Below are positions 1-64,000 of a stretch of 64,000 bases of DNA, piece by piece. The position numbers were made by a program, and so were the translations under genes. The stretch lies in contig NC_011678.1 in NCBI RefSeq assembly GCF_000150955.2, positions 515,518-579,517 on the forward strand. Reading direction: 5' to 3'. Positions within the stretch are counted from its first letter, which is position 1; the number at the start of each line of letters is the position of its first letter. The notes under the pieces are model-generated. The model made no database searches. It worked only from the letters and a program-made list of their open reading frames with translations, and was not told the origin of the DNA. This DNA comes from Phaeodactylum tricornutum CCAP 1055/1 (lineage: Eukaryota > Bacillariophyta > Bacillariophyceae > Surirellales > Neidiaceae).

Positions 1-609
1 GGATCCTAAAAGAGGCACGGCTACGCGTGCTATCGATGAATCCGCAAAGGCCAACTCCGTCGCCGACTTGTAGCACTGCCGCAGAGACACTTTGGGACTA
101 TCAGAATGATCGTAGAACGGTGGGGTCGTATGGATGACGCTGCGGTAATGGGCCGCAAGTCGATCGTTGCCGGCCGTAGTTGCGACGGCGCTGCCGATCG
201 GGCACGGTTCGGTTTTGGTAAGACGAAGCCATGCGCACTCGGCCTGGAGTTTCCAACCACCCATTTGATGTACGAGTCCATCTACGACGGAGACAGGAAA
301 CATCATTCCGGTACCGACTTCCATGCCGCCCCACGTAGAGACAAAACCCAGTGGTTGCCAGTCCTTGTGCATTGATCGAGGCTTATCACGAGGTACCGGA
401 CCGCCTTTGGGAAAGTAAGGAAAGTTGGATACGCCGGAAAGTTCGGGATTCGATGGGTTGATGAGAATGGAGCAGTTGGCATCAGTTTTCTCACCGAAAT
501 TAGAAACAATGCAAGTGGTAGTCCAAACTTCCACGGCTTTTCGTCCCATGTCGACCCGCTGAACTAGTTTCGGGGCGATAGAGGATTTGAAAAAGGCTTT
601 GGAAGTCAT
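1..609 (-). CDS. Macro-domain (ADP-ribose-binding-like) protein, 3' part outside window
   Basis: An open frame begins at ATG (607-609, minus strand) and stays open for 203 codons to the window edge, so the C-terminus is missing. Three blocks match the macro-domain pattern in order: CSILINPSNPEL near residue 45 (family: AIVNAAN..L), SVIHTTPPFY near residue 157 (family: VIHTVGP), and a C-terminal block SLRQCYKSATELAF...VAVPLLGS (family: LR.CY...L.....IAFP.I.TG). The usual GGGV loop appears as a less regular KGGPV. Macro domains bind or hydrolyse ADP-ribose and derivatives. Whether this copy is catalytic cannot be judged from the visible part. ATG 609 is the first in-frame methionine; no intron is needed. 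Confidence 0.8.
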   Translation of the reverse strand, partial: MTSKAFFKSSIAPKLVQRVDMGRKAVEVWTTTCIVSNFGEKTDANCSILINPSNPELSGVSNFPYFPKGGPVPRDKPRSMHKDWQPLGFVSTWGGMEVGTGMMFPVSVVDGLVHQMGGWKLQAECAWLRLTKTEPCPIGSAVATTAGNDRLAAHYRSVIHTTPPFYDHSDSPKVSLRQCYKSATELAFADSSIARVAVPLLGS

Positions 610-1500
610 TGTACCAAGCGACTCAATACACAGCTGCGCTGTGATCCCGGTTAGTCGTTTTTCTTTCTTCGATTCTGGTATGAAAGGAAACTACCCATCG
701 GATAGTAACCACCGCAGAGATAAGAATTGGTGGGTATTCCTTAAAAAGCAACTAACCGTAAACGTAAGAAGAAACAAGCAGCGCGATGTCCCTAAGAGTA
801 ACTTATTTTCGAAAAAGCAGGAAGACACCGTTCCTTTGGAATTTTTATTTCGTGAATCTTCGGACACCAACTAAAGGAGACCTTGCGGACAGTGAAAACA
901 ACGTGAACTCGTTTACAGTGAACAGATAGCCCCGCCATGGTCGTTGGCGAAGAGATTGACTCCGGGCGAGGATCCGCCATTTTTGAACCACCGTTCCGAT
1001 TGGACGGCGATGCAGAATTCAGAGTCAGCGCGTGACTTTCCAATTTTGCGGTTAAAAGTAAATGAAACCGTTATATTTAAAAGCGAACAGGTTCGGAAAC
1101 GGAAGTAGACGTCACGGTCAGACGAAACGAGTTCGAGCTCCCGCTCCTTCGGCTCGAACGAGCTCTCGCTGAGTATCTACCTCCTACTCTACCTTCCTCT
1201 CAAGTAGTAAAGCAGACCTGTAGCATGTGCCCCCTACAGTCCCTCCTGCTCACCCAGCGTGTGCGAGCTCTTTCGCAGAACTCGCGTTGCGCCGTGGTTC
1301 CACCTCTGCTATCCCTATTCCATACCGTGCTATAGGACGACAATCGCGTCTTGGAATCGTGAGATCTGAAAATCAGAAACAAAACCATAAAAGTGGAGAG
1401 CTCTTTTTTGGGTTGCGAAGTCTCTTTCCGTAGTACTTGCCTCGCGAGGTAGCATCCAACTAGTTAGAGCGCTCTCTTATCTGGTGGGTTTGCTGGTTGG
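610..1500. other. Intergenic region between divergent genes
   Basis: No coding frame with family similarity was seen. This is the shared upstream region of the macro-domain gene (-) and the zinc-type gene (+). It contains an 8-bp inverted repeat (GTTCGAGC at 1131-1138 with GCTCGAAC at 1152-1159, 13-nt loop), an ACGTCA hexamer near 1110, and an AT-rich TATATTTAAAA run near 1070. Confidence 0.5.
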
Positions 1501-2757
1501 ATGAGTACATTACAAGAACACCGCGTCGAAGAAAACGCGCGAGTTTCACACCCATCGGAGGTGCCATACGATTCTTCCTACGACCGAGTATCCAGCATCA
1601 CTGGTGACGTGATGATGGATCTCGCCGGCAAGAAAGCTAAACGGCTTTGTCGATTTCCGGGATGTAATCGCGTTATTAAAAGTCAGGGCCACTGTCAGAG
1701 ACATGGGGCCAAACCCAAGCGATGTCGGGTGGAAGGCTGCCAAAAACAAGCACAAGGAACGCACGACGGAATGTGCAAGCGACATTGGAAGGTACGTGCG
1801 TTCGTCAAAGTTGAGCTGCACTCGACGAAATTGCGAGTTCTTTCTCTCATCACGTCTTTTTGAATTTTCAACCCGTGCAGGCACTGCACTTCCCAGATCC
1901 CCGCAACGAAATGGAGAAGATACCGCCAGCACCAGAGGGGGAATCGGTGTACGACAGTATCCTGCCGGCCTCTATAGCCTACCGTCCGCATTTGACTTCA
2001 GGGGCACGTTCTCTCAGTCAGGGAGATAACGAGGGCGACGAGGAGCATGATTTCGAGGAGTCGAGAACGGCATCTTTGCATCCGCACGCGGCAGCAGAGG
2101 CATCGTGGAATACTGGGGGCTCTTCCGAAACGGGTCATGTCATGCCCTTGATAAATTACTTACATGATAACGCGCACAAGGAATCAGGCTGGCACCGCAA
2201 TACAGAACGACGGGCCCGGGGAATGTTTCCCGTTACGAGTCTTTCGGCCCAGTTGGAACCCTGGGAACGACAGTTGGTAGGTCTTCTCTGTGCATATATC
2301 AGTGCGATGGCGAAGCGAAACATTTCCAGGGTGCTCTTGTCTGGGCAGTGGTAACCCGTTCGGAGGACTGTATCTCACGGTACTTTTACAGTTAGAGTCG
2401 CCGGATTTCATTCGTGTTCCTTCTAACCATATTCTGCTGGCTTCGTTTTAGGCTTTGGTGGAAATACTCTTGTTGAGTGGCGGTACGCCGTACGCCAATT
2501 TTAAGAATCTGTCGCATGCTTGGGGCCGCGAGCGCAACTTTCATCAAACGCTGGTCAACGCCGTTTGCGAACGTCGGGGCGAAGTCGAACGCAAACGTCG
2601 ATCCGATGCGGGCAAGCGACTGTCAGCCGCAGCGAAAGAAGCCTTTCGTCAAAAACTAAAACGGTCACGGCAGACAACACAAGAAATTGCCGCACGCATG
2701 CACGTGAGCATGGATGGGACCATTAAGGAAGATGATTCCAAGCCTATGGCTATGTAA
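1501..2757 (+). CDS. Cys/His-rich zinc-type nuclear protein of stramenopile type (putative regulator)
   Basis: Three exons, 1501-1791, 1881-2276 and 2452-2757, join in phase 0 through GT-AG introns (gtacgt...gcag, gtaggt...ttag) to give 330 aa. Residues 50-97 hold two tandem units, C-x4-C-x9-C-x2-H and C-x4-C-x11-C-x2-H, which look like small zinc-binding repeats. The last exon carries a conserved-looking block (GGTPYANFKNLSHAWGRE, then CERRGEVERKRRSDAGKR) after a WERQL segment at the end of exon 2. From memory, this arrangement is found in many diatom and oomycete proteins loosely named WRKY19-like; there is no true WRKY motif here. The basic C-terminus suggests a nuclear or nucleic-acid-binding role, which is inference. 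Confidence 0.75.
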
Positions 2758-3500
2758 CTTACAGAGGGAGTTTGAGTCGATATCGAAAGAGTACGCTGTG
2801 TCCAGTCAGTTAAACTGTTTGAGGTAGCGCAAAGTTAGGAAATATAGATGTAGTTGACTTTGTTTGCCTAAAGTACTACAATTTACTATGATTCCAGGTC
2901 TCAACTTGCAATTGACCAAGTTTGCGAGTCAAATAGGCTACGTTTATCGCGTTGCGATCATAATGTGAGCGGCATAGTGAGGATTCTTCGCCTCGTAACG
3001 ACGTTAGTCTCTCACTTTCGTGGGCGGCCAATCCGTTATGCTACCTCGAGTCATTCAGGGAATAGCGAACGAAACCCATGACCTGATTAACAGCTTTTGC
3101 CTCTCTCCACCGAACAAAGCCTATTTTTTTTTGGACAAACACTAGTTTTTCCGGCAGACGCGCGAAAAGGCGCGGGTAGTTCGTTTCGAAACGAACTTTA
3201 TAAATGGTATCGCGCCAGGCCGTCTTTGAGTACCGGTTGTGACGAGATATCTATTATAACCGGTAGTCAGGTTTTGTTTTCAGCCGTAAAAGTGGAACGT
3301 GTCCGTTGGATGCTTGTAATTCTAGCCTTTCTTTGCAAACGAGTAGTCTGAGTGAGGCCCAGCAGCAGTGGGAGACATCGTTCCAAAGGTGCCGTACCTC
3401 ACGAGCCAACATTGCTGATTCGTCTTTCAACATACTTTTTCTTTTCATACGGTTGTTGTTATTCTTTTACTAGTCTCGTGACTTCAGGAGAACGACCCAA
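2758..3500. other. Intergenic region upstream of the CHD gene
   Basis: No supported gene. It holds a GC-rich block with an E2F-like site (TTTTCGCGC on the minus strand, about 3160-3168) and a perfect 20-bp palindrome followed by TATAAAT, listed separately. Confidence 0.5.
3178..3205. promoter_or_regulatory. Perfect 20-bp palindrome abutting a TATAAAT box
   Basis: Positions 3178-3197 read AGTTCGTTTCGAAACGAACT, identical to its reverse complement. TATAAAT lies at 3199-3205, one base beyond it, about 300 bp upstream of the proposed CHD start. The geometry suggests a dimeric-factor operator beside a core promoter; function is inferred only. Confidence 0.4.
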
Positions 3501-6500
3501 ATGCCGCGCCAGAATAAGGTACGTAAAAGATTTGGTCATATTGTGAGCGGACTCGATGAAAAGTAGCAATGTGCCGACTACAAGGTTTCGGTTGATGCGC
3601 GACCATCGAAGTTGTGCATTTTCATGGTCCTCTCATACTCGCGGCTTCATCGCAAAATGACTTTAGAATAATGACGATGATGAGACCGAACTTGTCGTTC
3701 CAAAACGAAATACCAAACTGGTCAACTATGGTGAAATGAATGAGGAGGGAGACCATGCTGGCACGATAGAAGGAAACGAGTCTGACGATCCTACGTCTGC
3801 AGAAGAGGACGAGGAGTTGGGGGACGTTGAGGAAGACGAGGAAGAGGCAGAGGACGTAGCAAGGCAAAAACGCCCTTCCCGGAGGTCCCAGACCGCACTT
3901 TCTAAATCCGAGGTAAATGATCTTGACGGGTCACGCCGTACTTCTAATCGGTCTACCAAATTCAAAGCGAGCATGGCGGAGCCGTCCAATGATCGCGATT
4001 TGATAGAAAGAATGACCAGTAGCAGTGTCAACAAAAAGAAGCCTCCGCTTCGTGGCCGCTCGGTCGAAAACAAGAGAGCTGATAAGGATGACAGCAACGG
4101 CAAGAACAATACAAAAGTCGCGGCCCAGTCCCGCTCTAGTGCTCGTAGTTTGCCGAACGATGGTGTCATTGACTCGCTGGGAACGGTAACGACACCCCAC
4201 AAATCTCCAGCTCGTTGTCATGCTCGTCCCCGTCTCAGCCTTTCACACATTGGCGGTGCCTTCGAAACGGACGACGACGGCAACGACAATGATTCTTCCT
4301 CTGTTGTGGCCTACGTCGAAGAAGGAGATAACGACGATCTGACGGACGAGGAAGATGCCGAAGAGGAAAGCGATGAGCCGCCACTGAAGGTGCAACGCAT
4401 ACTAGCTGCTCGTACGGATACCCACGCCAAATGGAAGGAAGTTTGCAAAACATACAACACCTCCGAAGTTGACACAGGTTCGCGCTGGTTTCAGAAACCC
4501 CAGACCGACTTGGACGAGTCAGCTTTTGAGGAGCGATTTCTAGTCAAATGGTCCGACCTGTCCTATTTACATTGCTCGTGGGAAAAAGAATCTGATCTTA
4601 TGGAGCAAATAGACGGAGCGAAAAACTATCTCTCAACCTTTTTTCGAAAGTCGCACAACGGAATCTTATTCTCGGCCGACGAACGTTGTGATGGGGACTA
4701 CTTTGATCCAGCATATATCGAGATTGAACGTGTCTTGGAAGTACAGTGGCCAGAGGGCTACGCTTCTACTACATCGGAAGAAGAAGACCGCTGGACATCG
4801 ACGAGCTTCGGTATAGTAATGGACAAGACTAATCCGCACTACGAAGAAGGTATGGGTCGCCAATTTTTGATCAAATGGGGCAACACTCCGTACAATGACT
4901 GCTCATACGAATTTGAACGCGACTTGATTTTGAACGAAATTGAATACAAAGAACCTGTAAAAGACTTTTTGCTACGAAGTAAGAAACCAAAAGCGAACGA
5001 ATCACGTCGTCGTTCTCGCGAAAACGAAGAGGAAAGACGTAAGTTGTACACCATCTTTAGTGCCAAGAGCTCTCTGAGCGAGTCGCAACAAGAAAAGGCG
5101 GTTGAGAAATTTCAACGCGAGCTGCAAGATAACGTGTACAAAAACGGTGGCCAAGTCCGGGACTACCAGGCAGAAGGCATATCATGGATGCTGTCGAATT
5201 ATGTTAATCAGCGATCTTCAATTCTGGCTGATGAGGTATGTAGATTTTTTTTTAACAAGTACACTTCAATTGCTGCGCATTCGCTTACTGCCTCTTTTCT
5301 CTCTTCAAAAGATGGGTCTCGGGAAGACCCTCCAAACTGTCGGGACTGTCAACATTATGGCGACACGCCTTAACGGAAACGGTGTCTTTCTGGTGATCGC
5401 TCCGCTGTCGACTCTTTCACATTGGGAGCGGGAATTCAAGAGGTGGACCGATCTAAACACGATTGTGTATCATGGATCAGGTGACGACCGGCGGCTAATA
5501 AGGGAGCTTGAATTCGCATACGAAGATGACCGACCAAAGAATACGGTTGGTTTCAATCAGCTGTATTTGAAAAAGTGCAAGCCAAGAAAGCCAGGCAGTG
5601 GTGAATCTCCTTGGATGGTTCAAGTCGTTATAACGACACCCGAAATGATTGTGGCGGACGACTTCGTTGAACTGACGGCTGTCGACTGGGATGCCGTGAT
5701 TGTCGATGAAGCGCACCGGTTAAAGAACCACAACTCGAAGCTTGCTATCAATCTTCGAGACAATCGCTTCAAGTTTGACCATATTATTCTGCTTACCGGC
5801 ACACCGATTCAAAATGATGTCCAAGAATTTTGGACGCTACTGAATTTTATCGATCCTAATGGATTTGACGACGTTGACAAATTTATGACGAAGTACGGCG
5901 ACATGAAAAGCAAAGAGCGCGTTGATGAGTTGCACGAAGAAATAAGGCCATTCATTTTGCGGAGACTGAAAGAAGACGTCGAGAAGAGTGTGCCACCCAA
6001 AGAAGAGACTTTGATTGAAGTTGAGCTAACATTGTCCCAGAAGCAATACTACCGAGCATTGTATGAAAAGAATGTAAAATTTCTCCACAAAAACAACAAA
6101 AAGGCTCTTGACGGTCCCAGTCTCAACAATCTTGCGATGCAGCTACGAAAGTGTTGCAATCATGTCTTTCTTCTCAAGGGTGTTGAAGAAGAGTTTAGGA
6201 ATAAAGGAAGTCTTACTCTTTCGGAAGCTGATTTTCTCGTTCAAGGATCGGGAAAGCTGATCCTGCTAGACAAGCTACTCCCTCGTCTCAAAAGCGAGGG
6301 ACACCGAGTACTCGTGTTTTCACAGTTCAAGATTATGCTCGATATTCTTGAGGATTATTTTTCAATGCGGGAAATGAAGTTTGAGCGCATTGACGGTTCC
6401 ATCACTGGTAAACGGCGACAGCAAGCAATCGATAGATTCCAAGCCCCAGAGATTGATGGGAGAAAACCACCGTTTATTATGATGCTTTCTACAAGAGCCG

Positions 6501-9500
6501 GTGGTAAGTGTGTTTCAATTGTGTAGCGATGAGTAGCTCAAGAATCTGCTCACGCTCTACCTTTTACTTCTAACCTAGGGGTCGGAATCAACCTGACTGC
6601 TGCCGACACTTGGTAGGTTTTCCACCACGATTATCCTCGATTGAAGACGCAGCATTCTTATTCCTAACATTTTGGTTTGGTCCTTTCAGCATTATTTTTG
6701 ATTCAGACTGGAACCCGCAGAATGATTTGCAAGCCCAAGCGCGATGTCACCGAATTGGGCAGACGAAGGAAGTCAAAGTATATCGCCTCTTGACAAGAAA
6801 GACGTACGAAATGCAAATGTTTCATATGAGCTCGATGAAAATGGGACTTGATCAGGCTGTCCTTAAAGGATTTGAGAGTGGGTCGTCGGGAGAGGTATGG
6901 TCAGCAAATAATCTGGTTTCTATAGGGAGTGCGATGCATTCTTACATCTTTTTCTTACAGGGAGCTCTAACAAAAGAAGAAGTTGAAAAGTTATTGCGAC
7001 ATGGCGCATACGAAATTTTCAACGAAGACAAAGCAGGAAGCGCCGAGGCTGAATCAAATAGCTTTGTGCGACAAGATTTAGATTCAATATTACAACGCCG
7101 CAGCCGAACGGTCGTGCATGACAAAACTGGTACACAAAACGGTGCTGCAGGGAGCACGTTTTCAAAGGCAAGCTTCAAAGTTGCAAGAACTCCCGACACA
7201 GCGAAAGGAACGCAGGAGGATGTTGATATTGAAGATCCCGATTTCTGGAAAAAAATGGTTGGGGAGGGCCAAGCAGATGATGTCGCCGACGATTTCGCCA
7301 CGAAGCGACAACGAAAAGAAACGAATTATTCTGAAAAAGCGTACCTCCACAGTCTTGAAGCTTCCTTAAATTACAGCGACGACGAGCAATCAGATAGCGA
7401 AAGTGACGAGTCCTCTTCTACACCTTTAGGGGGTGAAATGACGAAATGGGGAGGCATGCTCCCTCACGAGTGGAAGAAAGATCATGTTGACGCTCTTTTA
7501 CAGTTCCTGCTGCGCTACGGATACGGTCATTTTTCGCCGAAAGCAATATTAGAGAAGTTTGAGTTCGGAGAGGAACACGGCGAGCTCGAGGTACGTCGTT
7601 TGATCAATATCAAAATTTGCCTTCATTGAAAGGACTCTGACAATTTGCAATATCCAGACTCATCGAATGTGTTGGGCAATGGTGCTAACAGCACTCTTGG
7701 AAACTGCTGAAGACGACGCAGTGCAAGCAAGAAAGCGAGAAGAGCGTGCAAGTGAGAAAAAGCTTGAAGTTTCAGCAAACGCAGATGGCGGAACTTTGGC
7801 CGTTGATCGGTCGACGGAAATTAGAGATAAAGACCTTCCTGTCGAAGAACTTCGGCGCAGGACGTTCTCGAAACTCTGGAAGGCTAACGCAGTGTGGGCT
7901 GAGAAGGCTCTTCGAGACGCGGTTTCATACGCAAAACAGAACGCTCCTCGCGATCAAGATGCAATTGATAAGGCACTCAGAAAGAGGAACGAATCAACAT
8001 TTCTTGAAACGAACGACATATCATCAATATTTGCTGCCAATGTCTGGCCTTCTCTAAAGAGCCGTGGTTGGAAAGCCATGATTAGTGCAGATGGCAGTGC
8101 CGCAGGCCAGACACGCTATAGCTTCAAGAACGAAGAGGTAAGCTTTTGCTGCTACCAATTGCTTGGATCCAGGATCCACACTAAACTTTTGGCTTGTATC
8201 TTTCAGTTCACCGGGGTGGAAACAGTTCTAAAAGCGGTGAAAGGTCATCACAAAGAGCTTTCGAATATGGTCGACACTATATTTGGAGTAGTCGAAACTC
8301 AACGGCTTAATACGATGGAAGGTAAAGAGAATGAGCGGTCCGAGCATCTTGCCCTCTCGCCAACGTCGATTACGTGGGATTTACTGAATCGATTCTTGCA
8401 AAAGTATGCACCCCTCCAGCTCGTGGCCGACCGCGCCAAAGCACAACCGGTGCGGCTTCCAAGGAAGTTACTATCTACTTGCATTGTCCTGGACATGGCT
8501 ACTGCTCTTGTTCTCAATGCTGGCGTCGTGCCTGGCGATTTTCGGGGGGTCGAAAGGCTTGGAGAGTGCATTGTTATCGATAAGCGTACTGCACTACCTC
8601 ATTCTCAGTGGACAACACGGCACGACGCGGTTTTGATTCAGTCGATTCTCAAGCATGGTTGGATTGATCAAGACTCTAGCTGCCATGCTATTTCGGATGA
8701 CCCTGAGGTGAAGTGGGGACCTCCATTTGACACTGTCGCAAAATCTAGCGAGGCAGCTGAATGCACCAATAAATCGGGATCTTCTTATATTCTGGATACA
8801 TCAGCTCGAGTTGCAGCTTTTCTTAACAACCACGCTAAACTTCTGAATGAAGTTAAGGGGCTAAACGTCGATAGGCTATCCCGAACTTACCAGTTAGTAG
8901 AGGATACTCTAAAAGAGGCGGATCGACCTAATGTGTCACCCGAAAGCTCAATGACGTCAAAGTCCTGGGTAGTCCAAAAAGTTTCCAACGACAATGTTGG
9001 CCAAATGAGTAGATTCGAAGCCACCGAATTGCCTCCTAAGAAGGAATTGGTCAAAAGGGCGAAGGCCGTCTTGAGCCGGTTTCTTGCTACTTTCATTAAT
9101 AGTAAGGAAACGAAAGCGGTCAACGCAATCAACAAATCCGTTCAAGAACAAACCAACGAAGCATTTGGTTACACTATGATTGACCAGACTCAAGTTTCGA
9201 ATTTATTCTTATCCGAACTTTTGAGCAGCATCCTCAAAACGCCCAGTACTAAGGAATCGGTTCAGGAACTATGTTCTTTGGCTGCTGTTGAGGCTAGAAA
9301 CTTATTTGAAGTCGCCGAGGAGAAAGCCAAGCACAACAAAGTGGGTGTCTCATCAGATGTCATCAAGGAAGCAAGTCGCATTCTTCAACAGCTCGAAACA
9401 GTCGATCGCAATTTTACCAAAAAAGCGCGGGCGTGTAAAAATTTGATCCGAGTAATGCTCGGAGGCAAACCGCAGCAGCCGCGTAGGGCAGGTGAAAGCC

Positions 9501-11193
9501 TGTTTCCGGTCGAAAAGCCCAAACCCACTCAATTGTCGACAGCAAAGACCCCAGTAATTCGTAAACCCCCGTCGAGAGTCACAGATGTCCTTAGGCCACT
9601 CACCAAAACTTCAGGTGAGCGAGCTATCGAAGCCGGTATCAAAATGGTTGCTGATCGCGGTTCGGGAAAGCCTCTTGGATTGTCTGGCTTAAGTAAAGTT
9701 GTTCCACTGGAATTGACCGAAGTGGAAACAATGATTTTGCAAACCATTGCATCATATGGCCTTCCAATATGGAGCGAGCATTGGCAAAATTCAATAAGTC
9801 CACATCCATTACAAAGGACAAAGTTGACTAGGCTGAACTGGGTTTCGGCTGGCAGCCATTTGGTGTCCTTGGCCGAATCATACCGCGTCCAAGCAGCTTT
9901 GCGACGCGATAGGACTCGTGAAGTAGTTGAAGCCTTGTCGAAAATGGTTGCGGATCAAGCGACAACGGAGGCGCTGTCAAAGGCAAATCACGAATTCTGG
10001 AAGGCGTCACAAATAGGTGATAAGCTGGGCGTTGCGTTTCAGCAAGCTATTGAGTATGCGCGGGATGCTGAAAGCCTCGCCAAGAAGGCAATTATGATGA
10101 TTTCCAAAGTACTTCGACTAATGGGTCCAATCTTGGGAGTTTCGTTCACTCCCTTTTCAGACTACGGTCTCGGTACAAGGGTACTACAATGGCTTTTAGG
10201 AGAGACTCATCGCTGGTCAGAATCTTTAGGGCTTTTGGACGAGACACAGCAACCTTTGGCGTATACAGCGGTAGATTTTTTGCAGCATCTGGGTCGGGTG
10301 GAAAGGGAGAGCATCGAGGTTGCATGCGTACTCGATAAGTCACACTGTAGGGCCATCGCTGGGCAAATTGCCTTGCTCAGTCGGCTCCGATCCGTGTTTA
10401 CCACCTATGAAGGCGATGAATTGACAGTCCGGGTATGGAGTGCTGCCAAAAGTTGCGACAAAATCAATGGGAAAAAATGGGAGAGACGCCCGGATTGGTG
10501 GGGTTTGAGCGGTGCGGCGTCGGAACCACCGGAATCGATTCAGCATGATTTATTAATGTTTGAACGTTTGCTCGAAAGTGGCTTTCAGGGAATTCTTGAA
10601 ACAGCCGCTTCCTTTGGTAAACGCGATAGGGTACGTACTGTGACATAACTTGCTACCACGCGAAACATGGCGGCTTTCAGACTGCTTTTGCTAATGGCAT
10701 TTTGGTCGCCTTGTTCGCTTTGCAGTATTCGTCCTTGCCGTTCAGCGACGCAAAATTGAGTAAAGGAGCTATCCAATTACGCGCCAACATGTTAGTCCGC
10801 GAGCTGCACAATGTGATTGAATTCCCGGTTAGCAGCAAGCAAAGCCGAAACATGCTCGGTAGCAAAAATGATGCGGGTGTTTTGAATGAGCGTCGCAACA
10901 GTGACGGCAGCGGTGATAGAGTGCGTAAAGCCGCTACGAGTAGTGGCGCCACTACCTCAACGACTACTAAGAAGCAGAAAAAAATGGCCACCCAGCAAAC
11001 GGGCCTGTTGTCTTTCTTCGGGGCCGCTGACAACGACGATAACTCAGTCGAAATTGTGGATCCACCAGCGAACGCCAGAAGTACTTCCAAACATACCAAG
11101 AGCAACAAGCGCAAGGATGACGATGACGGGTCCGAGGTGTTGGAAGTTAGTTTTGTAGCGGCGGGAAAGAAAAAACGGCTGGATGACCATTAG
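3501..11193 (+). CDS. CHD-like chromatin remodelling ATPase with C-terminal PIP box
   Basis: Nine exons are proposed: 3501-3518 (only MPRQNK), 3667-5235, 5312-6503, 6579-6612, 6690-6894, 6961-7590, 7658-8137, 8207-10630 and 10726-11193, giving about 2339 aa. All junctions are GT-AG and in phase. The start is less sure: an ATG at 3736 would drop the first 29 or so residues, but the frame upstream of it is coding-like back to a splice acceptor at 3666. Order of domains: acidic N-terminus; two chromodomains (FLVKWSDLSYLHCSWE near residue 295, FLIKWGNTPYNDCSYE near 403); SNF2 ATPase (DEMGLGKT near 530, VDEAHRLKN near 659); helicase C (LVFSQF near 863, STRAGG-VGINL, ARCHRIGQ); a SANT-like block near 1509; and a basic tail with QTGLLSFF (10996-11019). 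The enzyme should slide or space nucleosomes in the nucleus. It is longer than CHD1 because of a long unrecognised region after the ATPase. Confidence 0.92.
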
Positions 11194-12075
11194 CACAAAG
11201 ATCCATAATAGATTTCTCGGCGTGATGCTATAGACCTAGATGTGCAGGAGCTCGTTGATGCCTGTCATAGCCTTCCCATGATGATTGAGCCACAAAAAAT
11301 GTGGTTGACACTTCCCTACGGTTCCGACACGCCAATTTACACTCAACACCAAAATGGATCGTTGACGATCAGAATTTTTTCTGTTGTGGAAACCAGTTGT
11401 GGAGAAGGATCACCTTCGAAGATTTGGAAAGCTGCGGGGGCAGCTTTCTAAAATATTAATTTCAGAAACACCCCAAGTTGTGTTTGTACATACATATATC
11501 AGACCGTATTTTCGATTTATGGTCAGCCTTCATAGACTCAATCGATCTGATCTTGACAAGGCAATAAGATTCTCAAATATACAAACCTTTCAGCTGCGGG
11601 GTATCGGAACAATACTATTGCAAATTCAAGAAATTGCGATTTTTGCCGCCGAGGAGTTGCAACCTACATTTGTCCCTTGGGAAGCTCCTGGAATACAGCT
11701 TTCCACAGTGACTGTGAGTAGCAGAATGATTCTGACGTAGTACCGATCGAGCGCATCGGCACTCGAATATAGACCGTTCACCATAGATATAAAATACAGA
11801 TTCATACCCGCTACCAGAACGCGACCGGCAGCAGACGGATGCCTCAACCGCAACCGCAACCCGTAGAGGAAAACACAGGGGATGCCTTTGGAGAAAGTTT
11901 GCTTCTTTGGCGCGCTGCTCATCGTTAGTGGTGCTGTCATACATCTCGATTCTCTAGTTCTGCTTCCATTTCATTGGAACTTTGTCGGTAGCTGTCCCTC
12001 CGTATAGTTTCGTACCAGGGGCGATCTGCGCTCGTTCTCCCATTTTCAGTTGTGAGCGCACTTTCGTCTGTTATC
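11194..12075. other. Intergenic region
   Basis: No supported gene. Short open frames on both strands lack family similarity and overlap one another. It contains an AT-rich GATATAAAATAC run near 11787. Confidence 0.5.
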
Positions 12076-13698
12076 ATGTCAGATTACGTCACAGAACTGA
12101 GCCCCCACGATGTGTTGTTCGGCCGCGGTTCCGGGCCAAATGATCACGAAGGCAACGTGCGGTTTCGGCAGCTCGTTGCCTCGCGTAAGGACGAGTACAT
12201 GGCAACGAATCACCGCATAACAAAAGCGAACATAGCACGGGAAATTGTCGATCAGGTGCTACGACACAAAGGCCGATTTCTCAAAAAGATCGAAGCCACC
12301 GACCCGGTTAGTCTGCATATACCCGACGGTATTGATGCATGGATCGAGGTTGACGAAGACACCGTTATGGAAAAGGCAAAACAAGCGCTTCGGCAGAACC
12401 CGAACAAGCAAAAGGGAGACACCGGACCTTCCGTGGGGTCGGAGAGTTCCAAAACCACACCGAACGCCAGCAACCCACGGGCGACACTAGACATTGAAGC
12501 GGATATTCAAGCCTTTGCTAACATCGAACCGATCCCAATTCACTCCATATCCAGCGCACCTTTCGCGAATGAAGCTGTGACTTCCATGTCCACGCATTCG
12601 CCCGTGACGTCGACCGAAGGCCATACACTCAACTCACCCTGGCAATCGCAACAAGATCAACAGCCGCAATTCCATCACCGATATTTAACCGATTCAAGTG
12701 AGTATCTCATCTCAGATAGGGAAGAGTACGCGATAGACACCAACACTGTCTCTGTGCAGCAAGATCAATCACAGCCAAACCAACGGCAGCAGTCCCCGCG
12801 AGGCGACGAAGATAGCATGCTGAATATGCTACCCGGAAGCCACCGTGCTAGTTTGGCTATTAGCGATGTCTTTAGTGGCGAGGAGCCCCGTCGTGGTAGC
12901 ATGACCATGAGCGATCTAATTCGCATGCACCGTGCGCGGGAAATTGGACTCGAGCGCTCCAGCGACAATCGCAATTCTATGGATATGGACGATATGCTGG
13001 ATTCCTTTAGCAGGAGCAAAATCTCCAATGAGAACAACGATGTCCAGAACAAAAGGTACAATGCCAGTACGGAAACAATGGGTACAATTGAACCGATTGG
13101 GACTGGTAGTGTGGCCGACATGAGTTTTGCCACTATGAACTCCTCGACGTTTTCTTTCTACAAGGGCAACGATTCCCTAGCGGTGCCTGATGGGCAGGGG
13201 CCGCCAGACCGGCCAATTATCGACAATCGCTTCATGGCAACCGCGTCCACGCTTCCAGAACTCGGAGTACCCACTTCGCGCACAGTTAATCGGTTCGCAT
13301 CGGATAATTCTCTGAGCATTGCGGAGCTCCGGGGGCGACGCAAGTCCGGTTCGACACCATCCAAGTCCAGTTCGGAAGAAGGGTCGGGCTTTCATACAAG
13401 TGGAAATTCCACCCTTTCTTCGCATCCCACAGTAGCAAGCGGCAACTCTGTGTCCCAAACCATTGTTTTGGAAGATCAGTCTCTCGAACTGGATTTGAAT
13501 TCCATGGGACTTTCGTCTGTGGAGATGCTAAAGGGAATGATCTTAAGTAGCAGTAACGATATGAGCTTGAACGACATTTCCGAAGAAAGTTTGCAGCAAC
13601 TCCTATATCAGCACCAGCAACAAACAGGCACAGGTCTACGCGCTAGTCAACAAGATGCACAGCAGCGCCAGAACGACGACAAAAACAACGATTCCTAA
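12076..13698 (+). CDS. DUF6824-type diatom protein
   Basis: Single exon, 540 aa from ATG 12076; a GTG 24 bases upstream is not taken as the start. The N-terminus (residues about 8-85) has the hallmark DVLFGRGSGPNDHEGN, then FRQLV, KANIAREIV and GRFLKK. This is the DUF6824 pattern as I remember it, a domain present in many copies in diatoms and of unknown biochemical function. The remaining two thirds is Ser/Thr/Gln/Asn-rich and probably disordered, with Gln-rich stretches (QQDQQPQ near 195, YQHQQQ near the end). Such a folded N-domain plus low-complexity tail resembles transcription co-factors, but that role is inference. Confidence 0.85.
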   Translation: MSDYVTELSPHDVLFGRGSGPNDHEGNVRFRQLVASRKDEYMATNHRITKANIAREIVDQVLRHKGRFLKKIEATDPVSLHIPDGIDAWIEVDEDTVMEKAKQALRQNPNKQKGDTGPSVGSESSKTTPNASNPRATLDIEADIQAFANIEPIPIHSISSAPFANEAVTSMSTHSPVTSTEGHTLNSPWQSQQDQQPQFHHRYLTDSSEYLISDREEYAIDTNTVSVQQDQSQPNQRQQSPRGDEDSMLNMLPGSHRASLAISDVFSGEEPRRGSMTMSDLIRMHRAREIGLERSSDNRNSMDMDDMLDSFSRSKISNENNDVQNKRYNASTETMGTIEPIGTGSVADMSFATMNSSTFSFYKGNDSLAVPDGQGPPDRPIIDNRFMATASTLPELGVPTSRTVNRFASDNSLSIAELRGRRKSGSTPSKSSSEEGSGFHTSGNSTLSSHPTVASGNSVSQTIVLEDQSLELDLNSMGLSSVEMLKGMILSSSNDMSLNDISEESLQQLLYQHQQQTGTGLRASQQDAQQRQNDDKNNDS

Positions 13699-14138
13699 CA
13701 CTTTTACCACGGGCCTACTGTTAAATAATTTTTCTTTCACATGGGATACACAACCTAAACCACTACTTTTCAAACTCTAGGTAATCAGCATCAGCGTCTT
13801 AAGATACTTGTGGGTCGTACGTGGTGAGGTTTCTAGATCATCCAGAACCATTCCATACACCCTACCTTGGCGACCAAGATAACAGCTCACATCTCGGAAT
13901 TAGAAAATCCCTTCAATTTCCTGTTTTCCGGTGAGCTATTTTCTTAGAGAAACGTTTTCGCGCCAACATGATTTCCCTCCCTACAGTATTCTTCAAAGTA
14001 TTCGCAAAGAGGCATCTGATCACACGCTTGACAGGCCAGTCGACCCGAAACCGAAAAAAATCACGTGAACTCTATTGAGAGCCCCATTGCCACATCGCAT
14101 TGATTCCACATCCCTTACCCGATTTGCTACTAAACATC
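13699..14138. other. Intergenic region
   Basis: Nothing recognisable: no open frame of note, no repeat, no RNA-gene signature. Confidence 0.5.
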
Positions 14139-15386
14139 ATGGCAAGTTCACCGTCAGACAAATCTACCACAAGCAATCCCAGTACACCGGTCACCCCGGG
14201 CGACGAAACGACGATGGAAACGAATTCACCACTCTTGTCTCCCCAGTCGATGGCCAATGCAGCATTGGCGAACGCTGTGTTCGCTCAACAAGCGCAGCGA
14301 ACGGTAAAGTTGGCATTTACCCAAGAGAAGGACATACCTGTGAACGAAAATGGCGAGACCGAACGACGAAAGCAGTTCAGCGACGACAACAAAGACGAAG
14401 AACGGAATAACTGTAGTCACCAGCAGCTCGACAAGAACAATGCCGTTGAAAGCATTGTCAAGGATCCGAAATCTCGAATCGAAGCGATTTGGGGTAGCTC
14501 CAACTCAGACCATACAAACGCCTGGAAGACAACAGCCGAACTCATTCGTTCCGAAATTGAAGCCTTGCTTAAACTCGGTACCGAGGCCTACCAAGCCGCC
14601 GAGTTCCAAGCTCGGGAAAGCAAGCTTCTCCAGGACGAGCTTGACGGTAAAGACGACGAGTTGGAACGGCTTCGTCTAGCCGAATCGAAAGGCCGAGCTA
14701 CTATTGTGGTGCGTACTTGTTTTTCACAGTCCTGACTGCTACCTATATGCCTAGACAGGCTGTTAAAAACCTGCAATGCTCTCCTTTAACAATGCGTCGT
14801 TATACACTTGTTTTCATCCCATTCCGACAGAACTTGCTGCGCCAAGGAGAAACGTCCAAGGTAGACGCTCGAGATGCCTCTCGTGCTGCTGTTTCGGAAG
14901 CTGGACTCCGTGCCGAACTGGGTGTCGTCACAGCGCAAAAGAACGAATCGCTGGGGCAGGCGGAGGGGCATAAACGCAAGGCCACTCTGTATGAAGACGA
15001 GCTTCGTCAAGTCAAAACAAAACTAGCACGCGTTGTCCAAGAGAAAATCCGAATAGAACGCGATCATCGTGCGACGCTTTCGTTGGCCAAAAGTTTTGAT
15101 AGGTGCGTTATCGTTTTGCACGGAGCCTTTACCTACCTTCAATTTCTCAGCATTTCCTCTTTCACATACCAATACTGCACATTCGGTTGACAGCCACGTT
15201 TCATCCGATGTGGATTACTACAAACGAAAGGTCTCGGAGTTGAACGGGTACGTGCAGAACTTGAACGCTGTAGTGGCCGAAAAGAATCGCCAAATCGAGG
15301 ACTTGCGTCGGCAGATCGAGCGCTCCATGTCTCAGAACCGTCTCGCCCAATTTCGCGCCGACACCCCGGATACTTTGACGAAATAA
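14139..15386 (+). CDS. Coiled-coil protein, unrecognised
   Basis: Exons 14139-14708, 14831-15102 and 15194-15386 join through GT-AG introns (gtgcgt...gacag twice) to give 344 aa. The first 110 residues are polar and low-complexity. From about residue 115 onward the chain is almost wholly heptad-like (ELIRSEIEALLKLG, LLQDELDGKDDELERLRL, DELRQVKTKLARVVQEK, ELNGYVQNLNAVVAEKN, QIEDLRRQIERSM), predicting a long dimeric coiled coil. No family is recognised. It could be cytoskeletal, basal-body or vesicle-tethering; the sequence does not decide. Confidence 0.7.
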
Positions 15387-15532
15387 GCCACCAAGCTAAA
15401 TCCGAGTCCAATTTAGGTTGATAGGCTGAACGTTCGTAGTTGTACAGCAAGTCGATACGCCTCCGACAGGGATGTCAGGTTCAAACCAGCATTGATCCAA
15501 CACGTCATTTCTAGACTTACCAAGCCTGTTTT

Positions 15533-17216
15533 TTACGAAACTTCTGGTAAACCTCGCGTAGCATCATCTTTATCAATTACCCTTTCGGTATCAGATACAT
15601 TCAAGGTTTGGTAGGTTTGCCGATTTATTGTCGAACCATTGGTGGAAAGCCACGAATTACAATAAGAAGAAATAGAACGTTTTTGGTATTCTACCAGGGG
15701 ATCGGGTCCTTCTCCTTCGGCCCTGAAGAGGGATGCGGCTCGTACGTAGCCAAGAATCGCCAAGGCGCTGGTTGCCACCACTAGTGATGCCAACACAAAC
15801 AGGTTGTGTAGCGAATTGTCTCGGTATTTGATACAGTACGCGCTTGGTGAGGAACAACTAAGACGCGACAACGAGCCGTAGCCAATCCCACTGGCTAGAC
15901 CGTTTTGCGAAATTATATTCGCGAATGCTCCCTCTTTCTCGTAGGAAAAATAATCGGCAAACGTAGCTTTCAAAGTGCCTTCGAAGGTGGCCCTACCGAT
16001 GCCTTGCAAAGAGTAGACGGCGACCAGTAGCTGCCAGTTCCACGACTCCAATGCGGGCCGGCATAGAAACGGCAAGGCTACCAACGCAAAGGCCACCGCC
16101 CCTAAAATGAGAATCGGGCCTTTTCCTGTGTGTTGGGCCATGCGACTGAAGCCTACACTAGCGAGGGCCGCAACGCCTCCGTGAAGGGCCACCAGTACCC
16201 CGACATAGCTTGAATTGGAGTCCTGCAAGGCCATCGGGACCACTTCGCCCGACACGAACGAATTCAAAAAGGCTCCGGAAAATCCGAATGCCGCGTTCAA
16301 GCCAATCATGTACTTCATCTTGGCGTCGCGAAGTAACAGCGAAACCGTCGCGGTAAAGGTAGAACACGGTTGCGTCGAGTCGTCAAAGACGGTGGGATAC
16401 TCATGGACCCGGTACATACCCATGATTGCTACAATTACAATGCAACTGTAAATGACAAAAACAGCTTCCCAAGAAACCTTCAGTACGCGGATCATAAATG
16501 TCGACAACAAATTAAGTACGGTTTCCTCCCCCCAAAAAGACAAATGCAAAAATACCACCCAACAAACTGGTCGACGCTTCCCAATCTTGTCCAACCCGTA
16601 AGCTGTAATCTTCCGAGGCTTGCGTAAAGTACACCCCCTGGGAAGTCCACAACACGCCCGCTCCGACTCCTCCCAGGGCGGCACCCGATAGTGCCCATGC
16701 TTGGGCAAATTGAGGATGCACGGTTGACAACCCAAAACTAGCAACATAGGCCCCAAACAATATCATTCCGACAGTTACCGCACGTTTACTCCCCAACCGT
16801 TTGCCAGTCCACGAAGTAAGACCCAACACGGCGGAACTTGTGTAGGTGATGTAAAGGACGCTGGACTGCCAGGAGCCCAGTATGGACCCCAACCGTGCCG
16901 AGGCGAGCGCTAAACAGGCCAACGCAGCGGAGGGCACAGCCGCGACCAGGACAGAAAAGAGAACGAAATTGCGCCAGACTCGTTGGGCTCCCACGGTATC
17001 ACGGGGGACATCGTGTAAGCTAGATAGTAATCCGGACGTGGTGTCTTCGTCTGATGTGGTGCTGTTGGCGGTAGTTTTGGAGGAATCTGTGTCGGTCGTA
17101 GTGTACAGTTCGAAAGATGAGCGGGCGGGCCGGCTGGTCATTTCCAAAGCAGCCAATTCTCCGTCTTTCGTGCGCTCTTCAGCTCTCGCACTTGCATCTT
17201 CTGGAATCATATTCAT
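15533..17216 (-). CDS. UNC-93-like MFS transporter, with one apparent frameshift
   Basis: Reading begins at ATG 17216 (a second ATG lies two codons on) and ends at TAA 15533-15535, about 560 codons. It is a multi-membrane-span protein. Its C-terminal half repeats the motifs of the gene at 32635-34107 (MKYMIGLNAAFGF, FEGTLKATFADYFSYEKEGAFAN, SQNGLASGIGY), so the two are paralogues. The N-terminal part (LASARLGSILGSWQSSVLYI, GGVGAGVLWTSQGVYF) fits the UNC-93 / MFS family; substrate unknown. Between LGGIFAFVFLG and GEETVLNLLS the frame changes by one base at a run of six G (on this strand) near 16527-16532. Five G would restore the reading seen in the paralogue. This could be a sequencing or assembly slip, a polymorphic null allele or a true lesion. 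About 75 residues at the N-terminus are extra relative to the paralogue. Confidence 0.78.
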
Positions 17217-17614
17217 TCCGATTCCAGATATTCTCTTCGTCAACGTACCATCACATCACGCAACTCTTCGTTTTCTTTGGAGTCGCCATTGTGGCTCGTT
17301 TTACCTTTTGGAAGATACCTACTTGTTTCACGGTCAGTCCCATGAACTTTATTTCCTGGGATGACGTAATAGATAGTCACAACATTTTCCGGGTCATTGA
17401 TATTCCCGTCTCCTACAGTTAGTCGTTGGCCTCGTGGCGTTCATCATCGGGGTCTCGGAAGCATCCCCACCGTAAATCCCCTCTTTCTCCACGACACGAA
17501 CTAACAATAGTGTACTATGAACACGAGCATACCTCGAGTCGTCTCCGGACTCGCTGATTCCCATTATACCTGCATCGATTCCGTAACCATTACAGCTCGC
17601 TTTACAATCAGAGC
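17217..17614. other. Shared upstream region of divergent genes
   Basis: 398 bp between the UNC-93-like gene (-) and the 17615 gene (+). No coding frame or repeat stands out; regulatory elements for both genes probably lie here. Confidence 0.5.
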
Positions 17615-18457
17615 ATGACAGAATCCAGTGAGGTTGCCTTGGGTCATTTACAGGCAATCAAACCACGAGATGGTTGGGCTGTGGATCGAACGTTCGGCGG
17701 AATGCGCCTTTTGCGGCGGAACGTTCCCGTAGTCGACGCTGCCTTTTTGGATATCCACTTGGATCCATTAACCAAGACTGTCGTTGGGATTGTAAATAAA
17801 AGTATCAGTGGTGTACAAGCCCAAGTTTTGGTCGACGCCAAAGGCAGACTCGTTGCCCAGAAGACCCTAGTAACGGTACAAAGCTGGCAAGGTCGCAAGA
17901 CGGTGCCGTTGTCATCGTCACACACGCCAAGAACTGGTCGCTCCGCTACAAATACAGCTGCCGATAATCGATCCGATGAGTTCGCCGAGGCGACCTTGCT
18001 GTCTTCCGAACAAAACCAAGCTTTATTAAAGTATGGAGCGTCGTTCTTTGGTGGACTGTTGCTGCTCCGCGTTTTGGTGCAAACTATGTGGGGTCTCTCC
18101 ATTCTCGCGCTCCCACTCGGCTACTTGTATTTGGTCCAAACGTGCCCACCCGAATCCTCCTTTGATGCCAAGAAGGAACTAAAACGGGTATTGCGGGGAC
18201 ACCATTTACCGGAAACAGATCCCAACAAGCCCAAGGGCTTTCTCAGTGCAACGCTAGCCCGGATCAACGCGTCCGTGGCGACTGAGCTTGCCACTACACT
18301 GGGATACGAAGTCACCATGGTCCCCCTAGCGGGGGCAGCCGTCGTTTCCTCCGTACGAGTACCCTCGGCAGCCTTGGACTTTTACTGGGTCGGTGTCCAC
18401 GGTTCGTGGTACTACGTGTACTCGATGGAACTGGCCGATGCAACCAAGCGGGATTGA
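17615..18457 (+). CDS. Unrecognised protein with hydrophobic central segment(s)
   Basis: Single exon, 280 aa, ATG 17615. No family recognised. Residues 1-95 are soluble-looking and contain a beta-rich pattern (VDAAFLDIHLDPLTKTVVGIVN). A hydrophobic stretch at about 143-172 (SFFGGLLLLRVLVQTMWGLS then ILALPLGYLYLV) could be one long or two short membrane spans. The C-terminal 60 residues are again hydrophobic and end DFYWVGVHGSWYYVYSMEL. Uninterrupted frame, good codon structure and a compact site between two genes support a real gene. It converges with the 18658-21185 gene, 200 bp apart. Confidence 0.65.
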   Translation: MTESSEVALGHLQAIKPRDGWAVDRTFGGMRLLRRNVPVVDAAFLDIHLDPLTKTVVGIVNKSISGVQAQVLVDAKGRLVAQKTLVTVQSWQGRKTVPLSSSHTPRTGRSATNTAADNRSDEFAEATLLSSEQNQALLKYGASFFGGLLLLRVLVQTMWGLSILALPLGYLYLVQTCPPESSFDAKKELKRVLRGHHLPETDPNKPKGFLSATLARINASVATELATTLGYEVTMVPLAGAAVVSSVRVPSAALDFYWVGVHGSWYYVYSMELADATKRD

Positions 18458-18657
18458 ATGCCACAATAATCCGTGGGCAGGGGTGGGGCACACCGACGTT
18501 CATTCGATCGTGCCACGATACAGAGTAGACACTTGTACATTCCGTCTTACACGACACACAGCGAGTAGGTTAATTTCCTGGCTAGTGTTGTTATAGTTTT
18601 GTATATGCAAATTCATCTCCGTCCGGTCCCGACGTATACAGTTCCCGGTGCCGGCTC

Positions 18658-21185
18658 TCACAGCGGTGCAAAGTCCCGTTTCAGGCCACACGCTTCCATG
18701 CACCGCTCGTCATTGCTCGTACGAAAGTAGTCCGCGTACAGGGTGCAAAGTCCCCTACGCGCGGCCGCCTGGCACCATCCCAGGACCGGTCCCCGGGGCT
18801 TGGTGATCGTCACGTCGTAATAACTTGACTTGACTGTTTGCGGGCCCACCGCTTCGGCATTGCGATGAGTGGTGAGGGCGGCGTCGCGAGCGCGAGCGGC
18901 CTTGAGCGTTGCGTCCTTGTGAAAGAGTGCAGCAGGGTAAATCGTGTAATCAAAGAGGGCCTTCTCAATTTCTTCGTGGTCCTGCAATTGTTTGCGCTCC
19001 AACACACGCTGACGGTCGGCTTCACGGTCGTCCTCCTGGCTGTAGCCGGGACGGCGTCCCTTGACGTGCTTCTTGCCGAGGGCCGTGTTGGGGGTAAAGT
19101 TGACGAGAAAGCTCTCGAGATCACCGAGTGGAATAACGGCTTGGGGTTCGGCTGGGCAGTCGGATTTGCCCTCGTGACGGCAGACCATACCTTGGACGAG
19201 TTCCACACGCTGCCTCTCCGTGACCATCCAGAAAAAGTTGCTGCCGCCCAGAACTGGAGGGGGTGTTTTTTCGTTCGCATAGACTTCCGGACTAGTCGGC
19301 ATCTGGAGTTCGGTAAAGTACGCCCACCACTGTCCGCAATCCTGACGCTCCGAAAGCTTGCGGGCCACCGCCGTGTTGCTGTCGGCGTCGCACAATCCGT
19401 TGACACCGCCACCACCGGAAAGCGAGTTGGGAATCCAAGTCATATCAAAGGAATCCTTGCAAATTTCCCAGGCCGCTGGGTGAAAAAAGTCTCCGTGCAT
19501 ACGCCACTTGGCCACTTTGCTGTTTTCTTCGCTCACGTACGCGACGCGAACAAAAGAAGGAACCAGAAAGGGACTAGAGGGACCGTTGTCTGTGGGACTA
19601 GGTGGGTTGGTGGTGGAGGCCGCTGCGGCCATATCGGCGCTCGCTTGCAGAAAGGAGTTGACCGCGCGAACACTGACCAAGGTTGTCCACTTCATGGCCA
19701 CGTGCAGATCAAAGTCCCCGCTACTGACCAAATCGGGGTTAGTGGTCTTTTGAGTGGCGTCGTTACCTCCCTTGCCCAGATGCGGGGGCGCGAGGATGAG
19801 ATCCTGCGTGCGCTTTTCCATGAGTCCACTCTTGAGATCGTGACAGGAATCGGCCGTGGTAGCACTAGCGACCACAACGATTTGCACGGGACTGGGTCGG
19901 TCTTCCATGTCCATATCTTCGTCCACGGCTCGATCGAGCGGCCAGGGCTTGCCTCCACAGTGCACGAGTTGGGCATCGATCCATTCGGTCCATTTGGCCG
20001 GAATGGGTTCACAGACGAGCATTTGTACGCGGGCGGCGATCCATCCGGTAGCGCACATGGCGTCAATCTCTTGGAGATTGCGCAACAAATGCGTGGCGGC
20101 GGTTTCTTGTTCGGATATCCAGGGTTGCGGTCCTTCGGCGTGTACGCGGGGAGGGTTGGTTTCCCAGAGCATGGTGGATCCACGTCCGGCACCCACCGTG
20201 TTGATAGCAAAGAGAATCCGGCAGCGATCTTGATTTTCCTGGAACCACTGACTCCATACGGTTCCGGCGGACGTGTCCGGCCGTGCCGTGCTCCCGAGGG
20301 CGATGCAGTTTTCGAGCAAGCGAGCGTAGGCGTCGGCTTCGCCTTCCGGCAACTGGTCCGGTGACCGTTGTTGGAAAAATTCCTTATACTCGTCGTTGGC
20401 TCCGGCTTCTTCCACGAAGCGTGCCGAGACCACACCCGAGTCGTCCCGTCCTTCAAAGTAATCCGCCTTGCCACGCGTTTTGGAATATCGGTAAAAGTAT
20501 TTCTGCAAAGCAAGCCCGTGTGAGAAACTGCCACAAAGAATCAACAGTGACCAGAGACAATGGGTTGCGCCTTGTGTGTGTGTGTGCTAGTCAGTCAGTC
20601 AGTCAGTCCATCTTCCAAAGGTTCTAGGGGATCGGATAGCGATTCTGATGGTATCCAGAGTTCCTCAAGCAAGGGGTGACCTCGTACTTTGGATGAACTA
20701 TGCTTTTCGAGGGTTTCCTCATTTCCCCGGTAGACTCAATGTTGTAATGTTGCACACACAAGCATGTATGCACAGTTACACAACCAACTCACTATACTAC
20801 AATACACGCGTGCAAACAAACATACATGCACACACGAACACATATCAACATTTCGTACCTGCAAAGGCCCCGTGTACTCGAACCAGTACTTGACTTCTTC
20901 CGGTGGTGTTTCGTCAAAGAGTTTTTGTCGATCCGTCAAATCCTGCAGGTAAGTCTGCATGTAGGCCGGGACATTGTCACCCAAGGCTTGTAAACGTCGC
21001 GGACTCGCGGACAATACCGCAGCTGCCGTGGGGGAACGGCCCACAGTAATGCTGTTGTTGTTGTTCTGGTAGGCCCGCAAGGCCCCCACACAACATCCCG
21101 CTGCCGCCATCAACTTGACTGCCGTTCCCAGCGCTGTGCGATGGAAACGAGACCGTATCGTCGTTTCGTTGCGGCTGGTGTTCAT
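18658..21185 (-). CDS. Unrecognised 723-aa protein with N-terminal membrane anchor
   Basis: Exon 1 is 21185-20859 and exon 2 is 20502-18658 (minus strand). The intron 20858-20503 (GTACG...TTGCAG) is in phase 0 and unusually long for the window at 356 nt, and it is full of simple repeats. The protein starts with a basic segment and a hydrophobic stretch (residues about 20-40: ALGTAVKLMAAAGCCVGAL), consistent with a signal anchor. The rest is soluble-looking, with several Trp and Cys residues (VWSQWFQENQDRC, WTEWIDAQLVHCGGKPWPL, WWAYFTELQM). No catalytic motif or family is recognised. A 508-codon open frame on the opposite strand inside exon 2 is a by-product of GC-rich codon use. Confidence 0.7.
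20573..20608. repeat. Simple repeats, (TG)n then (AGTC)n, within an intron
   Basis: Seven to eight TG units are followed within a few bases by four AGTC units. They sit in the 356-nt intron of the 18658-21185 gene, which also has a CA-rich stretch near 20750-20850. Likely length-variable microsatellites. Confidence 0.8.
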
Positions 21186-22127
21186 GGTAGAATCGCCCTT
21201 GGTAAATTCACTGTCAGTCGTCGCCTTCGCCGTCGTAGGTGAGTAGGTTAGTAGATGTACTATACCAAAAACAGACCGGAATAGGGAAATTGCGGGAGTG
21301 GAATGGATTGACAGTGAAACTCGGACTTTCCCGTTGAGTGTAATTGTGTAACGGTAGGTGGAGACTTTACCCCCCACCACGACCCCGTGGTTACAAAACG
21401 ACTACGCGGGAGGTCTCGGCTGTCAAGGTACCGTTCCCCCGCTCGTGTGTGTGTGTGTATGTATATGTGTACGTATGTACGTTGGGGTGTTTCCACACGC
21501 AACGGCAAGTCCCGTCCACGGCAGCCGCGGGCGCGTGCGACGACGAGCCACGATCAAGGAACGACTTCCGGACGAAAACCACCAAACCCACGCGATTCTC
21601 TCTATATTTCAACGGACGCGTAGGCCCTATTTCATGTGTATCGGTGACCCAAACCGTTCGATAAATTCTAGCAAACCACGTGGGGGCTGTACGTCGAGAG
21701 TGGTCGCGTGCCGGGTTGGAAAACGAACGCCAGCCGGGATTTGCGGTGCACCAAGCACTCCAGAGTGCAATTTTTGGGGTCACGGGAAACAGTTTCTGGC
21801 GGACGTTGAGGAAGCGTGGGAGGACTGCGTTTGGTACGAGGGAAAGTCGTACGTCCGTCTGTCCGAGACCATGGAACTATTGACAACAGTAGGGTTGCGT
21901 GTGCCGGACAAACTCTTTCGTTGGGTCGATTACACTGCGCACATCAATCCGACCGTTTCCCATTCCGTCCATTCTTCCCTCCCTCTCTAGGCAAACAAAC
22001 AACACCGACACATATATGTACTCCAAGTCGACATCCTCCAACAAACGAAAACGGTGTGACGAAACCGGGGGATAGTAAGTGGTGGGGGAATTCACTAGAA
22101 GAGTGCCGTGACGATCGGCGCCTTGCC
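21186..22127. other. Intergenic region with (GT)n microsatellite
   Basis: Upstream region of divergent genes. It carries a (GT)n run grading into GTAT units near 21444-21485. An open frame leads into the lipase gene from 21816 but contains no recognisable protein, so it is treated as 5' sequence. Confidence 0.55.
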
Positions 22128-23411
22128 ATGAAATACGAGGGGAGGCGCCATGCGGACGACCGTGTGCATCGTCGTTGTGTAGACCCGAGTCTCCCGGGTG
22201 TGGCCGGAAAGCGTCCTCGCTCACCCGCTCACGGTACGAACTCGCACACCCACACGGGAACGGCCATAGGGAACAATTGGCGGTGGGAGATTCTGTTAGT
22301 GGCGGTGCTGCTGCTGCTGATATTTCTACTGGTAGTCGTAGCAATCCTCGTCCCCACGGGCCGGACTTGGTTCGTCACACCCTCCACACGCATCCTGCCA
22401 CACATTATTCCACCTCTACACGTACAACAGGCTTCTTCAATACCACTCCAATCCACACACGTTACGAATGTAACCTTGCGCGACTTTCTCCTCGACTCGC
22501 GAGGATTCCATCTCGCCATGGCCCCGGCATTCTTCGGCTTTTACGGCTATTTCGGTGTCTTGGACGCCTGGCGCGACGTCCTGGGACCTTCCGTGTTGAC
22601 CTCCGCCGTCATTCGCAGCGTTGCCGGCGCGTCGGCAGGGGCCATGGCTGCGGTTCTCTTGGCCGCCGGAATCCCGCCCCGTCAGGCGGCGCGATACTGC
22701 GACGGATTGACTATCTCACAAATTGGAGACTTTCCCGGACTCGGTGCCGTTTTTCGCGGACGCCGCGTGGAACGACTCATGAGGGATTTTCTCGTTAGTC
22801 AACGACCAACGTTGTCTCGACCGGCACTCGGGTATTCCTGGAACTCATCGGGGCCGTTGCTGGAGGACGCTGAAATTCCCGTAGCCGTCTCGGCCTTTGA
22901 TTTGGCAACCATGCGGGGCGTACTTTTGACCAAGGGCAGTATGGCGCGAGCGGCACGGGCTTCGGCTACCTTCCCTCTACTATTCCAACCCATTGCATGG
23001 ACCCACGACGAAACCGACTACATGCTGATTGATGGAGGCATTGCGGATACGGCGGGGACGGCAGGGTTGTCGGCCCACTGGAACACGTCGGTGACACGTC
23101 GCGTTGTAAATTTGCAAGTTGGCAGCTTTTGGGGGGCACCACCGGGACCGGCCAGCTTGCCAGTGGCTGTGGACAGTCCCACGGATATGGGTGGCGACCA
23201 TCGGCACCAGCCCCCACCCACGGTCGTTTCCATTTCGATTCAGAATCTGCCGCATTGTGGTCCGTGGGCACTCTCGAATGGTCCCATTGCCGTCGAAGCC
23301 GCTTACCAAGCCATGCGCGCGTCTCTGGATGTACCGCTTTACAGGGGAACAGAGCCAAATCATTACGAACTGCACATTGATACGTCATATTTCTGGAAAA
23401 AGGCAAATTAA
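22128..23411 (+). CDS. Patatin-like phospholipase, membrane-anchored
   Basis: Single exon, 427 aa from ATG 22128. The frame is open further upstream to 21816, but that part is low-quality and lacks conservation. After a basic, His-rich N-terminus there is a strong membrane span (about residues 55-78, Leu/Val-rich: ILLVAVLLLLIFLLVVVAIL), predicting a single-pass anchored enzyme. The catalytic serine lies in GASAG (near residue 168, GXSXG) and the partner aspartate in DGGIAD (near 303), the patatin Ser-Asp dyad. The oxyanion loop, normally a GGGxxG-like segment, reads MAPAFFGFYGYFG here, so two expected glycines are replaced. The product probably hydrolyses acyl esters of membrane lipids in the secretory system or another compartment. 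Catalysis is likely but the loop is atypical. Confidence 0.85.
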   Translation: MKYEGRRHADDRVHRRCVDPSLPGVAGKRPRSPAHGTNSHTHTGTAIGNNWRWEILLVAVLLLLIFLLVVVAILVPTGRTWFVTPSTRILPHIIPPLHVQQASSIPLQSTHVTNVTLRDFLLDSRGFHLAMAPAFFGFYGYFGVLDAWRDVLGPSVLTSAVIRSVAGASAGAMAAVLLAAGIPPRQAARYCDGLTISQIGDFPGLGAVFRGRRVERLMRDFLVSQRPTLSRPALGYSWNSSGPLLEDAEIPVAVSAFDLATMRGVLLTKGSMARAARASATFPLLFQPIAWTHDETDYMLIDGGIADTAGTAGLSAHWNTSVTRRVVNLQVGSFWGAPPGPASLPVAVDSPTDMGGDHRHQPPPTVVSISIQNLPHCGPWALSNGPIAVEAAYQAMRASLDVPLYRGTEPNHYELHIDTSYFWKKAN

Positions 23412-24281
23412 CAGATTTTGTTTGCTAGCTAGCTAGTACAGAATATTTCGGTGACTATTGTACATACATTGATACCTGCATTTATCAACTTAGAGTTAGG
23501 GGGTTTCGCAACAATGCTAGCAACTCTCAAGAGTTTGTGTGGGTCAATGGATCTGCGTCTTGGTTCCACATTCGGATCCGGCTTACCGTTCGCTCCTTTT
23601 GGAGAGTGCGACGGCAAGTTGAAGATACGTCAGTGAACATCCTCTCGATGATTGGTCCGCCAGGTCACGAGTTCTATCCCACTTCCACCCCTTGCGCCCG
23701 AAGTGTCGACGGACAATTTCCACAGAACAAATCCCATCATCGGATTTCCAAAGTGCTTTTCGAGTCCAGCAAGCAAACAAGTCCTCGCAAGCTCTCCACT
23801 ACAGCCAAGGATTATCTGCATTGGTAAGCTAAGGTAAACAAGACAAAATGGAAATTAGATTTCGATTCGAGCGCCGCGGAAAGCGCCTTTTTGGTGTGCG
23901 TTCGTTTTAAATCGCGGTGGTGTCAACCGTTTTCGGAATCGTGACATCCTTCAGATGGTAGACCATTCAGATACACTGACAAAATCTAATACTGTTCTTT
24001 TTGTCGTTGCGATATTTTCTAGGTTTTCGATTATTCCGGACCGAACTCTCTGCGTGCCCTCCCCGCCCGAACTCGGCCTTGAAATTCTCTTTTCCATACC
24101 AGTCACTCGCAAGGGCTAGACAGACGTGGGCTCAACCTTCTTTCGCTCTTGATTACAGTCACTACACTTACTCGTAGATTCCACGCATTCGTTCCATTCT
24201 CCGATAAAGCCTGCTACATCGTGTGCAGACGAAACCACAACATTCCATGCGCGTCTTCAGCTTTTCATTGGATTCCTCATC
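23412..24281. other. Intergenic region
   Basis: 870 bp without a supported gene. Short frames on both strands (60-127 codons) show no family similarity. Upstream region of the ATG1-like kinase. Confidence 0.5.
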
Positions 24282-27218
24282 ATGAGCGGCCCTTCCTCTG
24301 GCTCCTTTCTGCAAGTTTCGTCCAATAGCGAGCATCAGAAGGTCAAAGTCGTCGCTGGTTACGCGTTGCAACAGAAGCTGGGCTCCGGCTCCTTCGCTAC
24401 CGTTTATAAGGGTGTGCGCTTGTCGCAGACTCCCACAAATGTCGCTGAAACGGTCGCCATTAAAGCCATTACGAGGACTTCCGAAAAACTGACCAAAAAG
24501 GTGCTGCAAAACTTGGAAATTGAAATCTCCATCCTGCGAACCTACCGGCACCCCAACATTGTGTGCTTACACGATGTGCAAAAGACTGCGCGGCATTTTT
24601 ATCTCATTTTGGAGTACTGCGCTGGTGGCGACCTGCAGGGCTTGATACGTCGCCGAAAAACGGGGCGTCTTTCCGAGGGACTTACCCGGCGCTTGATGCG
24701 CGATTTGTCCGCCGGCCTCAAATTTCTCTGGGGACAGGAACTCATCCATAGGGATATTAAGCCGCAGAATTTATTGCTGACCAGCGGCTTACCTTTGGAT
24801 GAAAGTGACGACTGGGAAAAAACGGATGAACTAGAAGAACAGCGGCGTCGAGCGAATTTTCCGTCTCAAGAGTTTGGCTTGAAGATTGCGGATTTTGGCT
24901 TTGCTCGACATCTCCAGACCACGTCGCTGGCAGAGACCCTGTGTGGGTCGCCCCTTTACATGGCGCCCGAAATCCTGCAACATCACCGGTACGTTAAGTA
25001 GCTTGGATCGTCTGGTTGTTTCTTGTACATTGGTTTGTTCGTAGACTGACCGCCGCCTACCGACAATCCATTATCGTTGTTTAGGTACGATGCGAAGGCC
25101 GATCTCTGGAGTGTCGGTACGGTTCTTTTTGAAATGATTTGCGGACGTCCACCATTCAATGGCGAGAATCACATTGATCTGTTGCGCAACATTCAGCGTA
25201 AAGCGGTCCGTCTTCCACCAGACGTGCGGGTGAGCAAGGAATGTGTCAACTTGTTGCGACTCCTTCTAAATCGAAACCCGCTCAGTCGCGCTGGGTTTAA
25301 AGAGTTTTTTGAAGCTTGTGATGCTTTTGTCGCTCTGGGCTGTAACGGGATTGCCCGAGATGATAAGGGTAGCTGTGAACGGCCTTCGACGAATTTGGGC
25401 ACAATTCCAGAAAACGAAGGAACCACATCCCCAACTGAATACGACGGCCAGCTTTCCGACAAGCCGTCCTCGTATCATCAACAGTCGCAAGAGTACCAGC
25501 AGCAAAAGCAATCTCAGGAGAATGCAAGAGAAATTGCAAACGCCGCACCGTACAGCCCTGCACCTTCCGCCGGTAGAGATGTGGGTTCGGCAGCCGTTTC
25601 CACGTTGACCACGCAAAATGCACGAACACAACATGGATTGACTCCTTTGATACCTAGTCCACCCTCATCCAGCCAAGTCCCAGTTCTTAACTTGAGTGGT
25701 GCTCCGCTACCTCCCTCCTTGGACAGTCGAGGCTTCGCGAGTCCTCCAGTTCGTACGGCTCTTCAGCATCACAAAATAGAGCACAATTCAGCCGAACAAG
25801 CACGACGCAGCGACGGTACCTCCAGTGCTGAAAATAGTTTTGTTATGGTTGAGCATGGTTCATCACTTCATAAATCACCGACTGCGTCGACTATCAGTGG
25901 TTATCCCTCTGCCTACGAGGTTCCACCGCATGGCTATTTCGTACCAAAGGGATCAGTATCGGCAACGCGAGGTGACTACATGCTCGTCAAACAACCAAAG
26001 GGCATGTTGAGTACTAGTCCAGGAACCGGAGGAGCATTGATGGGGATGCTTAGTGGCCGTGCTCGTATATTATATGAGGGAAATTCATCCGGGAAGCACT
26101 ACGATGCTCAGATCTCGATGGCAAGTAAAATGCTTGCAGCATCTGAAGATGTTGGTCGCCGGGCCATTAGCGTCGCTCATCTTGGGGACAACCGCGCGTA
26201 TCTAGCTATGCGAATGGTTTTAATGAATGAGCATAATTCCTCGTTGCTACTCTCAGCAGGACAAATGGAGGGTATTGTGGAAGAGACAGTCGACCATGAT
26301 GGCGGGACGGTAACGGATGATTCGAGCTCGACCGAGATCACTGCCTCTATTCGACGTCGTCGATCGTCATCGGCGACCGATAAATCGATGCCGGACGTGA
26401 AGGAAGATGAATTGGACGAAATGCCATTTGTTTTTAATGCAGAATCACCTCCTCTTTTTGAGACCGGTATGCCCTCTCGTACGAGTTCAACGTTTGGGAC
26501 GGGGGTGAGTATAACCAGTCCTCGGCATCCTTCGAAAGCGACTCCAGCCGTCATTCGTGCCCACTTTGAAGAAGCACTGTCCTGTTATTTGAAGGGTCTT
26601 AAACTATTGAAAGGCTCGGTTGGCGCTGCGCAACGCGTGGCCATGGAACTGGAGTCTGTGTCTCTCCAACGACTCAAGCCGGATCAGCTGACACACGTTC
26701 AAAACATGAAGAAGCGATGCGAAGTTACTGCCACCTGGCTGGGCGGACAATTTAGTGGCGTGCTGGAACGTGCCGATGCTGCCACTACAGAAATTCGAAA
26801 ACTTCCATCACCGCAGACGCTGTCGGAAAGGAACGATGTTCAGTCGGCTACAAGTGCGGAGGAATTAATTTACAATCATTCTTGCGCTTACGGCCGACAA
26901 GGGGCGGTCAAACAGTTGTTGGGACAGAACGAAGCTGCCCGTTCCTCCTACCGATCGGCAGGACTTCTCGCCGAAACTTTGTTGATGGAAACTAACCTCG
27001 GGGTTGAGGACCGGGCTGTATTGGAGGAATACGTGGACGGATTCGCTGATCGCATTACCGAGTTAGATGATGCTCTGTTACAACAAAGTCGTATGGCGGT
27101 GAGTAGTGCTATTAGTATGACAGCGACTGGCTCTAGACGGGGCTCAGGAGTCGTGAGCCTCGTCACCAATCCATCCTCTGCCATGCCTAATTTCACCCTC
27201 GGTGCAAATCCGTTGTGA
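24282..27218 (+). CDS. ATG1: ATG1/ULK-type autophagy-initiating Ser/Thr kinase
   Basis: Exons 24282-24988 and 25085-27218 (intron gtacgt...tttag splits an Arg codon, CG/G) give 946 aa. The kinase domain is N-terminal: LGSGSFATVYKG (about 33-44), VAIKAI, HRDIKPQN (about 155), DFGFA (about 203), CGSPLYMAPE. An insertion of about 30 charged residues lies between the catalytic loop and DFG. The long middle is disordered and Ser/Gln-rich. The last 230 residues (FEEALSCYLKGLKLLKG onward, then YNHSCAYGRQGAVKQLLGQN) match the tandem MIT region that in Atg1 binds Atg13. The kinase plus C-terminal MIT layout separates it from ordinary CAMK/NEK kinases. FVMV near residue 488, after acidic/Ser residues, could be an Atg8-interacting motif, which is weak. 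It should act at the phagophore assembly site. Confidence 0.88.
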
Positions 27219-27317
27219 GAAAGGCGTTTATCTGCGTTGAGTGATTCACCAAATTGACAAACATAAATTTCTTTTTTAATGTGACGAACAAGAAAAGCTA
27301 CAGAGGATTCTCTGTTT

Positions 27318-27323
27318 AGCCTC
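27318..27323. repeat. Target-site duplication, left copy (agcctc)
   Basis: The same six bases stand directly outside both LTRs (27318-27323 and 32367-32372), as expected for integrase-mediated insertion. Confidence 0.8.
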
Positions 27324-27487
27324 TGTTGAAATCTTGACCCTCTCTCTGTATATTCCACGTAGAATAATGTGTATCTTGAACTTCATGATCTTGAATAGTT
27401 TCTCTCTCCACGTCAGTCAGACGTGCGTCTCTAACGTATGCTCTCAGTCCGAAGTACGGACACATGACTGACCGTCATATCACGACA
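27324..27487 (-). repeat. LTR of the copia element (3' LTR in element orientation)
   Basis: In element orientation it starts TGTCGTGA and ends TTTCAACA (TG...CA). A purine-rich tract (GGAGGGAGGA) abuts it on the internal side, as a polypurine tract should. It matches the other LTR almost perfectly where they align but is shorter. Confidence 0.85.
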
Positions 27488-30400
27488 TCCTCCCTCCGGG
27501 CTTCGGACTTGGATTTCCTTCATCAAATCGTTCCAATTTTCTCGAACGTACATTGTACCATTCCTAATATTGCCTGCATGCTTCTGATGCAAATTCTCGG
27601 TCGTATTCTTCGTACCAATATCCGCCTCATTGTTCTCCGATCGTGTATATGTAATATCAATCTCGCCTTTGTCATAATGTTCGCGAATAAAATGATAACG
27701 CACATCAATGTGCTTCGTCCTCTGACCTACTTGCTGGTTCTTCACCAAAAATATTGCTCCGGTGTTATCCTCCAATATGACTCCTGGATATTCGCATTCT
27801 CCGAGTTCCTTTAATAACATCTGCATAAAAAGTAATTCTTGTGTAGCCAGCGCGACTGCAACATACTCTGCTTCGCAACTGCTTAACGTTACCGATGTTT
27901 GCGTTTTTGACATCCAATTTGTCAATGTTCCACCAACTGTAAAAATGCTCCTGAAACACTTCGACGGTCATCTTTGTTTGTTGCGTAATTACTGTCAACA
28001 TTAGCAACAGCTCGCATCTCTCGCGGTTTTCGATATGTTAATTTCACATCGTTCTCGTTTTTCTTCAAATATCCCACAGCTCTTTCCAACTCTTTCCAAT
28101 GTTCCAATCCTGGATTCGAAAAATGTTTTGTTAATTCTCGTGCCGTATTCGATCCTTCTGGAAATATCTTCGTAACCAAATACATGTATTTTCCGACAAT
28201 AGATCGATATTTTTCTGCATCCACTGTTTCTGCCGTATTTTTCAATAATGAAATTCCAGGTGTACCAGGTGTACTGTACTCCTTTGCTTTTCTTCCCATA
28301 TGTTTCTCGAAACTTTCGATAATTTCCTTGACTAGTTTCGGCATACTTCCAATCAAAAATCTTTCTCCCAAATTGGTTTCTTTCCATTCATACCAAACTC
28401 CGAGATGTTTCTTCAGCTTTCCGAGATCGGAATAATTAAACCTTTTCTTCACACCAACTTTGAACCATTCAATTTCTCGTTTCGGTCCAAATAAAATTGT
28501 ATCATCCACATGCGTCATCGCAATCAAACATATTTTATTGTTCTTTTCAAATAGAAAACACACGGGTCCACTTCACTTGACTCCATACCCATTGGGTTCC
28601 CTGTAAGATGTTTCTTGTATTCAATATAGAAACGTCTCGCCGCATCCACATTCCCATACATAGACTTCGTTAATTGGATGCAAGCTCTTTCTGAATCATC
28701 TTCTGTAATAAACCCTAATTCAAACATCCCTTCTGGCCATTCAATATATGTGTCTTGTTCCAATTGACCTTCCAGAAAAGCTGCCTCAATATCAATAACT
28801 TCGATAACCCAATCATCATTCGCGAGTGTTTTTGCTATTCCAATTCGCACCGATGTATCATTCGCAACCGGTGAAAATGACTCCGAATAATCAACTCCAG
28901 GTATCTGCATAAACCCTTTTGTCACAATTCTGCTTTTATAACGTGTTGTCCCGTCTTGCTCATCTTTCTTCTTAAATACCCATTTTGTAGGTAAAATTGT
29001 CTTTCCAGACTTCCTTGCTTGGGAACGCGGTACTTTCTTCCAGCTTCCTCGCTTGATAAAATTCATAATTTCATTCACAGCCGAAGGTAACCACTTTTCC
29101 TTTTCTGGTCCAACCAGTGCTTCACTCAAAAGTTCTTTCGGTTCACCATGATCACTGCTCAACTCCGTATTGAACACAAAATGAACTTGTTTCGTTTTTC
29201 CGGATTGTTCCTCGTCAATTGCCGTTGGTTTTTCCATCGCTTCTTTTGCCATCGGATTCCAACTGACATTCAGTTTTCTCATTTCTCGTTCTAGACGACT
29301 CGCTATTTTTGCCGCTTTTTCTTCGTTGGTCTCTTGCGCAACCGGAACTGCTGCATCCCCAACATTCCTCCCTGCTGCAGTATCGGGTGCCGCTTCTTCA
29401 GGTAGGTTTATATGCGGGATTTCTAGCATCCTTGGTTGACTCACACACTCTTTGTCATCAATTCCGACAGGTTCTTTCAACGTTTCCGGTTCTTTTACAA
29501 AAATACTGAGACTTCGTTTCGGATCGGGTCGCTTCCAATCCGACCACACCACATCTCTTGATTCAATGATACTTTTGTTTTGCGGATTGTACAACCGATA
29601 GGTGTCTGCCAAATGATTCTTTGCGTAGCCCACCATAACAACTCGCAAACTCTTCTCTTTCCATTTTCCTTTAAATTTTCGTCGTATCGTTGCATATCCA
29701 ATTCTTCCAAATTCCACTAAGCGATCCATAAGTTTTGTCGGCTCATTTGTAAATAATTCGTCCGGTGACTTGTCCGACATTGTATTCAATGTAATATTTT
29801 CCAAATCATTTGCCATATTTAGAGCCTCTGCCCATAATAGTGCACGCGCTTCCAACGTTAAATCTGCCGCCATCATCCTTGCATTAGCTCTCTGCTGTAG
29901 CAGTGCTATGCGTCTCTCCACTACACCATTCTGCTGAGGTGTGTCCGGGGCAGTCAATTCCAAAGTTATCCCTTTCTGATCACATAACTTCTCCAAAGGA
30001 TTTCTGTTTTCTCCAGCGTTATCAGCTCGTATATACTTTGTTTTCTTTTTCATTCCTTCCATTTTTGAAAGCACATTTTCTTCCAACCAATGAGACAAAT
30101 CACTTCGTTTCTTAACAAACCCAATAAATCCTTTTCGCGTTGCATCATCAACCACTTGAATTTGATATCTGCTTCCTAAGATTGTAGCCGTGAAAGGACC
30201 TGACATATCCACAAATAAGCGTTCTCCCGGGTTCTCAGCTTTGATGTTTGTCGTTTTCGAAACCGATTTCTGTTTTGCTTTTGCTAGACAGCAGCCCTCA
30301 CAGCTTTCCATTTCACCAGTGATTTTAATCGAGTGATGTTTCAATGTCTTCTTCAATAAGAATTCTCCTTTATGTCCCAACTTGTCATGCGCTTCATTAA

Positions 30401-30944
30401 TATCCATTGATAAAATTTTCACCTGTTTCTGTCCTTTGGTATTGCCCATATCGTCTATTTCTGTAGTGACATCTTTCCAATTTGTTTCACTCATTCCTGT
30501 GTTTTGTCCTCCCCGCTCCGCTTCCGCATTATTGATGTTTTCTGGTTTGACACGTTTTGCCTCTAGATAATACATACCATCCGAGTAACGTGGACACTTA
30601 ATTCTTTTCTTCTGTCCATTCTGCACGCGTTCAAGAAACAGAGCTTCTTTCGTAAATTCCGGATTCCATCCGTCATCAATTAGACGACTCAAACTCAAAA
30701 GATTTTTCGTCATGTTCGGAACATGATTGATTTCTGTTGCTTCAAAAATTGTCTTCGTTTCTGAGTCCTGAAAACTTATTGTCCCAGACTTTTCTATCTT
30801 GCAATTCACACCATTGCCAACGACGACGTTCTTCATCATAGGACTTTTGATGTTATACATTCCTTCAGCGTTTCTGAAAGTATGTCCTGATGCTCCACTG
30901 TCCACCAATGAGATTTCATCGTTGTTCGTAACATTCGGACGCAC
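27431..30944 (-). pseudogene. pol region of the copia element (protease, integrase, RT, RNase H)
   Basis: Recognisable parts in order are an aspartic protease motif (DSGASGH), an integrase core with the surrounding DMSGPF and DDATRKGF blocks, reverse transcriptase, and RNase H (SSCEAEYVA). Treated as a fossil coding region of the element; it does not look intact. Confidence 0.88.
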
Positions 30945-31117
30945 CGAAATACCTTAGTTTCGACTTCGTTCATTTCGGCAATTTTGCAGTACTCAGCTGC
31001 AATGCCTCTGAACTCCCATCTTAGTTCTTCATCGGGATCATCAACTTGTCCAACAAATAAGCTTGTTACTGGATCCTTGTCTGGACACTCGTATGACTTA
31101 TGTCCCTTCTTCTTGCA

Positions 31118-31999
31118 TCAAAAACACTTGATGTCCGACTTGTTTCTGCCTCCATTATTGGAGTTTCTATTGTCGTTTCTGTTTTCACCGTTCTCTTTCT
31201 GTTCATTCTTCCTTTTGAAACAGTCAATTTCCTTATGTCCTGGCTTTCCGCAATAATTGCATGTGCCTCTAAATCGTCCTCCGCTCTTTCCTTTCGGTTT
31301 TCCGTCTGAAACCGATAGAGCTTTCTCTTCTGTCACTGACGTTTTTGTCGACGTCTTGATTGTTCTTTTCCAATACTCCTTGAGAGCATCTTTAATGTCC
31401 TCGACTGATGTATTCTGAATGCCTTTCGTTTTCTGACTTGTTATGAACTCCGAGTACGAAACCGGCAACTTCGAGAAGATATGCGAAATCATTTCCACAT
31501 CATCCTTCTCATACTTATCCTGAATGGCTCCCATGCATCCATTGATAACTTCGAGTTCTTCGATAAAAATTGTCGGATCATCTTTATCCGACTCCATCTT
31601 GCATTCCTGAAACTCATCCTGCAGCTGAATATACGCATCAACCTCCTTCGGTTCGTATTTCTTCTTCAACATCTGCCAGGCTTTGAATGCCACATTGTCC
31701 TTCACTTTATCAACAATGTTAAATGCCCTGTCTTGGCATGCCCACACAAGGTAGCTCCACGCTGCGTCGTTCATCGACAGCGCCTTCCTTTCTTCGTCAC
31801 TCAATTTCTTTTCTTTCTTCTGAATTTCCTCAATATTCAGATCATGCGTCAACGCCTTCTCCCATTTCTTCCCTTTTCCGACAGCCAACGTTTTACGACT
31901 CCAGGCTCGCCATAATTTCTTGTCCTTTCCGGTGAATGGGAAAACACGGATGGACTCACCTTCCCACTTCGACTCTGCGTCGACAGTACTCATACTCAA
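31118..31999 (-). pseudogene. gag region of the copia element
   Basis: A capsid-like region of the UBN2/gag type with a CCHC zinc knuckle (CNYCGKPGHKEIDC) near its end. It is the first coding part of the element, just inside the 5' LTR. Confidence 0.88.
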
Positions 32000-32034
32000 A
32001 CAATGTCAAGATCAACGTTCCGTTTGATCAAACG

Positions 32035-32366
32035 TGTTGAAATCTCGACCCTCTCTCTGTATATTCCACGTAGAATAACAGTAATCTTCTCACAAGTTGA
32101 CTAAACCTAAATTAGTGAGCATTTGCTCTTATCCTCTAAAGTGATTTCGCACGATCAACTTCGACCAACTCATTCCTTCTTTCTTGCTGATTCGTTCCCA
32201 TGTTGAACATATCTTGCTTCTTCACGTTCAATACTGTTTTCCTAAATGTGTATCTTGAACTTCATGATCTTGAATAGTTTCTCTCTCCACGTCAGTCAGA
32301 CGTGCGTCTCTAACGTATGCTCTCAGTCCGAAGTACGGACACATGACTGACCGTCATATCACGACA
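32035..32366 (-). repeat. LTR of the copia element (5' LTR in element orientation)
   Basis: 332 bp, with the same TG...CA ends as the LTR at 27324-27487. The short palindrome CGTTTGATCAAACG lies immediately inside it, where a primer-binding site would be expected; I do not recognise the tRNA. Confidence 0.85.
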
Positions 32367-32372
32367 AGCCTC
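32367..32372. repeat. Target-site duplication, right copy (agcctc)
   Basis: Identical to 27318-27323; marks the outer end of the element. Confidence 0.8.
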
Positions 32373-32634
32373 GACTTACTTGGTCTTGACAGTCGACTTT
32401 CAGGGTCACAGTCACTCAAAAGACGTCGGTAACTTGTCACAGTAGGTTTAGGGTAGCGGTGGGAGAAACGAAAGAATGACTACTGTAACCCGTAATTGTA
32501 ACAATTGTGACAGCGAATTCGAATCGAGACGGGATCTGTTCCCAAACATCGTGTAAAATGAGACTTGTTCCGAATTGATCCTGAACGGCAAGAGATTGCC
32601 ATCGACTAAAAAAACGACCGAATGAGAGCAGGCA

Positions 32635-34107
32635 ATGACGGGCGAAGATTCGGCACGCTACAACAGTGAAGACGTAAACCAGACGATGCCAACGTATCAA
32701 CGAATGGCGATGGCCGACGATGATGATGCCATGATTGGCAGAGAAACCCATGATAGGACGGATGTCCGAGCTGCACATAGAACCCTGCTGAATTTCGTCT
32801 TCATGAGTATATTGTTCAGTGCCAATCATGCTTCCGTCGTAGCATGTTTGGCGCTGGCGACCGCTCGGCTGGGCGCGACGGGTGCCTGGCAGTCGGGTAT
32901 TTTGTATTTAACGTATACGGGCTCGGCTATTATGGGAGCCACTTATGTGGTGAAAAAGCTTGGAGCTAGGAATTCGCTGATTGCCGGTATGTTGTTATAC
33001 TGTTGCTACGTTGGGTGCTTTTGGTTGGCAACGGTTTGGACAGAACAAGAAAGAGCGGCGGCATATATTGGTGCCGCGATCGGCGGAGTTGGTGCTGGCT
33101 TTCTTTGGACAGCTCAAGGAGCATACTTCAGCAAGGCATCCGAAGAGCACGCAAGGCAGCTCGATCAATCAACGTCGCTGTCAACTTCTTATCTGGCTGG
33201 AATATTTGCGTTCATCTATTTAGGAGAAGAAGTTTTGCTCCGAAGCCTGTCTACACTGGTTCTGGAATTCAGCAGCGTGAATTGGTCGTCAATATTTGGC
33301 ACGTATTCACTGCTGACTATTGTCTCGACGGCCGGAATGGTCTTTATCCACAAATACCCCGATGATGCGCCCAACGAGGCTGCATCGGCATGGTTCAAAA
33401 TATCAGCAGCCGGGCGATTGCTATCTCAGGATCCGAAGATGAAATACATGATTGGCTTGAACGCTGCCTTTGGATTCACATCAGCTTTTTTGAACTCGTA
33501 CGTCAACGGGGAAGTAGTTCGGGTTGTTCTTGACGATACGGATTCCAAGTACATTGGTGCATTGACAGCATGGTTGTCCGGGGTGGCCGCAATAATGAGC
33601 TTGGTTTTCGGAAAAGTGACGCAGAAAACTGGCAAAGGCCCCATCCTTACTCTAGGAGCGCTATGTTTCTGTTTTGTGGCGTTGCCATTTTTAATACAAC
33701 CTGATTTGCAGCGATGGAATGGAGCTTGGTTGATATTGATTTACACATTGCACGGTACAGGGCGAGCAACATTTGAAGGAACTCTCAAGGCTACCTTCGC
33801 CGACTACTTTTCCTACGAAAAGGAAGGCGCTTTTGCGAACATCATTCTCCAAAATGGGCTTTCGTCGGCAATTGGATACGTGCTAACGTTCAATTTGCTC
33901 TGCTCAGAGCCTAGCCGCTATTGCGCCGAGTTTAGGGATGGGACTCTGCACGATGTTTTTTCATTCGAACTTCTGGTCGTGGCGACGAGTCTGCTAGCCA
34001 TTGCTGGTTTCTGGAGGGCTTCAATGTTGTACAATCAAGAGGGGCAGAACAGTGAAAATAGTGATGTTACTGAGCTTTTAGAAAACGAGCAAGGTATCTC
34101 CACTTAA
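32635..34107 (+). CDS. UNC-93-like MFS transporter
   Basis: Single exon, 490 aa, ATG 32635. About 11-12 hydrophobic spans follow a 45-residue cytosolic N-terminus. Motifs shared with the 15533-17216 paralogue include SGILYLTYTGSAIMGATYV, GGVGAGFLWTAQGAYFSKAS, MKYMIGLNAAFGFTSAFLNS and FEGTLKATFADYFSYEKEG. The family was named from an animal potassium-channel regulator and has MFS-like topology; in algae the substrate is unknown. This copy is intact. A copia element ends 263 bp upstream in the opposite orientation, so the native promoter lies within the remaining stretch or was displaced beyond the element. Confidence 0.88.
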   Translation: MTGEDSARYNSEDVNQTMPTYQRMAMADDDDAMIGRETHDRTDVRAAHRTLLNFVFMSILFSANHASVVACLALATARLGATGAWQSGILYLTYTGSAIMGATYVVKKLGARNSLIAGMLLYCCYVGCFWLATVWTEQERAAAYIGAAIGGVGAGFLWTAQGAYFSKASEEHARQLDQSTSLSTSYLAGIFAFIYLGEEVLLRSLSTLVLEFSSVNWSSIFGTYSLLTIVSTAGMVFIHKYPDDAPNEAASAWFKISAAGRLLSQDPKMKYMIGLNAAFGFTSAFLNSYVNGEVVRVVLDDTDSKYIGALTAWLSGVAAIMSLVFGKVTQKTGKGPILTLGALCFCFVALPFLIQPDLQRWNGAWLILIYTLHGTGRATFEGTLKATFADYFSYEKEGAFANIILQNGLSSAIGYVLTFNLLCSEPSRYCAEFRDGTLHDVFSFELLVVATSLLAIAGFWRASMLYNQEGQNSENSDVTELLENEQGIST

Positions 34108-34813
34108 TTTGTCAAAGCTGGTGGTGCAAACGTTCCGAACAACTCTTGCAGACATCATATCTTGTACTGCCAATAGAGTCAATTCATTGGTTCGATGAAG
34201 TGGGGCTTACCTTAGGAATTCCTTGCTAAAGGTCGCAATAAATTTTTCTATTTTCAAGATTGTTAGCTAGATTTCTGGTGCAAGTAGCTCTGGTGAAATT
34301 ATAGCAAACCATCGAGAAAGTAATGTATTATCCCTAACGTGTTCATCTTTCTTTTCTGCCGCTATTAACAGTAGCATGATAGATACTTGTACCGATAATA
34401 AAAGTATGTTATACCTAGAACAATCGTTGGCCTGTTACTGCCCTACGAGATGCTCTTTTCCAATTGGTGATTACCAACCAGAAGTGAGAAAAGAGCTCCC
34501 GCAGTATTTTTTAGAGTAGTTGTCCTTTACATGTTACTAGAACCAACGGATGGCCTCCATAGTTGCACAGACAAAGGAAAGTAGTGACGGATGATACACG
34601 CACCGTCTGCGACATCTAGTGACATGCCGAAGTGTCTCTTGTGCTCCACACACAATTCTAACACCAATAGAAGGATAGCGGAGCACATCCTTCCGTGAAA
34701 AACTCGACGAAATTCGCAGTTGATTCGTTTTTCATTCTATTTGCAAATCGGCCTCGCAAAAGGATATCTTTGATCGACAGTCTTCTCTGTCGCACCGAAG
34801 ACAGCCATAAAAA
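34108..34813. other. Intergenic region
   Basis: No supported gene; AT-rich 3' flank followed by the glutaredoxin upstream region. Nothing structured was recognised. Confidence 0.5.
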
Positions 34814-35830
34814 ATGGGCGAAGTCATAGACTTTACTGAAGCACCTCCAGTCGGAGGGAAAACTGTGCTACTCTTTTGGGCTCCTTGGCACGAAGCTTCC
34901 GCAGCGGGCGGTCCGATGGACCAAGTGCTGCGAGCACTAGCTTCATCAACGTCTGAGACGGTTCGCTTCGGGCGAATTCAGGCCGAAAAGCTTCCGGATG
35001 TTTCAGATCGCTACGGTGTATCGGTGGTACCGACATTTATTTTGCTAAACGAAGCTGGGGTTGTGGTCGAACGTATCGATGGCGGAGACGATGTCTCTCA
35101 AGTAACCCAGGCAGTGCAACGACTCGTGGCGGCCAGTCCGTCGCAAGGAGGGGGAACTGGCGGAGATCTAGTTTCCCTTTCCCCAACAGAGATGTTGACG
35201 CAACGGTTGGAGAGACTCATTCGATCGTCCGAAGTAATGCTTTTCATGAAGGGTGTACCGACCGCGCCTAGGTGTGGCTTCTCCCGCCAAGTCGTGGACA
35301 TGTTACAGGAAGAAAACATTCCGTTTGGTAGTTTCGATATCCTTTCGGATGAGAATGTACGTCAAGGACTAAAGACGCATTCCAATTGGCCGACATATCC
35401 ACAAATCTATGCCAAGGGCGATCTCATTGGAGGCTTAGATATTCTAAAGGAAATGAAAGAGGAAGGGAGTCTGAAGGAACAATTTGGTATAACTGCAACA
35501 GCAGAAGCACAGCCTTCTTTGGAAGAACGCCTGAAGAAGCTTATCAATAGAAACCGTGTCATGCTGTTTATGAAAGGTTTGCCATCTGCGCCGCGCTGTG
35601 GCTTCTCTCGGCAAACGGTAGAAATTTTGGACTCTGAATCTGTTCCTTACGACACCTTCGACATTTTGCAAGATGAGGAGGTTCGTCAAGGTTTGAAATC
35701 GTACTCCAACTGGCCAACTTTCCCTCAGCTATACGTAGACGGAGATCTGGTAGGTGGACTAGATATCATTCAAGAAATGGAAGAGGATGGTAGTCTTTCT
35801 GAATTGCTAAAAGGTGCACACGGACAGTAG
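34814..35830 (+). CDS. Multidomain monothiol glutaredoxin (GLRX3/PICOT, GRXS17-like)
   Basis: Single exon, 338 aa, ATG 34814 with an A-rich leader. It consists of an N-terminal thioredoxin-like domain (about 1-110) followed by two glutaredoxin domains, each with a monothiol CGFS site (Cys154 and Cys262) and the glutathione-binding pattern SNWPTYPQ / SNWPTFPQ with GGLDI. The thioredoxin domain reads WAPWHEAS where an active site would have CxxC, so it is redox-inactive, as in known GLRX3 proteins. The family binds bridging [2Fe-2S] clusters with glutathione and serves cytosolic/nuclear iron-sulfur assembly and iron sensing. No targeting peptide is seen. The two-Grx form is like human GLRX3; yeast Grx3/4 have one and plant GRXS17 three. 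Confidence 0.95.
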   Translation: MGEVIDFTEAPPVGGKTVLLFWAPWHEASAAGGPMDQVLRALASSTSETVRFGRIQAEKLPDVSDRYGVSVVPTFILLNEAGVVVERIDGGDDVSQVTQAVQRLVAASPSQGGGTGGDLVSLSPTEMLTQRLERLIRSSEVMLFMKGVPTAPRCGFSRQVVDMLQEENIPFGSFDILSDENVRQGLKTHSNWPTYPQIYAKGDLIGGLDILKEMKEEGSLKEQFGITATAEAQPSLEERLKKLINRNRVMLFMKGLPSAPRCGFSRQTVEILDSESVPYDTFDILQDEEVRQGLKSYSNWPTFPQLYVDGDLVGGLDIIQEMEEDGSLSELLKGAHGQ

Positions 35831-35858
35831 TTTATCGGAATACCATAATAGCTTATTC

Positions 35859-37854
35859 TTACGTCTGAAATGCGTATCGCTTGACTAGCATAAGCCCATG
35901 CTGTCCACCACCGCTGGTGGCAAGAACTCGGCCCTTGGCATTGATTTGCTTGGCCGTGAGTGTTAGCTTTCGTGGATATACAACATCACTTTGAACATCG
36001 CCAAATCCAGTGTTGCCATCTCCGAAGCCCCAAGAATACACTTCGTCATCGATGGTAATCGCCATCGAGTGAGAACTTCCAGCATCAATATCTGCTATTA
36101 TGACACGTTCCTCACTGGGAAAGGCGACCTGTTCGGGAGTTGCCCCGCATTCACCAAAGTCGAAAAGTTTGGTCCCGAGCTGACCGTAGTCCGCACGGCC
36201 GAACGCGAATACTTTCGTACCAATTAGATTGAGAGCCAAGGAATGAAATTCACCGCATGCAACCTTGACTATATTTTCATCTTCCAATGCCTTAATCTTC
36301 AAGATTAAGCCCACTAATTGATTGAGATATTGTTTACGCACATAACCAAACAAAGCATTTCTTACGTACCATTGTGAGCTCATGGCGCTCGGTCTCTACT
36401 CCAAAGTCACCTTGTCCCAACTGGCCATAATTGTTGATGCCACTTGAGTACACCCGCAACTTTGCATCGTCAGGTTCCCGTGCAACCGCCAACAGGTGAT
36501 ACGAACCACATGCTACATTGATCACTTTCTTTTGTGGACTCCCAAAGGACCAGATGGGGGGCTTGGGAGTCAAAAAGTGTTCACGAACCAACGAAGGAGT
36601 GGCCACAAATCGGACATTGCCGTCCCCGTCTTCTTGCTTTGTCGTGTAGAAGAAGCCTTGCCCTAAATCGGGTCTTCCTTCCTTGTTTTTCTTTGCGCCC
36701 ATGGTGGCCGTACGAGCCAGCTCCCCATGGTTTCCAAATCCTTTCGAGCAATCTCAGAACGTGAGGAAAAGAGAGGATTGAATTGCATAGAACCGACCGT
36801 TTCTTTTGTTTTACTCACCCCAGGTCACCATTGTTCCATCCTCCAAAATGGCTGCAGAAAATGCGGTCGTCGTGGAAATAAAAGTGACCTTTTTAGGCAT
36901 CAGAGCCACATGCACCGGTTTCTCATTATAGCCAGCAGGGTCATCTTCGACGGTTTGTATGTCACGGAATTTACCCGAATCCATGTCTTTCATCATTCTG
37001 CCGGGTTGGGGTATTGTGAGCGTCAAACACAATCGAAAAATTATGGCGGAATGCTTAAACAGTACGAGACAACGTACCCTGAAGAATATACATTTCCACT
37101 GTAGGATAGAAAGAGGGAATGGCTCGCACCGGCGCATACTTGAACAATTTCTGAATGATGAACGAAAGTCGTAGTGAGGTGATGCGTGCCGCATTCCCAC
37201 GAAGCAGGTTTCGTTTCGGCAAATTCACTTACGCCTATCTTCGTTGATTCCGTCCACCGTACGAAAACCGACGACCGGACTCGGCGTGGTGGCATCAATC
37301 GCTGTGTCTGCTTCGTTTTTACGGCCAAGCGTGCCGTCATCGTCAGTACCCCATGAGTAGGCGTCACCGTCCGCCGTGACGGCAAGCGAATGTACACCAC
37401 CGGCCGAAATCTGACGAACATCCTTGCGAACGAGCGACTTGATGACAAAGGGCAAGTAGGTTGTTGGCTTGTCTTCGTCCTTAGAAAGGACGTAGCCAAT
37501 TTGGCCGCAATCATCTTGTCCGAAGCCTAACACGTCCCCAGTCTCTCCACCAAATCGGCGTTGAATTTCCCGTGCCTGCCGACGATACTCGGCCCAAGCG
37601 TGGGCGTAGTGTACGGGACGTCCTAGCGGGTCCCGATTCTCGTCAGGAATGGATACATTTTTAAAAAAATTCTTGAATCCACTATTGAGTGCTGTCATTA
37701 AGGCATCTCTCTGCTGCTTCATTGAGTTGCGAAAAGCATTGTGTATGAAACGTGAGGGGCGGCTGGCTCTTTTTAGGTGGCGAGGCGAGCCTCCCACAAA
37801 GGCTCCTTCCTTCTCGTTCGACTGTTTGCGTTTTTTGGAGCTATGTCCCGACAT
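35859..37854 (-). CDS. RCC1: RCC1, Ran guanine-nucleotide exchange factor
   Basis: Five exons on the minus strand, 37854-37233, 37150-37078, 36997-36819, 36740-36370 and 36296-35859, give 560 aa. All introns are GT-AG and the phases close. The protein has a basic nuclear-localisation-like N-terminus (SSKKRKQSNEK, near residue 5) and then seven-bladed propeller repeats with the GxHSLAV / YSWG signatures: GDVLGFGQDDCGQIG, GVHSLAVTADGDAYSWG, GASHSLFLSYSGNVYSSG, AAILEDGTMVTWGFGNHGEL, GEFHSLAL, SSHSMAITIDDEVYSWG. The segment MMKDMDSGKFRD after YSSG and the ALEDENIVKVACG block resemble RCC1 itself rather than generic RCC1-repeat proteins. Expected role: chromatin-bound exchange factor for Ran, driving nuclear transport and spindle assembly. 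The 73-nt exon 2 is easily missed by gene callers. Confidence 0.9.
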
Positions 37855-38322
37855 TGGATATTGAGTGATACAGAATTGCAATATTTAAAAGAAGAATGAG
37901 AACGGACACTTCTGCTATTGGAACAAATCAGACTGGGATTGGAGCGTAGTCCCTCGATCACTTCCCCACCAAACTAGGCAATTCGTTGGTGGTGCTGGTA
38001 AGAGAGGGTACAATACCTGAAATTGGAAACCACAATCACATCCGTGAGGGAATGCGGGGCAAGCAATCTCAAGAGACGACGGGCAGTCGTCGTATCAAAG
38101 CGGAAGAAGATCATCGTCCGACAAAAATTTAATTAATGGCGACACAGTACAGACACCACATGTTAATTATCATTTTGAAAACAACGTTTCCACCGTTTCG
38201 TTGCTCTAACTGTAAATGTACCGCGAATCCATACTAGCTCCGTAGGAGGTCCACCTTTTTTTGGCCGCTAACAGTAAATGTAATCCTTTACAATCATTCC
38301 ATAGATCAGACATGCAAGTATT
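37855..38322. other. Intergenic region between RCC1 (5' side) and PEPC (3' side)
   Basis: 468 bp with no supported gene; holds the RCC1 upstream region and the PEPC 3' flank. Confidence 0.5.
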
Positions 38323-41300
38323 TTAACCAGTGTTGCCCATTCCATTGGCAACCCCTGTAATGGTCGTGAGGAGCGCGTCCTTCAAGACCTTATCTTCCTT
38401 CCCTTCTTCCACTTGCCGGAGCCTATCCAAGGTCTCGACTTGCAAAATATTCAGGCAATCTACGTAGGGATTGCGCACAACCAGAGCACGCTGAAGCACC
38501 GCGTTGTTTTCGCCCAACTTTTTGTGTTCCGTCAAATCTAGAATTGCCTCTTCCGTCGCCATGTGAAGTTGACGAACCTCCTTACCTAGTTCTTTCGCCT
38601 TGGGGTCCTTGACGAGAACACTGTCGTAGTGAGCGGCAATCGCGGGCTCGGATTTTGCCAGGACCATTTCGACCAAATCCACCATGGTTTGAAAGGCGCG
38701 CGCTTCACGATAGAGTTCCCGGAGTAAAGGAGCTCTATCGCTCTTTAGCAGTTGTCCGATGGCATCGCCAACGCCCAACCACGTGGGTAGATTGAATCGA
38801 GTCTGGGTCCAAGCAAAGTTCCAAGGAATAGCGCGAAGACTTTCGACACCTCCCGTCGCCTTTCGTTTGGCGGGCCGCGATCCAATGTTGAGGTTCGAGA
38901 GTTCTAGTTCGGGGGTAGCGGAGCGAAAGTAGGGTACGAAGCGCTCATCTTTGCGTACGACCTGGCGGTAGGCTTCGCAGCTAATATCCGACAAGATCTT
39001 CATCATACTTCTCCATTCGTCTTTGACCTTCGGTCGTTCACTCAGCTTCTCGGCCAGGACCGCAGCAGTGTAAATATCCATTGTACGTTCGGCGCGATCT
39101 GCGTATCCAAAGTTCTGGCTGATCATTTCACCTTGTTCGGTTACGCGGAAGTGCCCGTTGATCGTTTTCGGCGCATGTGCCATAATGGCTGTGAAGGTTT
39201 GCGGATTACCACCACGGCCAACGGTACCACCCTTCCCGTGGAAAAACGTCATGTCGACTCCAAATTCTTTGGCGAGCTTGGCCAACGTCTCTTGTGTCTC
39301 ATATTGAGCCCACGTTGCCGCCATTCGACCGGCATCTTTCGCGGAATCGGAGTAACCTATCATGACCTCTTGCTTCCCACCTATGGTACCCATGTACGCA
39401 GGAAGACTGAACAGCTGTCGCATTGTATCAGCGGCGCCGTTCAGATCGTCCAAAGTTTCAAAAAGAGGCGCGACACGAAGAGGCTTTTTGACACCAGCAT
39501 CCAATTGCAGCAAGAGCACGGCAAGGACATCGCTTGCACTGGTCGCTTGACTAATGACGTAGGCCCCCAAACTCCCTTCGTGCTGTTCGGCAATCATTCG
39601 AGAGATTTCTAGTGTATCAATTGCGGTTGGCGAGAAGTAGTCCGGATGTTCGTACCAGACTCCTGCTCGAAGCAATGGGCGTTTGGACGAAATTTGAGTT
39701 GTCAACCAGCTAACGCGCGTCTGTTCATCCCACTGTATGTAACTACCTAATCCGAGGTACCGGGTAATAGCGTCTAGGGCTTCTTCGTGGCGGTCGCTTT
39801 CCTGGCGGACGTCCAAAGGAATGAGCGTCAACCCAAAGGAGGAAAGATTCCGAATAATATCTGTCAAAATGCCGCTGGCAGCCACTTCGTTTCCTGTTTC
39901 TTGTAGAGAGCGGTAGATTGTGAGCAGTTCCGCCCTGAATTCTTCCTGATCAAGGTAGATGCCTTCCACGTTGGTGCTAGCGACAGATGCAATACCCGAG
40001 GCACTCTTGTCACCGCTACGACGTTTTTGCAAAATCGCCAACTCTTGGGCGGCCCAATCAGTGGTCGCTTCCATTTTCCGAATCATGGGCTGTAAGAATA
40101 TACGGTAAGGTTCTCGGGCAGCGCCTACCACTTCCCGGACTTCGCGGCTGCACGTGGTCAAGGATAACTCCGCCTCGAGCGTTCGCAAATTACGGGCAAA
40201 AAGGGTGGCTGCCTTTTGACGATTACGCAAGCACACTTGCCGGGTCGTATCCGGTTTCACGTTAGGATTCCCGTCCCGATCTCCGCCCATCCAGGATGCA
40301 AACCGAATCGGGGACGAATCGAGAGGCAAAGGCTTACCGAGGAACTCGCGCGTGGTGGCGTCCAATTTACGCAAAAAGGTCGGTACGGCCTCCCACAACA
40401 CCGTTTCCAACACGAGCGTTCCTTTTTCAGCTTCCGTTTCTGGAGATGGTTTGATACGAGAGACTTCATCAGATAGCCAAATACTGGAGATCTCCCGATA
40501 CAAGGCGTCATTGAGTTCGGCTTGCTCAAAGACGCTAGAGGCACCAAGCTGACGCTGTTGATCGGCCATGGTGAGAATGCGCTGGATCCTGCGCTTCTTG
40601 TTGAGAATAGTGCGCCGATTAACTTCAGTCGGATGGGCTGTCAAAACAAGCTCGGTGGTTTGCGACGTGAGGGCGTCGTAGATCGCGTCCGCATCGTGTC
40701 CCTGAGCGAGCAGAGAAGGAAGAACCCCTCCAACACTGTCCGGCTTGGGATAGAGCGCTCCCGACGACTCGTCCGAAAGAAGGCGTGATTGCTTCAGACG
40801 CCGTCCACGATGATGCGATTCGGCCGCATTCGCAATGGCCAAAAAGTGCGTAAAGGCCCGACTAACGGTAAAGAGTTCCGCATCGGTGAAGCTCTTGGCG
40901 TACGCGGCGAGGTTTTGAAAGGTTTGGTCAGCGGCTTGCTTCGTACTGGGATCGCGGCCTGCCCCTTGATCGCGCCAGGTCTTGGCCAAGCCGCGCATGG
41001 TTTCGACCTTTTCCAGTACCTCCGCGCCTTCGTGCGTTTGAATGATTCGTCCCAGTAAACTACCCATGACTTTAATGTCTGCTCGCAATTGAATATCGCG
41101 ATCGGCTTCGTTGGAAGGGATCGAAGTAGCATCGCTGGATACCGTCGACGCTTGCAATGGAGAAGCACCAAACAAGGACGGGTTGGGTTCATCGAAGGAA
41201 CTGTGGGTCGAAAAAAACCGATCGATATGGCGACTTGTGGATCCGCTGGAAATGGCACTCCACGGACAACCCGTCGACAACGACGTGGTCACGCATGAGC

Positions 41301-41352
41301 GCAACCGAGTCTTCGCCGCAAGGAAACTTCGACGGCAGGAAGACGACAACAT
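38323..41352 (-). CDS. PEPC: Phosphoenolpyruvate carboxylase with probable mitochondrial leader
   Basis: Single exon; 1009 aa from ATG 41352. It catalyses PEP plus bicarbonate to oxaloacetate. Signatures: TAHPTEVNRR (catalytic His, near residue 235), FHGKGGTVGRGGNP (near 705-718), VTEQGEMISQNFG, and a C-terminal NTG. The last residues read GMGNTG where plants have QNTG. The first 60 residues are rich in Ser, Arg and Ala without acids (MLSSSCRRSFLAAKTRLRS), typical of mitochondrial import. No plant-type N-terminal phosphorylation motif is visible. The frame stays open for 125 more codons upstream to an ATG at 41727, so a longer product cannot be excluded. Diatoms have two PEPCs as I recall, one of them mitochondrial; this fits that one. 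Confidence 0.95.
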   Translation of the reverse strand: MLSSSCRRSFLAAKTRLRSCVTTSLSTGCPWSAISSGSTSRHIDRFFSTHSSFDEPNPSLFGASPLQASTVSSDATSIPSNEADRDIQLRADIKVMGSLLGRIIQTHEGAEVLEKVETMRGLAKTWRDQGAGRDPSTKQAADQTFQNLAAYAKSFTDAELFTVSRAFTHFLAIANAAESHHRGRRLKQSRLLSDESSGALYPKPDSVGGVLPSLLAQGHDADAIYDALTSQTTELVLTAHPTEVNRRTILNKKRRIQRILTMADQQRQLGASSVFEQAELNDALYREISSIWLSDEVSRIKPSPETEAEKGTLVLETVLWEAVPTFLRKLDATTREFLGKPLPLDSSPIRFASWMGGDRDGNPNVKPDTTRQVCLRNRQKAATLFARNLRTLEAELSLTTCSREVREVVGAAREPYRIFLQPMIRKMEATTDWAAQELAILQKRRSGDKSASGIASVASTNVEGIYLDQEEFRAELLTIYRSLQETGNEVAASGILTDIIRNLSSFGLTLIPLDVRQESDRHEEALDAITRYLGLGSYIQWDEQTRVSWLTTQISSKRPLLRAGVWYEHPDYFSPTAIDTLEISRMIAEQHEGSLGAYVISQATSASDVLAVLLLQLDAGVKKPLRVAPLFETLDDLNGAADTMRQLFSLPAYMGTIGGKQEVMIGYSDSAKDAGRMAATWAQYETQETLAKLAKEFGVDMTFFHGKGGTVGRGGNPQTFTAIMAHAPKTINGHFRVTEQGEMISQNFGYADRAERTMDIYTAAVLAEKLSERPKVKDEWRSMMKILSDISCEAYRQVVRKDERFVPYFRSATPELELSNLNIGSRPAKRKATGGVESLRAIPWNFAWTQTRFNLPTWLGVGDAIGQLLKSDRAPLLRELYREARAFQTMVDLVEMVLAKSEPAIAAHYDSVLVKDPKAKELGKEVRQLHMATEEAILDLTEHKKLGENNAVLQRALVVRNPYVDCLNILQVETLDRLRQVEEGKEDKVLKDALLTTITGVANGMGNTG

Positions 41353-42468
41353 TCTTACGATGAATCGACTTGTGTCACTTCGTTTCACTGATGCTTGATG
41401 TGAGTCGCAACTCACGTACGCAAGGATTCTTTGCAGAAAGGAACAGAACGCAAATCTAGAAAGATATTTCACTGTCAACGCAAGCGATGTTACTGACTGA
41501 GAGTTACAGTTAGCGACACGGCGGCACGTGTTTACAGTAGTAAAGAGACTTGATTGGCCCAACGTCTGCCGAACGCTGCCTCCCCGGAGAAAACTGGGAA
41601 GCCGAAAGATACTACCGACTGGTATGGTACTCGCTAATGGAACTTCCCCATTCTTTCGAGGAAGCAGAAGGAGAACCGACTGTCGTCGGACAAAAAATTC
41701 ATCCAATCTTCCAACATTTTCAGTCATGAGTCATGACTATGACGTAGATGAAAAATTTCGCATTCTTGCCGCTCTGGAAGTTCTAGCACACGCCTCTCTA
41801 CTGCTCGGAGCAGTATTCTCCACTATGGTTTACATCAAACAATGATAGTGACTACTTACATCAACAAATATGTTCGTAGACCTTCGGAAGCCACGTTTCC
41901 TAATATGAGTGGTTGATATGAATCTTAGGTGCACACGGCGCAATTTCGCTACCCGAGCCGAGGCAGCGGCTATGCGTAGAGGCCTCTAGCTAGAGGGGCC
42001 AACCAAGCAACAGCGGAAGTGCCTGACGCGTTCCGACCGTACAGTTTGAGACGAACGAGGGACAGATCAGTCATTTGGAAATGACCCCTTCGTCATAGTT
42101 CCAATTTTAACAAATATATGTGTTGTCATATCAATTGTCTAACATAAAAGTGAATTACTTTTTCAAAATAAATCACTATCACAGCCAATCCATACCTTCT
42201 CATGTGACTTTCAGTTGCATTTATGTCAGCAACGCTAGAGGCATCAGCAGACACGCATTCACGTCACAGTCAGTCATTTCAATGATTCTGTGACCGAGAT
42301 CTGGTTCTCATCTACCGCGAGTTCCATGTCGTACCGATGGGAAGTCCAAATGCAAAAGCAATCGATTGCCAACAAGCTGTTCCCTTGCCCCGCCATTCTA
42401 TATCTAGAACAGCTGCTTGACGGCCCGAGAGATACCAAGGTAAGTTCATTGAAAAAAACAAGAAAACC
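41353..42468. other. Shared upstream region of PEPC and the methyltransferase gene
   Basis: No independent gene supported. Bases 41353-41727 remain open in the PEPC frame (alternative longer N-terminus). A 14-bp perfect palindrome CCTCTAGCTAGAGG lies at 41983-41996. Confidence 0.5.
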
Positions 42469-43737
42469 ATGGTTTCAGTTAGCAAAGTTCCCACTCGTTC
42501 AGCGAACGGTTCCTCCCGTAGAAACGCTGTGGGAAGTAGTGGATTGACGGTGTTCGTCTGCAGGTTGGTGCTGGGCTTGACGGTAGTCGCGCTTGGAGCC
42601 TGGTACTACCAAGTAGCGACTCCGGATAGTTTTGTCACAAGCGGTTTGCATTCGTACACTATGCCGTTGGTAGCCTTGGCAAGCTCAGTCACGGACCTTA
42701 CGATTGCGGCAACTTCGGATAAGAATGCGGCTCAGATCAAGGCGTGGCGTAAAGCGTTGCAAGATCAATGCACAAGCGCCCAAACCGCCGAGCAAGTCCA
42801 AGCCGTTGGTGCAGTCAACAAAGGATATTTTTCAGGATTAGGGAGCTCACCCCCTCTGCAACCGCGCGGGGATGCAGCAATAAAGCGATGTCAACGGGTC
42901 TTGTTGGATTTTGGTGCCAACATTGGGGATACTTCGGGAAAACTAATGGACGCTGGATTTGTGGGTTGTGACCGCTCCGACGACCTGAAAACTCAGCTTG
43001 TGCCACCAGCGTACGATATGGAGACAAAGACTTGGCAGGAAGCTAGTTTTGGACGCCGCAAAGTAGCCCGAAACCCGCTTACGACACAATTTGTACAACT
43101 TATGCGTTCCTTTGGGTCGCTTACCGGCCCTGAGGATTACTGCTACTACGGCGTCGAAGGCAACCCTGTTTTCACTAAACAACTTCAGGCGCATGAAGAC
43201 TATATCATGAACTTGAATCCACGCCCAATTCAACACATGCACTTTTTTACGGAATCTGTGGGTGCTGGAACGGATGGTATGACAAAACTGTATCTTGACA
43301 CAATCAACACCGAACAAAATTTTTGGGGGAGTAGTATTTTACAGGGCCACCAAGACGTACGCAAGAGTGCTGACGTTTCCAAGGGCGAAAAATTGGAGAC
43401 TGTCGCCGCAGACGTGATGGGCTACACCATTGGAACACTTTTGCGAAAAACCACAAATGCCTTTGCTCCAGATGCTCAACCACACGAACAAAGTGGTGGT
43501 CATTTCATTCTCAAAGTGGACATCGAGGGTGGCGAATATCCACTTCTAGACGAGGCCGCCCGCGAAGGAACGTTGTGTGAGTACGTCAAAATGGGCAATC
43601 AGGCCGACGTTTACATTGAGTACCACAGTCAACGCGTAACAGGCCCGAATCCACTGGTCAAGACAAAGCTTGAAACCAAAAAAAATCTAGAAGAGTGCGG
43701 CGTAACCTTCCGTGGTCTAGGGGCTTGGTGGGCATAG
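42469..43737 (+). CDS. FkbM-type S-adenosylmethionine methyltransferase, membrane-anchored
   Basis: Single exon, 422 aa, ATG 42469. A type-II membrane anchor lies at about residues 25-48 (LTVFVCRLVLGLTVVALGAW), so the catalytic part should face the Golgi/ER lumen. SAM-binding motif I is LLDFGANIGDTS (near 145), and the FkbM-family motif KVDIEGGEYPLL is near 349. An insertion of about 190 residues separates these two motifs. The family methylates sugars or other small acceptors. Sugar O-methylation of glycans is plausible, since diatom cell-surface polysaccharides are rich in methylated sugars, but this is inference. A splice-donor-like GTAAGT upstream (42440) does not join in frame to this gene. 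Confidence 0.82.
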   Translation: MVSVSKVPTRSANGSSRRNAVGSSGLTVFVCRLVLGLTVVALGAWYYQVATPDSFVTSGLHSYTMPLVALASSVTDLTIAATSDKNAAQIKAWRKALQDQCTSAQTAEQVQAVGAVNKGYFSGLGSSPPLQPRGDAAIKRCQRVLLDFGANIGDTSGKLMDAGFVGCDRSDDLKTQLVPPAYDMETKTWQEASFGRRKVARNPLTTQFVQLMRSFGSLTGPEDYCYYGVEGNPVFTKQLQAHEDYIMNLNPRPIQHMHFFTESVGAGTDGMTKLYLDTINTEQNFWGSSILQGHQDVRKSADVSKGEKLETVAADVMGYTIGTLLRKTTNAFAPDAQPHEQSGGHFILKVDIEGGEYPLLDEAAREGTLCEYVKMGNQADVYIEYHSQRVTGPNPLVKTKLETKKNLEECGVTFRGLGAWWA

Positions 43738-44528
43738 GAACCAGTGTTGTAAGGCACAATGCCATTACTACAATCTTACACTGATGTATGCAAAAAGGTG
43801 GCAATGCTACTTTAGCCCACTTGGGATTTAAGGCTCGCTTTAAGAAATATTGACTGAGGGTGAGCACCACACAAGTTGTATTGTTTCGTATAGTGCATGG
43901 ATTTCGCAGCTACGTTCACTCTGCCCCAGCGAGAAACACTTTAGACATGTCGAAGACGCATTGTTTGACTCAGAGTCTCTCTCTCTATTGAAGCGGCAAG
44001 AGTGATACTACTCTGAAATTTTAATACACGGGAAACACTTTATTGTCGCGCTCGCAGGCTCCAATGTTATCGGTTACGACCAATAGAAGGACAATTGGAC
44101 GAAATTCGATTACACTAAGCTTCATTGTATAATAAAATGATGATACAGAGCTTAGGAAAGAGAGTGCAATGGGGTTAAGGCTTGCGCCCCGGTATCATGT
44201 ACGAATTTGTTTCCTTTCATATCAATCCGGATGTATGTATTTCTGCATGGCACAAGATCAACAGAACGTGCAGCAGCGAGCAGACCGCGACTGCCAGCTC
44301 TCCAATACCTGGCTTGTGTTGCCAAAGGATACACATTAGATAATATAATTCTTACTAGATCGTTCTCTCCCCAAAAATTGTTCACGCATCGATGACTTTG
44401 AGAAAGACAGTATGGTGTGACAAACTTCTTTCATGATCGCTCTCCGTGAAGCAAAATTTCACTTGGACAGGTCATACCAAAAAGTAATCGAACATCTTTG
44501 CTTGTGGGGTGTTAGAATGAATCAATGT
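43738..44528. other. Intergenic region; 3' UTR side of the TGA-containing DsbA-like gene
   Basis: No gene supported. The right part is the 3' flank (minus strand) of the probable selenoprotein gene and should hold its SECIS element. Several ATGA motifs with nearby complementary arms occur on the minus strand between about 44400 and 44500, but none forms a convincing SECIS by eye. Confidence 0.4.
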
Positions 44529-45212
44529 CTAATCCTTGAGCTTCTCTGAAAGCTCTTCGAACACTTCAAGAAATGACTCAGAAGCTTGGGCTCCAGAAAA
44601 AGCATAGGGGGTAGCCAATCCTGTTGCACCAACAACAAAAAATGGAACTCCTTGGATACCGAAAGCTCGGCGTCCCCGATCAATTTCTTGCATTACCCTC
44701 GCAGCGCCTTTGTCTTTGGTGATATAGTCTCTCAAGTCCTCAACGTCCACTTCTGGCAGTGTGTTCTCTGCCAACCGAATCAAGGTTTCAGTATCGCTAA
44801 GGTTTTCACCTTGCTCATACAGCGCTCTAAAAAGCACTTCATTCGCTTTATTCGTGTCCAAGCCGTGCTTCTCTTTTCCGTACATAATCCATTGGTGTCC
44901 ACGCAGCGTATTCGGCCACCATTTCCAGTTCGAAAAACGGGCTCCGTTCTTGACGCCTTCGCTCTGTAGATGTTGTGTCCAACCCGACCCACCCCAGCGA
45001 CGCTTGCAATACGCGTTGAACTCTTCTCCGTTAGGCTCTGTACCAGGATCGATCTGATATGGCTTCCACTCAACTTCTACCGGAAGTTTCCCATTGACTG
45101 TGAAGTGGTCGATTGCTTTTTGGAGTCGTTTCTGGCCCACGTAGCACCAGGGTCAAGCAAGGTCAGAAAAGACGGTTACCGATATGGCCTTGTGAATTGA
45201 GTTTGAAGACAT
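44529..45212 (-). CDS. DsbA/FrnE-like thioredoxin-fold oxidoreductase with in-frame TGA (probable selenoprotein, UPWC site)
   Basis: From ATG 45212 the frame reads MSSNSIHKAISVTVFSDLA, then TGA (45153-45155), then PWCYVGQKRLQ and on to TAG at 44529; 227 residues if TGA is selenocysteine. In the FrnE/DsbA family the motif is SD.VCPWCY.G, so TGA sits exactly at the first, nucleophilic Cys and the second Cys (residue 23) is kept. Family features follow: PYQIDP, GFE-like NWKWWPNTLRGHQWI, LFRALYEQGENLSD, and the cis-Pro loop GVPFFVV. Starting instead at GTG 45140 or inside would remove the whole first strand and the active site. The product should be a dithiol/selenothiol oxidoreductase. No leader peptide is obvious, suggesting a cytosolic protein. 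SECIS not confirmed. Alternatives are a sequencing error (TGC/TGT to TGA) or a dead gene, but conservation right across the TGA argues for recoding. Confidence 0.87.
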
Positions 45213-46999
45213 GACTGCTGCTCTGAACTGCAGCTCGACAATTGGCATCGACGAAATGAGGCAGGCAGCAAGAACCACACCACCTTCTTGCCACGACACA
45301 GTATTTCCACATCTAGAACTAGGAGAGAAGATGATAGATGAACATAGCCGTTAGATTCACGGGTCTTATGTTACTTATAGATGGCTGAATTTGGATGAAT
45401 AGGTATACTAATAGGACATCATATTTGGTTTCCCCCAATTTAAGAGACTTTGCTTCGATTTGTTCAAAAAAGTCATTGGTCAATAAGCAACAACGTCGTC
45501 GCGCTTCGAGCTTTTTTTCGAAAGTCTACAAAAAAAACATCTATTGACTACCACTAAGAGAGAACTTGGCACCATGAGTTGACTACTCTCTACCTAGAGT
45601 AGAGCTCAACCTCGGAGTGGTTGATCGTAGCATCTGTCACTAGTGAACAAGGAACGACCAGTTTCAAGTTAATGTAAGTTGCGCCAACAGCCGAAGCTTT
45701 GATAAATTATAGCCACAGAATGCTACAATTTGATACTACGTTGTAGATAGAATTGCTTAGCTTTAGCATTGTTTGTTGGAACATCTATCTAGGATTCACT
45801 AGCTCTAGATCTTGGCCTCATTGCCATTTCCTTTTTCCTGGCTCTGTCATAGGACAGACGCAGTGTCCAGACGACTGTCCTCGTCGGGTTCATTACCCGT
45901 GTGTGGCATGCCGGAGGAAAATACGAAGCGTCTCATAGGAAACCAAATATTTGCGTTATGCATCCAAATGTTTGCAACATACACAACTCTGGTTTCCGTT
46001 GCATGAGGCGTATAAGACGACTCGTTTTATCAAACCTGATATGCTAGGAACGAAATATTCCTGATTACCATACGGTTTCCCTAGATGAAAGTTGTCAACA
46101 GATACTGTTGGCACCATCCGAACTCGATGGTTTGGCGATCACATAGGTGTCCAATAGTCTCGACAAAAACTATGTCAATGGTTCGATAGCCAGTACATTG
46201 GCTACGGAGTTTCTATCCAACACAAAAGGTTTCATTTTGGAATCTATATTTTAGTCTCACAATCTCAATCTAAAAACCTACCGATTAAAACAATCGGAGC
46301 CTCTACAAGGCTTTCCCCCAACTTCTACTCTTTCGTCGTATTCTACAAATACATTTGTAAGCAGGTAGAATTCTCTCAGCTTTGGCCTGGCTATGACTCG
46401 CCTTGCTTACACGTTTTATGTTTGGTTTCTGTGGAGTGTTACTGCTTGCACTAGCTCTTGAGAGGTAGTTCCTCAAGTTCATAAGACCTGAATTTCTTCA
46501 AGAGCGGACAAAGGAGACCGCACCTATCAAGGCGGGGTGGGGTGTTCAGTTGAATAATCACAACGCGCATCGCACGTGGCGCCAAGCGAGGTGGCGGTTC
46601 CTCATTTTGATATTCGATGTCGAAATGCACCGTCTCTTGGTGAATCGAGACAACGACTCTGTTTTCGAAAGCCCGGTCCAAAATGGAAAAGAGCTGACAA
46701 CGTAAGTAGTTTTGCGACCCTCCAATGTCCTAATCGCTACTGCTCTGATTTGGAATGACACTTTTCTCGGGGGGAGGGGCTTCATAGTCTTTCAATTCTG
46801 TTTGGTTTTGCGATTGGCATTCTCTACAGCACGAAGCCGCTGTAAGTTGTGATGAGGGGATAAACAGAATTTGGCGTTACATTGATCTCCAGCTCCGAGT
46901 GGGTTGTGCGTTTTGAATGACGTACACCAATCTACACTTAAACTAACGTCAAATTATAAGTCTTCCTCTATACAAAAGCTATACAGTTGATAACAGGGA
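45213..46999. other. Long gene-free region
   Basis: 1.8 kb without a supported gene on either strand; open frames are under 80 codons and unlike known families. It contains a hairpin at 45578-45610 (CTACTCT / AGAGTAG stem, extended by GTTGA / TCAAC). No transposon terminal repeats or tRNA signature seen. Confidence 0.5.
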
Positions 47000-48055
47000 T
47001 CAGACCGCTGCTCTTGACGACACAGAACCGCTTCGAAAGGCCCTAACGCCTACCGACGAAAAATTGAGCTCTTCCATAAAGAAAGTCTCCCATTCAACTT
47101 GCTCGGCTTCATCTACAATGCATTGATCGACCTCAACACAGGCCCGATTCCCTGTTAGCAGGCGGACCCTCAGATTTGAGCTCTCATCCAGAACATTGCT
47201 CAATCTTGTCTTCACAAAACGTTCGGCTCGTTCAATCCGGTGTAAGTGATCAACCGACGCTTCCACGCCGAGGGCCAATCGAGATCGCAGACAGGGCGAT
47301 GCCGCGTAATTCCAGTTCGGTAATCCCATGTGACGGGCTACGACACGGACCTTTGCCTTGGTCAATTCTCGCAATGGAGATAGAACCTTAAAATTTTCCG
47401 CCGCAATCAACCCGAGTCGGGTTGGATCCTTCAGATCATCTGAGTTCGTTCCGTTGTACAATTGTCGGCCTCCATCAGAATGTTTGGCGTGCGCCGCAAT
47501 CGCGCTTAGCGTCGAATACAGATGAGTTTTGCATGCCAAACAAGCTTGGCCAGCATTGGCTATATAAATATCGTCCGATCCTTCCGTCGTGGGAACTTCA
47601 GTCAGTGGTATACCAATATGGCTGCTTATTCTCCGGGCAAGGAGGACTTGCTCCTCCGGAACGGCGTTTGAAACACCCAGAACGGCTATAGCCGTTTCTG
47701 TACTTGTCTGGACAGCATGCACAGCAGCAGCGACAACGGACGAGTCAATTCCTCCCGAAAACGCTACCAGGTGATTTTCAACAGAATCTCCCATGAGTTT
47801 GCGCGTACGTTTAAGCAAGTAATCAATAAGTCGTGTTGCTTCCTTTTTATCCAAATCCAGAACTGTAGTTTTTTCTCTATTTGATGAATGGTGGGATACT
47901 ACCACGTGCTCTGCCTTGTTAGTCGCAATTTTCAGGGGAGAAACTGACCCATCACGAGCACCTCCCAAAAGAGAGAGCGAGTTGGAAAATGGGCGTACTG
48001 ATGATGCAAAGATGTTTCTTGCACGCTTCACCGCCACTCGCATTAAGCGTTCCAT
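47000..48055 (-). CDS. LarE-like PP-loop ATP-dependent sulfur transferase, organelle-targeted
   Basis: Single exon, 351 aa, ATG 48055. The N-terminal 60 residues are basic and Ser-rich (MERLMRVAVKRARNIFASSV), consistent with mitochondrial or plastid import. The PP-loop SGGIDSS is at 100-106. Later blocks follow the LarE family closely: a Cys-x2-Cys-Lys-x-His-Leu segment (C172, C175), GTNSDDLKDPTRLG, VLSPLRELTKAKVR and ASPCLRSRLALG (C255). In bacteria LarE adenylates and then sulfurises a pyridine dinucleotide to build the nickel-pincer cofactor of lactate racemase. Single-Cys forms sacrifice their own sulfur, whereas three-Cys forms hold a [4Fe-4S] cluster. Having all three cysteines, this copy looks like the cluster type. 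Partners LarB, LarC and LarA are not in the window, so the actual pathway is open. Confidence 0.87.
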   Translation of the reverse strand: MERLMRVAVKRARNIFASSVRPFSNSLSLLGGARDGSVSPLKIATNKAEHVVVSHHSSNREKTTVLDLDKKEATRLIDYLLKRTRKLMGDSVENHLVAFSGGIDSSVVAAAVHAVQTSTETAIAVLGVSNAVPEEQVLLARRISSHIGIPLTEVPTTEGSDDIYIANAGQACLACKTHLYSTLSAIAAHAKHSDGGRQLYNGTNSDDLKDPTRLGLIAAENFKVLSPLRELTKAKVRVVARHMGLPNWNYAASPCLRSRLALGVEASVDHLHRIERAERFVKTRLSNVLDESSNLRVRLLTGNRACVEVDQCIVDEAEQVEWETFFMEELNFSSVGVRAFRSGSVSSRAAV

Positions 48056-48653
48056 ATGTTAACGCAAAACTTTGAACGTCTTTCCTGCACAGATTCACGT
48101 CAATCGGTGAGCTTCCGGAACAAACAGACGACCGGTAAAAGCTAATTTTCTTTTCCCCGCGTCAGAAGCGCTGACACAAATTGAACAGTATCCCAAAACC
48201 GATGTCTCGTTCCGAGAGAGGAGGCTGTTCACTAAAGGAGGGCTTGTCGGAAGTCGACAAGACTGTCGTGTGATCAATCCGTCGCCCCTTGTTGAGCCGT
48301 TCGCCTTGAAAGGACACACGCAACATCGAAATGCAGCGCCCGTGCAAATTTACACTACGTGAACCAAACGACCCGTGACTACCTTCCAGTTCACGTGTCA
48401 AAGTATATTTCACAGCCATCATCTGTAAAATTAGTATGAATTCGCATATCAAGTCGATCGTATTTTCGAGATTTTCTCTGTTGTTTCGATGGAAGTCGTG
48501 ACCAGTCCAATTGTTGTTGAAACTGGGTAGGCGGACGGTAGTTTCCGGGAGGAACAAAATCGAATGCTCCTCGTCGTTCGGGTCGGATTGCGAGAAGCGG
48601 TTCGATCAAAGTAGAGACGCCCATAAAACACGATCATCATACGATTGAACAAC
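48056..48653. other. Shared upstream region of divergent genes (LarE-like and 48654 gene)
   Basis: 598 bp; minus-strand frames here (75-131 codons) show no recognisable family and are not called. Confidence 0.5.
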
Positions 48654-49961
48654 ATGAAAGAAGCAAGTAGCAAACAAAAACCGAACGAGGCGAAACCAAC
48701 TCCAAGGAGCATGTACCTACAGCCAGGAATATGTTTCCAGAGAGAACGCTTACTAGTCAAACAATCCTCTCAGGGAAGAGAGCAATTTGTTTCTCATGGA
48801 CACCGATCGTCGCCCACAAACGAAGCAGAGGCCACAGAACGTAGGGTTTGGGGTGCGAAAATCAAGTTGGAATATCTTGATTTACTTCCCAATGATGCTC
48901 ATCAAATTCGAAACGTCATCGTAGTGGCTGAGCCGACCAGTGTCGTCGTAGCTCGAATTGAGAAATACATGAAAGATATGTCGATTTGCTATGTATTCCG
49001 TTCGGAAGAGAAAGAGCTATATTGCCGGACTTCGAAGCTGCTACATTTCGTTGTAAAGTTTTTTAAAACCAGCAAGTCTGAAACGGCCGTCAATGTGGAA
49101 CGGCGGAAAGGTTGTGCTATCCAAATGCAGTCTGTTCGGCGTAGCCTCTTCAAAGCCGTGCTTGCCGGAAATTTATCTAAGAGTCAATATGTACACAACG
49201 ACTGTCACTCATCATTAAGAAGGAAGAAGTTTTGTCCTGATATTGAGAAAATGTTTCAAGCTAACTGCAGGCAACAGCGAAAGTCATGGCAATTGCAAAG
49301 GCAGGGCTCGAATTGTAGTCAAGACATGAAATCATGTGGATCGTTGATCGGAAGTGGTTGCGATGATCAGACTCGACTTGGATTGGAGAGTCTAGTCTAC
49401 ATGACCAGTCCAAATACGGTAGCAAGCACGACGTCAGAGAAGGTGTCACGAGCTCTGGTACTTAACGAAGGGCCATGCGGTGATTTGCTTCGGAAAGACC
49501 TTGTATTCTGTTTGGAACGCTCGAACCCAGCTTTAAACCACGAGAGTCTGTCAACGAGCTGGAGAAGCGGGTTTGGGGAAGAAATGGGCATGGACGACAT
49601 GCAACTTCTTGCGCTTCAAATTCTCACAAACGCCCTAGCTATCGTGTCAAAGCTACCGGTGAGACTACGCGAAAAAATTGACCCAAACTCACTTTTTTGG
49701 AAGTCACTTTTTTCAATACTGAGGATGAATCTCGCGGTGGCTTCAGAGTTTCCCCAGGAGGGGGCCATTTCGGCGAAATGCTTTGGATTTTTGGAACTGC
49801 TTGCGCCAGAAATAGCGAATATACTAGTGGACGAGCGTCTCTTGTCAAATTTGGTGGCTGCATACGAGTATGGCAAACAGCACCATTCAGACCTTGAAAT
49901 TGAATCGCAAAGGTTGCTTCGACAGTTAAGCAGCCATCTTGAACGAGAATCGCAATTGTAG
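48654..49961 (+). CDS. Unrecognised protein with helical C-terminal region
   Basis: Single exon, 435 aa, ATG 48654. No family recognised. The N-terminal 250 residues are basic and Cys/Ser-rich, with segments such as VERRKGCAIQMQSVRRSLFKAV. The last 130 residues form regular amphipathic helices (QLLALQILTNALAIVSKLPV, LFSILRMNLAVASEF, FGFLELLAPEIANILVDERL, NLVAAYEYGKQ), reminiscent of ARM/HEAT repeats. The basic N-part may contact nucleic acid or a motor/kinase partner. Clean uninterrupted frame and divergent placement support a gene. Confidence 0.6.
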   Translation: MKEASSKQKPNEAKPTPRSMYLQPGICFQRERLLVKQSSQGREQFVSHGHRSSPTNEAEATERRVWGAKIKLEYLDLLPNDAHQIRNVIVVAEPTSVVVARIEKYMKDMSICYVFRSEEKELYCRTSKLLHFVVKFFKTSKSETAVNVERRKGCAIQMQSVRRSLFKAVLAGNLSKSQYVHNDCHSSLRRKKFCPDIEKMFQANCRQQRKSWQLQRQGSNCSQDMKSCGSLIGSGCDDQTRLGLESLVYMTSPNTVASTTSEKVSRALVLNEGPCGDLLRKDLVFCLERSNPALNHESLSTSWRSGFGEEMGMDDMQLLALQILTNALAIVSKLPVRLREKIDPNSLFWKSLFSILRMNLAVASEFPQEGAISAKCFGFLELLAPEIANILVDERLLSNLVAAYEYGKQHHSDLEIESQRLLRQLSSHLERESQL

Positions 49962-50545
49962 AACTTAGCGGTCACTGTTATGTAATGGCTCATTTTGTTG
50001 CATCAGCATACGATCAAGGTGAACGGTCATCTAACCTGATCGATGAATGCACTGGTAACGCAACATAACATTTGCCAATTCCGCGATTCAAATTAAGTCG
50101 AGTAACTCCTCCCCCCTTAGCTAAAATGTACCAGTCTAATATTGCTTTGTAGATGCGTGCTTGTCTTATAGTAGATCTTTTACCTTCGAGAGAATTCATG
50201 TGCTATTTGAAACTCAGTAAAATCTGCTGTCTGGATCGACATGGTGAATGAAAGTCTCACATCTCCATAAACGATCAATCCGGGATTGACCGCAAAAAGC
50301 GAAAAAATGGGAGGGGCACGTTGTTTAGGGGGAAAGACTAGCGGACAGACGTCGAAGTATTTTCACTCACAGTCAGCTAGAGAGCTGAGAGCTGTGCTGG
50401 GACCACGGGCTTGCTATCGCTGGTAGAAGAAACAACGCCAGAGACGCAATTCGGTGTTTTGACCCACGTAAAAAGACTCGGTTTACAAACAAGCTCGGGT
50501 ATCAATTGCAGCCTCTGTTTTGAAAGGAACAAGATTGAGTCACAA
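49962..50545. other. Intergenic region / 5' flank of PABPN1
   Basis: No gene supported. The frame upstream of the PABPN1 ATG is open from about 50411 but does not look like protein of this family. Confidence 0.5.
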
Positions 50546-51347
50546 ATGGCGGAAGAAAGTGAGAAGCCGGGGAGGAAAGCGGACGAAGCGGTAGACGAGG
50601 AAGAGGAGGAAGAAGACCTAGAAAAGCTGCAGGCCGAGATTGCCCGAATGGAGGCAGAGGCAGAGCGAATTACCAAAGAAGCTGAGGAGCTGGACAAGAA
50701 AAAGAAAGATGCTGAAGCGAAAAGAGCGGGAACGAGCGCTGCTGCCGCGCCCGCGGCTGGCGGAGACGGCTCAAAACCTGCACGCGACAATTATTCGATT
50801 TACGTCGGACAGGTCGATTACTCAACAACACCAGAGGAGCTTTTGGCACACTTTGAAGCCTGTGGGACCGTCGAACGTGTGACAATTGTTTGTGATAAGT
50901 TTACAGGGAAACCGAAAGGTACGAGCGCGACTGCTGTTTTCTTGTGGAAAATAATTTCCAGTTGCTTTGCTTAACTCTGTTTTGTTTCCCTTTCATTCTA
51001 GGATTCGCCTACTTGGAGTTTGAGGTAGCGTGACACGTGTGAAGGCTCTGATCTTGCGTTTTCTGAGAAACTTGGATACCTCATTCATTTCTTTTTTTTT
51101 TCTTTTTGCACCGTAGAACGAGTCGTCCGTGGAAAATGCGTTGAAACTCGACGAATCCGAGTTTAAGGGCCGACAACTCAAAATAACCCACAAGCGGGTT
51201 AATCAACCCGGTATGGCGGGAGGTCCACCACGCGGACGAGGAGGCTTTCGAGGACGAGGTGGTGGTTTTCGTGGACGTGGTGGTGGGTACAGGGGTGGTT
51301 TTCGAGGTCGTGGACGTGGTGGTGGTGGCTACCATCCGTACTATTAG
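50546..51347 (+). CDS. PABPN1: Nuclear poly(A)-binding protein (PABPN1/PAB2)
   Basis: Exons 50546-50918, 51002-51024 (only 23 nt) and 51117-51347 give 208 aa. Order: acidic N-terminus; a short coiled coil (about 20-60: [22 protein letters not shown]); a linker rich in Ala/Gly; one RRM (about 86-165) with [20 protein letters not shown] (RNP2), then across both introns [16 protein letters not shown] (RNP1); then [16 protein letters not shown]; and an Arg/Gly-rich tail ([11 protein letters not shown] repeats ending YHPYY). This exact coiled coil-RRM-RGG layout is that of PABPN1, which binds nuclear poly(A), stimulates poly(A) polymerase and controls tail length. The whole RNP1 core is encoded by the 23-nt exon. 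Confidence 0.93.
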
Positions 51348-53023
51348 AGGTCAGTGTACGAAAGGGTTTATTTTATTACTTGCCCCCTCCGAGCTCGTCG
51401 GCGTTCTTTGCATCTCTTGCGTTTGAGATTTCGTGCAATCAATTTTTCAATCTGTGTGTTCACGGTGGCTTTCGTTTTGTGCTTTAACCTTTGTTCAGAC
51501 TGTGCAAACTGCAAAGGAGCGATTCCGTTAGGGAGATCATTCATCCATTCTCGGCAGCTTCTATTGGTTCGTGCAATTGACCGTCGCTTCTTTCCTAACC
51601 AATAGTTAACATTCTATAGACGTTTTTGGTAACAAATATGCAATCGCTTTGACGATCGGCATTGGTAGAAAAAAGAGCGGCATAGGTCAGTCTAGCGAGT
51701 AGTACACAAAGCAACGTTAGCGTTTGCTCATCCCGAATGCCTCCGTATCAGACGCCGGTTGACGAACACAAACTGTTTTGATCACGACGGTCCGCGGCTC
51801 GAACGCGAAACTCAGCGACGTTAGGAGTGACGAAGGCCTATACGAGACCATCCTTATAGGAAGGGCATCCTTTCTAAGTAGATTGCGTCGAAACCGATAC
51901 GGCACATCTTCTCTTACCGTGTTGTGGAATGCGCAAGAGCTCCGAGGCGCGCTAAGCATTGCCGCCAGAAAAGAGCCTGTCAAAATGTCGTTCCTTTGCT
52001 CCAATAAGAAATGTGGGAGCAACCGTCTTCTCCAATACAGTTTCAATCTCAATTTTCCTGTGCTATCGTTTGGTGCAAAACGTGTTCTATGTGCCTACGG
52101 GACAGTCCATTTTTAGAAAATATCACAGGGCTGGACTGTAGAGCAACGTTCCTGACGATTTTTGAACGGCGACGGTGGTGACAATGTGTGGCTACTTTAC
52201 CGCAGTGGATGAATATGCTGTACGATCCAGTGATGTCCGCAATACAGCCGCATGGCTTGAGCGAATCGGATTTCACCAGCACAAATAGACAGAACGGAAC
52301 GACGTCGACAACTTCTCGGATGACGGCGATACCTCCAATCCAAGCCGTTTTCAACAATGGCGCTTACATCGAGGAATTTGTATACTAGGAAAAAAGAATA
52401 CTATAAAGAACCGGCGCCATTTATTCGACAATCAATGCCTACGCAGGTGGCCATCGACTGGAAACAACGGTGTTAGTCCCCACACCTTCGCATAGCTCGT
52501 GTTCGGGCTTCGTCATTTGCATTCCTTGGAAACCTTTATTGGACATATTACCATCTTCGCGTTTCCGCTTTCGTGGTCCAGCGTTCTACATATGGCCTTG
52601 GATGTATTCCGAGCCTGTCCTCCATGTTCTGTTGCACGGTAACAGTAAGTGTTACCGAACAGTCGATCTTGCTAGTTTGATTTGACCAGCGATCGGAGAG
52701 CGTGACGTGGATATATATGGTAGAGTTTTGAACATGTTACTTATAACAATTCTAAGTTAAATAGTACCGATTTTGATAGGATCTTCGATGTCCTAACCGC
52801 TGCCAAACCCGCTCCAACGACACTCCAACGATATTTTGTAAGTACGTCGCGCCGGTGGGTCCTGTTGCGCGCACATTTCCAAAACAAAAGGTTTTTCGAG
52901 CTTGGAACGAGCATATCGCTCTCATACTTTTTCACAAATTTTGCACAGATTGCACAAACCGAAACTTTCCACTTACAACGTCAAGTACTTTAAATTAAGT
53001 CGCGCAATCGATTCGTGGTCGAC
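51348..53023. other. Long region without a supported gene
   Basis: 1.7 kb. Overlapping frames on both strands (51717-52052 minus, 51778-52116 plus, 52049-52357 minus, 52188-52388 plus) are 66-112 codons long, mutually antisense and unlike known families. A small or multi-exon gene may hide here, but I cannot support one. Confidence 0.4.
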
Positions 53024-54406
53024 ATGAAGTTTGCTCTGATTCTTGTCCTGCTCCTTTCCTTGACAGAGTTGTCTGTGCAAGACGAAGAGTCAGGGAATCT
53101 CCGTTGGGGTAAGCCCAAACTCCGATACATTTGGAGATCTGTGTTTAGTAATTATGCAGACGGTGATTCCATTGGTGAGCAAGGAGAGGTCGACACCGAT
53201 TCGCCAATTACACCACGTCCTGTTCCGAGTCCGACGAAGTTGCCTACTGTTTCCCCAGTGGTGATTCCGTTACCTGATCACTGTGGTTGCTTTGAATGTG
53301 ACGAAGCCGCATGGAACAAGGAGGTGACGGACCAGTCAGGAAAATTTTCTTGTGGAACCCGAGTTCAAGGTGTTCAGAATCAGCTCAGCATCACTGAGGA
53401 AGAAGCCTGTCTCGTGGTGGCCGGAGACAACTTGCCGACCATTTGCGGGCCGGCTTGCAATCCCCGGCGATGCGATGGCAGATTTCCTGAAGAAACTCCC
53501 GCCCCTTCCATAACACCCAACGATATCGAGATGCTTCCAGAGACGGATATCGATTGTTTCCCGGAATTTTCCAGTCGGCAGCGCTACGAGAATGTTTGGA
53601 ATAACTTTACAGTTGAAGTTAAGGAGAATCCGATTGGGTTTTTGTGTCTTCCATTCAACAATCGGTTCAAACGAGAAACCGTTTCCCTTGTCAATGACGA
53701 GCTGACCATGCAGTTTAAGAAAGATCAGAACTTCTGGACTGGAAGCGAGGTTCGAATTGTTTTACCCCAGGATCAGATGCCCTATACGTACGGTAAATTT
53801 TCCTTTTCTGTGAAGGCAGTCCGTGTGGTGAAGGCTGGTAGCGGCACCATTGTGTCTAATATTCTACCGCAAGGTATAGCATTCGGTATGTTCACGAGAG
53901 ATCCAACCGAGAGCCTTGAGGAAAACTTTAGGCATGAGGTATACATGGAGATTTCGCGTTGGAATAGAACCGCCGGTATGGACCTTCAGTTTCTCGTGTC
54001 ACCACTTGGCCTACCCCAGGTGAAGCGATTCTTTTCCGGAGGAAATGGATACGACCAGTCAGGTCATGTTTGGGAATTCGATTGGGCGCCCACCTCTATC
54101 AATTGGAGCGGTCCCAACAACATAACACATTCGTATTCGACACAGCAAGCGTACGACTTCGGCATTCCTGATCGAGTCCAATGCCTTCCAGCAAATGTTG
54201 AGGTTCGTTTGAATCTTTACAATCTTGGTGGACTCGACACACCGACAGGTATGCAAAACAATGATGTCGTTGAAGTCGTTATTGATCGATTCTCGTATAC
54301 GCCCTCAGGCGAGACTGCTGTTGCCGATGGTGAAACATGTTCCAAGCATTGCCAGTGTGAATCCGAATCGCTTTGCATCAATGCCAAGTGCACATCAACT
54401 CCATGA
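53024..54406 (+). CDS. Secreted GH16/concanavalin-fold-like protein
   Basis: Single exon, 460 aa; ATG 53024 is preferred over GTG 53015 because it starts a clean signal peptide (MKFALILVLLLSLTELSVQ). Next come a Pro/Thr-rich linker (about 65-85), a Cys-rich segment (CGCFECDEAAW...CGPACNPRRC), and a beta-sandwich-like domain with GKFSFSVKAV, GIAFGMFTRDPT, HEVYMEISRW (near 305) and GHVWEFDWAPTSINW. That pattern follows GH16 glucanase/transglycosylase proteins, whose active site is ExDxxE. Here the middle acid is replaced by Tyr (EVYME), so hydrolysis is doubtful and binding is possible. It ends in a Cys-rich tail (CSKHCQCESESLC). Probably an extracellular or cell-wall protein. Confidence 0.7.
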   Translation: MKFALILVLLLSLTELSVQDEESGNLRWGKPKLRYIWRSVFSNYADGDSIGEQGEVDTDSPITPRPVPSPTKLPTVSPVVIPLPDHCGCFECDEAAWNKEVTDQSGKFSCGTRVQGVQNQLSITEEEACLVVAGDNLPTICGPACNPRRCDGRFPEETPAPSITPNDIEMLPETDIDCFPEFSSRQRYENVWNNFTVEVKENPIGFLCLPFNNRFKRETVSLVNDELTMQFKKDQNFWTGSEVRIVLPQDQMPYTYGKFSFSVKAVRVVKAGSGTIVSNILPQGIAFGMFTRDPTESLEENFRHEVYMEISRWNRTAGMDLQFLVSPLGLPQVKRFFSGGNGYDQSGHVWEFDWAPTSINWSGPNNITHSYSTQQAYDFGIPDRVQCLPANVEVRLNLYNLGGLDTPTGMQNNDVVEVVIDRFSYTPSGETAVADGETCSKHCQCESESLCINAKCTSTP

Positions 54407-54992
54407 AATAAAATTCATATATATTATGCGGCATCTAAGTTTGCGGCGGTTGAAATCGCATCGATTTACAGGCAGAATTAAGAATAAGGCGCAACTTTTG
54501 GTCCGCTATTTTTAGATTTGATTTGTCTTATTCGAGAAAGTACCTATTGGCGTGAACACTGGAGAATGTGCATTTCAAAAAGAAATCCTAATTCTCGGAG
54601 AGGTGCGCTGACTGTAATAGTGATGTGCGTTGTGAGGGTTCGGGTTCGGTCCGATTACCGGCCACCACCTACCTATTCCGTTTGAGGTTTGGGACGATGC
54701 AGAATAAGCACGGGTTACCAAATCCGAAAAATACGTATTTTCATATTGAGAGAGTCGACTCACTCTAATTTAAACATGTAACTACAACCTTCCCGAGCCT
54801 ATAATCACCGAAACGGAACCGCTCACAGTCATGGGAAATTCATTAACCAGATGATAACCCACTTTTCGGAACCGTCGGAAGTACACAACACCATAGAGGT
54901 GACGCTCAGAATTTGGGTAGGCGTCAAAAATCTGGTCAATTCGGGGAGGCTCGTAAAAGCTGGTTATTTCCTTTTACAAGTGCATTTGCACA
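54407..54992. other. Intergenic region
   Basis: 586 bp, nothing recognised apart from a doubled GGGTTC near 54636-54648. Confidence 0.5.
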
Positions 54993-56930
54993 ATGCTCCA
55001 GTCTAAGTCTACGACGAAGAAGCTGTCAAAATTTCTATTTCTCACTGCGCCGTTGGCAAAGTTTGCATTCCTCGCTACGCTGTTGTTCTTATGCCAAAGG
55101 CAACTTCAATTTCTGCGGACGACTAACGGTTTTTTCGATTCCATGCCGGAACACTCATTACCGTTGGAAGAACAGGTAGATAGACAGCACTCGTGTACTA
55201 TCTTCTACAATGTATACACTGCAGAAGGCCATATGAGGCCAGCCCTCACAATTATCCGCAGGCAATTGCACCAAATCGCATCGTCTTTGGTGGAGGTGTT
55301 CGGCCAAGCAGCGCGAAAGATTCCTCTCAAAATCAATACGATTGGATATAATGTGAGCACTCGAAGCATTATGAGTGCGTGTCGGAGCCATACCGGACTG
55401 AAGTGTCAACACTTAGACCATTTTTTAGACGGAAATTTCGAGGATGTGACGCTTAGTGCTATACATGATCACTGCCAGACGCAGGCTGATAATCATGTTG
55501 TCGTGTACGTGCACTCCAAAGGCACTTACCACCCTTCCGAAAAGAATAACATTTGGCGTGACCTTATGACCAATGCAGTCCTCAGTAAGGGCTGCTTGGA
55601 ATTAGGTCGCGGCTACCAGAATAATACGGAGAGCAGCTGCAATGTTTGTGGGTTTTTGTTTCAACCAATCTGGACGTTCATGTTTCCGGGAAATATGTGG
55701 AGCGCACAATGCGGATATGTCCGAAAGCTAAAGCATCCTAGGCTTTTCAAAGCAAACATGGACTTTATTGCAGATGATGCCTTAGACTTGATGCAGCACG
55801 GCCACTTTACCATGAATTTGGCGCCACCTTTGCCCGTGGATATTGGTCGCCTCGGTCAAGGAAGGCATGCGGATGAGCATTGGATCGGATCCCATCCTTC
55901 TATCTTTCCTTGTGATGTTGCACCAAACTCGAATTTATGGAAATGGGTGTCGCCGCCTCCCGAGGGTTTCGTGCCTGGACACGCTCCTCCGATAAGATGG
56001 TCTCCTGCGCCTAGGTACAGTATTTTTGGAGAGTGGGGTTTCTATCGAGACGAAAACGAATCGCAAACCAAGCGAATGCTCCGCACGCCGGAGTGGCGCT
56101 CAAGGGAATATTTCCTACTTCCTGGCTTTCTCTGGAAATGGCTTCGCTGGTACAACGAAGTGCCTCCGCCAAATTCGTTTGTCTGGAAGTGGTTTCCTGA
56201 TGGAGAAATGTGGCTTGAGCGCTCTCGACAATTAAATGCTGAACAATTGCTTACCTATATTTCAGGAGCTCTCGACAGTCCTCTTCCGACAGTCGCCACT
56301 TTCGAGTCTTCGGTGACAAATATTCGTCCGCCTCTTGTGTACTTCATGCACATCGATTTGCCGGCAAAAGAAGATAATCAAAACCGGATTGTGCAACAGC
56401 AACTTGCCTATTTGAGTTCATCTTTCAAAACGAATACAACAATTTTCGTGTACACCAGCGGAGGTCTTTCATCATTGGATACAACAGTGTTAGAAAGCTG
56501 GTGTAGGTTACAACATCAGCTGAACTGTAAACATGTTCAGCATTATCCTGCTGCTCTGGATATTATCACGCAAACGCGTGTGCAAGACTTCTGTCGATTG
56601 CACGAAACCTTTCAAGTCGCATTTCTCAGTGGGCCTTCTATACCCATACAGTCTCTCGATGCACTTCATGCGTGCTGGGAAGATCATAGAGCAAGTGGAG
56701 AAGAGGAAAGCTCATGTGATGTGTGTCTATCCAATTCCGGGCTAGAGAATCACGACAGGATGCTGTGGATCTCCCAGTGCTCCTTTGTGAAGGACTTGAT
56801 TGCTTCGACTGAACATGCGGCAGCTATGTCTAGCAGAAAGATGAGAAAAGAAATAAAAATTGGAAAATACTGGGTTGTAAGCAAGAGACCGAACACAACT
56901 GGAGCTGCCCGTGTATGTTCATCTGGCTAG
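54993..56930 (+). CDS. Golgi glycosyltransferase-like protein with internal duplication
   Basis: Single exon, 645 aa, ATG 54993. A basic start and hydrophobic span (about 13-35: FLFLTAPLAKFAFLATLLFL) predict a type-II Golgi protein. The luminal part has features I associate with an algal family of putative glycosyltransferases: TIFYNVYTAEGH, VVVYVHSKGTYHPSEKNN followed by WRDLM, then SSCNVCGFLFQP and PGNMWSAQCGYVRKL. The second half repeats the layout in decayed form: VYFMHIDLP, FVYTSGG, SSCDVC, then MLWISQCSFVKDL. So the gene appears to contain an internal duplication with one conserved and one diverged unit. Substrate unknown; glycan assembly for the cell wall or for secreted mucilage is a guess. 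Confidence 0.7.
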   Translation: MLQSKSTTKKLSKFLFLTAPLAKFAFLATLLFLCQRQLQFLRTTNGFFDSMPEHSLPLEEQVDRQHSCTIFYNVYTAEGHMRPALTIIRRQLHQIASSLVEVFGQAARKIPLKINTIGYNVSTRSIMSACRSHTGLKCQHLDHFLDGNFEDVTLSAIHDHCQTQADNHVVVYVHSKGTYHPSEKNNIWRDLMTNAVLSKGCLELGRGYQNNTESSCNVCGFLFQPIWTFMFPGNMWSAQCGYVRKLKHPRLFKANMDFIADDALDLMQHGHFTMNLAPPLPVDIGRLGQGRHADEHWIGSHPSIFPCDVAPNSNLWKWVSPPPEGFVPGHAPPIRWSPAPRYSIFGEWGFYRDENESQTKRMLRTPEWRSREYFLLPGFLWKWLRWYNEVPPPNSFVWKWFPDGEMWLERSRQLNAEQLLTYISGALDSPLPTVATFESSVTNIRPPLVYFMHIDLPAKEDNQNRIVQQQLAYLSSSFKTNTTIFVYTSGGLSSLDTTVLESWCRLQHQLNCKHVQHYPAALDIITQTRVQDFCRLHETFQVAFLSGPSIPIQSLDALHACWEDHRASGEEESSCDVCLSNSGLENHDRMLWISQCSFVKDLIASTEHAAAMSSRKMRKEIKIGKYWVVSKRPNTTGAARVCSSG

Positions 56931-57411
56931 GTGATAAAAAAGTTCTTTATAAATGTAATGCTTCCGTTTCATTCTTTCTTGCTTACTACGTTTTAGCTTA
57001 TCATAGCTCTGACATAAACGCGACAGAGCAGCTTTGATCATATAAATGTAAATGACAGGCCTCGTATCTCTTTGGGAACCATGCATAGAACGAAACCAAT
57101 GTACCGCTGGTAACGCTAACAGTAAATGAAAATGCAAGTTTGATAGCAAACAAATGGATTTAAGTTTTGACTTTTGATTCTCTTTTAACAACGTCTAACA
57201 GGTAAGTAATACGCGGTAATTGTCAAATTTGCCGAAACGAAGGACGAAAAAGTACAGCGAGCGAAAAATGAAAGTATGAAGGCGGAATTCACCCCCTGAC
57301 CGGCACCGAAAGCATTTTCGTTGTCGAGTCGACACATAAACTTTTCCCTACAATCTGCGCTTGCCCCTTCGAATTGAGGGAGCGACTGTGTTAGCGAAGA
57401 CACATTGAAGT
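56931..57411. other. Intergenic region
   Basis: 481 bp without a supported gene; 5' flank of HSBP1. Confidence 0.5.
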
Positions 57412-57833
57412 ATGTCGCCCGCTTTAGAGAATCAAGAGACGTTGGGGCAACCATCGGTAAAAGAGAAACATGAAAGTGCCGCTGACAAACGCCAAGACCC
57501 AGAGCTTACTGTAGTAATCGAGGACTTGCTGGAACAGATGGTAGGTTCCACTGAATTTGTCATGTCGTCGCCTTTTTAAATAGCTCTAACAAAAGTCTAC
57601 GAATCTAATTTTTTTGTTAACAGCAAGAGAAGTTCAATCACATGGGAGGTTCAATTATGGGGAAAATGGACGAAATGGGCACACGCATGGACGAATTGGA
57701 ACGTAGCATTGGACAGCTTATGGAACAGACTGGACTGGAGAACCCCACCACTACTCCAGCGCTGCATCGGAACTCTCCCACAGCAAAAGAGAACAGTGAA
57801 GTTTCTGCACCTGCGAGCTCAGTAGAGATCTAA
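57412..57833 (+). CDS. HSBP1: Heat shock factor binding protein 1 (HSBP1)
   Basis: Exon 1 57412-57540 and exon 2 57624-57833, joined in phase 0 (gtaggt...aacag), give 112 aa. The core DPELTVVIEDLLEQM (end of exon 1), then QEKFNHMGGSIMGKMDEMGT and MDELERSIGQLMEQTGLE, matches HSBP1 (DLT..VQ.LLQQMQ.KFQ.MS..I..RIDDM..RIDDLE..I..LM.Q.G) with its continuous hydrophobic heptads. HSBP1 forms a coiled-coil trimer that binds the trimerisation domain of heat-shock factors and damps their activity. Diatoms have many HSF genes, so this may be a significant regulator (inference). It has a longer tail (about 35 residues) than animal HSBP1. Exon 1 is too short for a simple ORF scan. Confidence 0.9.
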
Positions 57834-58270
57834 GCTTTCGCTTTCTTTTTGACGGCGAAAAAGGGTTCATGATTGTTTCTCGGCCAACTGTCAGACATAG
57901 GTTTTGCTGGGATCTACCGCGTGGGCAAGGGTAAGCATATTGCACAATCAATAAGCTGCTCGAGGGCTTCAATTCTTTCACGCTATGTTTGTCTTAACTT
58001 TCATTTAATTGCCCCAATTCTTTCACGCTACGTTTGTCTTCATTTTCATATAATTTTTACTTTATGTTAATTGAAACCAGGTCTCTACAAGCATTTCCTA
58101 TAAATGTGAATAGTCCTGTTGAAATGGAGCAAAACAATAGAAGCCGTCAAGAAAGCAACAAAGTTTCAATCCTATCACGACCAACACAAAGCAAGGTTGC
58201 GAAAGAACCCATCGCTCACCAAAAGTTCCGCTGCGCGCTCGGTATTTGGCGTTGCCTTTTTCGTCTCGTC
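57834..58270. other. Region between convergent genes
   Basis: 437 bp between the HSBP1 and RBM39-like 3' ends; contains the tandem repeat listed separately. Confidence 0.5.
57970..58057. repeat. Two-copy tandem repeat, about 44 bp units
   Basis: Units start CAATTCTTTCACGCTATGTT (57970) and CAATTCTTTCACGCTACGTT (58015) and run on with similar TTTCAT..AATT ends. It lies between converging 3' ends. Confidence 0.75.
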
Positions 58271-60400
58271 CTAGTCGTCCTTCGGTAAATCTTTGTCAGC
58301 GACAAAATCCACGCGCAATTGGCGCTTGTCGAACCACCGACCTGCTAAACTGGAAGCACATTTTTGAGCTCCGATGACGGAATCAAATGAAGCGTAAATC
58401 TTACCACCCGGCTCCATATGCATAACCGTCACGGACGTGATCGTCCCATACTTGGAACACTCATCTTCAAACTCTTCCTTGATGTCCTTTTCCCAACCAG
58501 GATCCGTTTCTTTGTCCTTGTCAAACATGTTACGGATCAAAACATTCTTGGTGGGCGTATCCGCATTGCCAACAATCTTGGCGTCCGGTGATCCCAAAGG
58601 AGCCACTGCCGGAGTGGGCACTAACACTGCAGGCGTGGCCGGTGCCATGGCAACAGCTCCGGCTAGACTCGCCCGGGCTTCCGCGACTGTAGGGATTCGC
58701 GAGGCACCTCCGGGTACGGCAGCGGCAGCCGCGAACGAGCTTGTTCCTGGTGCTTGACCTACGGAAGCAACAGGAACGCCCATGGTCAACTGCGCCAACA
58801 CCTGATAGGCCCGTTGTGCTCGGGTGCTTGCGTCAGCGGGAAATTCGTCCGACGTCACTACTTCAACACCCGGAATGGAAGATCCTTGACTCGCCCAACC
58901 TGTCTTCATGGGACGGCCCGCAAGTGCTTGGTTGGCCATGGTTTGAATGGCCAGATTCGCTTCCTTGGGATCGTGAAAGGTCAAGAAGGCAAAACCTTTG
59001 GATAGGCCCGTGTTAGAGTCCATTTGCAAAGTGACTTTTTCGAGTTGACCAAACTGACTAAACAGGGCAAAGAGATGCTCTTGAGAGACACTGGGATCCA
59101 AACTGCCAATATATACCTTTTGTGCTTCCAGCATTTTTCCGTCGGGCCCAAGCAGAGGAGCCGACTTGATGGGAACTCCCATTTGCGCCGCCGTCGACGT
59201 CGCCGTACTCGCGTTGGCCAGATAATTCTTTTCGGCTTCCGAGGCCTTGACGAGCACCGGGAATCGCTGAAAATCCGGAACTTCCGCTGATAATCCCACC
59301 GCAATTGAGACATCCTCCATTCGTTTCATCTCGACGTAAGCACACCCTTTGTGCTTGCCGGTACGCTTGTCGCGCAACAAGATGACTTCGTTGACTTTGC
59401 AGCCCTTGCGCGTGAAAAACTTTTTGAGATCCCGTTCTTGCGTGCGTTGCACCAACTGCGTGACAAAGACGGTACGTTGATCTTTCGTGTACGTGTTGTC
59501 TACTTGCGTTGCGTGTTCCACGTCCGAAGTCGTCGAACTGTCTCCCGAAGATGATGACGACGACGACGAAGATCCGGAGGAGTCGTACGAAGATCGTGAC
59601 GAAGCACTGTGGGAACGACGACGGTTTCGCGACGACCCCCCACGCTGTCTACGAGGACGGCGATCGCGACTGCGCGAGCGGCTGTGACTGCGCGATCGGG
59701 AGCGAGACGAGTAGCCGCTACTCGTTCCACTACTACTGCGACTGACGGACCGACTGCGTGAGCGCCGCGACGGTGGCCGACGACGTCCAAAGTCGTCGTA
59801 GCGATCCAAAGCGGCCAAATCCCGATGGCGATGTCGGGAAGCTGGAGGTCCCGAAGAAGGCGGACCCCGCCAGTGGTGTGGAGGAGGCGGTCCCCGCATG
59901 GGCGCACCGTTGGCAGCAAGCCCTCCACCCCTACGCGGTGGATAGTATGGATCGTGCGCCCGGGACCCTGGAGGACCGCGACTAGGATTGCTTCCATGAC
60001 GGGAATTATCCCGATGATGGTGCCGACGAGGACGACGGCGTTCGTCGCGAGATCCGCGACTGCGATCGAGGGACGGTCGGTCGTTGCTGGGACGGCGTTC
60101 ACGCCGGTGATCGGGAGAACGGGATCGTTGAGTGTTCGATTGCGGTTCCGCGTGCCCATTCGAGTTTGCTGGTTGCGATCGATCAAGATTTTCAGGAGAT
60201 CTGGCAGATTCCCGATCTGTAGATTTGATCTTTTCCGATGGACTCTGGGATTTCGTTCGGTCGGTGTCGTGCTGAGCGTCGCGGTCGCCGTTGTCTCCCT
60301 TGCTTTCGCGGCGGCTCTTCCGTTTCGCTCGTAACACCTCACGCAGGCGTTCTTCTTCGGTTTGACCACTGCGTGACTTTTCAGGGGACGGACTCGGCAT
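58271..60400 (-). CDS. RBM39/CAPER-type SR-rich splicing factor
   Basis: Single exon, 709 aa, ATG 60400. The N-terminal 300 residues are an Arg/Ser/Asp-rich low-complexity region (SRSRSRSHSRSRSRD near 230). Three RRMs follow: RRM1 about 306-390 (RTVFVTQLV, GCAYVEM), RRM2 about 427-500 (KVYIGSLDPSVSQEHLFALF, GFAFLTF), and RRM3 about 614-705, which is a UHM type ending GRWFDKRQLRVDF (Arg-x-Phe motif). RS domain plus two RRMs plus UHM is the RBM39/RBM23/Puf60-like layout. UHMs bind ULM tryptophan motifs in SF3B1 and U2AF. A role in 3' splice-site recognition in the nucleus is expected. Confidence 0.9.
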   Translation of the reverse strand: MPSPSPEKSRSGQTEEERLREVLRAKRKSRRESKGDNGDRDAQHDTDRTKSQSPSEKIKSTDRESARSPENLDRSQPANSNGHAEPQSNTQRSRSPDHRRERRPSNDRPSLDRSRGSRDERRRPRRHHHRDNSRHGSNPSRGPPGSRAHDPYYPPRRGGGLAANGAPMRGPPPPHHWRGPPSSGPPASRHRHRDLAALDRYDDFGRRRPPSRRSRSRSVSRSSSGTSSGYSSRSRSRSHSRSRSRDRRPRRQRGGSSRNRRRSHSASSRSSYDSSGSSSSSSSSSGDSSTTSDVEHATQVDNTYTKDQRTVFVTQLVQRTQERDLKKFFTRKGCKVNEVILLRDKRTGKHKGCAYVEMKRMEDVSIAVGLSAEVPDFQRFPVLVKASEAEKNYLANASTATSTAAQMGVPIKSAPLLGPDGKMLEAQKVYIGSLDPSVSQEHLFALFSQFGQLEKVTLQMDSNTGLSKGFAFLTFHDPKEANLAIQTMANQALAGRPMKTGWASQGSSIPGVEVVTSDEFPADASTRAQRAYQVLAQLTMGVPVASVGQAPGTSSFAAAAAVPGGASRIPTVAEARASLAGAVAMAPATPAVLVPTPAVAPLGSPDAKIVGNADTPTKNVLIRNMFDKDKETDPGWEKDIKEEFEDECSKYGTITSVTVMHMEPGGKIYASFDSVIGAQKCASSLAGRWFDKRQLRVDFVADKDLPKDD

Positions 60401-60895
60401 GTGAAAGAGAAGACAAAAGAAGGGTTAGCGGTATGGGCAAAGGCACAGTGCATGCACAGTTAGTGTGGTTTCGATTGCTGCTTTGGGCAACGTCCCCCGT
60501 GTAAAGTGGGTGTACTATGGTTTGGTCTAAAAGTGCCACGAAGAGGTGTACCGTTGTGCTTCCCGTTGCCGTAGAATTAGTTACCGGGTTGGTAGAGTTA
60601 CCGGGTGATCGGGACACACGGCGTCTCGTGAATTCCACCCTGGGACTGGGACTGTGCGTCGGCCGGAGTACCACAAATCCGGGTACTCTTTTCAAACAGG
60701 AAAGGTACTGAGTCTAGCCAACAATGGCAGGGCCAACCGAGGTCCCCAAACACCAAGGATCACGGCGGGGTGTCTCACTTTTTCTTCGTCGAGTGACCGA
60801 AACAAAAGTCGGGTGCGGAATCGCCCCACCACTCCGTGAAGACACTGCAAGTTGCACGTCCGACAGTTTTTGGCTAACCATACGTCAATCACAGC
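60401..60895. other. Shared upstream region of RBM39-like and NAT10 genes
   Basis: 495 bp between divergent starts; open frames here lack family similarity. Confidence 0.5.
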
Positions 60896-63800
60896 ATGGT
60901 TCGCAAACGCTTGGACGACCGGGTGCGTGCACTGTTGGAGCGCTCCGTCGTGACGGGCCAGCGATCCATGCTGGTCCTGGTCGGCGATCACGGCAAGGAT
61001 CAAGTGCCCAATCTGCACCAAATATTGACGAAATGTTCCGTACAGGCCCGTCCCAAGGTGCTCTGGTGCTACAAAAAGGAACTCGGCTTTTCGACCCACC
61101 GCAAAAAGCGCATGAAGAAACTCAAACGCGACAAATCCCGGGGATTGGTGGGTGGGGAAGCCGACCAGGCCGATAACTTTGAACTCTTTGTCAGTCAAAC
61201 CGACATTACCTGGTGTTATTACAAGGACAGTCACCGCGTGCTGGGAACCACCGTTGGTGTGCTCGTCTTGCAAGACTTTGAAGCCTTGACACCCAATCTC
61301 ATGGCCCGTACCATCGAAACCGTGGCCGGCGGTGGCTTGGTCATTTTCTTGCTCCGGACGGTCAAGTCGCTCAAACAGTTGTACGCCATGAGTATGGACG
61401 TACACGCCCGGTACCGCACAGAGTCCGCTGGTGACCTGGTCCCACGCTTCAACGAGCGATTCATTTTGAGTTTGGGAAAATGTCCCAACTGCTTGGTGTG
61501 TGACGACGAACTCAACGTACTACCGGTGAGTCGCAAAGCACTGAACGACTTGTCGCCAAACGCCGGTTGGTCCAAGGGTGATGCCGGCGAGGTAATTGTG
61601 CAGGATACACCGGAGCAACGGGATTTGAAGGAAATTCAAGAAGCACTCCTGGATACACCCCACGTTGGTGTGCTAGTGGAGCTAACGAAAACACTGGATC
61701 AGGCCAAGGCCTTGTTGGTGTTTTTGGAAGCCTGTTCGGAAAAGACACTCAAATCGACGGTAGCCATGACGGCCGCTCGTGGTCGGGGAAAGTCGGCAGC
61801 CATGGGATTGTGTCTCGCTGGCGCCATTTCGCTGGGATACTCAACTATCTGTGTGACCGCCCCGGAACCGGAAAACTTGGTCAGCGTCTTTGACTTTCTA
61901 TGCCGCGGTCTCAAGGCACTCAAATATCAAGAACACATGGACTATAGTGTAACGTACAATTCAGCCAGTGGTCGCGAACAGACCAAGTGTATCACGGCCA
62001 TCAATGTACATCGTAGTCACCGGCAGGTGATCCAATACGTTGATCCAGCGGAAACGGACAAGTTTACGAGCGCCGAAATTGTGGCCATTGACGAAGCTGC
62101 AGCAATTCCGTTGCCCGTTGTGCGAGCTCTCATGAGCCACCCAGATCGCTTGACTTTTTTGAGTTCGACTATTAACGGATACGAAGGTACCGGTCGTGCT
62201 CTTAGTCTCAAACTCATTAAGGAACTGCGGGATGCCAAAGGAGGACGGCACGCCGAGATGCAGGCCGCCTCTTCCGCAGCAAACTCTATCGTTGGAGCAA
62301 AATCGAAAAAGGGCGAGGCCAAAGTTCATGAACAACGGTGGGCCGCAGCAGCGGCTGCAATTCTGGAAGCCAGCGAAGGTTCTGATAAGCTGTTTGGGCC
62401 ATTGAGAGAAATCGAACTGCTGACGCCCATTCGATATGCACACGGCGATTCAGTCGAAGCATGGCTCAATAAGCTCCTTTGTTTGGACTGTGGATCAGCG
62501 TCTAACTTGAAACTGAACGGAGGGGCTCCTGCTCCAGGCGATTGTGAACTTTACAGCGTAGATCGTGACGCTCTTTTTTCTTTCCACAAGTTATCCGAAG
62601 CTTTCTTGCAGAAGGTCATGGGACTTTACACGAGTGCTCATTACAAGAATTCACCCAACGATTTGCAGATGCTCTCTGATGCTCCAGCTCATTCACTTTT
62701 TGTACTGCTTTCGCCGTCGGCTGAACAAGATGCAAATTCTCTCCCGGATGTTCTTACCGTTGTTCAAGTGGCCCTAGAAGGACGTATCTCTAGAAAGGCT
62801 GTCGAAGCGCAGCTTGCCCGAGGACATCGCTCGGCCGGCGATTTGATTCCTTGGACAATTTCTCAGCAATTTGGTGACTCTAAATTTGCTCAGTTGAGTG
62901 GAGCGCGAATTGTGCGTGTTGCTGTCCACCCTTCGGTGCAAGGAATGGGATACGGGTCCAGGGCGATCGAACTTCTTTACCGATTCTACAACGAAGAAAT
63001 GGTTTCGCTCGTCAATGACGAAGGTAACGATGATGCTGATTCTGACGCAGAGCGCAATGGAGAAGAAGAAAGCGACAATGATGAGCCGACGACATCTGGA
63101 ATTGGAATTTTGGGTGAAAACTTGAGGCCCCGCAAGGAACTTCCACCTCTTTTGCTTCCTTTGACCGAAGTGGATATGCCGAGACTTGATTGGGTTGGGA
63201 CATCGTTTGGGCTAACTCTTCAACTTCACAAATTTTGGAGCCGTAGCGGAATGCGGATGCTATATTTGAGACAAACCAAGAATGAGCTTACGGGTGAACA
63301 TTCATCCATTATGGTCCGTGCTCTACCAAGGCGAAGTGGTGTCGATGACTCTTGGCTTTACGCGTATCTGAGTGATGCTAGGCGACGATTCACCACTCTC
63401 TTTAGCGGGCCTTTTCGCCACTTGGACGTTAGGCTTGCTCTTTCCGTGTTCGATAATATGGATGTGCCAAGCAACACCACCGAAGCTAAGCAACGCGCAG
63501 GAGCTTTGGCAGGCACTCTTACCTTCAAGGAACTCGACTACTTCTTGACACCATATGACTTGAAGCGCCTTGAATTATACGGACGAAATTTATGTGATCA
63601 TCACCTTGTAATGGATCTACTACCAATAATTGGGCGATTGTACTTCACTGGGCGTTTTGGATCTGACTTCAACTTATCTAGCGTCCAAGCCGCGCTCTTC
63701 TGTGGGATTGGACTACAGAACAAGAGCGTCGACATTTTGACGAGAGAGCTTGGTCTGCCAACCAATCAAGTCCTTGCAATGTTCAATAAAGCAGTGCGAA

Positions 63801-64000
63801 AAATGTCCATTGCCTTGAACTCTGTCGTTGAGGAGAAAGAGAAAGAGAGTCTCTTAACTGGTGAGAAACGAAGCAGAATTGAAGAAAGTGCCGAACAGAT
63901 GCGTCATGTTTCTCGGCAAACTTTGGATGAAGATGCCGAGCAAGCTGGCCAGGAAGCGATCGCAACGCTCAGGGCGAACGAGATGGCGAACCATCTACCG
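60896..64000 (+). CDS. NAT10: NAT10/KRE33 RNA cytidine acetyltransferase, C-terminus cut by window
   Basis: ATG 60896; 1035 codons are open to the window edge in phase, close to the full family length (about 1025-1060). Domains: N-terminal TmcA-like domain (VRKRLDDRVRALLE, VLWCYKKELGFSTHRKKR), RecD-like ATPase with Walker A AARGRGKSAA (near 292) and DEAAAIPLP (Walker B, near 402), GNAT acetyltransferase (RIVRVAVHPSVQGMGYGSRA, near 670), and the C-terminal tRNA-binding region (VGTSFGLTLQLHKFWSRSGM, then the KSVDILTRELGLPTNQVLAMFNK block). It uses ATP and acetyl-CoA to form N4-acetylcytidine in 18S rRNA and in tRNA with an adaptor, and it is needed for small-subunit assembly in the nucleolus. 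No introns in the visible part. Confidence 0.96.
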   Translation, partial: MVRKRLDDRVRALLERSVVTGQRSMLVLVGDHGKDQVPNLHQILTKCSVQARPKVLWCYKKELGFSTHRKKRMKKLKRDKSRGLVGGEADQADNFELFVSQTDITWCYYKDSHRVLGTTVGVLVLQDFEALTPNLMARTIETVAGGGLVIFLLRTVKSLKQLYAMSMDVHARYRTESAGDLVPRFNERFILSLGKCPNCLVCDDELNVLPVSRKALNDLSPNAGWSKGDAGEVIVQDTPEQRDLKEIQEALLDTPHVGVLVELTKTLDQAKALLVFLEACSEKTLKSTVAMTAARGRGKSAAMGLCLAGAISLGYSTICVTAPEPENLVSVFDFLCRGLKALKYQEHMDYSVTYNSASGREQTKCITAINVHRSHRQVIQYVDPAETDKFTSAEIVAIDEAAAIPLPVVRALMSHPDRLTFLSSTINGYEGTGRALSLKLIKELRDAKGGRHAEMQAASSAANSIVGAKSKKGEAKVHEQRWAAAAAAILEASEGSDKLFGPLREIELLTPIRYAHGDSVEAWLNKLLCLDCGSASNLKLNGGAPAPGDCELYSVDRDALFSFHKLSEAFLQKVMGLYTSAHYKNSPNDLQMLSDAPAHSLFVLLSPSAEQDANSLPDVLTVVQVALEGRISRKAVEAQLARGHRSAGDLIPWTISQQFGDSKFAQLSGARIVRVAVHPSVQGMGYGSRAIELLYRFYNEEMVSLVNDEGNDDADSDAERNGEEESDNDEPTTSGIGILGENLRPRKELPPLLLPLTEVDMPRLDWVGTSFGLTLQLHKFWSRSGMRMLYLRQTKNELTGEHSSIMVRALPRRSGVDDSWLYAYLSDARRRFTTLFSGPFRHLDVRLALSVFDNMDVPSNTTEAKQRAGALAGTLTFKELDYFLTPYDLKRLELYGRNLCDHHLVMDLLPIIGRLYFTGRFGSDFNLSSVQAALFCGIGLQNKSVDILTRELGLPTNQVLAMFNKAVRKMSIALNSVVEEKEKESLLTGEKRSRIEESAEQMRHVSRQTLDEDAEQAGQEAIATLRANEMANHLP

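Follow-up and report, generated by a model that had tools for sequence, protein, structure and literature searches.

The 64,000-nucleotide stretch of Phaeodactylum tricornutum DNA analysed here (the window) carries, on its minus strand, a frame of the DSBA family that is broken by a TGA codon at the presumed active site. This raises the question of whether the TGA ends or disables a gene, or whether it is decoded as selenocysteine (Sec). The frame (Table 1) translates as MSSNSIHKAISVTVFSDLA*PWCYVGQKRL..., in agreement with the SDLA-TGA-PWCYVGQKRL reading of the initial annotation, and its TAG terminator lies at 44531-44529. The TGA is the sole interruption of the 227-codon frame, and the remaining two frames of the minus strand contain 5 and 14 stops over the same stretch; a single internal stop at exactly codon 20 thus shows that this is not a chance open reading frame. 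Our analysis suggests that the gene very probably encodes a FrnE-type (DsbA-family) thiol-disulfide oxidoreductase with Sec in place of the nucleophilic Cys of the CPWC site (U20-P-W-C23).

Table 1. Predicted features of the FrnE locus, in window positions
Feature	Position	Strand	Description
Sec-FrnE/DsbA CDS (predicted)	45212-44529	-	227 residues when UGA is decoded as Sec (U20); TAG terminator
In-frame TGA, codon 20	45155-45153	-	First (nucleophilic) Cys position of CPWC; aligns with Cys of homologues
TGC codon 23	45146-45144	-	Second (resolving) Cys of U-P-W-C; position computed from 45212
SECIS-like hairpin	44484-44427	-	AUGA core (44475-44472), unpaired AA, apical stem, CGAU core; 54 nt past stop
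AATAAA, possible polyadenylation signal	44044-44039	-	Motif only

The family assignment draws on both sequence and structure comparisons. With the TGA read as a residue, the Pfam DSBA profile matches residues 12-215 (E 1.8e-21), and phmmer aligns residues 8-219 to Deinococcus FrnE (5cnw; E 2.7e-21). In this alignment residue 20 falls on the first Cys of ACPWCYIG, confirming the earlier claim that the TGA occupies the position of the first redox Cys of the family. NCBIfam profiles gave no match to the read-through protein at E <= 0.01. An AlphaFold model built from 34 sequences, with Cys at the TGA position, has a mean pLDDT of 96.4 and a pTM of 0.91; its first strand is formed by residues 10-16 and helix 1 starts at residue 21, directly after the site, so the segment upstream of the TGA is part of the fold. 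The top five Foldseek matches are Deinococcus radiodurans FrnE entries (TM 0.77-0.80), the best being 5coh (TM 0.80, E 1.1e-15) and 5cnw (TM 0.77), and the next is Streptomyces SCO1869. The CPWC site at the start of helix 1 is present as U-P-W-C, with the TGA standing for the first Cys and PWC retained. The GVPFF loop near the C-terminus is present as well; V189-P190 is invariant in the 34-sequence alignment, and we take P190 to be the cis-Pro. The predicted protein resembles D. radiodurans FrnE in its fold and in the position of the CPWC site, but it has a predicted Sec where the latter has Cys, and its chain is shorter than the 260 residues of D. radiodurans FrnE. D. radiodurans FrnE also has a second pair of Cys residues, carried by a C-terminal extension close to the end of the chain. 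The pair of this subtype is absent here, since the only Cys codons in the frame, TGA codon 20 aside, are 23 and 69.

Homologues were collected in a protein search that gave 222 matches, of which the best 120 were examined; a second search added two and a third none, for a total of 122. The comparison at codon 20 that the initial annotation had called for found Cys in 25 of the 122 homologues among the matches listed, and Trp in two (P0012, with 6 member sequences, and P0121, with 4). In the Cys homologues, the residues upstream of the site are conserved and the alignment runs without a gap through SDLA-PWCYVGQ. The Cylindrotheca fusiformis homologue P0006, for instance, reads AIEVTVYSDLACPWCYVG, and conservation does continue on both sides of the TGA as had been proposed. 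The two Trp clusters read SDLAWPWCYVG, and their Trp is best explained, judging from the protein sequences, as a TGA called with genetic code 4; alternatively, it may be a true TGG. Pattern and protein scans of viral contigs and genome contigs returned no orthologue DNA.

Many of the homologues are truncated: 43 of the 122 listed start at residue 25 or 26, and another 52 begin at other positions or carry an N-terminus that cannot be aligned. P0001, which is 94% identical and has 28 member sequences (the cluster may include the present gene itself), is called only from residue 25. P0037, P0062 and P0063 begin with ...SHVGQ, as though an intron of those species ended at codon 23, and P0017 has an unrelated N-terminus as far as the site. 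Truncated starts were considered as proof of a TGA in the relatives and rejected: they fit a stop, but they fit introns too, as the ...SHVGQ starts indicate, and truncation is therefore not counted as TGA evidence. An intron might in principle remove the TGA from the present gene too, as in-frame GT-AG pairs of 48 or 42 nt (CDS nucleotides 34-81 and 40-81) and longer ones are available. Splicing, however, would delete SDLA-PWCYVGQ, the most characteristic part of the protein and the very part through which the Cys homologues align gap-free, which makes a spliced-out TGA extremely unlikely.

The truncated homologues also bear on where translation starts. A mechanical ORF in the FrnE frame begins downstream of the TGA, at GTG 45140, and is without strand 1 and the active site, just as the initial annotation had anticipated for standard gene callers. 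If this GTG or a later ATG were the true start, the upstream part would be 5' UTR and the product a protein without an active site, and the homologues called from residue 25 or 26 would be in keeping with it. Such a start is hardly credible, however, in view of the conservation of the upstream residues in the Cys homologues and the loss of both the first strand and the catalytic motif; GTG starts are, moreover, rare in eukaryotes. With Sec at codon 20 as the preferred reading, the sequence indicates that the FrnE gene is likely mis-annotated in a model diatom genome.

Most of the machinery for Sec insertion is present in the host genome (27.45 Mb in 88 contigs). This one genome has two distinct tRNA-Sec genes (L001 and L002), each with a TCA anticodon, as well as SepSecS, eEFSec and SelD, the last in its Cys form. 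About 5 kb from SepSecS lies a second SepSecS-like copy (L017, L018), which is partial, contains an in-frame TGA and is perhaps a decayed duplicate. Five other kinds of gene in the genome contain an in-frame TGA at the expected site: two GPx genes and SelM-like, SelT-like and SelU-like genes, the last three labels being assigned by motif. In-frame TGA codons were found in two of the three GPx matches, in both SelM-like matches (which are near-identical copies) and in one of the three Rdx matches (the SelT-like gene), and in none of the nine MsrA matches in the genome. The SelU-like gene (L032), one of six AhpC-TSA_2 matches, reads RSLGUPLCQ, with the TGA just upstream of the Pfam match. A further in-frame TGA within each of the SelU-like and GPxA frames was taken for part of an intron. 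The sole other match to the FrnE protein in the genome (E <= 1) is a DsbA match with MCPWC and no stop. The predicted Sec-FrnE and this Cys paralogue in the same cell would form a convenient pair for testing the contribution of selenium.

The FrnE stop codon is followed by a SECIS-like hairpin (Table 1). The scan that detected it, which was loosened and tuned with the positives in view, looks for AUGA ... GA cores, folds the stretch under constraint and requires 7 or more pairs in the helix above the core; it gave one match in the FrnE 3' region. In the same scan, all five of the other Sec genes have a match within 110 nt after the stop (GPxA +89, GPxB +41, SelM-like +16, SelT-like +102 and SelU-like about +57), where the SelM-like gene is counted as one copy (L011) of the near-identical two and the SelU-like stop was picked by eye beyond the putative intron. 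The SelU-like hairpin, just after this putative stop, has an energy of -18.3 kcal/mol. Only 1 of 56 control ORF ends was positive at -10 kcal/mol or better, the controls being ATG ORFs of at least 200 codons (spurious ones included), each with 300 nt behind it, in the window and at other loci, with Sec loci excluded. Across the window, 36 single-hairpin matches at <= -10 kcal/mol were found in 128,000 nt, the FrnE hairpin included, which corresponds to 0.028 per 100 nt.

Among the hairpins of the six Sec genes, that of FrnE is energetically the weakest (-10.0 versus -13.6 to -21.0 kcal/mol). In a stricter scan, which requires the unpaired AA, it scores -8.7, a value matched by 17 of 200 shuffled versions of the 790-nt 3' region, and the hairpin alone, taken over the whole 3' region, is not significant. 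Free folding of 44425-44484 gives -15.5 (z -2.02), with 6 of 200 shuffles as good, and in this fold the AUGA core is in Watson-Crick pairing with downstream bases and is not open for the non-canonical quartet. The yardstick is itself uneven, since the stricter scan has no match in SelM L011 or SelT, and only the two GPx and FrnE have the unpaired AA among the hairpins counted; the earliest strict scan had no match in GPxA or SelT. The Rfam SECIS_1 model gave two sub-threshold matches in the genome and none in the FrnE 3' region, and this silence is uninformative because the model is equally silent on four other Sec genes tested. The 3' region holds another hairpin (44125, -18 kcal/mol), which was rejected as not SECIS-like, as it is without a GA opposite AUGA in register. 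On position, which is good, and energy, which is weak, the hairpin in Table 1 is a probable SECIS, a call we make with moderate confidence. If polyadenylation is signalled by the AATAAA motif, it would lie within a 3' UTR some 0.5 kb long.

The genomic context also helps to judge whether the TGA is a recent nonsense mutation of the Cys codon, marking an incipient pseudogene, or an error of sequencing or assembly. A single base change suffices to make TGA from TGC or TGT, but the remainder of the frame is intact, several other selenoprotein-family genes of the genome carry an in-frame TGA, and a SECIS-like hairpin follows the present one. In addition, P0001 is likewise called only from residue 25 (an intron could give the same), and the two more distant clusters have their Trp at exactly codon 20. 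A mutation or error is accordingly very unlikely. The proposal of a probable selenoprotein, in turn, finds support in the position of the site, the Cys homologues, the two homologues in which a TGA appears to have been read as Trp, the Sec machinery, the other in-frame-TGA genes and the hairpin.

If the gene is expressed as we infer, the SECIS hairpin in the 3' UTR would recruit SBP2 and eEFSec with Sec-tRNA-Sec, the UGA at codon 20 would be decoded as Sec, and translation would continue to the TAG. The low-pKa selenolate of U20 would then attack disulfides or sulfenic acids, and C23 would resolve the selenenylsulfide. The weak hairpin, with its competing Watson-Crick fold of the core, might also point to recoding that is inefficient or selenium-dependent, which we consider unlikely; were it so, the gene would act as a selenium-sensitive switch between full-length Sec-FrnE and an aborted peptide of 19 residues.

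Sec-DsbA/FrnE is an already described eukaryotic selenoprotein family, algae included, and the present gene is a new or unlisted member of low surprise, which opens no new biology on its own. Sec-DsbA was known from bacteria and Micromonas before 2010, when proteins with the upstream Cys of CXXC replaced, and with a SECIS, were reported from Ciona intestinalis, C. savignyi and Branchiostoma floridae (PMC2874816). The C. intestinalis gene had suffered the same kind of mis-annotation, its Sec-TGA being left in the UTR (PMC2874816). The gene described here differs from those of Ciona and Branchiostoma in its diatom lineage and in its weaker, putative SECIS hairpin. SelenoDB 2.0 includes FrnE (DsbA) as a family (PMC3965025), and Sec-FrnE of the same family, with the same recoding as proposed here, has been described in Mamiellophyceae and M. 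viride (PMC6627142). A survey of algae names DSBA as one of their most widespread Sec proteins, although it counts only GPX, SELENOU, SELENOT and TXNRD as present in over half of 36 genomes (PMC7539508, section 5), and diatoms are credited with 20-44 selenoprotein genes (PMC7539508). Phaeodactylum is not named in the main text of that survey, in the portions available to us, and the Sec-DsbA/FrnE literature examined, likewise available in part, does not name the present gene; the supplement of PMC7539508 may list it.

Elsewhere in the window, ORFs at 31999-27431 on the minus strand resemble, by eye, a Ty1/copia-type retrotransposon, and may explain the strong base skew at 28-32 kb. Also on the minus strand, 48055-47000 encodes a LarE-like ATP-dependent sacrificial sulfur transferase (TIGR00268, E 3.2e-50, above the cut-off).
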